Shown here one piece after another: positions 1-64,000 of a DNA stretch of 64,000 nucleotides. The stretch's first letter is position 1. The number at the start of each line of letters is the position of its first letter. Under the pieces are notes generated by a model. It worked only from the letters and a program-made list of their open reading frames with translations. It was not told the DNA's origin and searched no databases. The translations under genes and the position numbers were made by a program. Origin of the DNA: Leishmania infantum JPCM5 (lineage: Eukaryota; Euglenozoa; Kinetoplastea; Trypanosomatida; Trypanosomatidae); assembly GCF_000002875.2 (NCBI RefSeq), contig NC_009411.2, positions 620,001-684,000 on the forward strand, given 5' to 3'.

Positions 1-2052
1 GCAGCGTACTACACCCAGCCGGTGGCCGCTGAGACGTACAGGGCGTTGTTAGCCCGAATGCTGCGACACAACCGGCACGTGTCGAAGACCGGCGCAGGTC
101 AGCTTGTCAGCTGGCAGGCCGCGATGAAGGTGATGAGCGAGGCAGTGCTGGCGCACGGCACCTCGCTGCCGACCCGCGTGTCTGTCTCGACGCTGCGCCT
201 TCTAGCACCGCACCGGCAGTGGCGCACGGCCATTGACGTGCTTAAGCTAAACCAGGCGAATGGACAGCTTACAAAGCCGATGTTGCTGGATGCGGCTCAC
301 GCCTGTGCAACGTCAGCGGCATGGCCCCATGCCCTCCAGCTGCTCATGCACCTTCATCAGCAGGATCCGCCGCTTCTGTTCGACGCGATACAGAGTATGC
401 GACCACCTGGCACGACTGCCCTCACAGCCGCTGCCAGCGCTCACGCATTGCTTCCGTCCGTCCACGACGGCGGAGCCCCAACACCGGCGCAGCAGCACAT
501 TTTGAGCGTCCTGAACAGCGTGGTTGGGAGCGTTCCGCATGAGGTGGCAGCGCGGAGCCCGCTCTGCACATCGTACCTGACTCACCTGCTGGCAAGCACC
601 ACGTTGACACCCGAGCTAAAGGTGCAGCGAGCAACGGCGGCCATGGCGCAGCTGCCGTGGACAGCCGCACTGGCACTGCTGAGCGACCTGAGCGAGCCGG
701 CCTTGCTGACAGATGTAGAGTGGACGCGTGTGCGCGACGCCGTTCTGCTCCACTCCAACTCTGGCACCGGTAAAGGAGACGGTGGCAGCGGCGCAGGAGA
801 GGAACGACAGCGGCGGCGGCCGTTGTCAGCGAAGCGAAGGTCGAAGAGGAAGAGAGACGCCTCCTCTGCTGTCACCTTGCCCGATGCGGCGGAGCCGGAA
901 AAGGATGAGGAGGCCGCGGAGGGCGCGGTGCCATCCTCTTCCACGTCTCTGAACGCTTCCATCTCGCCATTGGCACCATCGGTGACGACCGCAGCAGCTG
1001 CACACTCCCAAGACACTGCCGTACTCAGTACAGCGGTTCTCTTCTCCCGCATGCAGCTCCTACGCGCTTCTCCCCTGACAGCAGCAGCCATGATCGCCGT
1101 TATGGTGGACAAGCTTCCCACGCCGGAGATGGCAGCTGCGTTTCTCCAGAGCTGCGCAGCGCACCTTGCGCAACCCGTGCCGGCCCCTTCCTCGGCAGCG
1201 GATGCTCTCGACACCGCGCTACAGGGTAGTGGCCTCACTGTGGGCTCGGTGGCGGCCGCACGCCACCCCGTTGTCGTCCACGCGCTCTTGCGCAACTGCT
1301 CCCGACACGAAAACGGCTGGGCTATTGCAGCACCGGCGCTGCTTAGGCACAGCGCGGCGCAGGCGACGACCCCGCCCGAGCTGCTCAGCTCACTTGTTCG
1401 ACAGCTGCGGCAGGCGAAGCAAGTAGCGTTGGCGGTACGCCTGCTTCACGAGCACATTATCCCTTCTGGCAGTCTCTTGACACCGACGTCGTGGGAGGAC
1501 ATACTGGAATGCGCACTGGCACACAACCGTGCCATTCGCCTGCGACACCTTCACAGAAAAACGGCGAACTCCCACGACGGTAGTGTGGCCACAAAGGCGG
1601 CCCTGAGGCTATCGAGCGTTCACTGGGTGTCTGCGCTGAGCTGGGTTAAAACCCGGCAGGCGACCTCCAGCGAGGATCGGATTTGCAAGACGGGGACCGG
1701 CCCATCGCAGGGTGCCACGCAGCGCCATCCACTGGAAGTTGTCGCTCTAGAACGGCCCCTGTCACACAAGATGCTGAGCCTCCTCATCAACGTCTGCGTG
1801 CTGGGAGGCAGCCCACAGGGTGCCCTGCACGTGCTTGGCTACGCGCGCCGTGTAAACAAGACGGAGCTGCCCCATACATCGCAGATACGAGCGCTTCTGT
1901 ACTGCATGCAGTACGATCGCCCTTGCGAAGCAGAGGCAATCGTGGAGCAGTGCGCGAAACGCGAAGGCGAGGCCGCCGCGCAACCGTTGCGGCACCTGCT
2001 GCGATTGATACGAGAGGGGAAGTCTGATGACGACGAAGGAGACGAGGAGTGA
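1..2052 (+). CDS. PPR-like organellar RNA-binding protein, 5' end missing
   Basis: The frame is open from base 1, so the N terminus lies outside the window; the first in-frame ATG at 58 is not taken as the start. About 683 codons are visible, ending in an acidic tail rich in Asp and Glu. Paired-helix segments such as WRTAIDVLKLNQ (near residue 75) and MLSLLINVCVLGG (near residue 590) have the spacing and hydrophobic pattern of pentatricopeptide repeats. A basic, Ser/Ala-rich, low-complexity stretch (about residues 250-330) separates the two helical halves. PPR proteins in trypanosomatids mostly act in mitochondrial RNA processing or mitoribosomes. The repeats are divergent, so the family call is an inference and no specific target is proposed. 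Confidence 0.55.
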   Translation, partial: AAYYTQPVAAETYRALLARMLRHNRHVSKTGAGQLVSWQAAMKVMSEAVLAHGTSLPTRVSVSTLRLLAPHRQWRTAIDVLKLNQANGQLTKPMLLDAAHACATSAAWPHALQLLMHLHQQDPPLLFDAIQSMRPPGTTALTAAASAHALLPSVHDGGAPTPAQQHILSVLNSVVGSVPHEVAARSPLCTSYLTHLLASTTLTPELKVQRATAAMAQLPWTAALALLSDLSEPALLTDVEWTRVRDAVLLHSNSGTGKGDGGSGAGEERQRRRPLSAKRRSKRKRDASSAVTLPDAAEPEKDEEAAEGAVPSSSTSLNASISPLAPSVTTAAAAHSQDTAVLSTAVLFSRMQLLRASPLTAAAMIAVMVDKLPTPEMAAAFLQSCAAHLAQPVPAPSSAADALDTALQGSGLTVGSVAAARHPVVVHALLRNCSRHENGWAIAAPALLRHSAAQATTPPELLSSLVRQLRQAKQVALAVRLLHEHIIPSGSLLTPTSWEDILECALAHNRAIRLRHLHRKTANSHDGSVATKAALRLSSVHWVSALSWVKTRQATSSEDRICKTGTGPSQGATQRHPLEVVALERPLSHKMLSLLINVCVLGGSPQGALHVLGYARRVNKTELPHTSQIRALLYCMQYDRPCEAEAIVEQCAKREGEAAAQPLRHLLRLIREGKSDDDEGDEE

Positions 2053-2434
2053 GCCACGCTTTCGAGTGCGCGCGCACGTGAAGGACGGCGTGCCTGCGCG
2101 TGGTGCGTCTTTCGCTCCCCTCTCCCCCTCTTTACCACCTCCTCTGATGGATGGCCATGCGCGCACTCTCGCTCTGTCTTTGGGTTCGTGTGTCGTCTTT
2201 TAAAATGTTGTTGTTCTTGGTACTTGTGCGGTTTGTTCACAGAGTCGTCTCCCTCCTCCCTGCGTTCGCCCCCTTCGGCCTTTTTTCGACCTCCCACTGT
2301 CGCAGACATTTCCGCACAAGCGCTGAAGAAACAGCGAAAAAACGTCGAAAATGAAAATGCAGCCGCTGCGACCCCCCCTTGATGAGGAAGCCAGGCAGCC
2401 TCCCTCTCTCTCCATCCCCCCATTTCCCCATCCC

Positions 2435-2909
2435 CTGCCAAATGCCGAACCTCTTCTGGTGGTGACAGGGTCAGGCACCCGCGACGTAGGGAGGTGAGAG
2501 CGACTCACTGCTACGGATGTCGGCGGCCAGGCCCTGGATGGCGTGGCGTGGGAGCGACCTGCGACAGCGAACACGCTTGTGCCATCCATGTGCTAGGCAG
2601 AGCGTCATGGTGACTCGAACGCATCCCATCCGGCCCTCGCACTGGCCACTGGTGGTAGGCAGCCTGCGTGCCGCCCCGAGGCGGGATGCACCAAGGGTGG
2701 CGACCGGCACGGTGGGGGAGCGGCTGTGCGGCTGCCTGCGACGCGTGTGCTGAGGGCAGAGGTTTGGGGCAGAGGCCGTGCTCAGATGGCTGAGTCGGGT
2801 GCACTGCTGCAACGCGCGTGTCTACGTCTGCTCCGCACCACGCGGATGGGGCCCATGGTCGGGCCGGGGGCCGAGTGCCGCTTCGCTCATGTCACTTGGC
2901 AGAGAGTGG
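2435..2909. repeat. SIDER-like retroposon repeat, copy 1 of 475-bp pair
   Basis: This 475-bp block recurs at 44612-45086 in the same orientation with only three substitutions found by eye. It lies in the presumed 3' UTR of the upstream gene, the usual position of Leishmania SIDER elements, and is followed by A-rich sequence. Its early part resembles the element at 53 kb (shared GTCGGCGG and CACGCTTGTGCC words). Family membership is inferred, as no SIDER consensus could be aligned. Strand of the element is undecided. Confidence 0.6.
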
Positions 2910-3364
2910 GAGAACACAAGGATGCAACGAAACATCAGCGCAGACTTCCATTGCAGGGGAAGTGGGGTACGCATATTCATGCGGAGCGATGCCCGCGTTG
3001 ATCAGTAGATGGGCAGCGACGCGTTAAGATTCTCCTCTATACCGGGGATGGACTCGACTCCCTCTTCCCCTTGTTATTACTCTCACCGCTTCCTTCCTTT
3101 TTTTTTTGTTTCTCTCCGCTGCGGTGGTGCCGCATCGATGGTTGTGCTCATGGCTCTTTTTGGTGCGCGACCTCGGTGGCGGCGCCTCGTTGCTGTTTCC
3201 TTTCTCTTCTTTTTGGGGGGGTTTGCGTTTCGCCCGTCCCAACTGACCCTCTCTATCTCCAGTTCTTAAAAGGAAAGGGAGAAGAAAAACATTTTTAACG
3301 CCGACGCGAGAGCGAGCGTGAGAGCGAACGTTGCATGCACAGGAGCGGCCACACACACGCACAA

Positions 3365-3391
<27 letters not shown>
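3365..3391. repeat. CA dinucleotide microsatellite
   Basis: An almost uninterrupted CA run upstream of the Mic10-like gene. Such runs are common in trypanosomatid spacers. Confidence 0.85.
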
Positions 3392-3395
<4 letters not shown>

Positions 3396-3584
3396 CTTGA
3401 GTACAGCCTCACCCCGGCTCGCTTCTCTCTCAGGTCTTCTGCTTTTTATGGACCTCTATTCCTTTTCCTACACGCTTAAACCGACGTCGTTGCCAGCCGT
3501 CGTCGTCGTCACAGAAGTTCTAAGAAGCTGCCTTCGTGCTTAGCAGCCGCAGCTCTCGCGCTTGTCAGTTTCACGACTCCGCAT

Positions 3585-3631
3585 TCTTCTTTCTTCCGCC
3601 CTGCGTCCTTTCTGCGGTGTTTTTTGACGAA
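3585..3631 (+). promoter_or_regulatory. Predicted spliced-leader acceptor for the Mic10-like gene
   Basis: A pyrimidine-rich tract (TTCTTTCTTCCGCCCTGCG and following T run) is followed by the first AG at 3630-3631. This is the arrangement used for trans-splicing in trypanosomatids. A second, closer tract around 3722-3752 is an alternative. Confidence 0.35.
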
Positions 3632-3778
3632 GCACCTGCCAGTGTGCCCTGGCGCTCTACTGTGACGGCACAATTACGCAGCCCCCCCCCCCAAAAAAAA
3701 AAAAAAACATTCACTAAACCCCCTTTCGACTCCCCATCCTCGCATTGCTCTGTCATCGGGAATAAAGGGGGAAAGGAT

Positions 3779-4126
3779 ATGCGCCACACGGTCGAAATGA
3801 TGTCCGCCACACCGAAGCAACCCTCCACCGCCACCACATCCATCTCGTCGGGTGAGAAGTGGGACCACTCGCTGGAGACGTTGATCCGCAAGTCCACGAT
3901 TGGGTTCGCCTCTGGTATTCTACCGGGGCTTTTGCTGGCCCGCTCGCCGGCGGCACGCAGTGCCATCATCGCCCTGTGCACCGGCGTGGGTAGCGGTATC
4001 GCTTATGGTGAGGCGCGCTACCTTTTCGATCACGATATCATGTTCGACAAGCGTCACTTGATTCAGGTGCAGGTGGTCGGCGGCAGTAGCAGTCAGCAAA
4101 ACGGCGACCAGAAGTCTATTGAGTAG
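3779..4126 (+). CDS. MIC10: Mic10-like MICOS subunit
   Basis: A 115-residue protein with two short hydrophobic segments (about 41-54 and 62-77) joined by a basic loop LARSPAARS. Segment 1 carries spaced glycines G42, G46 and G50. Segment 2 contains GVGSG (69-73), a GxGxG motif, followed by AYGE. This two-helix glycine layout is the hallmark of Mic10, which oligomerises in the inner mitochondrial membrane and bends it at crista junctions. The family is usually 75-110 residues, so the size fits. The start at 3779 is the first ATG after a long non-protein-like upstream stretch; ATGs at 3797 and 3800 (MM) are equally possible. Trypanosomatids are known to carry more than one Mic10, and the paralogue is not decided here. 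Confidence 0.75.
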   Translation: MRHTVEMMSATPKQPSTATTSISSGEKWDHSLETLIRKSTIGFASGILPGLLLARSPAARSAIIALCTGVGSGIAYGEARYLFDHDIMFDKRHLIQVQVVGGSSSQQNGDQKSIE

Positions 4127-5294
4127 AAAAGCTCGCAGGTGACGGAGCCGCCGAGCGTAGAGGGGAGAGGGTGGAGCGGGCGAAAATGTGCAGTTAGCGT
4201 CCCACAGAAAACGCGGGCACTGCTGCGGCTCGTGCTTGTAGGGCCCTTTCATGTCGGGTGTCGTTCTTAGACGTGCTGCTGTGCTTCCTCACCCCGCATC
4301 ACGCGTACATCGATGCGTCGCTGTGCTGTCACTTCTTTCTCTTGCTATTTACGCATGTGTGCGCACGTGGTGCCGGAGAAGCCTGTATGCGTGTCTCTGT
4401 CGTTGTTTGTTGTGTCCTCGATTTGTGAGCGCAGCGCGTGCGCTGGGGGTTTCCTTGTTTTTTTTTCTTCGTTTCCCGTTGCCCTTGTCGGTTTCTGTAT
4501 TACAGTTCTCGTAGCCAAAGTGGAGAAGGCCGGGAGGGGAAGGAAGAGGGGGCGGTGGGGGTTGGGGCATGCAATGCATCCAACTTGCTTGCCCCCACTT
4601 TCAGTGGTACAGTGAGTCAGCCCATCCTTTGGCAGCCTTTCCTGTTGGCATCCTTGGCTAGTGTGCTGCCACCGATGGCCTCCACGCACGTACGCTAACG
4701 GATGGTGTGCGTACGTGCGTGTGCGCAAGCGATGGGCGGCCCATGCTGGCCAACACAACGAGAACCCCACCCTTCCCTGTGTGCCTTCCCACTCAGACGC
4801 AAACAAGCAAAGCATACACAACAACCGCACGAAGCGATCATCGCCGCATCGGTCGTCTCTGTGAATCGAATGCATCTCTGCGAGGATCCTCTCCTGCGGC
4901 GAGAACTTTGCCCTCACCTCTATCCCTCAAATGTGACGTGAATGCGGACGGGCCGTGCGAGTGCGCGCGCAACAGCTCTGTTGCCTCGCGTCACGACAAG
5001 GGAAGTGTGTGCTGTGCGTGGCGGGGAGGGGGAGGGGGAGTTTGGAGCCGCTGCTCCGCTCCTTGCCAAGTGAGGCGGACTCATGCCACCGGTGCCTTCA
5101 CGAAGCAGCGCGCCGACTTCCATCACCCACGGCACGTTTTCTTCTATCTCGGGCGACGGTGCGTGTACGCTTTTCGTTTTCTCTTCGGTAGCGATCTGTT
5201 TTCTTGCGCGAATTCGGTGTGCCGCGCACACGCCCTTACATGCAGATACAGTGCAGCTTTCACGCCGGTGTGCTACGCGTATCATCAAGGAGAC
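4127..5294. other. Intergenic/UTR region
   Basis: About 1.2 kb. The frame of the downstream GNAT gene stays open upstream to 4707, but that part has no protein-like composition and is read as UTR. Pyrimidine-rich runs occur near 4450-4490 and 5140-5185. No other gene is seen. Confidence 0.55.
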
Positions 5295-6059
5295 ATGCCC
5301 GCACGTAAGCAAGAGTCGGAAGCGGTCAAGGCACTCTTCCACTACCCGTGCCACAGTTTCATTGTGCGGTCTGCTCTGGAAGGGCACATGGGACAGGTGA
5401 CGGTTCGTGGCAGCAGCGCCGCGGCAACGCTGAGAGCCCGCATCACCGTCGGCGTGTTCACTGTCCTCGCCGGTGCCCCCGACGCGGAACTTGTCAGCGG
5501 CATCACAACCTCCCTTGTCGTTCCCGTCCAGCCTGAATGGATTCCGCTCATTGAAGCGCATTCGCCTGCCCTGAAGCCTTATATTCGCTACCCCATGGTC
5601 ACCGCGACAGGGTCATTCGACGTGAGGCGTCTGCAACAGTATGCGGCGGCGTGCCCTGCCGCCTACGTCATCGAGCCCATCACGGAGGCGCTAGCGGAGC
5701 GCACGCGGAAGATGAAGTGGTCCTTCGACCTCTGCGGCAACTTCCGCGACGCCGCCGACTTCGCGGCGCGGGGAATCGGCTTCGTCGCTCTGGAGAGGGC
5801 AACCGGCAACATTGCAGCCGGTGCGTCCAGCTTTGCCATCTGCGACGGAGGTGTTGAGGTGGAGGTGGACACGGCGGAATCACATCAACGTCGCGGCTTG
5901 GCGCTGGCGTGCTCTGCTCGGCTCATCTTAGAGTGCCTGAAGCGTGGCCTATATCCAAACTGGGATGCGCACGTGCCGCACTCGGCGCACCTGGCAGAGA
6001 AGCTCGGCTACACGCGGGGCACACCGTACAAGGCCTACGTTGAGGAGCTCCCAACATGA
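5295..6059 (+). CDS. GNAT-family N-acetyltransferase
   Basis: A 254-residue protein whose C-terminal half has the GNAT fold signatures. A beta strand region (IGFVALERATGNIAAG) is followed by VEVEVDT and then the acetyl-CoA loop ESHQRRGLA (around residues 195-203). Next come a helix and the closing segment YPNWDAHVPHSAHLAEKLGY, typical of the GNAT acetyltransferase group that Pfam separates as PF12746. The N-terminal half is a less conserved substrate-side domain. The start at 5295 is chosen because protein-like composition begins there. The substrate cannot be told from sequence. No targeting signal is evident, so a cytosolic location is the default guess. Confidence 0.75.
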   Translation: MPARKQESEAVKALFHYPCHSFIVRSALEGHMGQVTVRGSSAAATLRARITVGVFTVLAGAPDAELVSGITTSLVVPVQPEWIPLIEAHSPALKPYIRYPMVTATGSFDVRRLQQYAAACPAAYVIEPITEALAERTRKMKWSFDLCGNFRDAADFAARGIGFVALERATGNIAAGASSFAICDGGVEVEVDTAESHQRRGLALACSARLILECLKRGLYPNWDAHVPHSAHLAEKLGYTRGTPYKAYVEELPT

Positions 6060-6367
6060 AGATTCACTCTCCCATTGGCGCGTCTTTGCGTGCTGCGGGT
6101 AGGCCCTGCACTGCTCACCGCTTGTACGGCCCTGACTACCTTACGCATGTGCCCCGGGAAAAGGCTGGAGGGGGGAAGTGGGCTAGCTGAGAACAGCAGC
6201 GGCCGCGGCGGCCGCTCACGTGCGGTGCCTTCGTCCCTTGTCACGTTTCCTTTTCTCCCGTTCTCTCCACATCATTCCTGCTCCCTTCGTGCGAGCTTGC
6301 GGTCTTGTGCGCGCAAACGAAACGGGCATTCGCGAATAAAGCAGCGCATGTGGCGAGCACTGCCACG

Positions 6368-6402
<35 letters not shown>

Positions 6403-7036
6403 CTGTCCCCGAAAGCGGCGTTGACAAGATTATAACAGCACTTCAGAAAACCGAAGCACCTTTACGAAGACACCGAAACGGCCCAGAGGACAAACTCCGT
6501 GGAGGAGATACCCTTTCCCCTCTGGCGCGCTTTGGCTGTCGAGGCCCCCTCCCTCATCAACCCCACGCTCCCGGGGCTGCCGACTCCCGACATTGACTCG
6601 CACCCGCCCTTTCGCAGGAAGCAGACGCGACCGCATTGCTTTGCCTGTCTCGTCCCCGCCAGCATGTCGCATACCCGTTCTCTTTCTCCTCGTCTTCGTC
6701 CTGCCATGAGCGCTTCCCGGAGAGAGCATGTGCAGCGCGGACGGGCGTGCTACTTGTGTATGTATACCTCTCCCTCGTACTTTTCACGCATCCTTCCTCA
6801 CTTTCCTCGCTCCTCCCTTCACTTATCCTCTTTTCCCGCGTCGCTGCGGCTGCCCCGCCCTTCGCCCGTGAAACTCCAAGCGGCAGCCGACGTGCACGTC
6901 GCTACTCTCTCGTTTCCCTTTCCTCTCCCACCCACGCGCTGAGGGGCAGCTCGCTTTCATCTGTTGTACTCCATATACAAACATACACTATATATATATA
7001 TATATATGCACTGCTTGCGCGAGCCGCAACAAGAAA
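6060..7036. other. Intergenic/UTR region with microsatellites
   Basis: About 1 kb. It contains a GC-rich near-palindrome around 6199-6217, a CA run (6371-6399), pyrimidine-rich blocks near 6790-6840 and 6905-6930, and a TA run (6989-7007) just before the RPB11 start. No gene seen. Confidence 0.6.
6989..7007. repeat. TA dinucleotide run
   Basis: A TA repeat 30 bases upstream of the RPB11 ATG, presumably within its short 5' UTR or next to its splice acceptor. Confidence 0.8.
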
Positions 7037-7441
7037 ATGGCGGTCCCTCATGGCATGCTGATTTCTCGCAACGACATCACCCCAGACAGTCTAGTGGACT
7101 TGCCGGGAGATCGTAAGATTGTGGAGCAGATCTCCAACACGATGGCTAACTCCTCCCTGTTTAAGATGGAGAAGGAGGACCACACACTGGCGAACCTGCT
7201 GCGCATGAAGCTGCACGAGTCGCCATTTGTGCAGATTGCGGGCTACCGAGTACCGCATCCAACAAAGCATAACGTGGAGCTGCGCGTGCAAACGGCGTCG
7301 AACGGGACGGACGCGCCAGTCCCTGCCCCGAAAAAGGCGCTGCAAGACGCGATCAACGGCTGCTTGAAGGATTTAGAGGTGTTTGAGGAGCAGCTGCGGC
7401 GCGAGGCACAGCTGAAGGGTCTCGAGGCGTCCCCATCATGA
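7037..7441 (+). CDS. RPB11: RNA polymerase II subunit RPB11
   Basis: A 134-residue protein with the RPB11/AC19 signature MEKEDHTLANLLRMKL near residues 44-59, followed by VQIAGYRVPHP and KHNVELRVQT, matching the second half of the RpoA/D heterodimerisation domain. The C terminus is a long amphipathic helix (QDAINGCLKDLEVFEEQLRR). RPB11 pairs with RPB3 to nucleate assembly of RNA polymerase II, the eukaryotic counterpart of the alpha dimer. The paralogue AC19 (RPAC2), shared by Pol I and III, has a longer N-terminal extension, so RPB11 fits better. Length is normal (human about 117, yeast 120), with a slightly extended C terminus. The start is the first ATG after the TA run. Confidence 0.9.
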   Translation: MAVPHGMLISRNDITPDSLVDLPGDRKIVEQISNTMANSSLFKMEKEDHTLANLLRMKLHESPFVQIAGYRVPHPTKHNVELRVQTASNGTDAPVPAPKKALQDAINGCLKDLEVFEEQLRREAQLKGLEASPS

Positions 7442-8599
7442 GCAGATGGGAATAAAAGAGTAAACGTGTGCCCCGGGGACAGGATCGCTGCGAGGTGTGG
7501 ATACACGCTCATGTCTGTCAGCGTGCGCTGGCCCCTCGACATCCGGACCATCCGTCGGCGTCTTTTTCTATGTTGACTGCGTGTATAGGGAAGTGGTTTG
7601 CAGATGCGCACGCGCCATCAACGCTTCTGTGTCTTGTCAAACGTGTGGTTTGTGATGCGGCTCGATCTTTGCTGGGCCACAGGTATGCGTGTCTGTGCCC
7701 ACCTGTGTGTGGGCCTAGTTTTCCGTTAGCCTCCTCTCCCTCTCCCGGCGCGCGGGCTTTCCCTTCTAAAGCTGCGTGAAGGGATCGGCTTGTAGAGAGG
7801 GCCGCACCAGCTGCCACGCATGCGCATCTGCCACAACGTACAAACAAGCAGAGGATATACTGGTAATAGCTCACCGTCGCCTTTTTCTTCGAAGTGGCAG
7901 CACAGCGTCTGAGAAGCTCGTGTGCTTCGTTCAGCGCGTGCTTCCGATGCTTTCTCAGTGACTGATCGGAAGCCACAGAGCCCTCTTGCCTGTTTTTCAC
8001 CTCCGTGGTGGGTGCCACATGGTGGTTTGCTCGCCTCCATCTGTCTCGCTGCCGTATGTTTTGTTTGTTTGTTTTGGTTCGCTGCTGGCACTTCGTCTTC
8101 CTTCCTCGCTCGTTGGCTTGCTTTTTCTCTGTCGTTGGCGAAGAAATGACCATCTCGTCGTGCGGGGTGGGACAGCAGAGGCGCAAACACAAAGCGGATC
8201 AGCGACAGACGCAAGTCCCTCCCCCAAACAGCAACTGCGACTCTTCGCTGCGTTCACACATGCACCCCTCGCCATCAGGGTTCTTTCCTTCCTCATCAAC
8301 GCCCTTCAACTCCAGGGCAAAGAGAGAGGAGCGCGGCAGACATCTCTTCCTGATGGCGACGAGTGCACTATTCTCGTGATCTTGTTCTTTCTTCGGCGCC
8401 TCTCCGATACCCGCTTCCCTTCGATGGGGTTGCGCTGTGCAGGGCTGCATCGGTACTGCTACTCCGTCAGCGTCGTCGAAGCGCCCGCCAGGCCCGCTTT
8501 CCCCGGCTTCTCTGTCTCTACACTGAATCCCTCCATGCCTGTCTTTCTCTGTGAACTCTGACGAGGAAAGAAGGCGATGCTGATACGAGGCGCCGCTCC

Positions 8600-9300
8600 G
8601 TGCTAACCGTTCAGCGATCATGAATGTTGCGGCTGTGCGTGCGTTCATGCGGCCGGATTGGTGCCGCTGTGCGAGCTGGGGGAACTGCTGCGCGCGTGCC
8701 CGCGCAGTCTGCCCGCCCCACAGAGCCCGGCGACCGTGTCGGAGGAAGGTGCCGCCGCTCTCTGGGAGCGCCGAGGGTGAGGTGGACAAGCGGTGCTAGT
8801 GCGCCGCAGCGAGCACAGCACTGCGCACCAGGCCGTTCGCGACGACCGCCGCGGTGTACGGCCTGTGCGCCGACGCCACCTTGCACGAATGGCGGGGGGG
8901 GGGGCTGCGCGCATAAAGCAGGCGACAGAGTACGCCGCCATGACGGGCACGCGATGGGGCAGCGGCCCCGCCGATCGCGTAGGTGTGGCAGCGCACAGTT
9001 CGGTGCGCTGCGGCTTTTGAGACGCCTTTTCTTGTCTGCTGGGGCTACGGCTGCCCTTTATGTGGGCAGCACGTCTGCCATCGCTGCTTTGAGCACCGAC
9101 TATCCACACAGCCGTGCAGTCAATGCGGAGTTTCATGGCTGCATGTCTCCCTTGCCGCACCTGGTCCACGACACGTTGCACAGAACCCGGCGAGACCCCC
9201 GCGGACAGGCCTAGCCGCGATCCCGGATACCAAGCGCGACGGCGCACAACTGGTGACACGGGGAGGTGAGACAGTAAGCTCGAAGGGCGGGTGGCTCCGT
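8600..9300. other. GC-rich unassigned block, possible dead gene or retroposon relic
   Basis: Composition shifts sharply from T/C-rich spacer to GC-rich, coding-like DNA, with several overlapping ORFs on both strands but none clearly real. On the + strand, 9043-9123 encodes a cysteine cluster (CPLCGQHVCHRC then CSQCG) with the C-x2-C-x4-C-x2-C spacing of a half FYVE or RING finger. No complete domain, start or orthologue is evident. It may be a decayed gene or a degenerate retroposon; I cannot decide. Confidence 0.3.
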
Positions 9301-9504
9301 GCTCTCATCTGTGGACACAAGCACAAGCGTGTACGCGAATTAGTGCTCCTGGATACAAAAAAAAGCCGAAGACGCTCTCAATGCCGAACCGTTATGGCCC
9401 TCCGTGTAACTCTCTCTCTCTGCACTTCCTCCCTCTCCTCTCTCCCCCCTCTCGTGAAGGCGAAGGAACAGACGTATTGATGCATTCTTTACATCTGAAG
9501 TAAC

Positions 9505-9631
9505 GCACGTGCTGTCACCTCCCTCCCCCTCCCCTGCGCCTCTGTTTGTTCTTTCGGCTGCGTTTTGTGTGTGTGTGTGTCTTCTTTCTCTGGGGTGCTG
9601 CACCCACCCCTCCCCTCCCCCATACCCGCAG
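9505..9631 (+). promoter_or_regulatory. Predicted spliced-leader acceptor for the polytopic acyltransferase gene
   Basis: Successive pyrimidine tracts end in CCCCCATACCCGCAG, with AG at 9630-9631, about 160 bases before the ATG. No AG interrupts the final tract, which suits a trans-splice acceptor. Confidence 0.45.
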
Positions 9632-9793
9632 CGCTGCCGTGCACGCACCAGCCCACTACCCAGCACACGCAGCGCTGCCTTCATTCCGTTTTTCCTTCGT
9701 TGCTCGTTTGGTGCCTGCAATCATTTCTTTAGCGGCTCCAGTAGCGACACGCCACGGCAGCTCAGAGGCTTGTGGAAGCCGTTTCGCGCAGCC

Positions 9794-12700
9794 ATGCACC
9801 CCGAGTCCACCGCCTTCCGCACGCCATCTTCGGGTGTAGCCACGGAGGACACAACAATCATACCCTCGTACTCAAAGGCAGAGTCGACAGATGGTGCGCC
9901 TCCGGTCGCCCCGCCAGCCGCACTCGCAGACCCACAGCTAGCGACTTTATCAGCCCAAAGTGTGAACGCATCTTTTGCACTCACATGCCGCAGCAGCTCC
10001 ATGCTTGCCTCCCAGGCGCAGCTATCCAGATCGCACGGTCCGGCATCGATATCTCGCCCTCACTCCGACGTCGGCCTCGACGGTGAGCCAGCGGCGCCTT
10101 TCGAGGTGCCGCACTTCTCGACTGTCTCTCTCCTCATTGTGTGGATGCTGGACTGCGCTGTGGGGCTCTTCTCGCTTGTCCTGTCTGACGTGTACGTGAA
10201 CCAGTACCCAGAGTTTCCGCTCATGTTCTTTCTGGCTCTTGGCTCGCACTTGAACGTCCTAGCTGGCTTCTTTGTATATCTGCTCGGCCGCGAGAAGTAC
10301 GGCCACAAGGTGTATCGGTTCTATCAGCCTTTTGCCGGCGGTGTGCAGTTTGTCACGCTGCAGTGCTTTGGAGTCACGTGCGTGTCGTCCTCGCTGCTGC
10401 TGACGGCGGCGTACGCGCTTCTCTTCGAGCCCTCAGTGAATCATTCGCACGGCTTCATGAGCACGATTGGCGTACTGGCGCTGTTTGGCAACATTCTTCT
10501 CTTGCTCTCGCTGCGGAGTTTCACCTTCCACGACTGCGCCAAGGCCTCGGAGCCGGGATCGACTACCGCGTCATTGGGCACCGGCTCAGCCTTCCTGGCG
10601 GACAAAGGCCTCTCCGCATTCCTGCGGTATCTGCGCCGCCGCCCCAATGCAGAGAGCGCGCTGGAGGTGGCATTGCTGACGGCACAGAGCGCGTTCAGCA
10701 TGGTGGCGATCCGCTTTCCACGGCTGCAAGAGATTATCTTCCGCGTGAACCTTGCGATCACACTGGCCTGTGGGACGTTGAGTCTGTGCTTCGTTGGCTA
10801 TCGGCGCTCTCTCGGCTTCATCAGCTTCCGCTTGCGGATGCATCGCACCTTTGACACCGTTCTTCTGTGGCTGTCGCGGTTTCTGTACGTCGCCGCAGCG
10901 TTTGCGAATGTGCTGTTGCTCATGGACGCCGGTGTGCACACAGTAACGCCGTTGTCTGTGCTAGCCGTGCAGGGACTGAGCGTCGTGAGTTGCGTGGCGC
11001 TGCTGATGTTTCTGCGCACGATGCGCTATGAGGCTCTGGCGAATACGCCGAACGTTCCAAGCAGTGTGTTCGAGCTCGGCGGCGTGGTGGCGGTGGCGAC
11101 GGCGTTTCTGCTAGCATGCCTGAACGTGAGCATCTTTTTTTATGTACAGAACTACCCCGACGGCCTCGACGAGGCGGTGGAGGGGACAAGCTGGACGTAC
11201 CAGGGGGTGCTGGTGTTTGTGTCGCAGCTGGCTCAGCTCGTCTCTCTGCTACCAACGCCCATGGTATACGTGTCGGGCGTGATTATGCATGACGATCACT
11301 TTCGCATGCTGGCCAGAAACCGCTCAGTCGAAACGCTACCGGTGTTGCTGCTGCAGGCCCTGAGCTATCTGCTTTACGTCGCCGCCATCATCAGTTTCAC
11401 GCTCTTTCTGTCCAGCAGTGCTCCTGCCATCGCCCCGCTGGAGGCGGTGCTGTCAACGCTCAGCGTTTTCTGCATGACGTGTGCCGTACGACTGTGCAGC
11501 TCCTTGACGTACAAATTGCGCGCCTTTCTCGCTGCCGTGGTGGAGGAGCCCCCGTCGGAGCCGACCACGGTGGGGAAAAAGCCGGCTACCAAGGCGGTCG
11601 TAAGCCTTGACTCAGTGCTCCCTGTACACACCGAGCCGTCACCCGGCCTTCGCAGCAGGATGGCGGAGGAGCTGGCCAACACAGCTTACATCATGAACGG
11701 TGAGATGATATTCAGCTACCTTCTGTGCCTAACGAACTTGCTGCTGCGGCTCCTTGTTGACATTTCTTTGCATCATGTTTGGGGCGAGGTGGAGCTGCCA
11801 CACGCGCGCCTCATCATGATCGCCAACGCCTGCTTCATCGCGTGCGTGCCGCTGGCGCACTACTCGGGCAGAGACAAAGGCGTGCAGGTTTTTCACCCCT
11901 TCACCGGCAGCGGCAGTTTTGTGGCGCTGCAGGTGCTTGGCTGGATGATCTACGCGATTTGCGTCATCATCATCATCCTCGGTACCATTGTCTCCAGCAA
12001 CTCCAACAGCGTTCCCGCCGAGTGGCACGCTCTTATAGCGGAGGGCCCTGTGATGTACACCCTGTTCGGCGTCCTGGAGCTGATTCCGGTCGTCCTCATC
12101 ACGCTGTCCATCGCGATCGAGGCCCGCTACACCATGGCGACGGCACTGCAGCAGCGCTTGGCGAAGGAGTCGTTCCTGGAGCTGCGCCGCTTCATGCGCG
12201 AGGAGTTAGCAGACAAGTCGGACGAGGAGAAGGCCGTTGCCCAGGTCGCGTTCCGAACGCTCATGACGGCAGCGCTGCACAGCTTTGACATTCCGTGCAC
12301 CGACGGCCTCCTCCGCATATATAAGGACCCAGCGGCAGCGCGACGTACCGGGAGAGGCTCCCGCGCGCAGAACAGCTGCAGCACCGGCAGTGACGATGAC
12401 GACGGCAGCGCCGAAGAAAACCAAAGCAGAGAAAGCTCTGACTGGAGTTGCAGTGGCGAGGACTTGACGATTCGCCGCCGGCGCCAAGAGGGCGCACGTG
12501 TGCTTGTGTTTCTGCTCTGCTGCGCGTCAGCTGCCTTCTTCGTGATAGCGGCGTTCATGGCGAAGGTAATGGTTTTGTCGTTGGCGTTCGCTGTGACTGC
12601 GATGCTCATATGCACGATTTCGTGCATCGGCTTACATGCTGGGTATGGGATGGTCCTCCACGGTGAGCCGAGCGTGTATGTGCCATTTATGCCGTTCCGC

Positions 12701-14833
12701 GGTGGGTCACAGTTTGTTGTTCGGCAGATGGCAGGATGGTGCTGCTACGCAGGCGCGTTCCTGGTGACGCTAATCACGTCGATCGAGTCCGCGGAGGTGT
12801 CCGCCACGGCGATGCTGATTGCCGCGTTGCTGTCGGTGACGAGTCAGGTTTTCATCTTCAGCTCTGTCCCTCTGTTTTCCCACCGGCGCGGCGAGCCGAC
12901 GTTCCTGGAGGTGAACGGCGAGGGCATCGTCGCCCTGTTCACCTTTTCAGGCGCGATGGCGTTTGGACGAGTTTACACTCCCCTTGTGGCCTTCTTTGGG
13001 CGCGACACACAGCACTACCTCCATTACGGCGACGAGAGCTCCGCCTCCCGCAGAACACGCGTGCCATTTGTGCTGGCAGTGATGAGCCTCTCACTAGCGG
13101 TGCCGTGTACGCTCATCGCCCTGAGTCGAACGAAGCTGCAATGGGAGCGTGTCATGCACACCGGCACCGCAGCGGAGGCGGTATCCAAGCAAAGCCCCTC
13201 GTCCACGAGGAGGGAGCGTCATCGCACAATGTTGGCGAAAGGGATTTCGAACCTGATAGAGGTACTTGCCATCGTGCTGGCCACCTTTGCCCCACTGTCG
13301 ATTGGGTTCTTGATATTTTACTTTTTTACGCAGTACACGCCGCGTCTGGTGCAGGTGATGGAAGCCTACCTGCCGGTCTGCTTCGCTCTCACCGCGCTGA
13401 CACTGGTGCTGTCTGTGGTGCCGTATGTGGTGGACGTCGGCGTGCCGCTGTTCGTGGTGACGGTGCGTGTGACGGTTGTGACGTGGATGCTATACTGCAT
13501 GCCCGTGCTCGCTGGGGGTCTCCTGCTCCTCCCGGCGCTGATTGCGCCGCGGCACAGCACCCTCTTCCTTGCGTGCGGCGCGTTTGTCATGCTGATGGCG
13601 GGCAACTTCAAGAAGGTGCGGCTTGCGATGAAGCTTGCGGTGTACGCTGTGATCGGCTACCTGACGTACCAGAGGTGCATGCTGCACGCCGTGGGCGGCC
13701 CGTCGTGGGGGATGGCGCGCGCGCTTGGCGTGCACGTCGTGGACTGCGCGGTGCTCGGCGCGTGGCTGTGGTACCTCCCGCTGTACTCGGGCAAGCCGTA
13801 CCACACAGGGTCGCAGCGCAGCCTGCGCTTCACGGAGTTCGCGCGCAACTACCTGTTTGCCGACGCGGTGAAGTACTTCAACTTCCGCGTGATTGTGGAC
13901 GACCCCGCCGTGCAGATGCGGGACGACACGTCGCAATACCTGTTCTCCTTCCATCCCCACGGCGTGTTCCCCGGCACGGCACTGTTTGCGTCTCTGACGG
14001 CGGAGTGGGCCCTCAAGGTCGGCGTCAACGCGCAGCGCTATGTGTCGACGCATGTCGCGAGCGTTGTTTTCAACGCGCCACTGCTGCGAGACTTCAACCT
14101 GCGTCTCGGTGCGCTGTCAGTGAGCCGGCGCTCTGTGGAGGCGAGCCTCAAGCGCGGCAACAGCGTCCTTATCGTGACGGGTGGCCAGGCGGAGATGCTG
14201 CGCACGCAGGTAAGCTCGGAGAGGATGATCCTGATCACGCAGCACACGGGCTTTATACGGCTGGCTATCGCATCACGGGTGCCGCTGGTGCCGCTGCTGT
14301 GCTTTGCGGAGAACAACGTGTTGGGGATGCTGCAGTTTCCGCGCATCCAGCGCCTCTCGCTCAAGCTCCTGGGCTTTCCGTTCCCGGTGATTCCCCTTGG
14401 CCGATTCGGTCTGCCTCTGCCGTTCCGCACGCCGCTGACGCTTGTGGTGGGGCCGCCGCTTGCTATTCCCGAGGGTGCGGACGAGAACAACCCCGATGAC
14501 ATGCGGCGCGTGTCGGAGGCGTACTTCCAGTCGCTGAAGGACCTGTTCTACCGCCGCCGCGCGGAGGCCGGCTACCCTGGCATGGAGCTCGTACTGCTGA
14601 ACGAGAAGGAGGAGGCGCGGAAGCGCAGGCAGGCCCGCGAGGCCGCGGCGTCCACGGCGAAGAAGCAGCGTAAAATGGTCTGTTGCTGCTTGCTGTGCGT
14701 GTGTGTGCTTGCTGCCCTCCCCCTTCCTCCGCTGCGCGTGGGCGATCTCATCTGCTTCGTGGCGGCAGCTGCTGGCGCGTCGCTGATCTCTTCACGGATT
14801 GGCTGCACTCTGCGTCGTGGCATTGCATCTTGA
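9794..14833 (+). CDS. Polytopic membrane protein with C-terminal DGAT2-type acyltransferase
   Basis: The start is the first ATG of protein-like sequence. After a Ser/Thr-rich N tail (1-105) come about six modules of roughly four predicted helices each (near 107-244, 289-412, 425-579, 624-785, 902-1030, 1043-1230). A motif close to PF-GG-QFV-LQ--GW recurs (178 QPFAGGVQFV, 701 HPFTGSGSFV, 967 PFRGGSQFV) and is weaker at about 349 and 509. An acidic Ser-rich linker (about 840-900) splits modules 4 and 5. The end is a DGAT2 domain: HPHG at 1387-1390, TGGQAE, HTGFIRLA and LVVGPPLAIP. DGAT2 enzymes acylate diacylglycerol to triacylglycerol at the ER; actual substrates are unknown here. The modules resemble no family I recognise. 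The last 54 codons probably result from compensating indels beside the gap; the duplicate stops where 14673 would be. Confidence 0.8.
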   Translation: MHPESTAFRTPSSGVATEDTTIIPSYSKAESTDGAPPVAPPAALADPQLATLSAQSVNASFALTCRSSSMLASQAQLSRSHGPASISRPHSDVGLDGEPAAPFEVPHFSTVSLLIVWMLDCAVGLFSLVLSDVYVNQYPEFPLMFFLALGSHLNVLAGFFVYLLGREKYGHKVYRFYQPFAGGVQFVTLQCFGVTCVSSSLLLTAAYALLFEPSVNHSHGFMSTIGVLALFGNILLLLSLRSFTFHDCAKASEPGSTTASLGTGSAFLADKGLSAFLRYLRRRPNAESALEVALLTAQSAFSMVAIRFPRLQEIIFRVNLAITLACGTLSLCFVGYRRSLGFISFRLRMHRTFDTVLLWLSRFLYVAAAFANVLLLMDAGVHTVTPLSVLAVQGLSVVSCVALLMFLRTMRYEALANTPNVPSSVFELGGVVAVATAFLLACLNVSIFFYVQNYPDGLDEAVEGTSWTYQGVLVFVSQLAQLVSLLPTPMVYVSGVIMHDDHFRMLARNRSVETLPVLLLQALSYLLYVAAIISFTLFLSSSAPAIAPLEAVLSTLSVFCMTCAVRLCSSLTYKLRAFLAAVVEEPPSEPTTVGKKPATKAVVSLDSVLPVHTEPSPGLRSRMAEELANTAYIMNGEMIFSYLLCLTNLLLRLLVDISLHHVWGEVELPHARLIMIANACFIACVPLAHYSGRDKGVQVFHPFTGSGSFVALQVLGWMIYAICVIIIILGTIVSSNSNSVPAEWHALIAEGPVMYTLFGVLELIPVVLITLSIAIEARYTMATALQQRLAKESFLELRRFMREELADKSDEEKAVAQVAFRTLMTAALHSFDIPCTDGLLRIYKDPAAARRTGRGSRAQNSCSTGSDDDDGSAEENQSRESSDWSCSGEDLTIRRRRQEGARVLVFLLCCASAAFFVIAAFMAKVMVLSLAFAVTAMLICTISCIGLHAGYGMVLHGEPSVYVPFMPFRGGSQFVVRQMAGWCCYAGAFLVTLITSIESAEVSATAMLIAALLSVTSQVFIFSSVPLFSHRRGEPTFLEVNGEGIVALFTFSGAMAFGRVYTPLVAFFGRDTQHYLHYGDESSASRRTRVPFVLAVMSLSLAVPCTLIALSRTKLQWERVMHTGTAAEAVSKQSPSSTRRERHRTMLAKGISNLIEVLAIVLATFAPLSIGFLIFYFFTQYTPRLVQVMEAYLPVCFALTALTLVLSVVPYVVDVGVPLFVVTVRVTVVTWMLYCMPVLAGGLLLLPALIAPRHSTLFLACGAFVMLMAGNFKKVRLAMKLAVYAVIGYLTYQRCMLHAVGGPSWGMARALGVHVVDCAVLGAWLWYLPLYSGKPYHTGSQRSLRFTEFARNYLFADAVKYFNFRVIVDDPAVQMRDDTSQYLFSFHPHGVFPGTALFASLTAEWALKVGVNAQRYVSTHVASVVFNAPLLRDFNLRLGALSVSRRSVEASLKRGNSVLIVTGGQAEMLRTQVSSERMILITQHTGFIRLAIASRVPLVPLLCFAENNVLGMLQFPRIQRLSLKLLGFPFPVIPLGRFGLPLPFRTPLTLVVGPPLAIPEGADENNPDDMRRVSEAYFQSLKDLFYRRRAEAGYPGMELVLLNEKEEARKRRQAREAAASTAKKQRKMVCCCLLCVCVLAALPLPPLRVGDLICFVAAAAGASLISSRIGCTLRRGIAS

Positions 14834-14940
14834 GGCATGCGGGTGTTCGCAGCGCCTCGCTCCCATCTTTCGCCCTCTCGCACCCCTTCCCGTTTTCCCT
14901 CTTCCGATATCGCGACACATGGGTGGCGGGGGGGGGGGGT
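13579..14940. repeat. Segmental duplication, acyltransferase end, copy A
   Basis: Matches 19885-21250 base for base over the coding part (offset 6306) until small indels appear after about 14665, near the gap. The left edge falls inside the ORF, just upstream of an internal ATG. Confidence 0.9.
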
Positions 14941-14953
14941 TAATCAAAAAAAA

Positions 14954-15052
14954 NNNNNNNNNNNNNNNNNNNNNNNNNNNNNNNNNNNNNNNNNNNNNNN
15001 NNNNNNNNNNNNNNNNNNNNNNNNNNNNNNNNNNNNNNNNNNNNNNNNNNNN
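14954..15052. other. Assembly gap (99 N)
   Basis: A run of N. Comparing both flanks with the second copy shows that left-side offset is 6306 and right-side offset is 9812. If the copies are collinear the true missing sequence is about 3.6 kb, covering the unknown mitochondrial-type gene and the first about 269 codons of the transporter. The N count is therefore probably a placeholder. Confidence 0.9.
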
Positions 15053-15690
15053 GGTTCTCGAGCATCCTGTTCGCGTTCCTCGCACAGACGAACGTGTCGA
15101 GGGTGGCGCGCGAGACGCCGAACCCGACGCCCGGGCGGATCTCGAAGGACCTAGCGATCAGCCAGGTGGTCTGCTGTGCGCTGTACGTGCTCGCGGGCGT
15201 GTTCGGGTACCTGGAGTTTGGCGAGCAGATCACGGACTCGATTCTGCTGTACTACAACGTGCGCAGCGACGTGCTTGTTGCGATCGCGTACGTTGGGATC
15301 GGCGTGAAGATGTGCGTTGGGTTTGCGATCTGCATGCAGCCGTCGCGCGACGCGGTGTACTACTGCCTCGGCTGGCACTTCTCGATGTTCAAGGACATCC
15401 GGACGGTGCCGTTCTGGCTGAACGCTGTGATCTGCACTGGGCTCTCCGTGCTTGCGCTTGTGCTGGGGCTGTTCATCCCGAACGTGAACGTCGTGTTTGG
15501 GCTTGTGGGCAGCTTCTGCGGCGGGTTCCTGGGGTTCATCTATCCAGCTCTGTACGTCATGTACGCTGGCAACTGGGGCCTGCGGCAGGTGGGCTGGCTC
15601 CACTACGTCTCGACGTACTTGCTGCTGATCGCCGGCGTGGTTGCTGTTGTTTTCGGCACGGTTGCCTCTATCTACGGCGAGGTCCACTGA
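15053..15690 (+). CDS. AAAP-family amino-acid transporter, copy A, 3' part only
   Basis: The frame enters from the gap and is open to the stop at 15688-15690, giving about 211 residues. They match residues 270-481 of the copy at 24057 except for a threonine for alanine change (EQITDS versus EQIADS) and a short disturbed stretch next to the gap (NVSRVAR versus NVFEVAR, from a lost T and gained G). Several hydrophobic helices and the conserved GWHFSMFKDIRTVPFW loop are present. Unlike copy B, this copy reads correctly through that loop, so it shows what the intact C terminus looks like. The 5' two thirds is presumably hidden in the gap. Confidence 0.85.
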
Positions 15691-15931
15691 GCAGCGGCGA
15701 GGCAGCCGCGCTTGTCTGCGTTGTTCGCTGCGTGTTTGCTTCACATGTGTGGAAGAGGTGGAGGATAGTGTGGAGGAGGGGTAAAGGCGCCGGTGGAGTG
15801 GTTTTTGGGTGCGGCCACCGAGCGCGCGGCGCCTATGGGCGTTCTCCGCACGCCTCGCCACCCGCTTCTCTCCCTCTTTCCCTCTCCACATCTCCCTCTG
15901 CGTGCGTGCCTTTCTTCACCTTCCTTTGCCT
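15053..15931. repeat. Segmental duplication, transporter end, copy A
   Basis: Collinear with 24865-25744, including about 240 bases of 3' flank; divergence begins right after the shared CTTTGCCT. Confidence 0.9.
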
Positions 15932-16244
15932 CCGCGTGTCTTTGGTTTTGTGGGTCACAGGAGCGCTGCAGAGAAGGGAAGGCGTGGGAGAGCATAGCAA
16001 GCAATCGTCTCTAGGAGCTGACGACCGCCGTGTGGCCGGACGCGCGGTGTTTTCGTGTTTTGTGATGCTCGTTCTGTCCGATGTTGTGTGAGAAATCGGT
16101 TTTGCACACGCGGGTGTCTCTGGCCACACTCGACGGAAAGCTCGTAGGGTAAGTTGTTGGGTATTAGTGGACCATTTGTGCTACGTGTGTGCGTACGCTG
16201 GTTTTGTGTGTGCGTGTGTTTTTTATTTTTCTGGGTTTCGGCAT

Positions 16245-16330
16245 GACCCGGCATCGTGCCCGGTATGCTACGCAGGGCTGACGGATCGCTCGAAACTCCA
16301 CAGACACTTCACTTCACGGCATTATCTTGC
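16245..16330 (+). mobile_element. C2H2 zinc-finger fossil of an ingi/L1Tc-like retroposon
   Basis: In the + frame the sequence reads CPVCYAGLTDRSKLHRH followed by FTSRH, a complete C-x2-C-x12-H-x4-H finger, inside a short ORF that otherwise looks like spacer. C-terminal C2H2 fingers are a known feature of ingi and L1Tc non-LTR retroposon proteins, and degenerate versions (DIREs) are common in Leishmania. The 728-bp repeat starts about 370 bases downstream. Alternatively it is a remnant of an unrelated zinc-finger gene. Confidence 0.5.
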
Positions 16331-16698
16331 AGCCAGTGACCTGATCACACACGTATCCCTCGCGCTGCATGGGCTTCTCTCGCCGGGTGTTTGTGGCTCT
16401 CCCCTGTCCAAATTCAGAACGATAGGTTGAGAGCTCTCCCTGCGCACACTCATGCGTACGCACCGGCCTTTTCCGCTTGGCTTACTCATTCCTCTGAAAG
16501 ACATGCGGATTCAGACGAACGTGGTATACCTCATGCAGCCACAGACTCATGACAGCTAGCACCTGTCGCGGGAACCGCGTACAAGCCGGCCAGACACGCC
16601 TCCCACGGCATCGCCGGCAATGGCAGATGAATACACCAGGCCGCCCCAGGTGGCAACAGCGTTCGAAACCATACCCCACGATGCAAAATCGCTATAAC

Positions 16699-17426
16699 TG
16701 TGCGCCGGTGCTGTGAAGCACAGCTGGCGTGATGTGTGTGCCATCCAGACAAAGGCATCCAGACATCGGAAGGGCGAGAGTGGCTGACGAAAGGAGGCGC
16801 GAAGAGGGCCATACGAATCAACCCAGAAGCGCATGCGTGCGAGATATGCGGCGTCCCCCACGTCCGACCGCGTCTGCACCGATGAGGCACAGATGCGGGA
16901 AGCATGGAGAGAGCACCCCGACGCTCACCACCGAGCCCTCCATGTTCCCATGTTGCGAGCCCCCACACCGCATTGCAGGATGTCGCGACTGGAAGCAGCT
17001 GAGAGGGCAACGCATGGGGCACACAGGCAGAGTGCGCAGGGTCTCGGAGGGTTCTGACCTGAAGGTGGCCAACCCCCTTCCTGAGCTCATCCGGCGTGCG
17101 CCTGGGCCACCCCTCTACCGCCCGCAAGGCAGACGCCGCCACTGCTTCCGCCCTCGAGCATGACTCTGGGCACGGCCCGCATTGGATCCAGGCATGCATG
17201 CCACCCAGGCCTGTGTGGCGCCCATCGCGCAGCACGTAGCAGAGGAAGGGACGAGGAATGGCAAGGAGAGCCGGTACGACGCATGACCCCGATGCCCACG
17301 GCAGGCAGTGCGTCCTTGGCGACCAGAGTGTGCTGCCGTGGTGCAGCAGAGGCAAGGTGGAGCCGTGGCTGTGCGTGCGTATGTTTGCTGACTTGCTCGC
17401 GGGTGGCATATAATGGGCACAGTGGA
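16699..17426. repeat. SIDER-like repeat, copy 1 of identical 728-bp pair
   Basis: Identical by eye over all 728 bases to 43109-43836, in the same orientation. Its right end (GCTGACTTGCTCG then ATATAATGGGCAC) is shared with the element at 53 kb and, inverted, with the window end, which defines one edge of the family. It sits in the presumed 3' UTR downstream of the transporter. Longer than the roughly 550 bases usual for SIDER, so it may include part of a DIRE. Confidence 0.65.
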
Positions 17427-19648
17427 CACATAAAAAAATACGTTTTTCTACGCATTTGCTGGTTGGCATTCTGTGAAGCGTGGCGGCCAAAAGGGGGAAG
17501 GCCAGGCCGCCCTGAAACATTCGCAGAGCCTGTACTGGCGCGCTGCAGTAGCGGCGCAGTGATGAGGAAGCATTGCCAAGACAAGCTCCTGCGGACTATG
17601 TCGTGCGCTTTTCTGCACCTGCCCTTGGTACCTCTTTTCTCTCTCGCTGCCTCCCCTGCAACGTCCGCCTCTTCTCGAACGTTTGGTGGTGTGTGGGTGT
17701 AGGGAATGAGCGAAGGCGGTGCCATCAGCAGCGGTGGCGGTGTTACGCGGACGCGGGTAAGCGGGGTTTCTTTCCTCGCGTTCAGTGCTGTGTACCGCGT
17801 GCAGAGCCGCCGCTGCCTACCGCATGTATGTGTGTGTGTGTGTAGGCGGGGGGGGGTAGTGGAGGGGCCGCTCTGCGTCTCTCGTGGTTTCTCTTTCCTC
17901 CTCAGTTTGAGATGCGGCTGTTGTTGTGGTTTGCGGTTGTTGTTTTCTGCTCTTTCCTTTTTGTCGTCTCTTTTCGTTCGCGTTCACTGTGCCAGACTTT
18001 TACAACTGTAAAGGCGCCTGTTCCCTCTCTTTTTTTCTCTCGCTCTCGCTTTTCTTCCCGCCTTTGATTTTCTTTCACACACGACGGATGTGCTTGCTTT
18101 TCGTGTGCGTGTTGCGGTGGTGCGTACGTGTGCACCCTTTGCCGGGATGACTGCCTGTGTGTGTGCGTGGTGCTGGGCTGCCTTCGCCCTATCCACGTGA
18201 ATGTTCATGTGCATGTCCTCCCTGGCGTTGATAGTGCTGGTGCTGTTGGTCTGTTCATCTCCCCACCTCTCCCCCGCGTTGCTGCTGCCTTCTTTTCCTC
18301 TGTGAGGCGATGCCGTCTTGTTTCTCTGTGGGCACTGAGCGAGTGAGGGCTCGAGCGATGGTCTTTCCTGTGTGCGTGTGCTCATGTGCAATGCCTGTGT
18401 ATCGAGGGCGGGCGCATGTGACCCCCGTGAAAGACGTACACACGCCCACAGGCATACGGCCGCATTCGCAGAGCCACTCGACAGATGCTGAGGTGAAGGC
18501 GGAGAGGTGAGGCGACGGCAGGCAGACAAGCGCACTCGGCAGTCGAAAAAGTGAAGCGCAGTACAGATCAGAGAGGAAACATGGGGACATACCCGCCTCT
18601 TGAGGTGCTGTTTGCGTTTCTGCCGCTTCGCTGCTGTTGTGCAGCTCCTCCAGCTGCGACTGTGCTGCTCATGCGTGTGCATCGCCGCACCGTGCGGGCG
18701 ACGTGCAGACGTTGCAGACTCGGAGGCAAAGGAGGACGGGTAATGAGCGCATCCGACGCTCATGTGGAAGCGCGCATTCCCTTTCCTTTGGTGTGTGTGT
18801 GCGCGCGTGGTTGGATAGGTGGCCGGTGGGGATGCAAAATATAGTGAGCCAGCCGAGCAACAAGGAAGGGTGTGAGGAAAGGGAGATGGGATAGGTGGAC
18901 TGTGCCGTCCGTCCGGCGCGGTTTCTACCGGAGGTGTGCGCGGCTGACGCACATGCATGCTCTCCCTCTATCCCTCTCTTTTTCCTCTCCTCTTCCCCTG
19001 CTTCCTCGGTGTGGTTCCTTCCTCGTCGCTGCTCTTGTTGTTCATGCGTCTTCTCTTGGCATGTTTGACAAGTGTAAAGATGATACACTGTGGCCCCTTT
19101 TTCTGTTCCGTTTCCATTCTTTCCTTTCTTGTGTGGTGTACCTTACCTTCTCTGTCTCTCTCTCTCCCTCCCTCCCCATCTCTCTTCTCTCCTCTCTCTC
19201 TCTTCATGCTGTGAACGGCCCAAGCAGTGGCAGAGAGCAGCATACATGCCGCTTGAGGGGGGCTTCTCTCGTTCTATAGACTTTCTTTTTTCTTCTGTGA
19301 GTCGGAGTAATTCGAGCGAACCGGAGTACGCACAGGCAGCTACACGTGCACGTGCCAGTGGTCGTCATCTCGCTTCCGTCCAATCCATAAACCTCTAAGT
19401 ATTTCCGTTTTCTTGTTGTGCTTCCTTTTCCAGCAACTCATTCCTTCGGCCGAACATGTAATTATGCAAGCAAGCAGGGAAGAAAAAAAAATAGATACAT
19501 GCATATATATATATATCGTGCAACCCTGCGCACTGCGATGATCCTACGCGCGTTGCCGAAAGCAGCAAGCACGGCACTTTCCCTTCCCTTGGATGCTGTT
19601 GGGCGTAGTGGGGAGGGGGCAACCGCACTTCCGCTGATGCGTCTCTGC

Positions 19649-19750
19649 CCACTTTCTCGTTTTGCTCTCTCTCTTCTCCCTCCTTTTCGTTTTTCCCTCC
19701 TTTCCCGTTGTCGTCGACGTTCATCCCTCACCATCACATGCGACAACGAG
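19649..19750 (+). promoter_or_regulatory. Predicted spliced-leader acceptor for the free-standing acyltransferase
   Basis: A strong pyrimidine tract (about 19649-19712) is followed by the first AG at 19749-19750, about 145 bases upstream of the ATG at 19895. It lies in sequence unique to this copy, so the truncated gene could be expressed on its own. Confidence 0.4.
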
Positions 19751-19884
19751 GGCGTTACCGTGCCCCATCACCTTTTCACGCACTGCTTCCGGGCACAGGA
19801 ACGCGCTGTAGTGGGAGCGCCCGACCGTTTACCCTCGTAGGGGAGGGGTCGCAGGCACGCGCAAGGCGAGTGGTGTGTTGGCGC

Positions 19885-21250
19885 CGCGTTTGTCATGCTG
19901 ATGGCGGGCAACTTCAAGAAGGTGCGGCTTGCGATGAAGCTTGCGGTGTACGCTGTGATCGGCTACCTGACGTACCAGAGGTGCATGCTGCACGCCGTGG
20001 GCGGCCCGTCGTGGGGGATGGCGCGCGCGCTTGGCGTGCACGTCGTGGACTGCGCGGTGCTCGGCGCGTGGCTGTGGTACCTCCCGCTGTACTCGGGCAA
20101 GCCGTACCACACAGGGTCGCAGCGCAGCCTGCGCTTCACGGAGTTCGCGCGCAACTACCTGTTTGCCGACGCGGTGAAGTACTTCAACTTCCGCGTGATT
20201 GTGGACGACCCCGCCGTGCAGATGCGGGACGACACGTCGCAATACCTGTTCTCCTTCCATCCCCACGGCGTGTTCCCCGGCACGGCACTGTTTGCGTCTC
20301 TGACGGCGGAGTGGGCCCTCAAGGTCGGCGTCAACGCGCAGCGCTATGTGTCGACGCATGTCGCGAGCGTTGTTTTCAACGCGCCACTGCTGCGAGACTT
20401 CAACCTGCGTCTCGGTGCGCTGTCAGTGAGCCGGCGCTCTGTGGAGGCGAGCCTCAAGCGCGGCAACAGCGTCCTTATCGTGACGGGTGGCCAGGCGGAG
20501 ATGCTGCGCACGCAGGTAAGCTCGGAGAGGATGATCCTGATCACGCAGCACACGGGCTTTATACGGCTGGCTATCGCATCACGGGTGCCGCTGGTGCCGC
20601 TGCTGTGCTTTGCGGAGAACAACGTGTTGGGGATGCTGCAGTTTCCGCGCATCCAGCGCCTCTCGCTCAAGCTCCTGGGCTTTCCGTTCCCGGTGATTCC
20701 CCTTGGCCGATTCGGTCTGCCTCTGCCGTTCCGCACGCCGCTGACGCTTGTGGTGGGGCCGCCGCTTGCTATTCCCGAGGGTGCGGACGAGAACAACCCC
20801 GATGACATGCGGCGCGTGTCGGAGGCGTACTTCCAGTCGCTGAAGGACCTGTTCTACCGCCGCCGCGCGGAGGCCGGCTACCCTGGCATGGAGCTCGTAC
20901 TGCTGAACGAGAAGGAGGAGGCGCGGAAGCGCAGGCAGGCCCGCGAGGCCGCGGCGTCCACGGCGAAGAAGGCAGCGTAGATGGTCTGTTGCTGCTTGCT
21001 GTGCGTGTGTGTGCTTGCTGCCCTCCCCCTTCCTCCGCTGCGCGTGGGCGATCTCATCTGCTTCGTGGCGGCAGCTGCTGGCGCGTCGCTGACTCTTCAC
21101 GGATTGGCTGCACTCTGCGTCGTGGCATTGCATCTTGAGGCATGCGGGTGTTCGCAGCGCCTCGCTCCCATCTTTCGCCCTCTCCGCACCCCTTCCCGTT
21201 TTCCCTCTTCCGATATCCGCGAACGCAGTGGTGGCGGTGGTGGGGTTAGC
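19885..21250. repeat. Segmental duplication, acyltransferase end, copy B
   Basis: Second copy of 13579-14940. The left breakpoint is 10 bases before the ATG at 19895, where unrelated spacer joins the ORF. Confidence 0.9.
19895..20980 (+). CDS. Free-standing DGAT2-type acyltransferase (duplicated domain)
   Basis: A 361-residue ORF identical to the C-terminal domain of the gene at 9794, starting from an internal methionine (MLMAGNFKKVRL). Two hydrophobic segments lie near residues 12-28 and 45-65. The catalytic HPHG is at 122-125, with TGGQAE, HTGFIRLAI, VPLLCFAENN and LVVGPPLAIP in the usual order. Ordinary DGAT2 proteins are 340-420 residues with HPHG after one or two N-terminal helices, so this truncated copy has the complete domain. 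It lacks all six upstream membrane modules. The stop at 20978-20980 (GCA GCG TAG) gives the correct end for the family. Whether it is expressed is unknown; a splice-acceptor-like tract lies upstream. It could instead be a non-functional by-product of the duplication. Confidence 0.75.
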   Translation: MLMAGNFKKVRLAMKLAVYAVIGYLTYQRCMLHAVGGPSWGMARALGVHVVDCAVLGAWLWYLPLYSGKPYHTGSQRSLRFTEFARNYLFADAVKYFNFRVIVDDPAVQMRDDTSQYLFSFHPHGVFPGTALFASLTAEWALKVGVNAQRYVSTHVASVVFNAPLLRDFNLRLGALSVSRRSVEASLKRGNSVLIVTGGQAEMLRTQVSSERMILITQHTGFIRLAIASRVPLVPLLCFAENNVLGMLQFPRIQRLSLKLLGFPFPVIPLGRFGLPLPFRTPLTLVVGPPLAIPEGADENNPDDMRRVSEAYFQSLKDLFYRRRAEAGYPGMELVLLNEKEEARKRRQAREAAASTAKKAA

Positions 21251-22024
21251 GGAGGAGGGCGTCGCGGATTCGCATCGACGCAGGCGCCGACTCGGCGAAG
21301 GGCTGCGGAGTGCGGAGGGATGAGGGGGCGTGGGCGGGGGCAGCCAAACAGGGTCGCGGGAGACGTGGCAGCTGTTCTCCCTCCCTGTTGCCTCCCTCCC
21401 TCTTCGGCCTTCCTTACGCAACCGCAGCGATGCTCAGGACCACTGCCGCTGTGCTCCCGTCCTGTATAGGTGGTCCTCTCTTTGTTTAGTGCGATCTGTG
21501 CGCGACGCCTGCCGTCCCCCAGTGATGCTCCTCCACGGACCTTGCTGCTTGTGTGTGGACGTGTGTTGTGTTACTGTTGCCGCTGGGATTCGCAGTGATG
21601 GCGGGATCGCGTACAACTGTGCGGCTGCTGCTGTCCGCTGCTGTGGCCTGGCGTGTTTCTCACGAATGCTCGCGTTGGGTGCAGGCTCGCTGTGCGCCCT
21701 CGCCTCTCTGCGTCTTTGCTTTCCTCCCTGACGCGTTCTTCGGTATAAAAGCGCGTTACCGCGACAAGAACTAAAGAGCAGAGTCTTGTGAGAGGGTGAT
21801 AGGCGCGCCATGCACTACACCCTCTTCACCGCCCCCTCCCCATTCCGCCCTCCCCCGTCGCCCGTGCCGCGCGTGCGTCTCCTCGAGGTGTGCCGGCTTG
21901 CCGGGTCCATCATCCCACCTGCCCACTCTCTGTGCCTCGCTTCCCCCTGTGTTTCTCTCTCACCCCGCAGCGACTGGCGGTGGAACGCTTGGTTTTGGCA
22001 GCACGCACGGCGGGGCTTTGCGCG
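20981..22024. other. Intergenic/UTR region
   Basis: About 1 kb of T/C- and GC-mixed spacer. The first 270 bases are duplicated next to the gap in copy A. A pyrimidine tract and AG near 21970 serve the next gene. No ORF is convincing. Confidence 0.6.
21920..21970 (+). promoter_or_regulatory. Predicted spliced-leader acceptor
   Basis: A pyrimidine tract ends in CTCTCTCACCCCGCAG with AG at 21969-21970, 55 bases before the ATG at 22025. Confidence 0.5.
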
Positions 22025-23326
22025 ATGCTGCGTCGTGTGCCCCTGCGTCTTGCACGCCGCAAGCACGGGCAGACGGCGTGGTCGCCGAACAACACGAGCA
22101 GCGGCGCTGCGCCGACGAACGGGATCACCGCGCAGGAGGCTCTGCAGATCGCGTACCGGCCGATGCCGCCGGCGAACACGGTGGAGTACGAGGAGGACTT
22201 CGGGCCGAATATGATGATTCACCGCGAATTTGTGTCGTCGAGGCACCGTACGCGCATGGCCTCGGACATCTCTGCGCTGGCGTACAGCGACGTGGAGCTT
22301 GCGCGGGCGCGCCAGCAGCTCGCGGGCGTGATGAACCGCGAGCGGCGCGGCGCGCTTGTTGGGAGTGGCGGCGAGGCTGGCGACCGCGTGCTGTTCAACT
22401 CGGACGTGGACGAGACGACGCGGGAGGTGAAGAGCGCGCGCTTCCTGTTCAACGAGCAGCGCATGCGGTTCTGCGACCGCTTCCAGACGTTCTTCCGCGA
22501 GCGCATTGAGCGGCGGGCCGCTGGCGGCGCCGGCGAGGACGATCACCCCTACTTCTCGCTGATGGAGGCGTGCGCTGTGCTGCACGGGTGCGATACGGTC
22601 GACGCGCGCGAGGTGTACTACCGCCGCTTCCTGGGGCTGGACCTGGACACGCTGGAGGCGGAGGAGGCTGCCGTGCGTGCGCGCGCAACGGATGCAGCGG
22701 AGGTGGGCGCGCGGCTGACGCGGGGGGAGGCTGGTGCTGGAGGTGGCGCTCTCGCGGCTGCTGCAGCTGGCGGTGCCGGCGGCGCGGGGAGCGCGACGGA
22801 CGTAGTGCAGGACATCATTGACGCGCTTCCGCCGCTGTTTCCGCGGCCCGCGGCTGCGGAGGTGGGGGAGGCCGGCGAGGCTGTCGCCGATGCGCCGCCA
22901 GCGCATGCCTGGGCTGTGGGTGCCGGAGAGCTGCCTCCTGCGACGGCGGCGGCACCCGCGCACCTTGCCGAGGACGCCGCGCCGCTGTACAAGGCGTACC
23001 TTGCGCATGCGCGCGGCGAGAGCCCCGTGGGCTCGTACGACGTGACGACGCTGGGCGCGCACGCGGCGCACGCGGAGCGGCGGCGGTGGCGCTCGCTGAT
23101 GGACAAGATCGCTGCGGAAGACTACCACGAGCTGACTGCTGCCGAGCTGGAGGACGCGCACGTGCTGAACGGGCAGCTGCACACGGTGAAGTTCTTTGAC
23201 CTGAAGGTCGGGGACACGGTGCGCGAGATCGTGCAGTTGCTGGAGCGGGAGACGGGGTCGAGCGCGTCCGGCGACCGTGACGTGCCGGTGGAGATGTCGC
23301 CGACGCACCCCGAGCGGCGCGTGTGA
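22025..23326 (+). CDS. Conserved-type unknown protein, probably mitochondrial
   Basis: A 433-residue protein. The N terminus MLRRVPLRLARRKHG is Arg-rich with no acidic residues, as in mitochondrial targeting peptides. A charged, probably helical region (about 35-170) includes VDETTREVKSARFLFNEQRM and FQTFFRERIERR. The centre (about 220-310) is Ala/Gly-rich and likely disordered. The C-terminal part contains a second helical segment (RRRWRSLMDKIAAEDYHELT). I do not recognise a domain; a mitoribosomal or mitochondrial RNA-processing role is possible but unsupported. It lies between the acyltransferase and the transporter in copy B and is absent from copy A only because of the gap. Start chosen from the targeting-like N terminus and the nearby splice-acceptor pattern. 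Confidence 0.7.
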   Translation: MLRRVPLRLARRKHGQTAWSPNNTSSGAAPTNGITAQEALQIAYRPMPPANTVEYEEDFGPNMMIHREFVSSRHRTRMASDISALAYSDVELARARQQLAGVMNRERRGALVGSGGEAGDRVLFNSDVDETTREVKSARFLFNEQRMRFCDRFQTFFRERIERRAAGGAGEDDHPYFSLMEACAVLHGCDTVDAREVYYRRFLGLDLDTLEAEEAAVRARATDAAEVGARLTRGEAGAGGGALAAAAAGGAGGAGSATDVVQDIIDALPPLFPRPAAAEVGEAGEAVADAPPAHAWAVGAGELPPATAAAPAHLAEDAAPLYKAYLAHARGESPVGSYDVTTLGAHAAHAERRRWRSLMDKIAAEDYHELTAAELEDAHVLNGQLHTVKFFDLKVGDTVREIVQLLERETGSSASGDRDVPVEMSPTHPERRV

Positions 23327-24056
23327 GGCTGTGCGGCTGCCGCTCTGCCTCTCTCCGGTTCCTCTCTCGCGCCGTGGCTCTCCCACCGAGGGAGACGTGC
23401 CTGCCGGGTGCAGATCAGTCGCGACGGTGCGCCTACTCCCTCCTCCTCCTCCGCTGGCTTGTGACACAGCCCATCACAGGCCATCCACTCCTGCCCGCTC
23501 TCCCTCTTTCTTTACGTGCGCGTGGGCTGTAACGGCGCCCTCGGGTCTAGGCAGGGAGGTGCCACACCGAACGCAAACACACAAGGTAGATGGATACCTC
23601 GCGGCGCCCCTGTGCACCGCTCTGTATGCCGGCTGCACGCGACCAGCTCAACCGACACGAGCCCTCGATGCAGCGGCTCCCACCTGCCGCTGAGCACTCT
23701 TTCTCGAGCGCCTGTACTTCTCTGCCTTCTCTCTCCCCCCGCTGTTGCCTGCTCTGCGCCGCTGCCCCCCCCCGTTTCGCCTGCACAGACATGCACGCAC
23801 GCAGGGCTCCTTCCACACACTAGCTCACTGTGGCGACGCAACCGCCCCGCTAACACATTCGCGCGCGCTCTTTCCTCCCCGTCCCCGCCCCACCCTTCCA
23901 CCGTTTCCATTGGGCGAGCACCGCACTGCACTCTCTGACCGCCTCCTCCACACTGCTCACAGGGCGACGTGTCTGAGGCGCATCCCCCACCTCCTCTCTC
24001 GCCCTCTTCCCGCTCACTGACGACTGACTGCAGACGGCATTGGCTGCGCCGGCACG
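23327..24056. other. Intergenic/UTR region
   Basis: About 730 bases of C/T-rich spacer ending in the splice-acceptor tract of the transporter. No other gene seen. Confidence 0.6.
23978..24033 (+). promoter_or_regulatory. Predicted spliced-leader acceptor for the transporter
   Basis: A dense pyrimidine tract (ACCTCCTCTCTCGCCCTCTT) is followed by GACTGCAG, with AG at 24032-24033, 23 bases before the ATG at 24057. Confidence 0.5.
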
Positions 24057-25503
24057 ATGACGCAGAGCACCCACTGCCCGGACACGCAGATGGACCGCGT
24101 GAGCGAGGGCGGCGCGTCCTTCAGCGATGACGCGGTGATGGTGAACAATGTGGGTGAGGCGCAGCTGAAAGACATGGTGGACCGCCCGATCATGCTGGAC
24201 ACGGACGAGCTGGTGTACGCGACGCGGTATCGGCCGCGCAGCTGGCTAACTACTCTGCTGAGCAAGGCTGTGCCGCACGGTGGGACGCTGTCGAACGCGT
24301 ACAATCTCGGCGCCGTGACGCTGGGCTCCGGCGTGATTGCGCTGCCGTCCACGTTCCAGGCGACGGGTGTGGCCACGTCGGTCATCGTGCTGATCGCGAT
24401 CACGATGAGCACTGTGTACTCGGTGTACATCATGATGCAGGCCGCGGACAAGACGGGTCGGCGGCTGTACTCGTACGAGGCGCTGGCGCGCGGGCTGCTT
24501 GGGCGCGGGTGGGACTACCTTGCTGCGTTCCACTTGTGGGTGTTCTGCTTTGGGTCGTGCGTGTCGTACGTGATCTCGACAGGCGACCTGCTGTCGCGCG
24601 CGACGGACGACCCGTCTGTGAACAGCTTCGTGCGGTCGGTGTGGGGCAACCGCGTGCTTGTGATCATTATCTGGTCGTGCGTGATGCTGCCGCTGTCGAT
24701 CCCGAAGGAGATCAACTCGCTGCGCTACTTCTCGGTTGTTGGGGTGTCGTGCATGATGAACTTTGTGGCTGTCATCGTGATCCACTCTGCGATGAACGGG
24801 TTCAAGAACGGGCGGCCGATCCACCAGCCGCATATGTTCAAGACGGGCAACAACGCGATTGTGGGGTTCTCGAGCATCCTGTTCGCGTTCCTCGCACAGA
24901 CGAACGTGTTCGAGGTGGCGCGCGAGACGCCGAACCCGACGCCCGGGCGGATCTCGAAGGACCTAGCGATCAGCCAGGTGGTCTGCTGTGCGCTGTACGT
25001 GCTCGCGGGCGTGTTCGGGTACCTGGAGTTTGGCGAGCAGATCGCGGACTCGATTCTGCTGTACTACAACGTGCGCAGCGACGTGCTTGTTGCGATCGCG
25101 TACGTTGGGATCGGCGTGAAGATGTGCGTTGGGTTTGCGATCTGCATGCAGCCGTCGCGCGACGCGGTGTACTACTGCCTCGGGCTGGCACTTCTCGATG
25201 TTCAAGGACATCCGGACGGTGCCGTTCTGGCTGAACGCTGTGATCTGCACTGGGCTCTCCGTGCTTGCGCTTGTGCTGGGGCTGTTCATCCCGAACGTGA
25301 ACGTCGTGTTTGGGCTTGTGGGCAGCTTCTGCGGCGGGTTCCTGGGGTTCATCTATCCAGCTCTGTACGTCATGTACGCTGGCAACTGGGGCCTGCGGCA
25401 GGTGGGCTGGCTCCACTACGTCTCGACGTACTTGCTGCTGATCGCCGGCGTGGTTGCTGTTGTTTTCGGCACGGTTGCCTCTATCTACGGCGAGGTCCAC
25501 TGA
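24057..25503 (+). CDS. AAAP-family amino-acid transporter, copy B, with a 1-base frameshift
   Basis: The intact reading would be about 481 residues with a hydrophilic N tail (1-80) and about eleven membrane helices. GGTLSNAYNLGAVTLGSG in helix 1 is the amino acid/auxin permease signature, and SIPKEINSLRYFS and FEVARETPNPTPG are typical of the trypanosomatid expansion of this family. These are plasma-membrane or lysosomal amino-acid carriers; the substrate cannot be read from sequence. An extra G in a G run at 25182-25184 shifts the frame; copy A has GG there. Downstream of the shift the correct frame resumes to the stop at 25501-25503. As assembled the shifted frame continues to 25829. A consensus error is as likely as a true pseudogene. 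Confidence 0.85.
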
Positions 25504-25744
25504 GCAGCGGCGAGGCAGCCGCGCTTGTCTGCGTTGTTCGCTGCGTGTTTGCTTCACATGTGTGGAAGAGGTGGAGGATAGTGTGGAGGAGGGGTAAAGG
25601 CGCCGGTGGAGTGGTTTTTGGGTGCGGCCACCGAGCGCGCGGCGCCTATGGGCGTTCTCCGCACGCCTCGCCACCCGCTTCTCTCCCTCTTTCCCTCTCC
25701 ACATCTCCCTCTGCGTGCGTGCCTTTCTTCACCTTCCTTTGCCT
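24865..25744. repeat. Segmental duplication, transporter end, copy B
   Basis: Second copy of 15053-15931, differing by the inserted G near 25183, one A/G substitution near 25045 and small changes next to the copy A gap. Confidence 0.9.
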
Positions 25745-28700
25745 TCGGTCTCTCTCTTGGCGACACTGCTGTTGGCAATGCAGTGCCGATCTGCGCCTGA
25801 GCGTCTTGCACTGCGTGTATTCTGACTGAGTAACGATCAATGTAACTTTCCGGGTCTGCCTGTTCCGCTGTGTATGTGTGTCTGTGCGGCGGTGGTGCGA
25901 AAGGGAGAGCCGAAACAAAAGGAAAAGATGGTGGATGGTATGGACAACGGCGAGTAAAACCATCACGGCCGTGTGGCGGAAAGAGTGGCAGAACGGCGGT
26001 CAGGCGTCGCATGATCAGAGGAACGAGTCGCCGCGCTTTTTGTTTTTCGAAGAAGGGAATCTCCATCGGACAGGAACGCTGCGTTAACTGGGAATGTACC
26101 GAAGAAACGGAAACGAAAAACGTGAGACATGTCCAGCAAGCAAAGAAAAAAAATTGGACACGACGAGCAGGAGCGCTGAAGGGCGCGACTCGCGGCATCG
26201 ACTTTTTCGTTTTATGTTGTCCATGCCGTGGTTCTCCTCGCTTTCTCTCCCTCTAGTGCTCTAGCGCAAGGAAGTCTTCCGTTGATCTGTCAGGGATATG
26301 TTTCTTCCTTTTGGGGGGTGGGAAGAGGAGGAGAGGGCTGCGTTTATGTCTGTGTGTGAAGCATGCGAAAGCCACCGCCTTTATCTTCCCCGCTCGCTCA
26401 CAAGATAAAACGGGAAAGCGAAACGAATAAAAACGGGCATTCCCTTGAACGGGGACGAGGGGGGGGCGCGAACCTGTCACGCCGTCTGCCAGGGAGAAGA
26501 AGCGAGAGCGCAACAACCACAAAAAGACGAATATGCCAAGGAAGAGTAGTGGGGGAGCGCACCCGTGCAGCATGCTCTTGAAGGGGATACGGAAGCATGT
26601 TAGCTCTCTATCTGTTTTATTCTTGTTTTTTTTTCTTCTAATGTGTTAGTTCTTAAACTCAAGCTTCATCGCTGTATCGCTACGTCTGTGCCCGCTTGTG
26701 TTCCGCTGACTGATGATACCGTTTTTCATCGACTTCTTTGTTATGCTTTTATTTAATTTCTCTCTGGGTCAGTGGTGCTTTTATTTTTTTTTCATGGATA
26801 GGTCTCTTCGGTACCCACCCACCCACCCCCTGCTGCTGTGCGGTGCTCATCTATACGCACAAGCAGCACCCGCCGCCGCCGCAGCAGCAGAAAAAAAAAT
26901 CGTTGCCCACGACGTATCTCTTCAAGGAAGCATTCTTTGAACAAAGAATCATCCCCCCTCCCTGCCCCAAACACCAAAAAAAAAGAGAGGAAGTACGGCC
27001 CTCACCCCACGCAACATGCACACGACCACGCAGTCCCCCGGTCGTCTATTATTATTTGCATGGGCAAATATCCTTCTTTTAGCCGACTTTGCATTCCAAA
27101 TCCACCGCTTTCCCCGTGTTGAGGTGCGATGTATTTATGCATGTGTATACACACATATACATGTGTGTATACACATACTTTCCTCTGTCCCGCTTCGCAT
27201 CTCTTTTCCCTTCTTCCAGCACGTGTGCGAGTTGCGTGGTGGGGTGAGGAAGAGGGCCGGAGGACGAAACGAAAAAAAAAACACGAAAATGTGATAGCGC
27301 ACCGGGACACACGTGTGTACACACCAGCGCCTCTTTCTCGATCGATACCTGCGGAGCACCTCATTTGTGTGTGCGTATGGTGTTGCGCATCTCCCTCCCT
27401 TGAATCAAATGATTGCTTGGTGAGATCATCTGGTATGGCGCATTACCTTTACTATTATTATTTCGGTTGTGTGCTTTCCGCCTCTTCTTTGCTCTCGTTC
27501 CCGTAACTCTGCGTGCGTGTTGTGTACGTATGCGTGCGCCAGTATATGTATATGCGCGGCCATTTTGTGCCTAGTATTATTCTTGTCGTCTGTTTTTTTT
27601 TTCTTTTCCGCTTCCCCTCCTCTGTCTTTCTCGTTCCCGTTTCCATTATTTTTGTCTTGTATTGAATGCTTGCCCCTCCCCCTTTTTTTGTGGACAATGT
27701 ATCGCAGTACTGTTATGCTGGCCGCCGACGCGAAAGAAACGAGGGAGAATGCTACTTTTTGATTTTATTGTCTTCCTGATGTTCCTCTTGCACTCCTCTT
27801 TGGCCTTGCACACCTGCTGTAAATGAAAACCACGGCTTGGTCGCCTGCTATCTTTTTGCCACCCTTTTGCGCCTCCTCGCCACGGTGATGCCAGTTTTTT
27901 TTTTTTTTTCGCCCTCGGTTTATGCGCCTGTTCGTGCGTGCGGCGGAGCAGGGCAAGGCACTAGAAAAGGGCGCGCGTACGGCACGAAACTGTATATCTT
28001 TCCCCGCGGAGGTGAGGTGGGGTGAAAGGAGCATGGTTGAAAAGTGGCTAGTTGAGCCGTTGAGTCACCACACACGCGAAGTACCCCGCTAGTGGCTTTA
28101 TCGACTAGACTGAAGGGGGAGGGGGAGGCTTTATGCTCATGGCAATGCTGTGTGTGTGTACGTGTCAAAGCCTTTTCAAGGTCTTCTCTCCCCTCCCCCT
28201 CCCCTCCCTCCTCCCTTTTTTCTCCGCTGTTGACTTCTTTGTTTTACGTATTCTTTTTTTTTAATGGACGCTTCTCCTCTCTTCTCCGTCGTGCTTCTGT
28301 GTCGTTTCGTTATTTCCTCCTCCGTATCGTCTGCACGCCCGTTGAGCGGGGCAGTGAAGCCGCGAAGCTAAAGAGACATATCGGTGGGATGTTGCTGACA
28401 CCAGCCCGCGTTTGGCAACCCTCTACGCGCCCTCTTCGTACTATTATTTCCGGCATATCCGCTGGTGATGGCGGGTGGCGTTCCTCTTGCGCTCTTTGTG
28501 GCCGTGCTTAGTAACGGGTTCTGCTCGAAAAGGCCGCTGGAAAACGTTGGAAACAAAACCCGTCTAGTGTCCTTTAGGCTGCATTGTGTAGAAAACACAA
28601 GGTGCAGACACTTAGACATGCGCACGCTAGCGCCTTTCTCTGTCGCTCGCGAAGAGACAAGACACACACACACACAGGTAAAAAGCGGAGACCAGAAGGC

Positions 28701-30089
28701 AGAGAAAGCCCGAGGGCGTCGTGCTTGAGGTTCTTACGCCGGAAGAAGCACAATCATGGAGAGTGCACCACCGTCTCCTGCTGCGGCGAAAAAGAAAAGG
28801 GGGAGGGAATAAGAACGGAAGTGAAATACGGGAAGCAAAAAAAAACGAGAAGGAAGCCATACAGCAACAAAAAAGGGCAACGTTGACTTCATGGATCATT
28901 AGCCACCCCTCATTCACTGTATCCATCTAAGCTTCTTCTCTTGTTTGGCGTGGGGGTGGGCTTCGAATTTCTTCCCTTTTCATTTTATCTTCTTCCCCCT
29001 CCCTCCCTCCCTCCTCCCCTCACTCACCATTTTGTGTGCTTGTTTCCCCTTCCTCGCATTCCGTGTATTTCAGCCCTCCTCCCTCCCCCACTAACATCTT
29101 CTCTGCTTCCCTGTTCGACGTCACGGTTTTCCTCTTCTGCCCCCCCCTCCTTCCTTTCCTCCTTCCTCGTCCTTCTCGTTCCCCACCCCTCCCCCCGCTC
29201 TCGTGCGGACCAGGAGGGGGAGGGGTGGGGGACACAACGAAGCGCAAAGAAGCTAGACATGAATAGGGGCAAGGCCACCGTGAACGGAGGCGATCTGCAC
29301 AGGGCTGCGCACACAGATCCGTTTTTATGTGCATGTGCGCGCCCGGTGACCGCCTGCCAAGTGCGTTGATGTTATCTGGCATGTCCGGTTTCGTGTGGGC
29401 TGCAGAGCACAACGGGGTAGGGTATCCATGTTCGATGACGAGAGTGCATTTTAACCGAAGGTTGTTGCACAGAAGCCTGGAGCTTCTCAACTCATTCGCT
29501 TATCAGGAGATCGGATCCGAACCCTTCTGCTCCTGGCCCCTGACCCTTCTGCGCTTCCTCTCTCTTGCGCTGTATGCTCGCGCATGCGGATACTTTGTCG
29601 GTGTTTCCCTCAAACTGTAGATCACACCACTACTCCGCTCCGACCTCCTCTTCTGTCTTTTCTTCGTATTCCACGGCACTTGCTCACATGCACCTGACTC
29701 TCCCTCCCCTCCCCTCTTACCAACCCTCTTACGCAACCCAAACGGCAACACCACGGTACGCCTAAACTCGCACAAAACGCAGCTCGCACGCGACAAGCGC
29801 ACGCAACAAGGCTGCGTGCACATCTTTTCGTCCTTTTACTGTCCTATGGCACATATCTGCGAAGACCTCCCTTAGGCAATACGCCCCTCCTCCCTCTCTC
29901 TCTTCGATCGACCGTGAAAGGCTGAAGCAAGCGGAAGACAGAGACGCATATACACGAGAAAGAACGTCTGTCGCTCCCCGGCGTCGACGAGAAGAGCACC
30001 CCCTCCCTCCACCTTCGTTGTTCTCCTCTGCGTCTTTAGCATTCTTTTTGCCCGCCTCCCCCCCCCTGCCCCGTCCTCACACTGCCAAG
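25504..30089. other. 4.6-kb region without a recognised gene
   Basis: Presumed long 3' UTR of the transporter plus spacer. The first 240 bases are duplicated with copy A. The rest is rich in T runs, A runs and CT tracts, with a perfect hairpin at 27141-27176. Short ORFs exist but none has convincing composition or a known domain. A small RNA gene cannot be excluded by eye. Confidence 0.55.
27141..27176. repeat. Perfect 16-bp inverted repeat with 4-base loop
   Basis: Left arm 27141-27156 and right arm 27161-27176 are exact reverse complements, made of TG/CA/TA alternation, with loop ATAC. In RNA this would form a strong hairpin within the transporter 3' region or the spacer. Confidence 0.9.
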
Positions 30090-30260
30090 ATGTTTCCCGG
30101 TATGCAAGGCCCTCAGACGCTGCCGGATCAGGAGGCGTACCCGATGTTCTGGCGCAATCTTAACCGCTTCATAGCCATCACGACGGCCACCGTAGCAGTC
30201 GCTGTCGCCGTTCGCTACTGCGAGCAGCGCACGCACTCGATGCTGGTGTCGAGCCTGTGA
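30090..30260 (+). CDS. Tiny single-helix membrane protein, unknown
   Basis: A 56-residue ORF: short hydrophilic N part (MFPGMQGPQTLPDQEAYPMF), an amphipathic turn WRNLNRF, one membrane helix AITTATVAVAVAVRY (about 29-43) and a basic-to-polar tail. Size and layout are like small accessory subunits of mitochondrial inner-membrane complexes in trypanosomatids, but I do not recognise it. ATG context follows a long pyrimidine tract with AG at 30039-30040. It is accepted because composition changes sharply from spacer to protein-like exactly at the ATG. Confidence 0.6.
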   Translation: MFPGMQGPQTLPDQEAYPMFWRNLNRFIAITTATVAVAVAVRYCEQRTHSMLVSSL

Positions 30261-31298
30261 GACGTGTTAAACCGAAAAACGGCTAATAATTCTCTTTCGG
30301 CATCAGCACGGTCTCGCGCCGTGTGACTCAGGCCTCGTGTGCCTTTTTTTCACCGGTGCAGGGTGCCCATTCAGCGGTCGCTCAGGCGGGTCCACGGTTT
30401 CGCTTGTCGGGTCGACTTCTGCGCCCCGCCGCTCTCGATTTTGTAAACCACACTCCCCCCTCCCCCTCCCACCGCCACCACCGCTGTCTCGTCCTCAGGG
30501 AACTTTTACACGGCGTTTCTTCTCTCTTGTTCGGGAGAAGTGGGTGTAGGGAGGGTTTGCGATGCCGGCGCAGCGTGTGTGTGCGCGCGTGTGTGTCTGT
30601 TTCTCTTCAAGTCCCTCACTCTGTGCAGGACTTTGTGCGTGATTCGCCTCTGAAAAGAAGTTCGCGAGAGACGTCCTTCCATGATAACAGCCGTAAATGG
30701 AGGTAAAGCGCGTGCGGCCAAAGCACACAGCCGCGCAGCGGACTGACGCTCGCGGACACACGTCAGTCAAGTAGTGCGCGTACTCGCCAAACGAGGGTTT
30801 GCTCCGTCGCCTCGCGAACGCCACGCCGCCGCCCCTCGGGACTTGGTGATATCGCTGCACGAGCACTGTGCACGCTGAAGCGGTTCGAGAGAGGATCGTC
30901 GAAACGGCGATACGAGGCGAAAGCGGGAAACGATCGAGCCCGGCTGTTTTAGTACAGCTCTTGCTTGCATCTAGCGCGAAACGAGTCTCTGTTGTCCGCT
31001 CTCGTCTTTTAGTTGCCGGGGCAGACTGCAGTCCGGCCACTGTTTTGCCCATCCTCCTCGCAATGCTCACTCTCTCGTCTTCGCTTCTTTCGCTCCCTAC
31101 TGCTGTTGTGTCGGCGGCATGGGCTCACTCCAACCTCATCATCCCCCCTCCCTCCCGTGATGCGGGTTGCGTTGTTTTGCCTTTCCTTGCACTCATTATC
31201 TTTCGAAGCACAGGCGCGGGATTGCTTTAGTCACAGAACAGGCGGTCCTTTGCCAGTTTTTTTTTTGCGTGGCGCGCCCCCTTCGTCTCTCCCACACA
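30261..31298. other. Intergenic/UTR region
   Basis: About 1 kb, mixed composition, with pyrimidine tracts near 31070-31110 and a T run near 31255-31267. No gene supported. Confidence 0.55.
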
Positions 31299-31955
31299 AT
31301 GGCCGCGTCCGCTTGTTCTTCTGCAGTTCATCTGGACAACTTCCGGCTGCTTGCAGCTGGAAATGATACAGCCAGTGCGGCCCAGTCATCGGCGCCTCTG
31401 ACTGCGCCGCTTTCCTTCTCTCTTACCTTCCATTTCCAGCGTTATGATGGGGCCGACTTTGAGTCTTTCATCACCTCGTTGGGCGTCTCCGTCGACTTTG
31501 TGGCGGATGTGGCGTCGGAGAAAACGACGCTGATCTTGCTACCGCTCACCCCTGTTAGTGGCTCGTGGGCACGACCGGACTCCACCACGGCAAACGGCGC
31601 CTTTTTGATGGCGGCCAACGCGTCGGACTCAGCGACGTCCTCCTCTGATCATGAAGCAGGCGCTCCACTAGATGGCGCTGCTGGAGCCGTGCCAGGTGTG
31701 ATGTATCAGCTGAGGGTGCACTTGAGCGATTTTCGCGCCTTGGAAGAGGTGCCGTTGAAGCATCTACTGCAGGTCAGTATGATGCGTGTCCGGCTGGCAC
31801 ATCTCGGCACCGGTGATGGCGTCGCGAACAGCGACTTGAGTGACCCACGCACAGAGGAATGCTCGGTGGCGGCGTGGAATGTGATTTGGCGGGTGCGGCG
31901 CAACCCACAAAACGAGCAAGAGCTGATACGCACGGTGCTGGACCCGCTCGCGTAG
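31299..31955 (+). CDS. Conserved-type unknown protein, 218 residues
   Basis: The protein is Ala/Ser-rich at the start and in the middle, with better-ordered blocks: LSFSLTFHFQRYDGADFESF, VDFVADVASEKTTLILLPL, YQLRVHLSDFRALEEVPL and CSVAAWNVIWRVRRN. The alternating hydrophobic pattern suggests beta structure. There is no signal peptide, membrane helix or motif I can name. The start at 31299 follows a pyrimidine tract and T run. Coding composition and a lack of plausible alternatives make it likely real; no function is proposed. Confidence 0.65.
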   Translation: MAASACSSAVHLDNFRLLAAGNDTASAAQSSAPLTAPLSFSLTFHFQRYDGADFESFITSLGVSVDFVADVASEKTTLILLPLTPVSGSWARPDSTTANGAFLMAANASDSATSSSDHEAGAPLDGAAGAVPGVMYQLRVHLSDFRALEEVPLKHLLQVSMMRVRLAHLGTGDGVANSDLSDPRTEECSVAAWNVIWRVRRNPQNEQELIRTVLDPLA

Positions 31956-32613
31956 CGGGGGCAAACCACGGAAGCCACTCTCCACCGCGTGGGTGATAAT
32001 TTTCAGGGGTGTTCGCAGGTGCGGTGATGACTGTGAACGGTTAGGAATGGCGATGAAGAGTGTAGGCCCACCACAACCACCACGGTTTTGCAAACATACA
32101 CACACGCACACCAAGAAAGGAAAACAGAAAGAGCAGCCGTCAGCGTTCGTCAGAGGCAAGCATGCGCGTCAGGTGATTGGCGGTTTCCCTTCCTCTTCCA
32201 CCACCGTGTCCATCGTACACAAAGTGCCACACCCGATGGTACGCCGGCGCACGTCTTTCGAATACTTTCAAGCCAGGCCATCTTCTGCTTTAGCATGAAC
32301 ACCAGCTCCCACTGACGTTCCCTCCGCTTGTTCTGTCACGGCCCTTCGCTTCTTTTTTTTTTCACGCGTGTCCTCTTCCGCAATGGATGCGACGCCCTCC
32401 TCGTGTGGTGATGATAACACTTGCTGCACTTGGCTCATTCCAACCCTGTCCGCACCCTTCCCTCCTCCTCCCACCTTCATTGTGCACAAGGTCACTAAGA
32501 AGAGCACTTGAATCTTGTCGAGCGAAATCGCTCTTTTTCTCTCGATCACGTTTCGCTGAGATCCGCTCCTTCCCCTCACCCCCTTATACGCCCACCACAT
32601 CCGCAGCAACACC
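31956..32613. other. Intergenic/UTR region
   Basis: About 650 bases of spacer with a short CA run near 32096 and a T run near 32353. No gene seen. Confidence 0.55.
32560..32606 (+). promoter_or_regulatory. Predicted spliced-leader acceptor
   Basis: Pyrimidine-rich stretch ending ACCACATCCGCAG, with AG at 32605-32606, only 7 bases before the ATG at 32614. Confidence 0.4.
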
Positions 32614-32802
32614 ATGTTCCTCGGTGGTTTCGTGCCGCGCCGCTTCGCGCAGTTCAACCGCGATCCGTGGTGGATGTTTTTCATCTTCGCGATCGGAGCC
32701 TGGGCTGGCGAGTACCCGGCTATGCAGATCAAGTACAACGCCCGCGACTTGGTGCTAGACCCCCACCGCTACGTGTGGTCACACCTGGACGATCACCACT
32801 AA
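32614..32802 (+). CDS. Tiny single-helix membrane protein, probably mitochondrial
   Basis: A 62-residue ORF with a basic N terminus (MFLGGFVPRRFAQFNRD), one aromatic-rich membrane helix (PWWMFFIFAIGAWAGEY, about 18-34) and a polar C tail (YVWSHLDDHH). This layout resembles small accessory subunits of respiratory complexes such as NDUFA1/NDUFA3-type proteins, but similarity is only in architecture. It lies 2.4 kb downstream of a similar-sized one-helix protein; the two show no sequence resemblance. Codon composition and very short 5' distance to a splice-acceptor pattern support it as real. Confidence 0.65.
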   Translation: MFLGGFVPRRFAQFNRDPWWMFFIFAIGAWAGEYPAMQIKYNARDLVLDPHRYVWSHLDDHH

Positions 32803-34135
32803 CGCAGACAAGCAGTTCCTGACCACTCGCACGCTTTCCCTCTTTCAGCCCTATAGCACGTTTCTCTCTCCGTTATGGCAACTGCCATGGTCATGACCTG
32901 GACTGCATGAAAAGGGGCGCGGAGGAGTCGAAGATGATGGCGACGTGGTGGGACACCAAGAGAGACATGACAGACACCCACATATGCGTACTCTGGCGTG
33001 ACGATATTGTTCAGACCCCCAACCCACCCACACAAACACACGCACATACGTACCCTCAAGCGGGTTCTCATGATAGCAGTAGTTAGTAGTCCCTCTTCTT
33101 ACCTCCTCCCCCCACCCCTCCCATTTTCTCTCGTAAAGTAAACGGACAACAACGAAAATGGAATAAAAAGTGCCGGAAAGGGCCTTCGAGGGCAAATACA
33201 TTGCAGTGACACACTGGCACCACCGTGCGCAGACAAGGGCGGGGGCGCACACGGCGGGCTACGAAAGGCACGCGCAAGCCTCGCTGCAGCGCCCTAGTCG
33301 TGTGCGTGTGTGTGTATGTGTGCCTTCGCGGGAGATCGACGTGGCCTCGCGTCTTCCACACTCTGCTTGCGCTGACTCGGCCTCCCAACCGCCACCTCGT
33401 GCTTCACCTTTTTCGTTCATGAGTCTTGGCTGATGAGCACAGAGAACGGAATGGGCGAAGGCGCTGGGAGTGGCAAAGCAGTGTGAGGAGTTGCCAGCGG
33501 CTCTGCTTGTGGCCTTTTTTTTGCCGTAAGGCGGCCCTCGACGTTATCTGAAGTGAACGCTGTGGAAGGGGAAAGGTGGCAAGAGGACCTTTTCCGCCCC
33601 CGCCCGGCCTGCACACCAGTTTCTGTTCGCAACTCTCTCCCCACTGTACGATTCTGCGTCCAGTGCCACGCGGGTCGCTTGCTCGATCTTACCCTCGGAT
33701 CTCCCTCCCACCCCACTCGCTTCCTCTGCCGCTCTGGCATTTTTCTTCCCTTTGCTGCTGTGGTTGTTTGCGCGCCCCCTCCCTCTTTCTCGTGTTGCGG
33801 CATACACCCCACGCCCTTTTCTCGTGTGGTTCTCCCTCGCCTGCCACCCGCTTCCCAACACCCTTCATTCACAACCGCCGCCACCACCACGACGACAAAC
33901 CACATTACCCTCGCGCACGTACACACACTCGTACGTGGCACACAAAACAACAACAACCCCTTTGATGCGTCACGGCACCCTCTCCCGCGCACACAATTTC
34001 ATAGATTTCTCTCTCTGCCATTTCGTTACCTACTCTCTTTCTCTCCACCACCACTGCTACCTACTGCACTCCTCCTCCTCGCTTTTCCTATACCCCTTCC
34101 ATCCCCCCACAATACCCATTCCACCGTATTCACAA
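32803..34135. other. Intergenic/UTR region
   Basis: About 1.3 kb. The second half (33590-34130) is strongly C/T-rich and forms the 5' region of the H1-like gene. No gene seen. Confidence 0.55.
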
Positions 34136-34309
34136 ATGGCCGCTTCTCCGCATGCTGCTATGAAGAAGGCGGCGAAGAAGGCCGGCTCGAAGAAGGCGAT
34201 GCCCAAGGCCTCTGCGCCGAAGAAGTCTAAGAAAGCTGCACCGAAGAAGAAGTCTAAGAGCTCCAGCTCGACGAAGAGCGGCACGAAGAGGGCTGCTGCG
34301 AAGAAGTAG
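34136..34309 (+). CDS. Histone H1-like basic protein
   Basis: A 57-residue protein made almost only of Lys, Ala, Ser and Pro, with repeated KKA and APKK units and no globular domain. Trypanosomatid H1 proteins lack the winged-helix core and correspond to the Lys/Ala/Pro tail of other H1s, so this fits a very short H1 that would bind linker DNA in the nucleus. A kinetoplast DNA-associated basic protein is an alternative. Start is fixed by the ATG right after CACAA and by the matching start context of the dead copy at 36823. Flanking UTRs are long and pyrimidine-rich. Confidence 0.7.
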   Translation: MAASPHAAMKKAAKKAGSKKAMPKASAPKKSKKAAPKKKSKSSSSTKSGTKRAAAKK

Positions 34310-36822
34310 AATGCAAATGCTGAGGCCGACACACATCGCTGTTAGAAATCGTTCCAGCGTTTTTTTTTTGTGGTTGGCTGCGGTCGCCTCTCCTCCAACC
34401 CCGTGTCGCTCACGCGTATGGGCAAGATAGGCAATGGCTTCTGCGCACACAATCATCATACGCATACGCTTGGAACGCTGACGTGTTTCATTCCGCCTTC
34501 TGTGTTGGTGCACTCCCCTCCTGCATCTTCTCGCTCCATTTTTTTGTTGTTTGTTTTCTTCGTTTTTCTCCCCGTCAAATTCATAGAGATTTGTTTATCT
34601 GCCCTCCATCTCTCCTCCCTTCTCCATCTCCATGATTTTATGTCATGTCGTTTTCTTTGATTGGTTTCCTCGTCCTTCGCTTACGGTGTACGTTTTTTGC
34701 CTGACCAGAAGTCATTTGTGTACCACTTCTCTGTTCTTGTACATGGGGCATGTTTCTCTCTCTCTCCTGTTTTCGTTTTTCTTTTCCTTCTCACCCACCT
34801 ATCCCCCTCCCTTACCTTGTCTCGGTTAAGGAAGGCTTGTGCGTGTGTGTGTTTAGATTGCGGCTCATGTTGCTCCATCGCGCGCTTTTCTTCTCCAGGT
34901 TTCGTTGCCTACCTGCTCTCAGCGTGTATATGTACGTCTAGGCTTATGTATGCATGTGTGCGTGTGTGTCTTTCCCCTTCCTCCCCCCAACACACACAGA
35001 CACCCACATACATACATGCTTGGACAAGTGTTGAGGCACAAGCAGACGAGGCAGAGAGGCGGGAAAGGGAAGAAGGAAAAGCAAACAGGATGAGAACAAA
35101 AAAAAAAGATATATAAAAAAAGAAAGGAGACAGAGGAGGATAGCGACTAGAGACCCATATCGAGCACAAACACCACATTTTCGAACTTGCCAGTGTCGTT
35201 CCTCTCCCCTCGCGTCTACCTTCCGCACACACGCCCTCTCCTCCTCTTCCTCCTCCCCCCTTCCACTGCCCTGTCTTCTCCATCCTTTCAATCTTGCGTG
35301 GGCCTTGCTCTTTCCTTTTTGTTCTCTTTTTGCTTTCTTTTCCCCGAGTGCCCTCCTCCTCCCCCCTCGCTTCCCTCATGTGGTTGGCTCCTCTCCGCCT
35401 TGCCTTTCAGAATAGAAGTCTCCCTGGTTGTGCTCGCGTGTCGTGAGCGGACGCAGGTAGGAAAAGAGAGGAAAAAAAACATGCGTTGGAGAGAGGTGCG
35501 AGATGCAGAAGAAAGAGCACGAAGCGGCGCGAGGAAGGGAGAGAACGAAGATGACGACAGGCATACGGGCAGAGTGTGTACTTGTAGGACTGCCGTTTTT
35601 CTTTTTGTATTATGTTCCCCATTTATATTTTCTCCATCATCTCTTGTGAGAATGCCCACGAATTGTTCTCTTGTATCCTTGCGATCGTCTTTGGCGACTC
35701 TTGTCCTACGCCTCGTCATCGGTCCTTCTCCCTAGTGCAACGTGAGCCCGCGTAAATGGCTGAATAGCTGCATTCCATGTGTGTGTGTGTGTCCCTCCGT
35801 AGGATTGCAGCTCGGGCCGTTGCCTCGCTCCGGCTGTGAAGACGCTAGCGAAGACAAGCGAAAGACAAACGTGCGAAAACTGCGAAACCAGAAATGATCA
35901 TGGGAAAGAAAAAAGGAACAAAAAAAAAAGATGCGGCACAGAGGCTTGTGCACCTCTGCGTGTGTGTGCGAGTACGCGTTCTCATCCATCGACGTGCGCA
36001 CGTGCACATCTGGTGCCCAAGACGGCTCTTGTCCATAAGTAGCAGCGTCCGTCGTGTGTCACAAAGGCAGTCTTGTGCGCCTTCTGCATCTTGAAGAGGG
36101 CGCGGTCCCTTAATAGGGGGATGCACAAGGACGTCAGGAGAGTTGATATCGCTTGTAGCCTTGCGCGCCCCTCTTCTGGCGTAAGGGGCTTTGTGCGCGT
36201 TCCTGCTTGCGCTTACACGCCTTCACTCACACGAGGCTGTGCGCTCGAGCGTCATGTAGCAACGGCGTGCGACGCTCTCCCACACATGCACACTCGGCAA
36301 GTGTCGCATGCATGTGCGTGTGGGGGGGGGTTTCGGCAGCCTCATGCTGTACACGTCATCATCGCCCCCGCTCCGCATGGCCGACCTCTCTTAGCTTTCA
36401 TCTTTCTCTTCCTTCTCGACGTGCCTGCTGGACGTCGTTGTCTCTCCCTTACTCGGCATCCTATCCTTTTGTGCGGATGCGCTTTCTCGTTTTTCGCGGT
36501 GTCCCTTTTCGCTTGCTCCCCCCTAAGCGTCTGCCTTCTTTCACCTGCTCTACGGAAAACGGTCATTGACCTCCACCCACCCCTCTCCTCATCCTTCTTC
36601 TCCCACACATACATACGTGGACGTTCACACGCACAAGGGCACAGCCACCACATCGCTACTTTCTTCAGAGTCTTTGCTCCCTCGTTCAGCCATGTCTCCA
36701 CCACTCCTCCGCTGCGCCGCCCCGCCCCTCCCCCCCACTATCACCTTTCCGTAAGAATCGGTCTTTTCTCTACCCCCGCCCCCTCCCATCCCCAGCAGGT
36801 ACTCCTTCCACTGCATCCACAA
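34310..36822. other. Intergenic region between the H1-like gene and its dead relative
   Basis: About 2.5 kb of T/C-rich spacer, with A-rich runs near 35098-35130 and short TG runs. No gene supported. Confidence 0.55.
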
Positions 36823-36912
36823 ATGGCCGCTGCTCCGTAAGCTGCCGTGATGAACGCTTCCGCGCAGAAGGCTGGCGTCCCCACCCCCGCCCCCACGGCG
36901 CCTGCAACGTAG
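36823..36912 (+). pseudogene. Degenerate tandem relative of the H1-like gene
   Basis: The start context (CACAAATGGCCGCT) and first codons match the gene at 34136, but codon 6 is TAA where the gene has CAT. Beyond it the frame continues for 24 more codons (AAVMNASAQKAG, then a Pro/Ala/Thr run) to TAG at 36910-36912. Most lysines are gone and the second half has drifted. Preceding pyrimidine-rich sequence also resembles that of the gene. Confidence 0.65.
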
Positions 36913-39900
36913 AGGATGTCGAGGTGGGTGTCTTGCTACACGATTTTTTTCGACTTTTGAAGCGAACCAATGAGAAAACACAAGATGTCTGTGGGGCCGG
37001 GGGTCTCAGCACACACCAGGGTAGAGATGTTGCAAAAGGTAAAAAAGGAGAGGGACGTGCACGAAGAAGTGAAAGGCGTGTGCTGTACTATGCCGGCCTG
37101 CTTACGAGTTCGACATGAGCGTGGGGTACAACTGCGCCATTCAGAAACGAGGCGGTTTCGCCCTTCTGCTTTGTGTTGCTTAGCTTCAGGCTTGCCACAG
37201 AGGTGGTCACGCGAGTGTGCGGAAAGGATTGGGCTCCCTCTTCTGTGTTGTGTCTTCTTCGCCGTCTCATGTCTCTTCTGCGTTGTCGACGTGAGGCTGT
37301 TGGTGACTGTGTATTATCCGCGCCCCCGTACCTCCCTCCCTCCACCTCGTTTTACCTCCCCTTCTGTTTCTTTTATCGACGGCCATGTTATTTTTTTTTT
37401 CCTATCAGTTTTTTTTTGTTCTGTCTGCGTGTGTGCGTCTGCGTTTGTCCTGATGCACAGCCCTGTTGTACCTCACTGAAGCTCTCGCACCCTCTTGCTC
37501 TTTCGCTCTCACTCTCGCTCTCTCTCCCTGCCCACGCCTGCAGGTCTTTCTCCTTCTTCTCATGCCCTCTGCTTCTCTCAGCTTTCATCTATACATATGC
37601 ATAACTATATTGGGGCGAATGTCTCTACTCTGTGAGCAAGACAAAGAAAGGGAAGTGGGGTGGGCAAAGGAAGCACATGTGGCCACGTAAGAAGAACAGA
37701 GGAGTGACGCGCGCTGTGGTTCCCGTGTCTAGTTGACCCCTTTCGGCGTCGCGGTCCCTCTTGCTTCTCTGAATGTGCGCTTGCTCCGCTTGCACCAGAC
37801 CCGCATCGCTTCCCTCCCTAGCTCTTTCCCTTACATGGGCCAAGGTGCAGCCCTGCGCAAAGTCGAAGGCGGAAGGAAAACCAAAGGAATGGTAGCATGT
37901 GAGCGCTCAATCCCAAGAATGACTCTTGCGTTCACGGTGAAGATACTCGCCAGCAGGAGCGTGCGGGGTGGGGGTGGCGGGCCTCATAGCGTAGCCGAAT
38001 AGTGCACAGCGAGGATGCGCGCTCTCAACGTTGGCCGGTATAGGTGGGCCCCTTGCTTGAAGACTCTCTTCTGCACGGTGATGAATTGTGTGTTCACTGT
38101 TTTCTGAAGTGCGACCTGCTTTCTTGCCCCTGCCTCCTCCCTCATACGTGGCAATCCTGGAAGGGCACTATCCGACACACACTCACCCATGCGCACGCTC
38201 GAGGGGCTGCCACAAATGCAGCGGGTCTTTTTGGTCCTCTTTCGCCAGCTCCTCGTCATCCCCCAGCCTTCTCTCTCTGTGTCTCTCTCTTGCCCAGCCA
38301 CACTCCTTCACGTGCACCATTTCACTCGCTCACGACAGAAGCTTCCACGGCGAGATAACTCCACCCATCCATTCTTCCCCACCCGCCCCCCCCCTCCACC
38401 CTCACGCGATCACATCAACTAGCCAAGAGCAGCGAAAACGTTCTGTAAGAAGCGCGAAGAGACCCCTTCCTAACCTCACCCGCGAAAAAAGGAAATCCGC
38501 CGGTTTAGCAGCTCGATACGTCGCCATCTGCACTTGCAGATACGCGCTGACGTGCACTGACACGTCTGTAGCCACGAAGAAAGGTGGAGAAGAGAACAAA
38601 ACCACAATAGAATCAGGAAGGGCGCGAGCAAGAGAGAGAGAGCAGCCGGCCCCCATCTTTGTGCATCACCCGCACCGGCTCTCTTCCTCACGATTAGTCC
38701 ATCACTTGCAGAACCTTTCGGGGTGTCCCACAGCAGTACCTCTGCTCCCCTCTTCATCTCTGATCGTCTTCCCTCGTAATCACGCCACGCCCCTCCCCCC
38801 ACCCACTCACACACACCCCTCGTCGCGCCTCATACCCAAGCCGCCCTTTTCTTCTCTTATCACGAAAAAGAAAATCGGACAGGAAAGGATTACGCAAGGC
38901 TCTTTTTCTTCACCAGTAACGAGTTGAACGAACACATAACGAGGAGCAAAGCAGACAAGAGAAAGAAAACAGGGAACGTTTTGATTCTGCGTTCTTCGAA
39001 GTGCAGCGCCGTGCAGCTCAGCAACTCTTGCGCTCACTTAAACACGTCCCGTGCCACATATCCTCCTGTGGTTCGCAGTTGTCGTCCTCACCGCCAATCG
39101 TGCCAGTTTCTTTTTTTTTTTTGTATGTGAGTGTGCAACAGTTTGGCCCACTCACAGAGACTCGCGCGTACGGACGCACCCATCAACACAGATACACGTG
39201 CACTTGTACAAGCGCCGATCATCATCGCAACGTACTCCCTTCTCCCCCCCCCTAGCGCTAGGGTGCTGTTGCCGCACTGTATACGACCGGCTCTGGTGAC
39301 GTTCTTTTTCCTTTCTCCTCCGCGGCCTCCGCTCCTCTGCTCTCTCCATCTCTCCCCCTCCCCCCTCTCCCTCCCCGTGTGTGTGTGTTCTTTGCGTTTA
39401 CCTTCGTTTTTATTTATTTGTGTGTGTGTGTGTGTTGACGAGCCTGGCGGAGGCGATTGCTTCCTCGGCTCTTTTTTTCTCCCTGGCGCGTTGAGTGTTC
39501 TGTGCTTTGGTGCGGCAGTGGCCAACAACGAGCAACGAGCAAGAAAACAAAGAAAAGGAAAACGAAAAGAGGGACGAACAAGAGGTGAGCACACCGTCGC
39601 AGTAGCTGTCCTCAGCCCACCCACCCCGACGACCCCGGGCAGGCACACAAACACGCAGACGCGAACAAACATAAACGCAGCCACCTTGCTCATCTACTCG
39701 CGAGCTGTGTCACGCTCCCTCACACACACTTTCTGTTTCGTTTTTTCTCCTGCGTCTGCATATTCTTCGGTAATTTCCCCTCTTCTTCCTCCTTCCTTTC
39801 TGCGTTTTGTTGTTTTTTTTTTGCTCTTTATTTCTTTGGATTTTCACTCTTGTTTTCGCACCTTATCCACGCAAGCAGAGGTGGTGGTGACGGTGGCGTT

Positions 39901-40111
39901 CGAAGTGCGCGCTTGCGTGCGTGCGTGCGTGTGTGTGTGTGTCTGTGTGTGTGCGTGTGTCGGTGACAGCAGAAGTCGCGTCTTTTGGCGTCTCTTTCCC
40001 ACTCTTACTTCCTCACCCTCCTGCCTCCGCTGTCTTTGTCGTCTGTCGTCTTTTGTTTTTTTTTTGCCAGAATCACCTCCGCCCTCCTCTCCACTTTGCC
40101 TCTCTGTCTGT

Positions 40112-40143
<32 letters not shown>

Positions 40144-40669
40144 GTGTGTGTGTGTGTGTGCTTGCGTCTTGGTTTTAGGCCGTTCTGTCTTCCTAGTCTT
40201 CTACTTGTGCATCCCCTTCTCACCATCACTCTCCGCAAACAGTCAACCCGTTCAGGTCTTTTGTGTTTCCCCTTGTACGTTGGCGTGCCTCTTTTCTCCT
40301 CATCTCCCTCTCGCCGACGAACACACCCAAGCATACGCGGTGCCCTCTCTCGAGGTTCAAGGTGGTGCCTCTCCCTCTTCACGCTTGTTGTTTCTATCTC
40401 TCTTTTTCTTTCTCCGTTGCCTCTGCGTGAGCTTGTTCACGCGTGTGAGAGCCTGTTTCCTCATCATTCTTGTCCGTCTGCGTGTGCTGGTGTATCTCTC
40501 TCCTAGGCCTCAGCTGCAGCTGCTTTGCAAGGTTTTGTTTATTATTTTACGTTTTCGCTGTTGTGGTTGTTGCATTACTCGGGTTGAAAGAATCAGTCGT
40601 CTTAGATCATCGCCTTCGCAGGATATCCCCTTACGCGCCCCTCCCCTCCTCTTCTTTTCGCGCTACGGC
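36913..40669. other. 3.8-kb region without a recognised gene
   Basis: Spacer plus the very long presumed 5' region of eIF4E-1. From 39131 the eIF4E frame stays open upstream, but the translation is low-complexity (Ser/Leu/Cys/Val-rich from CT and TG repeats) and is not believed. Simple repeats are listed separately. Confidence 0.55.
39913..40160. repeat. GT-rich and CCTG simple repeats upstream of eIF4E-1
   Basis: A GCGT/GT array (39913-39960) and a CTGT/CCTG/TG array (40105-40160) with about seven CCTG units, 500-750 bases upstream of the eIF4E start. Confidence 0.85.
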
Positions 40670-41311
40670 ATGTCAGCCCCATCTTCAGTTCCTCCCCACA
40701 AAATGGCGAATTTGCACAAGCTGCAGCGTGCCTGGACACTCTGGTACGATAGCCCGTCTACGTACAACACTGAAAACTGGGAGATGTCGTTGGTGCCCAT
40801 CATGACCGTGCACTCCGTGGAGGAGTTCTTCGTCATGCTCAGGTACATGAAGCCTCTGCATGCCTTGCGCACCTCCTCGCAGTACCACTTCTTCCAGGAA
40901 GGCGTTAAGCCGATGTGGGAGGACCCGGCGAACAAGAAGGGCGGCAAGCTCTGGGTAAACCTTGATATCACCAGCGCCAATGGTCGGAGCAGCAACAACA
41001 CCAGCGGCACCGCGGCAGCCGACGGCAGCGCGGCGGAGGCCAAGACGGACCTCGACAAGGCGTGGGAGAATGTTCTGATGGCCACCGTGGGCGAGTATCT
41101 CGACTGTGTAGAAAAGAAGGACACATCAGCGGAGCCGTTCGTGACGGGCATTGTCATGTCAAAGCGAAAGTACCACAACCGCCTCGCCGTGTGGGTGAGC
41201 GATGCGTCCGCAACGGGCAAGATCGAGGCGCTAAAGAAGGCGCTAACAAAGGAGGCGAGCCTGGCGCCGATCGCATCCATTGTCTTCACAAAACACGGCG
41301 AGGCGTCTTAG
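40670..41311 (+). CDS. EIF4E1: Cap-binding translation initiation factor eIF4E-1 (Leishmania type)
   Basis: A 213-residue protein with the eIF4E fold. W37 (YNTENWEMSL) and W83-E84 in VKPMWEDPANKKGG align with the two tryptophans and the glutamate that clamp the m7G cap; W95 follows in KLWVNLD. The position matching the dorsal tryptophan used for eIF4G binding is phenylalanine (VEEFF, F54). A Ser/Asn/Ala-rich insertion (about 100-130) enlarges one loop, and HNRLAVWVS carries the third cap-side tryptophan region. Kinetoplastids have several eIF4E paralogues; this one matches LeishIF4E-1 as I remember it, the isoform that binds 4E-IP1. A second start at 40703 (MANLHK) is possible. Confidence 0.88.
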   Translation: MSAPSSVPPHKMANLHKLQRAWTLWYDSPSTYNTENWEMSLVPIMTVHSVEEFFVMLRYMKPLHALRTSSQYHFFQEGVKPMWEDPANKKGGKLWVNLDITSANGRSSNNTSGTAAADGSAAEAKTDLDKAWENVLMATVGEYLDCVEKKDTSAEPFVTGIVMSKRKYHNRLAVWVSDASATGKIEALKKALTKEASLAPIASIVFTKHGEAS

Positions 41312-41420
41312 CAGTGGGCGCCTGTACGGATCATCTTGCTGTGGTTGATGTTTGCTTGCCTACACGTTGTGGTGTTTTTCTTTTATTATTCATTTTAAGA
41401 AAGATTTATATCTGTGTGCG

Positions 41421-41497
41421 TATACATATATATATATGCACACACACACACACACAGATATACATGTGTGTGCGTGTGTGTGTACGTCTGTGTGTGC
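41421..41497. repeat. TA run followed by facing CA and TG runs
   Basis: A TATA-type run, then a CA array (about 41439-41456) and, after a short loop, a TG array (about 41465-41483) that can pair with it. In RNA this forms a long imperfect hairpin about 110-170 bases after the eIF4E-1 stop. Confidence 0.7.
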
Positions 41498-41972
41498 CAT
41501 TGTTGTTCTTTTGTAATTTGTCCTTTGGCGCTTCACCCACTCTGTGGCCTGTTGTCGGGCATGCTGTCGTTGTACGCGTTGATGCCAGGGACCTCCTCTC
41601 GTTTTGTTTTGTTATCGTGCATGCGCCAATGCACTCACATGAAGCAGTGCGAGGAAGCCTCTCTTTGTGTGGATATGGGCTTTGTGGCGTACTAGAAAGG
41701 CAGGGATGCAGACGGGCAGCGTCTCGCCAGCCGTGCGGGAGGCGACCACATGTGCGCTACTGTATGTAAGATCTCCTCGCAGCCCCGTCCCTCCTCCATT
41801 CACCTCTGTCTCCCACCTCGGCTTTATCTTCTCCTGCCGCCACCGATAATGTGCGTTTGTGTGTGTGTGTGTGGATGTGCTTCTCCCCAGTCGAGGATCC
41901 CTTCTTTGCTTTCGTTTTGCCCTTTTTTCCGGTTCGCTTTCGCACTCTCGACATGGCCCGCGTCCTACCGCC

Positions 41973-43108
41973 CCTGTGGCGCTAACCAGCCCTCTCTGCA
42001 AGTTACTCGAACGAATGGTGTCGCCACCATGTGGAAGAAAGGCCCCAGCCACAACAGCCTCGCTTTCGCCCTCACCGCGTCCCACCGTAGGCTCTCCTCG
42101 ACTTGTTTCTCCACCAGGCAGCTCAGCGCCAGCGAGGTGCCATGAAAGGCGCAGCGCCTGTGGGCTTTGCGCTCGCACACATTCGACTCTGTACACCACG
42201 ACACAACACAAGCTCAGCGTAGACCCGCACCGTACTCGCTGGATCATGGATTTCTCAGGCGATTGTCACGTCCGCGTTCGCTTCCACGAGAAGCGACCGA
42301 AGATGGACAGCTTTACACGCGGAACCGCACAAGGGTCTGTCCAAGGCTCTCTTCTCTCCGTCATCGTGGTGGACTTGCCGGGTGTGCAGCGCACCAGGAC
42401 ACCCGAACTGCGCCACGCCTTCTGTGATGACCACATCACATGGCATCTCACCCTCTGTGGAGGCGGTGAGGGGCACTGAAGGCTGGAGGACGTCGTGGAG
42501 CTGAGCGTCCCGTAACGGAGGTGCGTAGTCTTCGGTTCGGGGCACTGCAAACGACTGCGACCCTCCTCAGCCACGCGAGGGGGCTACCCTGCGCACTTGG
42601 CGCGGGAGGTGTGCACACCAGATCCCGGTACCGTCGCAGCACTCTGGCAGTTCTCACACGGGAATGCAGGCGACGACCTCTTCGGAGCCCTGCACGCAAA
42701 CACACTTCCTTCATGTGCAGCAGTCGTGTGCACCTCTCATTTTAGCTTGCCTGCGGCCATTGTGGGCTTGAACACAACGACAACGCTGACAAGGTAGCCG
42801 AATCCGTCATGCCAGAGGAGTCGGCGCCCACTGCATGAGTGACGGACTTGGCCACCGGCCACAGACGGCAGGCCGACATCCCCCGAAACTGGCATGCACG
42901 ATGCAGCACGGTGCCACAAGAGATTCTTGGCCGCAGCCGTCCCGCACCAGCTGAACGAGGACGCTGAGCTTACGAGACGATCGTAGGTCGTGGTCGCTCA
43001 GTCCCGCGCGGGCACCTGTCCGCACTTTGCTTTTCTGCAGCGGTGGGTGTCTGTCGCTTCACCTCACACCCACTGTGCCCCTTGCAGAACGGCAGGCTGT
43101 GAGCTCTT
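41973..43108 (+). mobile_element. Degenerate ingi/L1Tc-like (DIRE) retroposon: RT and RNase H fossils
   Basis: Pieces of a non-LTR reverse transcriptase appear in order on the + strand but in shifting frames. PVALTSPLCKLLERMV (41973-42020) matches the finger motif. FDSVHHD (42182-42202) is palm motif A. TRWIMDFSGDCHVRVRF, then FTRGTAQGSVQGSLL (motif B) and HAFCDDHITW (motif C, F-x-DD) run 42231-42440. After stops, ACGHCGLEHNDNADKVAE (42749-42802) is the RNase H C-terminal motif. The distance between RT and RNase H is far shorter than in intact elements, so there is an internal deletion. No product can be made. The downstream boundary meets the 728-bp repeat. Confidence 0.85.
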
Positions 43109-43836
43109 TGTGCGCCGGTGCTGTGAAGCACAGCTGGCGTGATGTGTGTGCCATCCAGACAAAGGCATCCAGACATCGGAAGGGCGAGAGTGGCTGACGA
43201 AAGGAGGCGCGAAGAGGGCCATACGAATCAACCCAGAAGCGCATGCGTGCGAGATATGCGGCGTCCCCCACGTCCGACCGCGTCTGCACCGATGAGGCAC
43301 AGATGCGGGAAGCATGGAGAGAGCACCCCGACGCTCACCACCGAGCCCTCCATGTTCCCATGTTGCGAGCCCCCACACCGCATTGCAGGATGTCGCGACT
43401 GGAAGCAGCTGAGAGGGCAACGCATGGGGCACACAGGCAGAGTGCGCAGGGTCTCGGAGGGTTCTGACCTGAAGGTGGCCAACCCCCTTCCTGAGCTCAT
43501 CCGGCGTGCGCCTGGGCCACCCCTCTACCGCCCGCAAGGCAGACGCCGCCACTGCTTCCGCCCTCGAGCATGACTCTGGGCACGGCCCGCATTGGATCCA
43601 GGCATGCATGCCACCCAGGCCTGTGTGGCGCCCATCGCGCAGCACGTAGCAGAGGAAGGGACGAGGAATGGCAAGGAGAGCCGGTACGACGCATGACCCC
43701 GATGCCCACGGCAGGCAGTGCGTCCTTGGCGACCAGAGTGTGCTGCCGTGGTGCAGCAGAGGCAAGGTGGAGCCGTGGCTGTGCGTGCGTATGTTTGCTG
43801 ACTTGCTCGCGGGTGGCATATAATGGGCACAGTGGA
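43109..43836. repeat. SIDER-like repeat, copy 2 of identical 728-bp pair
   Basis: Same 728 bases as 16699-17426 with no difference found. It directly abuts the RT/RNase H fossil, whereas copy 1 lies downstream of a zinc-finger fossil. Confidence 0.65.
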
Positions 43837-44611
43837 GAGAACAGAATTAGCGATCTCGTCGTGTCTGGGTAGGTACGTATGAGGTACACAAGACGTTGCT
43901 GTGGCAGGCGCAGAGGCCGGCGGTCAGCTGTGAGAGACGGCGGTGATCAGGGTCAGGGTGAGTAGATGACATCGGTGAGCCAATAACGCTCGAGAGAGAC
44001 TAGCAAGCGTGTCAACCCTCACCAGCATTATCAAAGAACTCAGAGGAACGCCATAGCGAGCTCGCTCACGAAAGATATTCCTGCAAAGAGCGAACCCTTG
44101 GGCGTTTGAGGAACGTGTACGTTGGTGTGTTTGCTTTTTTGGTGACGCGTTTTTACTCGAAGTCGGGTGAACGTCTCACGCGCTGTTAGGCACCTGCAGT
44201 GTTTTCGTCCAGGCGAACGTGAGCGATGGGGTGGGACGTGCTGCTGTCGCGGTGAGGCGCATGCGCGTGTGTGTGCGTGTGGGGTGGGGGCGTTGTTGTT
44301 GCAGCCTGTGGCGCTGGTAGTGCGCGTGTCGACGATAGGTGTGCGCGCCTCCGTTTCTCTTCGGTCGCTGTTTGTTCGTTTCTCTGACAAACGAGATGGG
44401 ATGGACCTCAAGAGAACATAGCCGTGCGAGAGCGTGTCTCCGCGGAAAACACGAGCACGCTTGACGCGGGTACGCTGCGATGGATATCGCGTCTTTCTTT
44501 GACACGTAGACATCCCCCGATAGCATCGGGGGACGCCCCTCTCCGTGTGTGGTATCCAGTGCTCAATAGTCTCACTCTGTGTAGGGAAGTCCAACACCCC
44601 TCTCCTTATCT

Positions 44612-45086
44612 CTGCCAAATGCCGAACCTCTTCTGGTGGTGACAGGGTCAGGCACCCGCGACGTAGGGAGGTGAGAGCGACTCACTGCTACGGATGTCGG
44701 CGGCCAGGCCCTGGATGGCGTGGCGTGGGAGCGACCTGCGACAGCGAACACGCTTGTGCCATCCATGTGCTAGGCAGAGCGTCATGGTGACTCGAGCGCA
44801 TCCCATCTGGCCCTCGCACTGGCCACTGGTGGTAGGCAGCCTGCGTGCCGCCCCGAGGCGGGATGCACCAAGGGTGGCGACCGGCACGGTGGGGGAGCGG
44901 CTGTGCGGCTGCCTGCGACGCGTGTGCTGAGGGCAGAGGTTTGGGGCAGAGGCCGTGCTCAGATGGCTGAGTCGGGTGCACTGCTGCAACGCGCGTGTCT
45001 ACGTCTGCTCCGCACCACGCGGATGGGGCCCATGGTCGGGCCGGGGGCCGAGTGCCGCTTCGCTCATGTCACATGGCAGAGAGTGG
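44612..45086. repeat. SIDER-like repeat, copy 2 of 475-bp pair
   Basis: Direct repeat of 2435-2909 with three substitutions. Followed by an A-rich stretch (GAAGAGGAAAAAATG), compatible with a retroposon tail. Confidence 0.6.
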
Positions 45087-45675
45087 ACACGTCGAAGAGG
45101 AAAAAATGTGCAGACAGCCCTTGGGGGGGTCCCTCGCTTCTCTCCGACGCCCTCATTTTTTCCTCCTCCCGAGGACGTTGCACGGGTGCAAGAGAGAGGG
45201 CGATGAAAACGCGCAGCGAGGGGCGAATGCTCATCGGCAAAGCCAAGTGTAGAGGCAGCTGGGCTCCGTGGGGCAAACTGCTCGCCCGGCCCCCTTCCTC
45301 TTCTTCTCGCCTTCGGCTTGTTTCAATGCAGCTCACTTGTGCCCATATCGTCGCAGTGACTTTTATTTCGCGTGGCTGGCGGCGTGGAAGGAGGAGGCAG
45401 CCACACGTCTTCGCTCTTTTCGCGGGTCAATGGTGGCGACGCGCGTGCTGCTCTGCCCTGGATGAAAACGGCTCAGTGCCTCCCGTACCTTATCACATCT
45501 ACTCGGCCTTATTTCATCCCTGCCACCTCGCCTCTTCCGTTCTCGCTCTCTCTTACACCGAACCTACGGCGCGGGTGCCTCCACTTGTACCTATGTTTCG
45601 TTTCACTCGACGCGGACCCAGCAGCGCACGAGATTACGCGCACGTAGAGCATCTCGGTGACGAATCAACTCAATC

Positions 45676-48201
45676 ATGTCAGCGACCGCTGTGCCGAAGG
45701 TGTTGACCCCGCATCCTGCGAAACTAGCCTCTGATGTTTTCGTGGCGGCGGCGGCTACCGCGGCCACCAAGGCGGCGTCCGCTGCCTCTGGCAGCGCAGC
45801 AGCTGCCTCAGCTGCACCGATTGAGCTCGTCACCAAGGAGCTGCTTCAACTCGCTGAAGAGCTTCGCGTCGTCGTGCCACAGGGCACTTGGATGAGTCAA
45901 GGCAGCGAGGAGGAAATTCGAAAGCGAACTGACAAAGACGCTGTGGGTGCACCGGCCATACCGAGTCGCCTACCCATCACGGTCCACTTCGAGGTTGCGC
46001 GGCACGCCATTCTGCGTCACCGCACTTCGGCGCACAAGAACTACGTCACAAAGGAGGCGAGCGAGGACAGCCGCGACCTGCGATCAGTCGACAACCCACT
46101 TTACGAGGTGATGCGCGACGAGGTGGACACCGGCGTGCAGGCCGTGCCACGGCGGACGGTGGCCTCGACGCAAACGCACCACGCCCGGCGCGTGAATGCG
46201 GTGGCGCAGGCAGAGCCGACAGCCGTGGATGCGTGTATCCGGCACGTGCCGCCGCCGAAGGAGGAGCAGCCGAACCTCCGCGCGTTTATGGAGAAGGTCC
46301 TCCCGCGCACTCTGCTCTGCCTGACGCAGAACTACCAGATTCCCATCTACACTGACGACTTTCGCAACTTCACCGAAGACGACGCGGTCATCGCCACGCA
46401 TGACGAGTTGGTCCTGATCGAGAAAGCCAATTACGTCCACAGCTCCACGAAAGGGCGGAAGGTGAGCGGGGTGAGCTGGCGCAGCGGCCGGAAGCGCGAT
46501 CACTTTGTCTGCGTCGCCGCGATCGGCTTGCAGACGTTGCCGGAGCGGCTGCAGGCGAATCGGCGGTGTGAGAGCAGCGTCTCCCTTGTGTGGGACTTGA
46601 GCGACCCGATGCATCCTCGCTACTTGCTCGAGGCCCCAGAGGAGGTCCAGGTGCTCCACTTCCATCCATCGGAGCCCAACTTGGTTGCCGGCGGCTCCCT
46701 CAACGGCCAGGTTTTTCTCTGGGATCTCAGCAAGGCCGACGTCGCCAGCTTCTTCTCCAGTGCGAAACAGCACAAACAGAAGCAGAAATCCAACACGGCA
46801 GCGGCTGCCGCTGTGGACGGTGGCGGCGGGGAGACAGGAGAATTTCGGGATGTGGGCGAGGTGCCTCGCATGCCGGACAGCCTTAAGGGTGTTAGCCTCG
46901 AGGTCGACGGCGATGTTCAGGTGCCTTGTCTGCAGCCGTTTCAGCAGTCGCGCGTCGAGGTGTCGCACCAGGGCCCGGTGCATGACCTGCAATGGCTACC
47001 CGACAGGCTTGAGTTCGGCTTTGACGGCAAGCAGACGGTCGTGAACGAGACCCACCAGTTCGCCACCATCAGCGAAGATGGAACGATGCTTGTGTGGGAC
47101 ACGCGCCCGCAGTATCTGCCGCAGGATAAACTGCGCAAGATAAAGCATCAAAGCCGCAGCGGCGGAGGCGAGCAGCCGTGGGTGCCGCTGCTGCGCTATC
47201 AGCTGACGAAGCCGGACGGCACGGGCGAGATGCCGGGTTTCCGCTTCTTCTTAAGCGGATGCACAGTGGATGCGGCCCCTTCCTATGCGGCTGCGGTCGC
47301 CAGCGCTGACGGCGAGCTTGGGTTCTGCTCCATGATCACTCAGCACGAGCGGCGATCCTCGATCGTCGTCCCCACCTTCGGGTACACGAAAGACACGCGG
47401 TTCGTGCGGTCGGTGGCGCCGGTGGCGCACGCCGGGCCCGTCTACTCCGTGCAACAGCACCCGACGATTGGAGACGTGTATCTGACCTGCGGTGATGGCT
47501 GCTTCAAGGTTTGGCGCTATGGGCTTCTCATGCCGCTGTACGAATGCCCGCAGAGGCCTGGGAGTGTCATGTGTGCGGCTTGGTCTCCAGCCCGCCCCGG
47601 ACTCATTATCATCGGCACGGGCAATGGCATGGTGGAGGTGTGGGACCTGCTCGACCGAAACCCCGAACCGATGCTGACACATCACTTAGTTCAGGATGCC
47701 ATCACATCCATCGCCTTCCAGCCGTTGCCGCACCGCGTGACACGTCGGTACTCGCAGCAGCTGCTGCTCGGCACCAACCTCGGCTCTTTTCACTGGTACA
47801 TCCTGCCCCCGGCGCTGTCGCGCGCGTCCAGCGGGGAGAGGAAATATATGCGCGCTATGCTTGAGCGTGAGACGCGGCGCGTCGCCTACTACGACTGGCG
47901 CTGGTCCGAGCGACAGTCTGAGATCGATCGCTTTGGCCTCCAAGGTGCAGCGGCACGGCTGCGCGGCACGATTGCGCAGACGGCGTCGAGCAGCGGCGTG
48001 GCTGGGGTGCCCGGGAAGGAGAAGAGTGAGTCGGATGACCCATTACTCGTCGAGCGTCGGCCAGACAAGGAGGCGGCGGACTTGAGGGATCTGGACAACC
48101 CGTACGCGCAGGACCCTCAGCGAGATGAGGAGTTCCTGGAGATGGTGGAGAAGCTGCATCAGAAGGAACTGGAACACATGGAGTTGGAGTCGGCCGCCTG
48201 A
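45676..48201 (+). CDS. Axonemal inner-arm dynein intermediate chain (IC140/WDR63-like)
   Basis: An 841-residue WD-repeat protein. An Ala-rich N tail precedes a conserved region (LRAFMEKVLPRTLLCLTQN, then PIYTDDFRNFTEDD) seen before the propeller in IC140-type chains. Visible WD repeats end in VWDLSD (about 305), LWDLSK (348), VWDTR (473), VWRYG (611) and VWDLLD (655). The motif PNLVAGGSLNGQVFLWD is characteristic of dynein intermediate chains. A charged C-terminal helix (FLEMVEKLHQKELEHME) ends the protein. It would sit in the flagellar axoneme as part of the inner arm I1/f dynein, needed for waveform control. Length agrees with IC140/WDR63 (about 890); the related IC138/WDR78 is the main alternative. 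Confidence 0.78.
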   Translation: MSATAVPKVLTPHPAKLASDVFVAAAATAATKAASAASGSAAAASAAPIELVTKELLQLAEELRVVVPQGTWMSQGSEEEIRKRTDKDAVGAPAIPSRLPITVHFEVARHAILRHRTSAHKNYVTKEASEDSRDLRSVDNPLYEVMRDEVDTGVQAVPRRTVASTQTHHARRVNAVAQAEPTAVDACIRHVPPPKEEQPNLRAFMEKVLPRTLLCLTQNYQIPIYTDDFRNFTEDDAVIATHDELVLIEKANYVHSSTKGRKVSGVSWRSGRKRDHFVCVAAIGLQTLPERLQANRRCESSVSLVWDLSDPMHPRYLLEAPEEVQVLHFHPSEPNLVAGGSLNGQVFLWDLSKADVASFFSSAKQHKQKQKSNTAAAAAVDGGGGETGEFRDVGEVPRMPDSLKGVSLEVDGDVQVPCLQPFQQSRVEVSHQGPVHDLQWLPDRLEFGFDGKQTVVNETHQFATISEDGTMLVWDTRPQYLPQDKLRKIKHQSRSGGGEQPWVPLLRYQLTKPDGTGEMPGFRFFLSGCTVDAAPSYAAAVASADGELGFCSMITQHERRSSIVVPTFGYTKDTRFVRSVAPVAHAGPVYSVQQHPTIGDVYLTCGDGCFKVWRYGLLMPLYECPQRPGSVMCAAWSPARPGLIIIGTGNGMVEVWDLLDRNPEPMLTHHLVQDAITSIAFQPLPHRVTRRYSQQLLLGTNLGSFHWYILPPALSRASSGERKYMRAMLERETRRVAYYDWRWSERQSEIDRFGLQGAAARLRGTIAQTASSSGVAGVPGKEKSESDDPLLVERRPDKEAADLRDLDNPYAQDPQRDEEFLEMVEKLHQKELEHMELESAA

Positions 48202-49931
48202 GTCGCTTGAAGCAGCCGTGTGGCGCGCTTCCTGGCCTTCGCTGCAGGCCCCCTTCTCCCGATGCTTGGCGACGGAGTCCGCACTTGCCTTTTTTTTCTT
48301 GGTGTGTCTGTGTGCGTCTGCGTGTGAGTTGCTGATGGTGGGGTATTCGTGTATCTTCTGCCTCCCCCCTGCTGCGTGGGGTTGCCGCCGCGCGGCATGA
48401 CAGTAGTGCGAGGCGTGCTGAGGTTTCTCGTCCGTGTCCTTCCACGCCTCCACGCCGAAGTGCCCTCGTCGTGCTTTCTTCCATCTCTTCGCACCTTGGC
48501 GATTGCGCCTGCGCGTTGCAGCTCTGCAGATTGCAGGACCGAGTGATGCACCACCCCAGTTGAATGTACATAGATCTTCCCCCTTCTCGCTTTATGTACG
48601 GTGCGATGGCGAGTGAAAAGAAGGATGCAGATGCGGATGTGTGTTTGCGTGCGTGCGTCTGATTGTGCGCGCCTGCGATGTAGTAAAAAGCCCACGGCTG
48701 CTGCTTGCCGTGCGACGACCTTGCTCACCTGCCCTGCTTCACCGCGCGTGCACCTTGTATAGCAGCGAAGAGAGAGAACGGGTGGAGCAGGGAGAAGCTG
48801 AAAGGTTTCATGGCCGCGCCACTCTCAAGCTTGCATGTAGTCTCACACAAAATAGACATGCATTAGAACGAAGCATCCTTTTGCCAGAGTCGCTCCACTA
48901 GTTTTATCTTTCACCCGTGAGGTTATCCGAAAGGGGTGCTACTGCTGCGCTCGACCGCAGTCAGGCGGACCTCTGTGTGTTTGTGCGTTCCACCCACCCA
49001 GTCGTGTTTCGCCTCCCTCGCACACGCACCGTGACTTGGCGGTGGGAGCCGAACTCGGTGCAGCCTCCATGTCCATCGCCAACGCGCTACTCTGTCCATG
49101 GGCTCAAGCGCATCTTGTCGCGTGCAGCGGTGGTTTTCGTTTTCTTGCCTGTACATGTTTACTCAGCTCGCTCTGTGTATCTGTCTCTGCCACTCTCACT
49201 CTCACTCTCACTCTCTCCGGCACCCTCGACTCGTTTTTACCTTTCCTTTTACCGTTTGCGTTCCTTTGCTGATGCTCTTGCTGGGCCCTCGCTGCCCTTC
49301 CTCAACCGACTCCACCATCGCTGTCACAGTAAATCTGCTCAGGTAACCGCTTGCATCCACACATACACGCGCGCGTTTCTAAAATCTCACCCTTTTTCGT
49401 TTTTTTTTGGAATCAATCCGTCGTCTGTCGTCGTTGCTGTCCGTCGATAAAAAAATTTTTTTCTAGTTGTTGGGCTTTCTATCCCTGGCGCTCGCCTCTC
49501 GCATGTGTGTCTGCGCGTGCTTGTGCGGCCGTTTCTCACCCCGTCTTCGACGTGCGCGTGCGTGTTTCTGTGTGTGTGTGCGGGCCCTCACACACCTCCC
49601 CTACCCCACTCCACACTCTCTCTACTGCATGGTTGCTTCCATCACCACCGCCGCCACCAATCCCCCTCCCCCTCCAATTCCTTCATTATTGTTGCATCCT
49701 TTTTTGTTTTTCGTATTTGGTTGGCTAGTTTGCCGTTTCTCCTTGTGCGCTCTCTGTCTGTCGTCGCGCCTGCTGACCCCCCCCCTCCCCCAACACCTCT
49801 AAAGCACGTAGTTTTGGTCCTCGAACCCTTCAACACCTCCACGCTCTCCGCTGCGTCTCTACCGCCATCACGATTGTGCTCACTCGATCGCCAAGCCCTG
49901 CCCTCGTACTCCCTGTCGTTCGATCTTCGCA
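48202..49931. other. Intergenic/UTR region
   Basis: About 1.7 kb. Ordinary spacer to about 49100, then CT-rich tracts and an A/T run near 49449 leading to the ALIX-like gene. No gene seen. Confidence 0.55.
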
Positions 49932-52679
49932 ATGTCAGGCTCGGAGGCGCTGAATCACACACCGGACCGGTTTATATTCTTGCCGTTCCGCCTGGGCGAA
50001 AAGGACGTCCCGGACTGGTCGCTGTGCTCGCGGTACATTGCCACGTACCACTCGAGCAACAACACGACCTCCGTCGATGACGCCATCAAATCCATGGCGG
50101 CGTACCACAACACGATTGTGAAGACGTGCACCCTCCATGAGTCGAAGCGGACGCCGAATGAGAGCTTCATCAAGCACACACTACTGCGTTACTGCCGCCT
50201 GGTGGGGCAGGCTCAGGCCCACCTGCCGCTGCACAGCGGGCACGTGAGCAAAAACCTAAAGTTCGTCTGGTGTGACAGCTTCGATGAATCAACAAAGTAT
50301 GAGAGCACGAATTCGAACTCGGAGCTGGTGAGCTGCGTGTACAACCTAGCCGCCTCGTACGTTTACGTGGCGGCGACGCAGGCGCACACGGGGTCGATGG
50401 ATGAGGTGAAAGAGGCGTACAAGCACTTCCAGAACGCTGCCGGCTACTATGAAATGGTCACCTCGATGCTGGATCGTCTGCCACCGGACCAGCTCACGAA
50501 GGGCGACATGAAGCGGGACTCGCTGGCGATGCTCACGCGGCTGTGTCTCGCCCAGGCTCACCACTGCGGCTACCTCAAGGCAGAGGAGACGATGAAAGGA
50601 AAGCACGATATGCTCTCCAAGATTGCCGCGGAGGCGGCGAAGCAGTATGAGGACGTTCTCTCCTCCTTCAAGACCTCGGTGTGGCTGACGAAGAGGACGG
50701 CCAACGCGAAGGAGGTCGAGGCCCACCTCGGCGCCGACGTCTGCATCTTCAAGGCGCGCGCCCACCTTCACCTCGGCGTCAAGAATGCGGAAGAAGGCGA
50801 GATGGGCGTGGCCATCGCGCACTACCGAAAGGCAAAGGCGCACCTAATGAAGCTGCCCCGCATGACGACGCAGTCGCTGACGGTGTGGGTCAACAGCATC
50901 GTCACCAGCGCCAACACGGCCGAGGACAAGGCGGAGAGAGCAAACACGTCCGTCTACTTCGCCCGCATTCCGAAGGAGGTACCGGAGCCGGAGGGGTTGC
51001 CCCGCGCACTTGGCATCGCAACGGAGCACCCGAGTTTTGTGCGTTTTGTGTCGACGCGCGGCGAAGACCCCTTTTTCGGGATTGTTCCCGCGCACATCGC
51101 GAAGACAGTGAGCACCTGGCGCGAGAAGCAGCGCAACCTGGTCAATGTCTGCACCGCCGCCGCCGCCCACGCGCGCAAGAGCACGCAGACGAAGTTGCAG
51201 ACATTGGGGGTGGTGGCGGCCATTCAAGCAATGTCTGGCGAGTTCGAGGGTCGCGGCCGCGTGCCGGAGCCGCTACGCTCGAGCATTCTGAAGCTGCGCG
51301 AGGAGAACAAGAGCCAAAGTGGGGCCACCTACAGCGTGACTGACATCCTCATGAGCAACGTGAACACGTGCAGTGAAATGTACCAAGTCGCGGATAGCAA
51401 GCTGAAGGAGGTGAGCGCGGAGTTGGAGAAGGACAAGATGACGGATAGGCGCTATGCCGAGGCTTATGGGGAGAAGATGTGGCGTGCCGTGCACCCCGCC
51501 GCCGACCAAACACCGGACTACTGCGCCATCTCGGCCGCCATCAGCGAGCACGAGAAGGGTCTGCAGCAGTGGTTAGTGACGCCGTTCAACGAGGCGAAGA
51601 AGACACTAGAGGAGAACATGCGCAACATCGCACGCCTGGACTGGCCGATCGCCGATTTGGACGCGCTGATGCCGTTCGTGGAGACGAAGGAGGCACGCCA
51701 GCAGTCAGGCAAGGTCATGGAGTTAGTGGCGAAGTTGAAGGAGTTAGTGGAGGCAAAGGTGCGCATTGAAAGCGAGCAAGCGGCGGAGGAAAAGGTCCTG
51801 CACGATAAGCTGGAGTCTGACGACGTCGTTTTCGGAATTTCCTCCGTCGAGTCGACGCAGCGCGACACGATACTGGAGAAGGCCTCCAAAGACATCTCGG
51901 ACGTGATCGAGAAGGTGAACGAGAAGGTGCGGCAAGAGCGGGAGCTGGTGCCCAAGGCCGAGGAGTTGATGGAGCAGATTGGCACTCTACAGAGTACTGA
52001 CCCTATCTCTGCAGAAATTCAGAAGGTGTCTAACGGGCTCGAAAACGCTTGCTCCATCTATCAGGAGCTCATGAAGGACTTCGCTAGCATGGTGCAGTAC
52101 GGCTCCAAGGCCGTAGACGAGATCGAGGCCACTCTCAGAAACGCCAAGTCCTACACGATGAGTCGCGAGCTTCAGGCGCAGGAGGTGCAGAGCCGTCTGG
52201 ATGAGCAGATCGCGGCGAAGATGAGCCAGATGCAAGACGCGGAGAGCCAAATTGCCGAATCGCGGCGGCGCCAAGAAATCCTACAGCAGCAGATTGCCTC
52301 GCTGGAGCAGCAAGTGACGCAGCAGCCCGCATACCAGTACCCACCGGCGCCTCTGCACCAGCAGCTACCTCAGCCACCGCAGCAGCCGTACCAGCCGCTG
52401 TACCAGCCGCCGCCACAGCAACACGAGTACCACCGCATGGCCCCAGCACCGTCCGCGGCATACCAGTACCCTCCCCCGGCCATGCAGCAGCCACCGCTTC
52501 AGCAGGAGCCGCCTCTTCCGCCGTCGTACGATCAACTCAGCAGCATGGCCTCCGTACCAGTGGCACAGCCACCACCACCACCACCGCAGCAGACGAATGC
52601 GTACCAGTATCCACCGCCATCACTGCAGCAACCTGTTAACTCAGGCTGTCCCTCGTACAAACCGCCATTTACACTCTAG
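49932..52679 (+). CDS. BRO1-domain ALIX-like endosomal protein
   Basis: A 915-residue protein with the three-part ALIX layout. Residues 1 to about 380 form a BRO1 domain (FIFLPFRLGEKDV; TPNESFIKHTLLRYCRLVGQ; helical hairpins; AYKHFQNAAGYYEM). Residues about 390-780 are a coiled V-domain-like region ending in heptad-rich sequence. The C-terminal 130 residues are Pro/Gln/Tyr-rich with three AYQYPPP units and a PPSY motif (863-866), a WW-domain ligand. BRO1 domains bind ESCRT-III CHMP4/Snf7, so the likely role is multivesicular body sorting, membrane repair or extracellular vesicle release. The start is the first ATG after the C/T tract. Length matches human ALIX (868). Confidence 0.85.
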   Translation: MSGSEALNHTPDRFIFLPFRLGEKDVPDWSLCSRYIATYHSSNNTTSVDDAIKSMAAYHNTIVKTCTLHESKRTPNESFIKHTLLRYCRLVGQAQAHLPLHSGHVSKNLKFVWCDSFDESTKYESTNSNSELVSCVYNLAASYVYVAATQAHTGSMDEVKEAYKHFQNAAGYYEMVTSMLDRLPPDQLTKGDMKRDSLAMLTRLCLAQAHHCGYLKAEETMKGKHDMLSKIAAEAAKQYEDVLSSFKTSVWLTKRTANAKEVEAHLGADVCIFKARAHLHLGVKNAEEGEMGVAIAHYRKAKAHLMKLPRMTTQSLTVWVNSIVTSANTAEDKAERANTSVYFARIPKEVPEPEGLPRALGIATEHPSFVRFVSTRGEDPFFGIVPAHIAKTVSTWREKQRNLVNVCTAAAAHARKSTQTKLQTLGVVAAIQAMSGEFEGRGRVPEPLRSSILKLREENKSQSGATYSVTDILMSNVNTCSEMYQVADSKLKEVSAELEKDKMTDRRYAEAYGEKMWRAVHPAADQTPDYCAISAAISEHEKGLQQWLVTPFNEAKKTLEENMRNIARLDWPIADLDALMPFVETKEARQQSGKVMELVAKLKELVEAKVRIESEQAAEEKVLHDKLESDDVVFGISSVESTQRDTILEKASKDISDVIEKVNEKVRQERELVPKAEELMEQIGTLQSTDPISAEIQKVSNGLENACSIYQELMKDFASMVQYGSKAVDEIEATLRNAKSYTMSRELQAQEVQSRLDEQIAAKMSQMQDAESQIAESRRRQEILQQQIASLEQQVTQQPAYQYPPAPLHQQLPQPPQQPYQPLYQPPPQQHEYHRMAPAPSAAYQYPPPAMQQPPLQQEPPLPPSYDQLSSMASVPVAQPPPPPPQQTNAYQYPPPSLQQPVNSGCPSYKPPFTL

Positions 52680-52929
52680 ACAGTGCATGCGCATGGAACC
52701 TCCCCCCCTCGCGCTTCCTCTGCCTCTAGCCACAAGCATGCATGCATGTGCACGCTCGGCTCACATGGTGCTGTGTGCCTTATTCATCTCGCCCCTCGAC
52801 ACTTCCTTTGCGGTTTTCCTTTTCGCGTTCTCTCTCGCTCTTGATGATGACGGCCACCTCAGTCCGTGACATCACAGGGCCCAGTACCCGCTCTTTCTGG
52901 GGAAGTCAAGCAGCCCGCACAGTCTTCCC

Positions 52930-53296
52930 TCGGGGGTACGGACTGGCGGACTCGTGACGTCGGCGGACAGGTCGTTGCTGGCGCCGTGCCGAAGAGACGT
53001 GTGACCATGGTGATCACGCTTGTGCCGGCTCACTACGCATCGTGTCGACCATTTCAACAGGTGTACACACCCGCCTGCTGTTTTTCGGCATTCGCGGCGT
53101 TGCAGTGATGTCGAGCGTCGTTCTGGGCTTAGCCTGCGGTGTACGCAGTGGCATTGCGGTGGGCTGAGCGGCGCCAAGCGGTGTTGGTCGGCCCTGCTGC
53201 TTGGCATAGCCGTGGTGCAGCAGAGGCAAGGTGAAGCCGTGATTGTACGTGCGTATGTCTGCTGACTTGCTCGTATTTGGGATATAATGGGCACGT
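52930..53296. repeat. SIDER-like element
   Basis: Shares the early GACGTCGGCGG word with the 475-bp repeats and its last 85 bases (from GTGCAGCAGAGGCAAGGTG to ATAATGGGCAC) with the 728-bp repeats, so it links the two groups into one family. Located in the 3' region of the ALIX-like gene. Left boundary is approximate. Confidence 0.55.
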
Positions 53297-54443
53297 TGAA
53301 GAAGGCAAGCCAAAAAGAAAGGAACGGTCTCTTAGCTCGCGATCGCTGGCCGTCATTCAACGGTAGGCGCCTCAGAGGATCACCGTGACGGTGGGGGTGG
53401 CGTCGTCGTCTCTTGTGACCTTCGTCTTTTTGTTTTTTTTTTGTTTGTGCGGGCTCGTGAGGAGATGTCGCCGTCACCCCTCCCCATCCCACCACCACCA
53501 GTCAACTGTATCTCCATCTCAGGCTGCAGATTCTCTGCGAATGGTTGTGGGAATGTATGTGTATGTTTCTGAAGTCTTCGCGGCGGCGCACGCATCGTTT
53601 TCAGCTCGTCAGCTGAAGTCACGTCTCTTCTTTTTTTTTCGCCCTTCGCCATGACCGCGTGCTGTTCTGCCCTCCACACACACCTCACCCTGTCTCTCTC
53701 TTCTCTCTTCACTGTCGATTGTGTGGTTGCTAGCGTTTTATCCATCGCGGTTGTGTGCTTCTGTGTCCCGCGCACCCTCTCGCTACTTTCCGCAGTTGTT
53801 GTAGTTCCCACCCAAACGCCGAAAAGAAGCAGAGCCGAGCACACGTCCCATACTGCAGCTTACTGAACCCTTCTCACTGTGAATATTTCTGCGTCCTTGA
53901 TGCGCTGCACCTCGGCGGCCTCATTTTATGTTGCTACTATCACGCATGCAGCTGTGCGTGTGGCACACACGCAAGAATACATCCGCTGGCTAAGGGAAAT
54001 GCGTGTGTTCTCGACTATCTGCTTGCTTTTAAACGCACATGCACACACATCCCACTCTGCCCACCTTCCGTCTCTCGTGTGCCACGTATACCTGCTCGCC
54101 TTTTCTTTGTTGTTGTTTGCTTGTTTGATGTTACCGTTGGCAGTCTTTGATGTATGCGAAGGGTTTCTTGACGGTCACGCAATCATGTCTTCTGTGCACA
54201 TCTGCTTGCGCGGCTAGTCATCGCGTCGAGGCGAGCTCTTCGCATCTCCCACACCCTTGTTGTTGGCGTCTTTGTATGTGGGTCTGTATGCGCGGGCGTG
54301 TTCTCACTGCCCCTCGTCGCTCTTCTTCGTTCTCGGTGCTGGAGCGCCCTGCGCCATCACTCCTCGTGCCGTCCTTCTTATATCCATGTTACCGTTGGGC
54401 TGATGGACTGGGGTGGAGTGGGCCCGCTGCGTTGTTGGCGTCA

Positions 54444-54491
54444 TCTCTCTGTCTCTCTCTTCCTCTCGAGAGGAAGAGAGAGACAGAGAGA
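54444..54491. repeat. Perfect 48-bp palindrome
   Basis: Arms 54444-54467 and 54468-54491 are exact reverse complements with no spacer, centred on CTCGAG. One arm is pure pyrimidine, the other pure purine, apart from a single G/C pair. It would form a 24-bp RNA hairpin apart from the few central bases of a turn. Confidence 0.95.
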
Positions 54492-55218
54492 CAACATGAA
54501 TAAAGCAGGCAAATGTGTGCGTTGGTTTATGTTCACATGTGCTGCAGAGGCACGCAACAGCTCCCCTCTGCTCCTCCTCACTGTTTCGCTTTTTTCATTT
54601 CCTGGCTAGTTGCGATGACTGTGAATCTTTGTGAGCCTGTGAGGGCATGCCCGATATTCACTCGTGTGTGCAGGCTGCGTCGCTCGCGCCTCTCCTCCCT
54701 CGAGCATGTGTTTGGCTGTCGCTCTTCCCTGTTTATTCACTCACCGCTCTCCTCCTCGTCCTTTGAGCTGCATACTCGTGTGTCTTCTGTACGTGGTGCT
54801 CACGTCTCGCTGCAAGCACTGTTATGTAAGGAACGGAAGGCGAACAGTACGAAAAGGCACCTCGCCCCCCCCCTCTCAGACACAGTCACAGACACGCTCG
54901 CCCCCCTCGCTCTCTCCACTCCCCGATTCGCAAAGGCCTGGCACACGCACGGTCAGAGTGTGTGCCAAGCCTTTGTGAGGCAGTGCCTGGTGTAGAGCGT
55001 CCCTGTAGAGTCAGAAGAGGCGAGGCCCAAAATGATTTTGTCCTTCCACTTCGCCCCGTCCCGCCCCTGCTGATACGCCGCTTCCTTTCGAGCGTGAGAG
55101 CTGAAGCGAAGTTTGAAGCGCGGTCATGCCCGTCGCGTCATAGACTCACACGTATGCACATGCGGTGACCCATAGATTTCACAAGGATAAAGAGTACCGT
55201 TGTTGCTTCTCATTGCTG

Positions 55219-58200
55219 ATGAGCACCACGGATCCGTACTCGCTGTCCCCGCAGAACAGTGCGGTGGAGGCGACACTCTTTCAACTGCTGTTTCCAGTTC
55301 ACGTTACCCCTGCTACCCGAGTTGCTGTGGGAGACGTTATTGCAGTGAAGACGCTGAGCGATAATTCTCCTGAGAGAATCGCTGGGGCACTTGCGGTGTC
55401 GTCGCCGTCGGTCTCCGAGCGAATTCGTGCGTGGGAGACAGTGCCTCATGGGCGTGCAGCGCGCTCGTTCCGTCGCACGGAACGCACCGAGTTTCACAAC
55501 CCTGACGATCCCACGTTGCTACATACTGTGCATGCGCAGCAGCGGCATGGCGCGTCTGCCGCGAAGGGTTCACGTGCGCGACACTCCGGTGCAGTGGGGC
55601 CGGATCGCAGCACTGATGCAAGTGCTGGCCCTAATACAGTGCCGTTCTCGATGCGTTTGCGAGAAGTGGAGCGGCGATTTCAGGAACAGATGAAGGTGCA
55701 CCGCGGTCTGACGGCGGCGTCCCGCCAAGTCGATGTCCTTGAGCGTTCTGTTCAACTGTTTCAAGCAGAGCGGCGCACGCGAGCGTTCGCGCATGCACTT
55801 GCAGAGCGTCAAGACGCCATCTGGGCCCGTGTGTGGCCTGGTGGTTCCCTTCCGAAGACGGAGGACACTGTAGCGACTGTGCATCGTCAAACGGCAGCAT
55901 CGTCTCGTGCTGCACCCATGCCGGCCGCGCGCCGTGGCGACAGCTCTGCGACACCTTCGACCAGCAGCGCTATCTCACCCCCGCCCCCCGCGTCCCCGAC
56001 GGGCTTCTTGCTCAAGGATATCCTAGACACCTACTCAAAGCCGCGTGAGCTTCGAGAGGCTAGCGGCAGCGGCCGAAGTGCGGCGGCTGCCGCTCCTGCT
56101 GCATCAAAGGCGACGAAGGCGCCAAAAGGAGTCCCACTCACCCTGGCACGAGAAGCGCGGAGGACTGCCGCTGGGGTAGAAATTATCCGCCCCGAGAAAA
56201 CACCGAAACCTTACACTGTCATCCGCTACGTCGAGGCAAGGTCCAAACACGCCTCAGCCACACACGACGCTGTCGACCGCCAGGGCACCTCGGCATCCTC
56301 GGCTGTCACCCCGGCCACCGCGGCAGCGGTGTCCGCAGCGTACTCGAAAAACGTCGCGAGGGGGGAAGTGAAAGGGGACTCCTCGCAAGCGTTCTCCAGC
56401 GTTGTGAGCGAGGTGAATGAAGCGGGCGAAGTAGGCGGAGGCAAAGCCTCCGATCAGAGCAGTGCCAGCGTCGCCGATGAAGCCGCGCCGATGAATGACA
56501 CGTACGACGCGGACACGTTTGACTCGCACGTCTCCAGTGGAACAGCTGCGGATGCTTCGATGAGCAGCGCGAAGAGCTCTGCCGTGAGCAGCATGATTCC
56601 TACGGAGGAAGCGACGCCATCCTCCCTGGCGCAGAGCATCACCTCTGAAGAGATCGAAAGTGCAGCTGCTGGGCGTCCGTTGAGGTGTAACCGCCGTGAC
56701 GGTAATAAGAGTAGCGGCGTCTCCGTGGCCGATGACGCGCGCGCAGCACCCTTTGCTGAAACCCTGCAAACTTTCTTGGACGCCTGTCGGTGCGTCTCGG
56801 CTGCCTCTGCTCGACTGCTCCAGTCCCCGTATATTCGAGAGAGCAGCCATGATGCTGGTCAGCACAGACAAAACACCCCGAAGCCGGCGAAAAAAGATGC
56901 CCCGCGTTCAGCCCCGAAGGCAGTGGAAGATGCTGCATCGTGTGTCACCGCGGATGCAGCCACTGGTGCAGATGTCTCTCCACCTGCTTGGCGTGACGCC
57001 CTGCACCGGCAGCTACGCAACATACGTCGCCTTCAGCGCTTTCGTGAGCACCTGCTTCGCCACCTGAAGCGCATTGATGTGCAGCGGCAGACTCACTGCA
57101 AGGCGACACGACTGCTGCGGGAAACGCAAGCCCTCGCCAAAGTACGCCGTAAACTGCTCTCCGGCTCCAGAGTCGGGGGCGAAGCATCCTTGGGGAGCAT
57201 GCTGCGTCACGTGAAGGGCGTCTCCACGGGAACAGGTGGGCGGAGGGGCCCGCGCCGCGGTGGCGGTGCGCATGGCCACGGCGCTCCGCGGCAACAGCAT
57301 TCCCTGCCTTCGTGGCTGAGAATGAGTGTCGTGAGCGACGCCGACACAATATCGGAGGTGGTACTCACCGACATGAACAGCAGCGTCGGCGACGGCATCA
57401 TCTCAGCTGACTCCAGAGTAGTGGAGGAGGAGATGCAGTATGGCAGCAATCAGAGCGAGACTTTCGTCTCGGGCAGCATCATCCAGGAAGAGGTGGCCAG
57501 CTGGGATGGGGCCTCCGGGCACAGCGACGTGGCCAGCGGTGGCACCGTCTTGACCGAAGTGTCCAGGAGCCATGAGGGCGACGGCGACCCCTCTTACGGC
57601 AGCGACTCCTTTGAAGCAGCGAGTAACTCAGACGCCGCGGGACGTTCTGCGTGGATCGCGCGGTCTGGTATGGTGGCGGAAGTCCGCCTAGACGAGATCG
57701 AGGAGGAACTCGCAGACCGATTAGCCGAAATATCGTCGGATGCCATCTCCGAAGGGAGCTCGATTCCGTCCGAGGTGGAAGAGCTTGTTGACCTGCTCCC
57801 CTCCTCACTCATCCCAAGCGAAATCGAAGACGACGACGCGAGCCCGCAAGGCAGCTCTGCAGCCACCATGGACTCCTACATTGCCACTGACATGAGCAGC
57901 TCCGCGGCAGTCTTGCAGGGACAGCAACGACGCATGTATGTTGCTGCAAATGGCTCCACCGCGTGGTATGCAGCTGCCGGAGAAGGGGCAGCGGGTGGTG
58001 TCAGCGGGGCGCTGACGGATCACAAGGCCTACATTCGTGACTCTCCTGGCTCTAGTGTGTACAGCGTGCCGGAGGACGCCGATGTGGACACATCTATGCC
58101 GCAGTCCACAGACGTCCGCTCGGAAGGCGCCCGAGACTCGCTGCCGAGGACGAGTGGAAGGGTAGCGGACCTTGACGCGGCAGCATCCCTCGCGGCGGCG

Positions 58201-59091
58201 AACGAGAAGCGTATTTATGGAAGACCCAGTCCGACCCCCTCGGCCAAGAGTGACGGGAGCAGCAGCAGCTCTGAGGATGCCTTGACAATGTTGGAGGTGG
58301 ACATGACCCTTACGAAGGGGCGTCGGCACCACGCGTTACGCTGTGCCTCTGATGTGCCGACGTTTGAGCAGCTCTACAGCCCATCCATGCCCCCGCTGGA
58401 TGAAGGGCCACTGACGGGAAGCGGCAACGCCAGCACCACTAGCTCTGCCGGCAGCGGCCGGTCCTCCAAACCAGATCGACGGAAAGGTGGATCTGCCCAC
58501 AGTGTCGGCATAGGGTGGTCGAACACCGCAGTCTCTTCCCTTCACGAACGAGGTGCAGCGCACCTTGTGCACCATCCGACAGCGCGGATGGAGGCCGGCA
58601 CACAGGCGGAGATGCGCGCCGTGGGCAGCCACCCCACGGCCATATGTGGTGCTTCACGGATGAGAGCGACATATCCGACCAAGGACTACGTTGCGCAGAG
58701 TGCGTGGAAGGCACGTCAGCTACATCTCTTGCGGCAGCTGCGATCACCGATTGTGGATGACTCAGAGGGCACGGCCAAGAACTCAGCGGAGGCTACCGAC
58801 AGCCCAAGTCGCGCTTTTGAGCAGCGGCATCGTCCGCCGAAGGACAAGGCCGATGCCGTGCTCGACGCCGCCGAAGCTGTAGCACTTGAGGAGTGGGCGC
58901 AGCACTGGGGTGTTGTGGAGTCGCTGCTGCAGACGCGTTTTTCCGCGTCATCCTGCATCGGTACTGGCGAGCCACCGTCGTCCTCGCGTCGCACAGGAAA
59001 GGCCCTCTTACAGCGCTTCCCGTCAGATTCAACGCCACCTACTTGGGACGCTTCTCAGTCGAGTGTGCCGGGGTCCTCTGCATCACGCTGA
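55219..59091 (+). CDS. Large, mostly disordered protein of unknown function
   Basis: A 1290-residue protein, Ser/Ala-rich with little hydrophobic core. The N terminus (SAVEATLFQLLFPV) and a basic helical block near 600-660 (LHRQLRNIRRLQRFREHLLRHL, broken here by my own spacing only at its end) are the best-ordered parts. A strongly acidic section (about 710-890) repeats Ser-Glu-Val/Ile units such as IPSEVEELVDLL and IPSEIEDDD. The C terminus has a short helical segment (LEEWAQHWGVVESLLQTRF). I recognise no domain. Acidic SEV/SEI repeats plus basic coils are seen in some centrosomal or cytoskeletal scaffold proteins, but this is only a resemblance. The frame is open to an earlier ATG at 55165; 55219 is preferred because protein-like sequence starts there. 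Confidence 0.7.
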   Translation: MSTTDPYSLSPQNSAVEATLFQLLFPVHVTPATRVAVGDVIAVKTLSDNSPERIAGALAVSSPSVSERIRAWETVPHGRAARSFRRTERTEFHNPDDPTLLHTVHAQQRHGASAAKGSRARHSGAVGPDRSTDASAGPNTVPFSMRLREVERRFQEQMKVHRGLTAASRQVDVLERSVQLFQAERRTRAFAHALAERQDAIWARVWPGGSLPKTEDTVATVHRQTAASSRAAPMPAARRGDSSATPSTSSAISPPPPASPTGFLLKDILDTYSKPRELREASGSGRSAAAAAPAASKATKAPKGVPLTLAREARRTAAGVEIIRPEKTPKPYTVIRYVEARSKHASATHDAVDRQGTSASSAVTPATAAAVSAAYSKNVARGEVKGDSSQAFSSVVSEVNEAGEVGGGKASDQSSASVADEAAPMNDTYDADTFDSHVSSGTAADASMSSAKSSAVSSMIPTEEATPSSLAQSITSEEIESAAAGRPLRCNRRDGNKSSGVSVADDARAAPFAETLQTFLDACRCVSAASARLLQSPYIRESSHDAGQHRQNTPKPAKKDAPRSAPKAVEDAASCVTADAATGADVSPPAWRDALHRQLRNIRRLQRFREHLLRHLKRIDVQRQTHCKATRLLRETQALAKVRRKLLSGSRVGGEASLGSMLRHVKGVSTGTGGRRGPRRGGGAHGHGAPRQQHSLPSWLRMSVVSDADTISEVVLTDMNSSVGDGIISADSRVVEEEMQYGSNQSETFVSGSIIQEEVASWDGASGHSDVASGGTVLTEVSRSHEGDGDPSYGSDSFEAASNSDAAGRSAWIARSGMVAEVRLDEIEEELADRLAEISSDAISEGSSIPSEVEELVDLLPSSLIPSEIEDDDASPQGSSAATMDSYIATDMSSSAAVLQGQQRRMYVAANGSTAWYAAAGEGAAGGVSGALTDHKAYIRDSPGSSVYSVPEDADVDTSMPQSTDVRSEGARDSLPRTSGRVADLDAAASLAAANEKRIYGRPSPTPSAKSDGSSSSSEDALTMLEVDMTLTKGRRHHALRCASDVPTFEQLYSPSMPPLDEGPLTGSGNASTTSSAGSGRSSKPDRRKGGSAHSVGIGWSNTAVSSLHERGAAHLVHHPTARMEAGTQAEMRAVGSHPTAICGASRMRATYPTKDYVAQSAWKARQLHLLRQLRSPIVDDSEGTAKNSAEATDSPSRAFEQRHRPPKDKADAVLDAAEAVALEEWAQHWGVVESLLQTRFSASSCIGTGEPPSSSRRTGKALLQRFPSDSTPPTWDASQSSVPGSSASR

Positions 59092-59626
59092 GCGAGCTCG
59101 CGCCTCTCCCTCCCTCGGAGAGGTCAGAGGCCGCGCGTGCCTCGCGATTGCAGATCTGTCGAAGTCTTGTCATGCGCATGCCTCTTTTTGCTTGCTTTTG
59201 TGCATGACGGTGGGATGTGCTGGGGAAAAAACGCAGAAGAAGGAGGACGCTGATCAGTCTGTGGACCGGAACGGATCCACGTGAGAAAGCTCCTATCGAC
59301 ATGCATGAAGGGAAACCACGAGAAGCACAGAGGGCAGAAAGTCGGTGAAGGACAGCAGAGGGCGTCGAACGCTTTCTGTCCGCTGCAGCACGCACCGGCC
59401 GTGAGCCACACGACCGTGTGATCGGCCATGTCTCTCACGTAAAGCCTTGCTTTGAAGAGGTATGGGGGGTGTCTTCCCTGTTGTCTATGTCGCCTCACTT
59501 CAATCAACGCGCATTGGAGCCTTCGTCGTCCGCGCCTAGCCGCTACTGCTGCTGCCGTAGGGTACCCCTTCACCCTCTGCGCTCCATCATGTGTCCGCCC
59601 TCTTCTTCCCAACAAGCCACACGCAT

Positions 59627-59658
<32 letters not shown>

Positions 59659-59824
59659 GTAGTGTGGAGTGTGCGTGCGTGTCACCTCTTCTCTGTGCGG
59701 CCCCCTCTCCTCCCCCCACCACACACACACACTCCCAAGCACCGATAGAGCTGCTCAGTGCTGCAGACGGGCGTTTGCTTCCTTTTCTCTCTTCGTTTGC
59801 TTTGCCACCACGCTGACGGCACCG
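59092..59824. other. Intergenic/UTR region
   Basis: About 730 bases. CA runs near 59624-59660 and 59720-59732 and a pyrimidine tract near 59777-59800 precede the strumpellin start. No gene seen. Confidence 0.6.
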
Positions 59825-62800
59825 ATGGTGCATCGCAGTCGGGCCACCGCCGACCCCTCCTCCGATCATGAGGAACGCGTCAACTTCCTCGACGACGACT
59901 GTGGCCGCAACGCGCTGCAGTTGGCGGCACGAGGCAGCACGATCGTTGCCACCCTGCAGCGGCTGGCCGCCCACATCCCGGCTGAGTTTACGGCCCCGAG
60001 TGGGACACCGTATGCAAGGCTCATATTCGACTTCCGCTACTTCAAGCACCAGGATCAGATCGAAAAGAGCATCGCGGACTCAGCAGAGCTGCTAGTTCTG
60101 GACAAGGAATTCTACGACACGCACATGGAGCTGCTGGAGAAGTTCATGTCGCTTTTTAGAGGCATCTACGGCTACGTAACCGAGCTGAACCGCTACGTGC
60201 GCGAGATCCAAGACGGCCAGTACGTGGCCCAGACGCTGGATACGGTGCTGGAGTCCTTGGATGGTCGACAACTTCTCTGCGAGCTGTATCACCTCTACGG
60301 TGTGATGCTGCTCCTGATGGACCACAAAATTGGCGGCTTGGTGCGGGAGCGCATCATTGTAAGTTATGTGCGGTACCGAGGCTCTGGGGAGGCACACACG
60401 GTGGAGGTGGCGGAGCTGTGTCGAGCCACGAGTCAGGGTGCAGGTGGGACTGCAGCTATAGCCGGCAGCCCTGTCAAGCGCGCGCCGGTATCACCAAGGG
60501 CTGCCGCTGGTAGTGGCACTGGCATCAGCAACTACCCGATCGACTACTTTGAGCGCGTTCCAGTGCAGAAAGGCGTTGTGGCGCGACTGCTGGCCTGCAT
60601 TCGGTCCGACGACATCTACCGCATGTCCAGCCATTACCCGAACCCAGACCACCGCAGCGCTGCCATGGCACTGCAAGGCGGTATCGCGTTCGTACTCCTC
60701 TTCTTCTGCGGCGATGTGCTGGTGCAGCAGCTGCCGGTAATGAAGGAGTTGGTGGAGAAGCACTTTGCCGACAACTGGGTCGTTCACTACTACGGCGGGT
60801 ACACGGCAGATTTATCTGTTGCCTGGGCGGCATTTCCAGCAGCGCGCGCGGCGTTGCAGCGCACTCTTGAGTCGCACAGTGTCACCTATCACTTGCAGCG
60901 CATGCGTGGCGCGTTGGCACGCAGCACCGAGCGTGTGCAGGCAGTGCTGGAGGAGGGGATGCTGACAGAGAACTATGTCTTGGACAATGTACACGCGTCG
61001 CTGTTGCCCATCATCACCGAATCAAACGTGGTGCTGCGCTGGTTTGTGCTCCAAGGGGTGTGCTCTGCCTCGGCGTCATCGCCGCCGGCGTCTCCGGTTT
61101 GCGGCGACCCCGATGAAGCGAGCCTGCGCGCCGCCGCCTCTGCTGCTGGGCAGGCGGTGCGCGCCAGCTTTGAGAACGATGAGCTTCTGACGCTCCTGTT
61201 GGCAACGGCGCAGCTGGAGCGCCACGTCCACTCGCGCTTCGCGGTAGTGCTGCAGGAGAAGACCGCGCGCTGGACAGGCGCAAGGCGACAGGCGGTGTCG
61301 CGCGTGCAGAAGCTGTCGCACTTCTTCTCGGAGGACAACCTGCTCGACACGTCTGTGCACGACGCAGAGCTGGAGCGGTGGTTTGCCGAAGTCGGTGCTC
61401 GTATCGCCAACCTGCACATGAAGCGGCAGAGCGCGAAGGCGACCCGGCGCAAGTTGCAACGGCTGGTGGCGGCGTTGGAGAACATACAGGAGTTTGCCCA
61501 GGTGAACCAGCAGCTGCAGGTGCTGCAGTACGTCCGGGAGACGTGCGCAGACTTGCACCAGATGCTGCATTACCTGAACGCTGAGCGCCGTGTGCTTGGA
61601 CGACTCGCCACCATAACTGACTTCAGCTATGCGTGGGAGCTGCTCTCCGCACACGGATACCTCGTCCGCGAGCTGCAGGCCCGCATTCGGCGGCAGCCAG
61701 TTGTAGCGGCGCATATGCAAGCACTCTTCGCGAAGCTCTCGTCGCTGCTTCACCTGCCGTGCATCCGCATCGATGAAGGCATCGCCGTCACCGCCGCGAG
61801 TGTTCTGGGAGTCGATGTGCGACTCGAGCGGGCTCTGCAGTTCACCTCTACCTTTTACTCTGAGGAAGTGGTTTCGTTTCTGCGAAGCGTTCTACAGGTG
61901 ATTCCGACCTCCATCTTCGAAGTCCTGAACAAAGTCATGTACCTCCTCACGAATGCGTTGCGGGAGTGCCCCAGCAAGCTGCAGCGCGACGAGTGGAAGC
62001 ACTGGAGCCAGCTCGAGACGCGGGAGCAGCTCTGCGCGTGCACGGCCGACATAGCCCGCTACGCAGCTGGGCTGCTGGCAATGGAGGAAACGACAGTCGG
62101 TGTCGTGCGCGTCAACCCACATCGACTCCTGGAAGACGGCATACGCAAAGAGCTCGTTGAGCACATTACGCGCGAGCTGCACGCCGGCATCTGGTTTGAC
62201 CGGTCCAAGCCGTCCACCGTCGAGGACCTCGACAAGGAGCTGGTGCAGCTGGGGGCCCGGCTGCGTGGTGTGCGGAACTCCTTCGAGTACATACAGGACT
62301 TCGTTAACGTGCACGGGCTTAAAATTTGGATGGAGGAGTTTCAGCGAATTGTCCGCTTCACCCTGCAGATGGAATGCAACGCCTTCTGGCCCAAAAAGGT
62401 GTACCCGTGGAGCTCGCCCTATCAATCCGCGAGCATCACGATCCCGTATTTTGCGCCGGCGAGCCCGAAGGATGCGTATAGCTTCCTCGGTCACCTGGTC
62501 CAGCATCTGCTGTACCTGACAGACCCGCGTGAGTCCATCTACTTTCCTGCCTACGGTGCGTGGTTCACGCGGCGCCGGCTGTGTGAGTGCGTGGGGCCGC
62601 GCTTGTTTTCCCGCGTCGCGGATGCGGTTGATTGCACTGGGCTAGCCTGCCTCGACGAGCTCCTGAGCTCCATCGCGGCCAAGGACATGCAGCTGCTGGT
62701 GCAACGGCTTGCCGAGTCGGTGGCGTCGCTGGAGTCGGCGCAACGCGGCGCTGCACAGGAGGTCTGGGCGCGGTGCATGCCTACCTCCGGGACTCCTGAG

Positions 62801-63703
62801 AAAGACGCGTTTTTGAAGGATTATGATCAGCTAGCCTCCATTCTCGAGGCGTCGCCAGCGGCGCAGGAGGTTGGGGTCGTTGCGATGCGACTTGGTCGCA
62901 TTGCCTTGATTCGACAGCTGATTGCCCACCAGCTGCGCTCAGACAGCAAGCAAGACAGCTCTGCGCTGGTTGCGTGCGTGCAGGCAGTCAACAACGCCGT
63001 CGTGGCAACCCTGGACAGCCACCTCGCCAAGGACCCGTTCGAGGCGAGGGCCGCCGGCCCTTCGCGATCGTGCGCAGAGGTGTCGGAGGGGCTGGTGTGC
63101 GGAACGGCGCCGCTGCTGCGCTCTGTCGGCCTCACAGACCCGTTCGCGACGGTGTACGATGTTGCGGACGGTGGCGGCGGTGTCTCGCCCAGTGGTGACA
63201 ACACAACAGGCGAGTTCAGCTTTGGTGCACCTCCACCTGCGGCAGCCACCGCTGGCAGCGGCGCGGCTCGCCCCGTCGCGGTGCCGACGAAGTTGCCACT
63301 ACCGCTCTTTGTCCTTCCGCTCTGCGTAGTGGTGCTGCTACACGTGCAGAAGTGTACCTACAGCCCGCGCTTCGACAGCTGCATTCCGGCGGGGAAGGAA
63401 GACGACGTGGACCCCACCATGCTCGCTGTCGGCGTGGTGACCCTACTGCAGCAGTTCCCGCTGGAGGCCACCCGTCTTCTTTTGCAGCTACTGGCACAGG
63501 TGGTGCGCGTGTCCATCATCGCCAGGACACCGACACCAAAGGGGAAGGGCAAGGGGGCGGCACCGCCGCTGGTGTGCCGCTGCGCCGACGCTCTCACAAT
63601 GTGGATAGAGGTTCTTCAAGGCTACCTGCCGCGGTATCCGGAAAAGGAGCGGTCGCATGGGGTTCCACCCAGTGTTCCTGATCGCTTCGCGCAGTGTGTG
63701 TGA
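59825..63703 (+). CDS. WASHC5: Strumpellin, WASH complex subunit 5
   Basis: A 1292-residue protein, collinear with strumpellin over nearly its whole length. Recognisable blocks in order: NALQLAARGSTIVATLQRL (about 24), LNRYVREIQDGQYVAQTLDT (about 125), LYGVMLLLMDHKIGG, YFERVPVQKG and LRCIRSDDIYR-type sequence (about 245-265), VVSFLRSVLQVIPTSIF (about 685), LLEDGIRKELVEHI and SFEYIQDFVNVHGLKIWMEE (about 820-840). Strumpellin is a helical scaffold of the WASH complex, which drives Arp2/3 actin assembly on endosomes. Human strumpellin is 1159 residues; extra length lies in Ala/Gly-rich loops (about 200-225 and 1075-1165). The start at 59825 matches the family N terminus. Confidence 0.9.
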   Translation: MVHRSRATADPSSDHEERVNFLDDDCGRNALQLAARGSTIVATLQRLAAHIPAEFTAPSGTPYARLIFDFRYFKHQDQIEKSIADSAELLVLDKEFYDTHMELLEKFMSLFRGIYGYVTELNRYVREIQDGQYVAQTLDTVLESLDGRQLLCELYHLYGVMLLLMDHKIGGLVRERIIVSYVRYRGSGEAHTVEVAELCRATSQGAGGTAAIAGSPVKRAPVSPRAAAGSGTGISNYPIDYFERVPVQKGVVARLLACIRSDDIYRMSSHYPNPDHRSAAMALQGGIAFVLLFFCGDVLVQQLPVMKELVEKHFADNWVVHYYGGYTADLSVAWAAFPAARAALQRTLESHSVTYHLQRMRGALARSTERVQAVLEEGMLTENYVLDNVHASLLPIITESNVVLRWFVLQGVCSASASSPPASPVCGDPDEASLRAAASAAGQAVRASFENDELLTLLLATAQLERHVHSRFAVVLQEKTARWTGARRQAVSRVQKLSHFFSEDNLLDTSVHDAELERWFAEVGARIANLHMKRQSAKATRRKLQRLVAALENIQEFAQVNQQLQVLQYVRETCADLHQMLHYLNAERRVLGRLATITDFSYAWELLSAHGYLVRELQARIRRQPVVAAHMQALFAKLSSLLHLPCIRIDEGIAVTAASVLGVDVRLERALQFTSTFYSEEVVSFLRSVLQVIPTSIFEVLNKVMYLLTNALRECPSKLQRDEWKHWSQLETREQLCACTADIARYAAGLLAMEETTVGVVRVNPHRLLEDGIRKELVEHITRELHAGIWFDRSKPSTVEDLDKELVQLGARLRGVRNSFEYIQDFVNVHGLKIWMEEFQRIVRFTLQMECNAFWPKKVYPWSSPYQSASITIPYFAPASPKDAYSFLGHLVQHLLYLTDPRESIYFPAYGAWFTRRRLCECVGPRLFSRVADAVDCTGLACLDELLSSIAAKDMQLLVQRLAESVASLESAQRGAAQEVWARCMPTSGTPEKDAFLKDYDQLASILEASPAAQEVGVVAMRLGRIALIRQLIAHQLRSDSKQDSSALVACVQAVNNAVVATLDSHLAKDPFEARAAGPSRSCAEVSEGLVCGTAPLLRSVGLTDPFATVYDVADGGGGVSPSGDNTTGEFSFGAPPPAAATAGSGAARPVAVPTKLPLPLFVLPLCVVVLLHVQKCTYSPRFDSCIPAGKEDDVDPTMLAVGVVTLLQQFPLEATRLLLQLLAQVVRVSIIARTPTPKGKGKGAAPPLVCRCADALTMWIEVLQGYLPRYPEKERSHGVPPSVPDRFAQCV

Positions 63704-64000
63704 AAGGTGGCGGTGGGGCGGGAGGCGACCACCGAACGTGGTGGACGCGTCCTCCGCAGCCCTAAGAATTTGCCCAGGTGCCCTCATGGCCCTATCCAAC
63801 ATATCGTGTTTCTTCTGCTTCCGCTTCGCGGCACGCGGCTGTCTCCGTGCCTGCCTCCGCTTTTCGCATCCCACTACTTTCTTCGCGTGCAGCCATTTTG
63901 TCCATCGTGCCCATGATATGCCAGCCCCCTCCCCTCCCAACAAGTCAGCAAATGTACGCACGCACAACCACGACTATGCCAAGCAGCAGGGCCGACCAAC
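63704..64000. other. 3' flank of strumpellin, entering a repeat
   Basis: About 200 bases of ordinary UTR-like sequence followed by the inverted SIDER-like fragment. No gene seen. Confidence 0.6.
63907..64000. repeat. SIDER-like element, inverted and cut by the window end
   Basis: Reads as the reverse complement of the right end of the 53-kb element: GTGCCCAT-ATATG, AAGTCAGCA, ACGCACGCACAA, then ACTATGCCAAGCAGCAGGG to the last base. About 26 bases of the 53-kb element are missing here. It continues beyond the window. Confidence 0.65.

Follow-up and report, generated by a model that had tools for sequence, protein, structure and literature searches.

One gene in the 64,000-nucleotide stretch of Leishmania infantum JPCM5 DNA analysed here (the window) encodes, on a single chain, an array of five homologous four-helix membrane modules (M1-M5) followed by a DGAT2 catalytic domain. 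This architecture is real and old, and it is unstudied in kinetoplastids as far as searches of open papers show; the protein is a variant of the polytopic DGAT2-like acyltransferases, a kind already known. The preliminary description of the window had proposed a membrane array joined to a DGAT2 enzyme, and the Pfam domain, the intact HPHG motif and the relatives found across the trypanosomatids bear this out. The features are collected in Table 1.

Table 1. Features of the array-DGAT2 gene, with positions in the window and residues of the protein as read
Feature	Positions	Strand	Residues	Basis or remark
Fusion protein frame (type A array-DGAT2)	9794..14833	+		1679 residues as read
M1, four predicted transmembrane helices	10115..10528	+	108-245	hhalign, model, tree
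Motif PFAGGVQFVTLQCFG of M1, between helices 2 and 3	10328..10372	+	179-193	sequence, module alignment
M2, weakest module	10640..11038	+	283-415	hhalign; branch support 32
M3	11063..11518	+	424-575	hhalign, motif alignment, tree
M4	11687..12148	+	632-785	hhalign, motif alignment, tree
Motif PFTGSGSFVALQVLGW of M4	11897..11944	+	702-717	sequence, module alignment
M5	12485..12883	+	898-1030	hhalign, motif alignment, tree
Motif PFRGGSQFVVRQMAGW of M5	12692..12739	+	967-982	sequence, module alignment
Membrane linker between array and enzyme, about 8 hydrophobic segments	12899..13798	+	1036-1335	hydropathy, hhalign, model
DGAT2 (DAGAT, PF03982) catalytic domain	13814..14572	+	1341-1593	Pfam, AlphaFold model, PlsC/GPAT-like fold
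HPHG active-site motif	13952..13963	+	1387-1390	invariant in 36/36 aligned rows
C-terminal tail, 55 residues	14666..14833	+	1625-1679	counterpart absent in 9 relatives

The fusion gene and its catalytic domain

The frame announced for this gene is free of interruptions over its whole length and was confirmed as open, but its end at 14833 is doubtful, since residues 1625-1679 match nothing at the C-termini of the nine relatives compared. This tail starts after small length differences relative to a second copy of the gene end in the window and adjoins a run of N; it is probably a frame artefact beside an assembly gap, and the natural end of the gene would probably lie near 14670. The second copy is a partial 3' one: positions 13575-14937 recur at 19881-21245 with 99% identity, as a 361-amino-acid frame with a DGAT2 domain. 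The two copies are identical over 13579-14663 (1,085 bases); they diverge where the second one starts, in the final codons and further on, approaching the N run at 14954-15052. Beyond the gap, positions 15053-15934 nearly duplicate 24865-25747 (99.4% identity). The second copy is probably an unresolved overlap or a misplaced contig tied to the N run; a very recent truncated duplication is possible and fits less well than an assembly error. The N gap and the duplicated gene end could also point to the fusion itself having arisen from an error in gene calling or in assembly, which we consider extremely improbable in view of the occurrence of both parts on one chain in separate assemblies, e.g. 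those of L. mexicana, L. panamensis, Leptomonas and T. cruzi marinkellei.

Other repeats were observed in the window. The gene at 24057-25829 is a fuller copy of that at 15053-15934, both of which we take to be amino-acid-transporter-like; their open frames diverge part-way, and therefore the copies differ in length somewhere. Two dispersed repeats were also seen, one of 728 bp (16699-17426 and 43109-43836, 100% identity) and one of 475 bp (2435-2909 and 44612-45086, 99.4% identity).

Pfam recognises the DAGAT domain with an E-value of 5.7e-28 and 98.1 bits against a gathering cut-off of 22. In the AlphaFold model of residues 1041-1634, computed from a 36-row alignment (pLDDT 80.7, pTM 0.72), helices are followed by a mixed acyltransferase domain, and the fold of this catalytic domain is PlsC/GPAT-like; Foldseek itself returned no match at E 0.001. 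The PlsC/GPAT acyltransferases themselves carry HX4D where DGAT2 has HPHG and, unlike the fusion protein, have no array. The MBOAT profile (PF03062) is missing from the Pfam list of the protein up to an E-value of 10; the MBOAT enzymes ACAT/SOAT and DGAT1 resemble it in the reaction proposed here (acyl-CoA to sterol or diacylglycerol) but belong to an unrelated family.

The closest named protein is that of L. mexicana (90-91% identity), and public records already call these proteins "putative diacylglycerol acyltransferase". The claim that the system is undescribed is therefore to be narrowed, as this database name exists and the thraustochytrid DGAT2C/AlASATb has been characterised; what stands is that no paper on an array-DGAT2 fusion in kinetoplastids appeared among the open-licence matches listed (one query matched 403). 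The available portions of PMC8851939, PMC8860030, PMC8561143, PMC5539062, PMC7402520 and PMC8219788 name no array-DGAT2 enzyme; in that of PMC7402520 a T. cruzi 'diacylglycerol acyltransferase' gene, which may or may not belong to this family, serves as a typing marker.

Five repeated membrane modules

Candidate four-helix blocks were cut from the family alignment and the block profiles were compared by hhalign. Seven of the ten module pairs exceeded 90% probability, with a maximum of 98.3%, the weaker pairs being M1-M2 (69), M2-M3 (79) and M2-M4 (49.5). In the controls, the probability did not exceed 2.65% in 42 comparisons with one profile reversed (composition kept) and 3.84% for seven profiles against their own reverse, and the top values of 60 shuffles in seven-column blocks, which keep the local composition, were 37%, 25% and 7%. 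The preliminary description would have been contradicted by a self-alignment finding no internal repeat; the profile comparison found the repeat, in five modules and not the six announced. A sixth module was considered and rejected: region 1036-1220 reached at most 7.2% against the modules and a shorter cut (1036-1125) 14.6%, and because 1036-1220 matches no module the linker was not counted as one.

Hydropathy averaged over 28 rows gave 30 segments, 28 of them within residues 122-1319, and the single sequence on the same simple scale gave 30 within these limits. The enzyme is thus preceded by about 28 hydrophobic segments, of which the modules hold 20 and the stretch after them 8, and the earlier figure of about 24 helices has to be raised to 28 (28-row average) or 30 (single sequence) on this scale. 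The AlphaFold model of residues 105-1299, from the 36-row alignment, is helical throughout (mean pLDDT 75.3, pTM 0.70).

The best-kept columns of the modules include P and Q (83% each), two of G (78% and 71%), F (69%) and W (65%). The motif, in its repeated form PF-G--FV-LQ--GW, extends from the loop that joins helices 2 and 3 into helix 3. Its three clear copies were found, at P179, P702 and P967, no more than one residue from where they had first been placed. Weaker versions had been claimed for the remaining modules, which holds for Leishmania M2 and M3, where the motif is degenerate and mostly lost, but not for M3 of other relatives, where it is complete: it is intact in T. cruzi-type A sequences (PFRGSAGFVFLQALGW in P0019, T. 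cruzi marinkellei) and in several type B rows (e.g., PFKGPLEFVVLQSAGW in P0032). The M2 motif, degenerate here, is partly kept in type B relatives.

Lysines and arginines near the membrane were counted over the 36 rows. The ten loops following even module helices average 2.1-5.6 of these residues and the ten following odd ones 0.4-1.7, so that the ranges are disjoint (U 100, p 1.8e-4). The even loops are also longer, and per residue the difference is weaker, with overlapping ranges (p 0.011); by net charge, p is 0.0036. No clean separation is seen in the linker after M5, where odd loop 21 has 2.6 and even loop 24 has 2.1. Since the even loops hold more lysines and arginines, the motif loops and the inter-module linkers probably face the cytosol.

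The relationship between the modules was also followed in a tree of 55 sequences, i.e. M1-M5 of 11 rows out of the 36, with both paralogue types represented. Each module falls on one side of a branch, with four changes in total against a shuffled mean of 34.1, none of the 200 shuffles being as low. SH-aLRT support is 99 for M1, 92 for M3, 99 for M4 and 96 for M5; the grouping of M2 is weakly held because its support is only 32. As modules of equal position group together whichever paralogue type they come from, the simplest reading would be that the five-module state is older than the parting of these types.

The array could not be assigned to a known family. Pfam scans of P0001 and six relatives gave no family over the cut-off in the array, and neither NCBIfam nor the PDB sequence search (single protein, profiles A2 and A3) gave anything over the cut-off there. 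A weak pointer the other way is DUF6264 (PF19779), which matched residues 20-177 of P0025, at its N end, with an E-value of 1.3e-4 and 22.7 bits, below the cut-off of 31, and also stands in the precomputed domain list of P0026; both are of type B, and the matching stretch begins where Pro, Ala, Ser and charged residues abound. A fold search with the whole array model returned a mixture of receptors and helical bundles (vinculin, alpha-catenin, GPCRs, heme A synthase), among which no family stood out and no transporter match was clear; a single module may still have a known fold. Of the channel- or scaffold-like lipid machine first envisaged, the repeat array joined to DGAT2 is upheld; nothing found shows a channel, a flippase or a sensor, although such a role is possible.

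Relatives and ancestry of the fusion

Three protein searches yielded 36 distinct relatives (27, with 8 and then 1 more). The DAGAT domain is present in 35 of the 36, the exception being P0038, and the array region (105-1030) is more than half filled in 34 of the 35 aligned relatives, the remaining one, P0022, beginning after M4; P0015 lacks M1. The same fusion, which was to be sought in other kinetoplastids, is therefore found there. Among the species and genera named as sources are L. mexicana, L. tarentolae, L. panamensis, Porcisia, Novymonas, Leptomonas and Angomonas and, for Trypanosoma, T. cruzi, T. rangeli, T. grayi, T. theileri and T. vivax; none of the relatives found is labelled T. 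brucei. P0038 (753 amino acids, without DGAT) was considered as a free-standing array and rejected, as it breaks off within M4 and has the look of a fragment. Apart from it, no free-standing array occurs among the 36 relatives.

The N part (35 rows) and the DGAT part (36 rows), each in a quick tree of its own, both split into type A and type B with a support of 100. In the DGAT-part tree, type A comprises 22 rows, including the window protein, and type B 14 rows. Since both types hold members from Trypanosoma and Leptomonas, these sequences would place the fusion and its duplication most likely before the split between the two genera. For the A/B pairs P0009/P0026, P0010/P0024, P0013/P0025 and P0021/P0036, a longest contig of equal size is reported, which suggests that the type A and type B genes are neighbours in these four pairs. 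No type B gene was found in the L. infantum genome itself.

Possible function and alternatives

The nearest characterised counterpart by description is thraustochytrid DGAT2C/AlASATb, a sterol acyltransferase according to the available parts of PMC10686087 and PMC8821962. As given there, A. limacinum DGAT2C is located in the ER, makes steryl esters from acyl-CoA and sterols, requires the second His of HPHG and carries 10-12 putative N-terminal helices that are absent from DGAT2D, the thraustochytrid TAG synthase (PMC10686087). It is active without helices 1-8 and inactive without helices 1-10; the loss of helices 1-8 increases the product, which its authors credit to more protein and not to activity (PMC10686087). 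In the AlASATa-AlASATb kind, the N-terminal parts have no PDB fold and the C-terminal part is PlsC-like (PMC8821962). The fusion protein resembles these enzymes in having a C-terminal HPHG DGAT2 domain after a long polytopic N-terminal region, visible as 28 hydrophobic segments and as helices in both AlphaFold models. It differs from DGAT2C in having about 28 helices before the enzyme, as against 10-12 extra ones, and in its repeat modules, none being mentioned for DGAT2C in the portions available; the arrays are compared here by description only, and that of DGAT2C is said to be thraustochytrid-specific, its authors stating that its helices are absent from the DGAT2 homologues of other eukaryotes (PMC10686087). 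DGAT2C is not among the relatives that the three protein searches returned, but their length limits and word pre-selection could have kept it out. The layout is also that of the MprF-type fusions, the families being different. In these synthase-flippases, a polytopic N-terminal domain is fused to a C-terminal lipid-modifying transferase.

The genome was also searched for other acyltransferases. PF03982 matches at four places, one on C25, two on C27 (the fusion gene and its partial copy) and one on C33. The C25 gene, an open frame of 678 residues that matches DGAT2 strongly (267 bits against 103 for the fusion gene), is a conventional DGAT2, with an HPHG domain 27% identical to that of the fusion gene over 275 columns and, unlike the fusion protein, no array. 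The third DGAT2-family gene (C33:355827, L004) has a short Pfam match and long low-complexity inserts and keeps HPHG. No copy of the array was found elsewhere in the genome, the four places matched being all in DGAT2 genes. One gene of LCAT/PDAT type lies on C9 and is perhaps the same as L. major LmjF.09.1040, annotated as a putative phospholipid:diacylglycerol acyltransferase in the available part of PMC9769760. For the MBOAT family, a six-frame search, in which the best candidates were scored without a eukaryote control, gave at least 11 matches on C19 and C35. Two C19 frames were typed out of the 11 matches, in the search for an ACAT; for both, the only clear match among solved structures is to HHAT, and one has weak DltB rows (E 0.25-0.28). 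SOAT-type MBOATs may have escaped this search. The MBOAT arrays C19:561200-571634 and C35:850894-861328 have equal match scores and equal spacing, and this coincidence suggests a stretch duplicated or chimeric in the assembly.

Our leading interpretation, which we hold tentatively and at somewhat short of an even chance, is that the protein is a polytopic ER acyl-CoA:lipid acyltransferase, a synthase of steryl esters (or TAG), whose array anchors and regulates the enzyme and may select the acceptor. This reading is proposed because no enzyme has been characterised for the esterification of cholesterol in T. cruzi and Leishmania. The enzyme would lie in the ER with its catalytic domain at the membrane surface, would draw acyl-CoA from the cytosol and its lipid alcohol from within the bilayer, and would release a neutral ester destined for lipid droplets. 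By analogy, the acceptor would most likely be a sterol, the protein then supplying the ACAT-like activity of trypanosomatids, with diacylglycerol as the second candidate. The array would act as an anchor in the ER bilayer and as a regulator of the enzyme level, and the helices nearest the enzyme could help to select the acceptor, which is what has been proposed for DGAT2C with its shorter array. In the available part of PMC4466137, T. cruzi is described as esterifying cholesterol, a reaction inhibited by avasimibe and not by Sandoz 58-035, by an ACAT-related enzyme probably different from the animal one; cholesterol esterification is also cited there for L. amazonensis, the ACAT-related enzyme being neither identified nor characterised. 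Steryl esters are made in brucei as well, according to the portion available of PMC8860030. Against the leading interpretation, avasimibe, which inhibits animal ACAT, also blocks the T. cruzi activity, though Sandoz 58-035 does not, and the same source cites a proposed 'TcACAT' that is an ERG10 orthologue (PMC4466137). Steryl esters could instead come from the LCAT/PDAT-type gene or from either of the two further DGAT2 genes. ERG10, for its part, is an acetyl-CoA acetyltransferase, the reaction of which is different from sterol esterification.

Two other readings were weighed against the leading one. The protein could be a true DGAT, i.e. a TAG synthase with diacylglycerol as acceptor and the array merely as a heavy ER anchor. 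The Pfam family and the database names point this way, and the DGAT2 enzymes characterised so far are mostly TAG-making. DGAT2D is one of them, but this thraustochytrid TAG synthase has no extra helices in the description available (PMC10686087), and in L. infantum the C25 gene, 27% identical in its domain, is nearer to the DGAT2 profile, so that we hold a true DGAT to be rather unlikely. Five homologous bundles with a common loop motif exceed the needs of an anchor, the columns P, Q, G and GW are shared from module to module, and M1-M5 are complete in 11 tree rows of both types; these data would be in agreement with an array that works in its own right as a transporter, scramblase or sensor and is linked in cis to the enzyme, for substrate import or MprF-like product flipping. 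This is unlikely in our view, as the array has neither a sequence match over the cut-off nor a clear transporter fold match, was not found free-standing among the relatives (the fragment-like P0038 ending inside M4) and has largely lost its motif in Leishmania M2 and M3, and as DGAT2C still yields its product without helices 1-8 (PMC10686087). A more speculative version, to which we give little credence, is that the modules form one continuous scaffold that takes up a sterol, perhaps from the host, or some other lipid alcohol and passes it to the acyltransferase with which it shares the chain, the cytosolic motif loops serving as gates or docking sites. If true, it would bring lipid capture and storage together in a single polypeptide and would represent a new repeat-built membrane fold.

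Taken together, this conserved enzyme of DGAT2 type, with its polytopic array, resembles a sterol acyltransferase proven in another protist. Its membrane part is built from a four-helix module repeated five times, for which Pfam has no family over the cut-off in the seven proteins scanned. The fusion protein is a candidate for the ACAT-related enzyme of trypanosomatids, which the available part of PMC4466137 describes as not identified or characterised.
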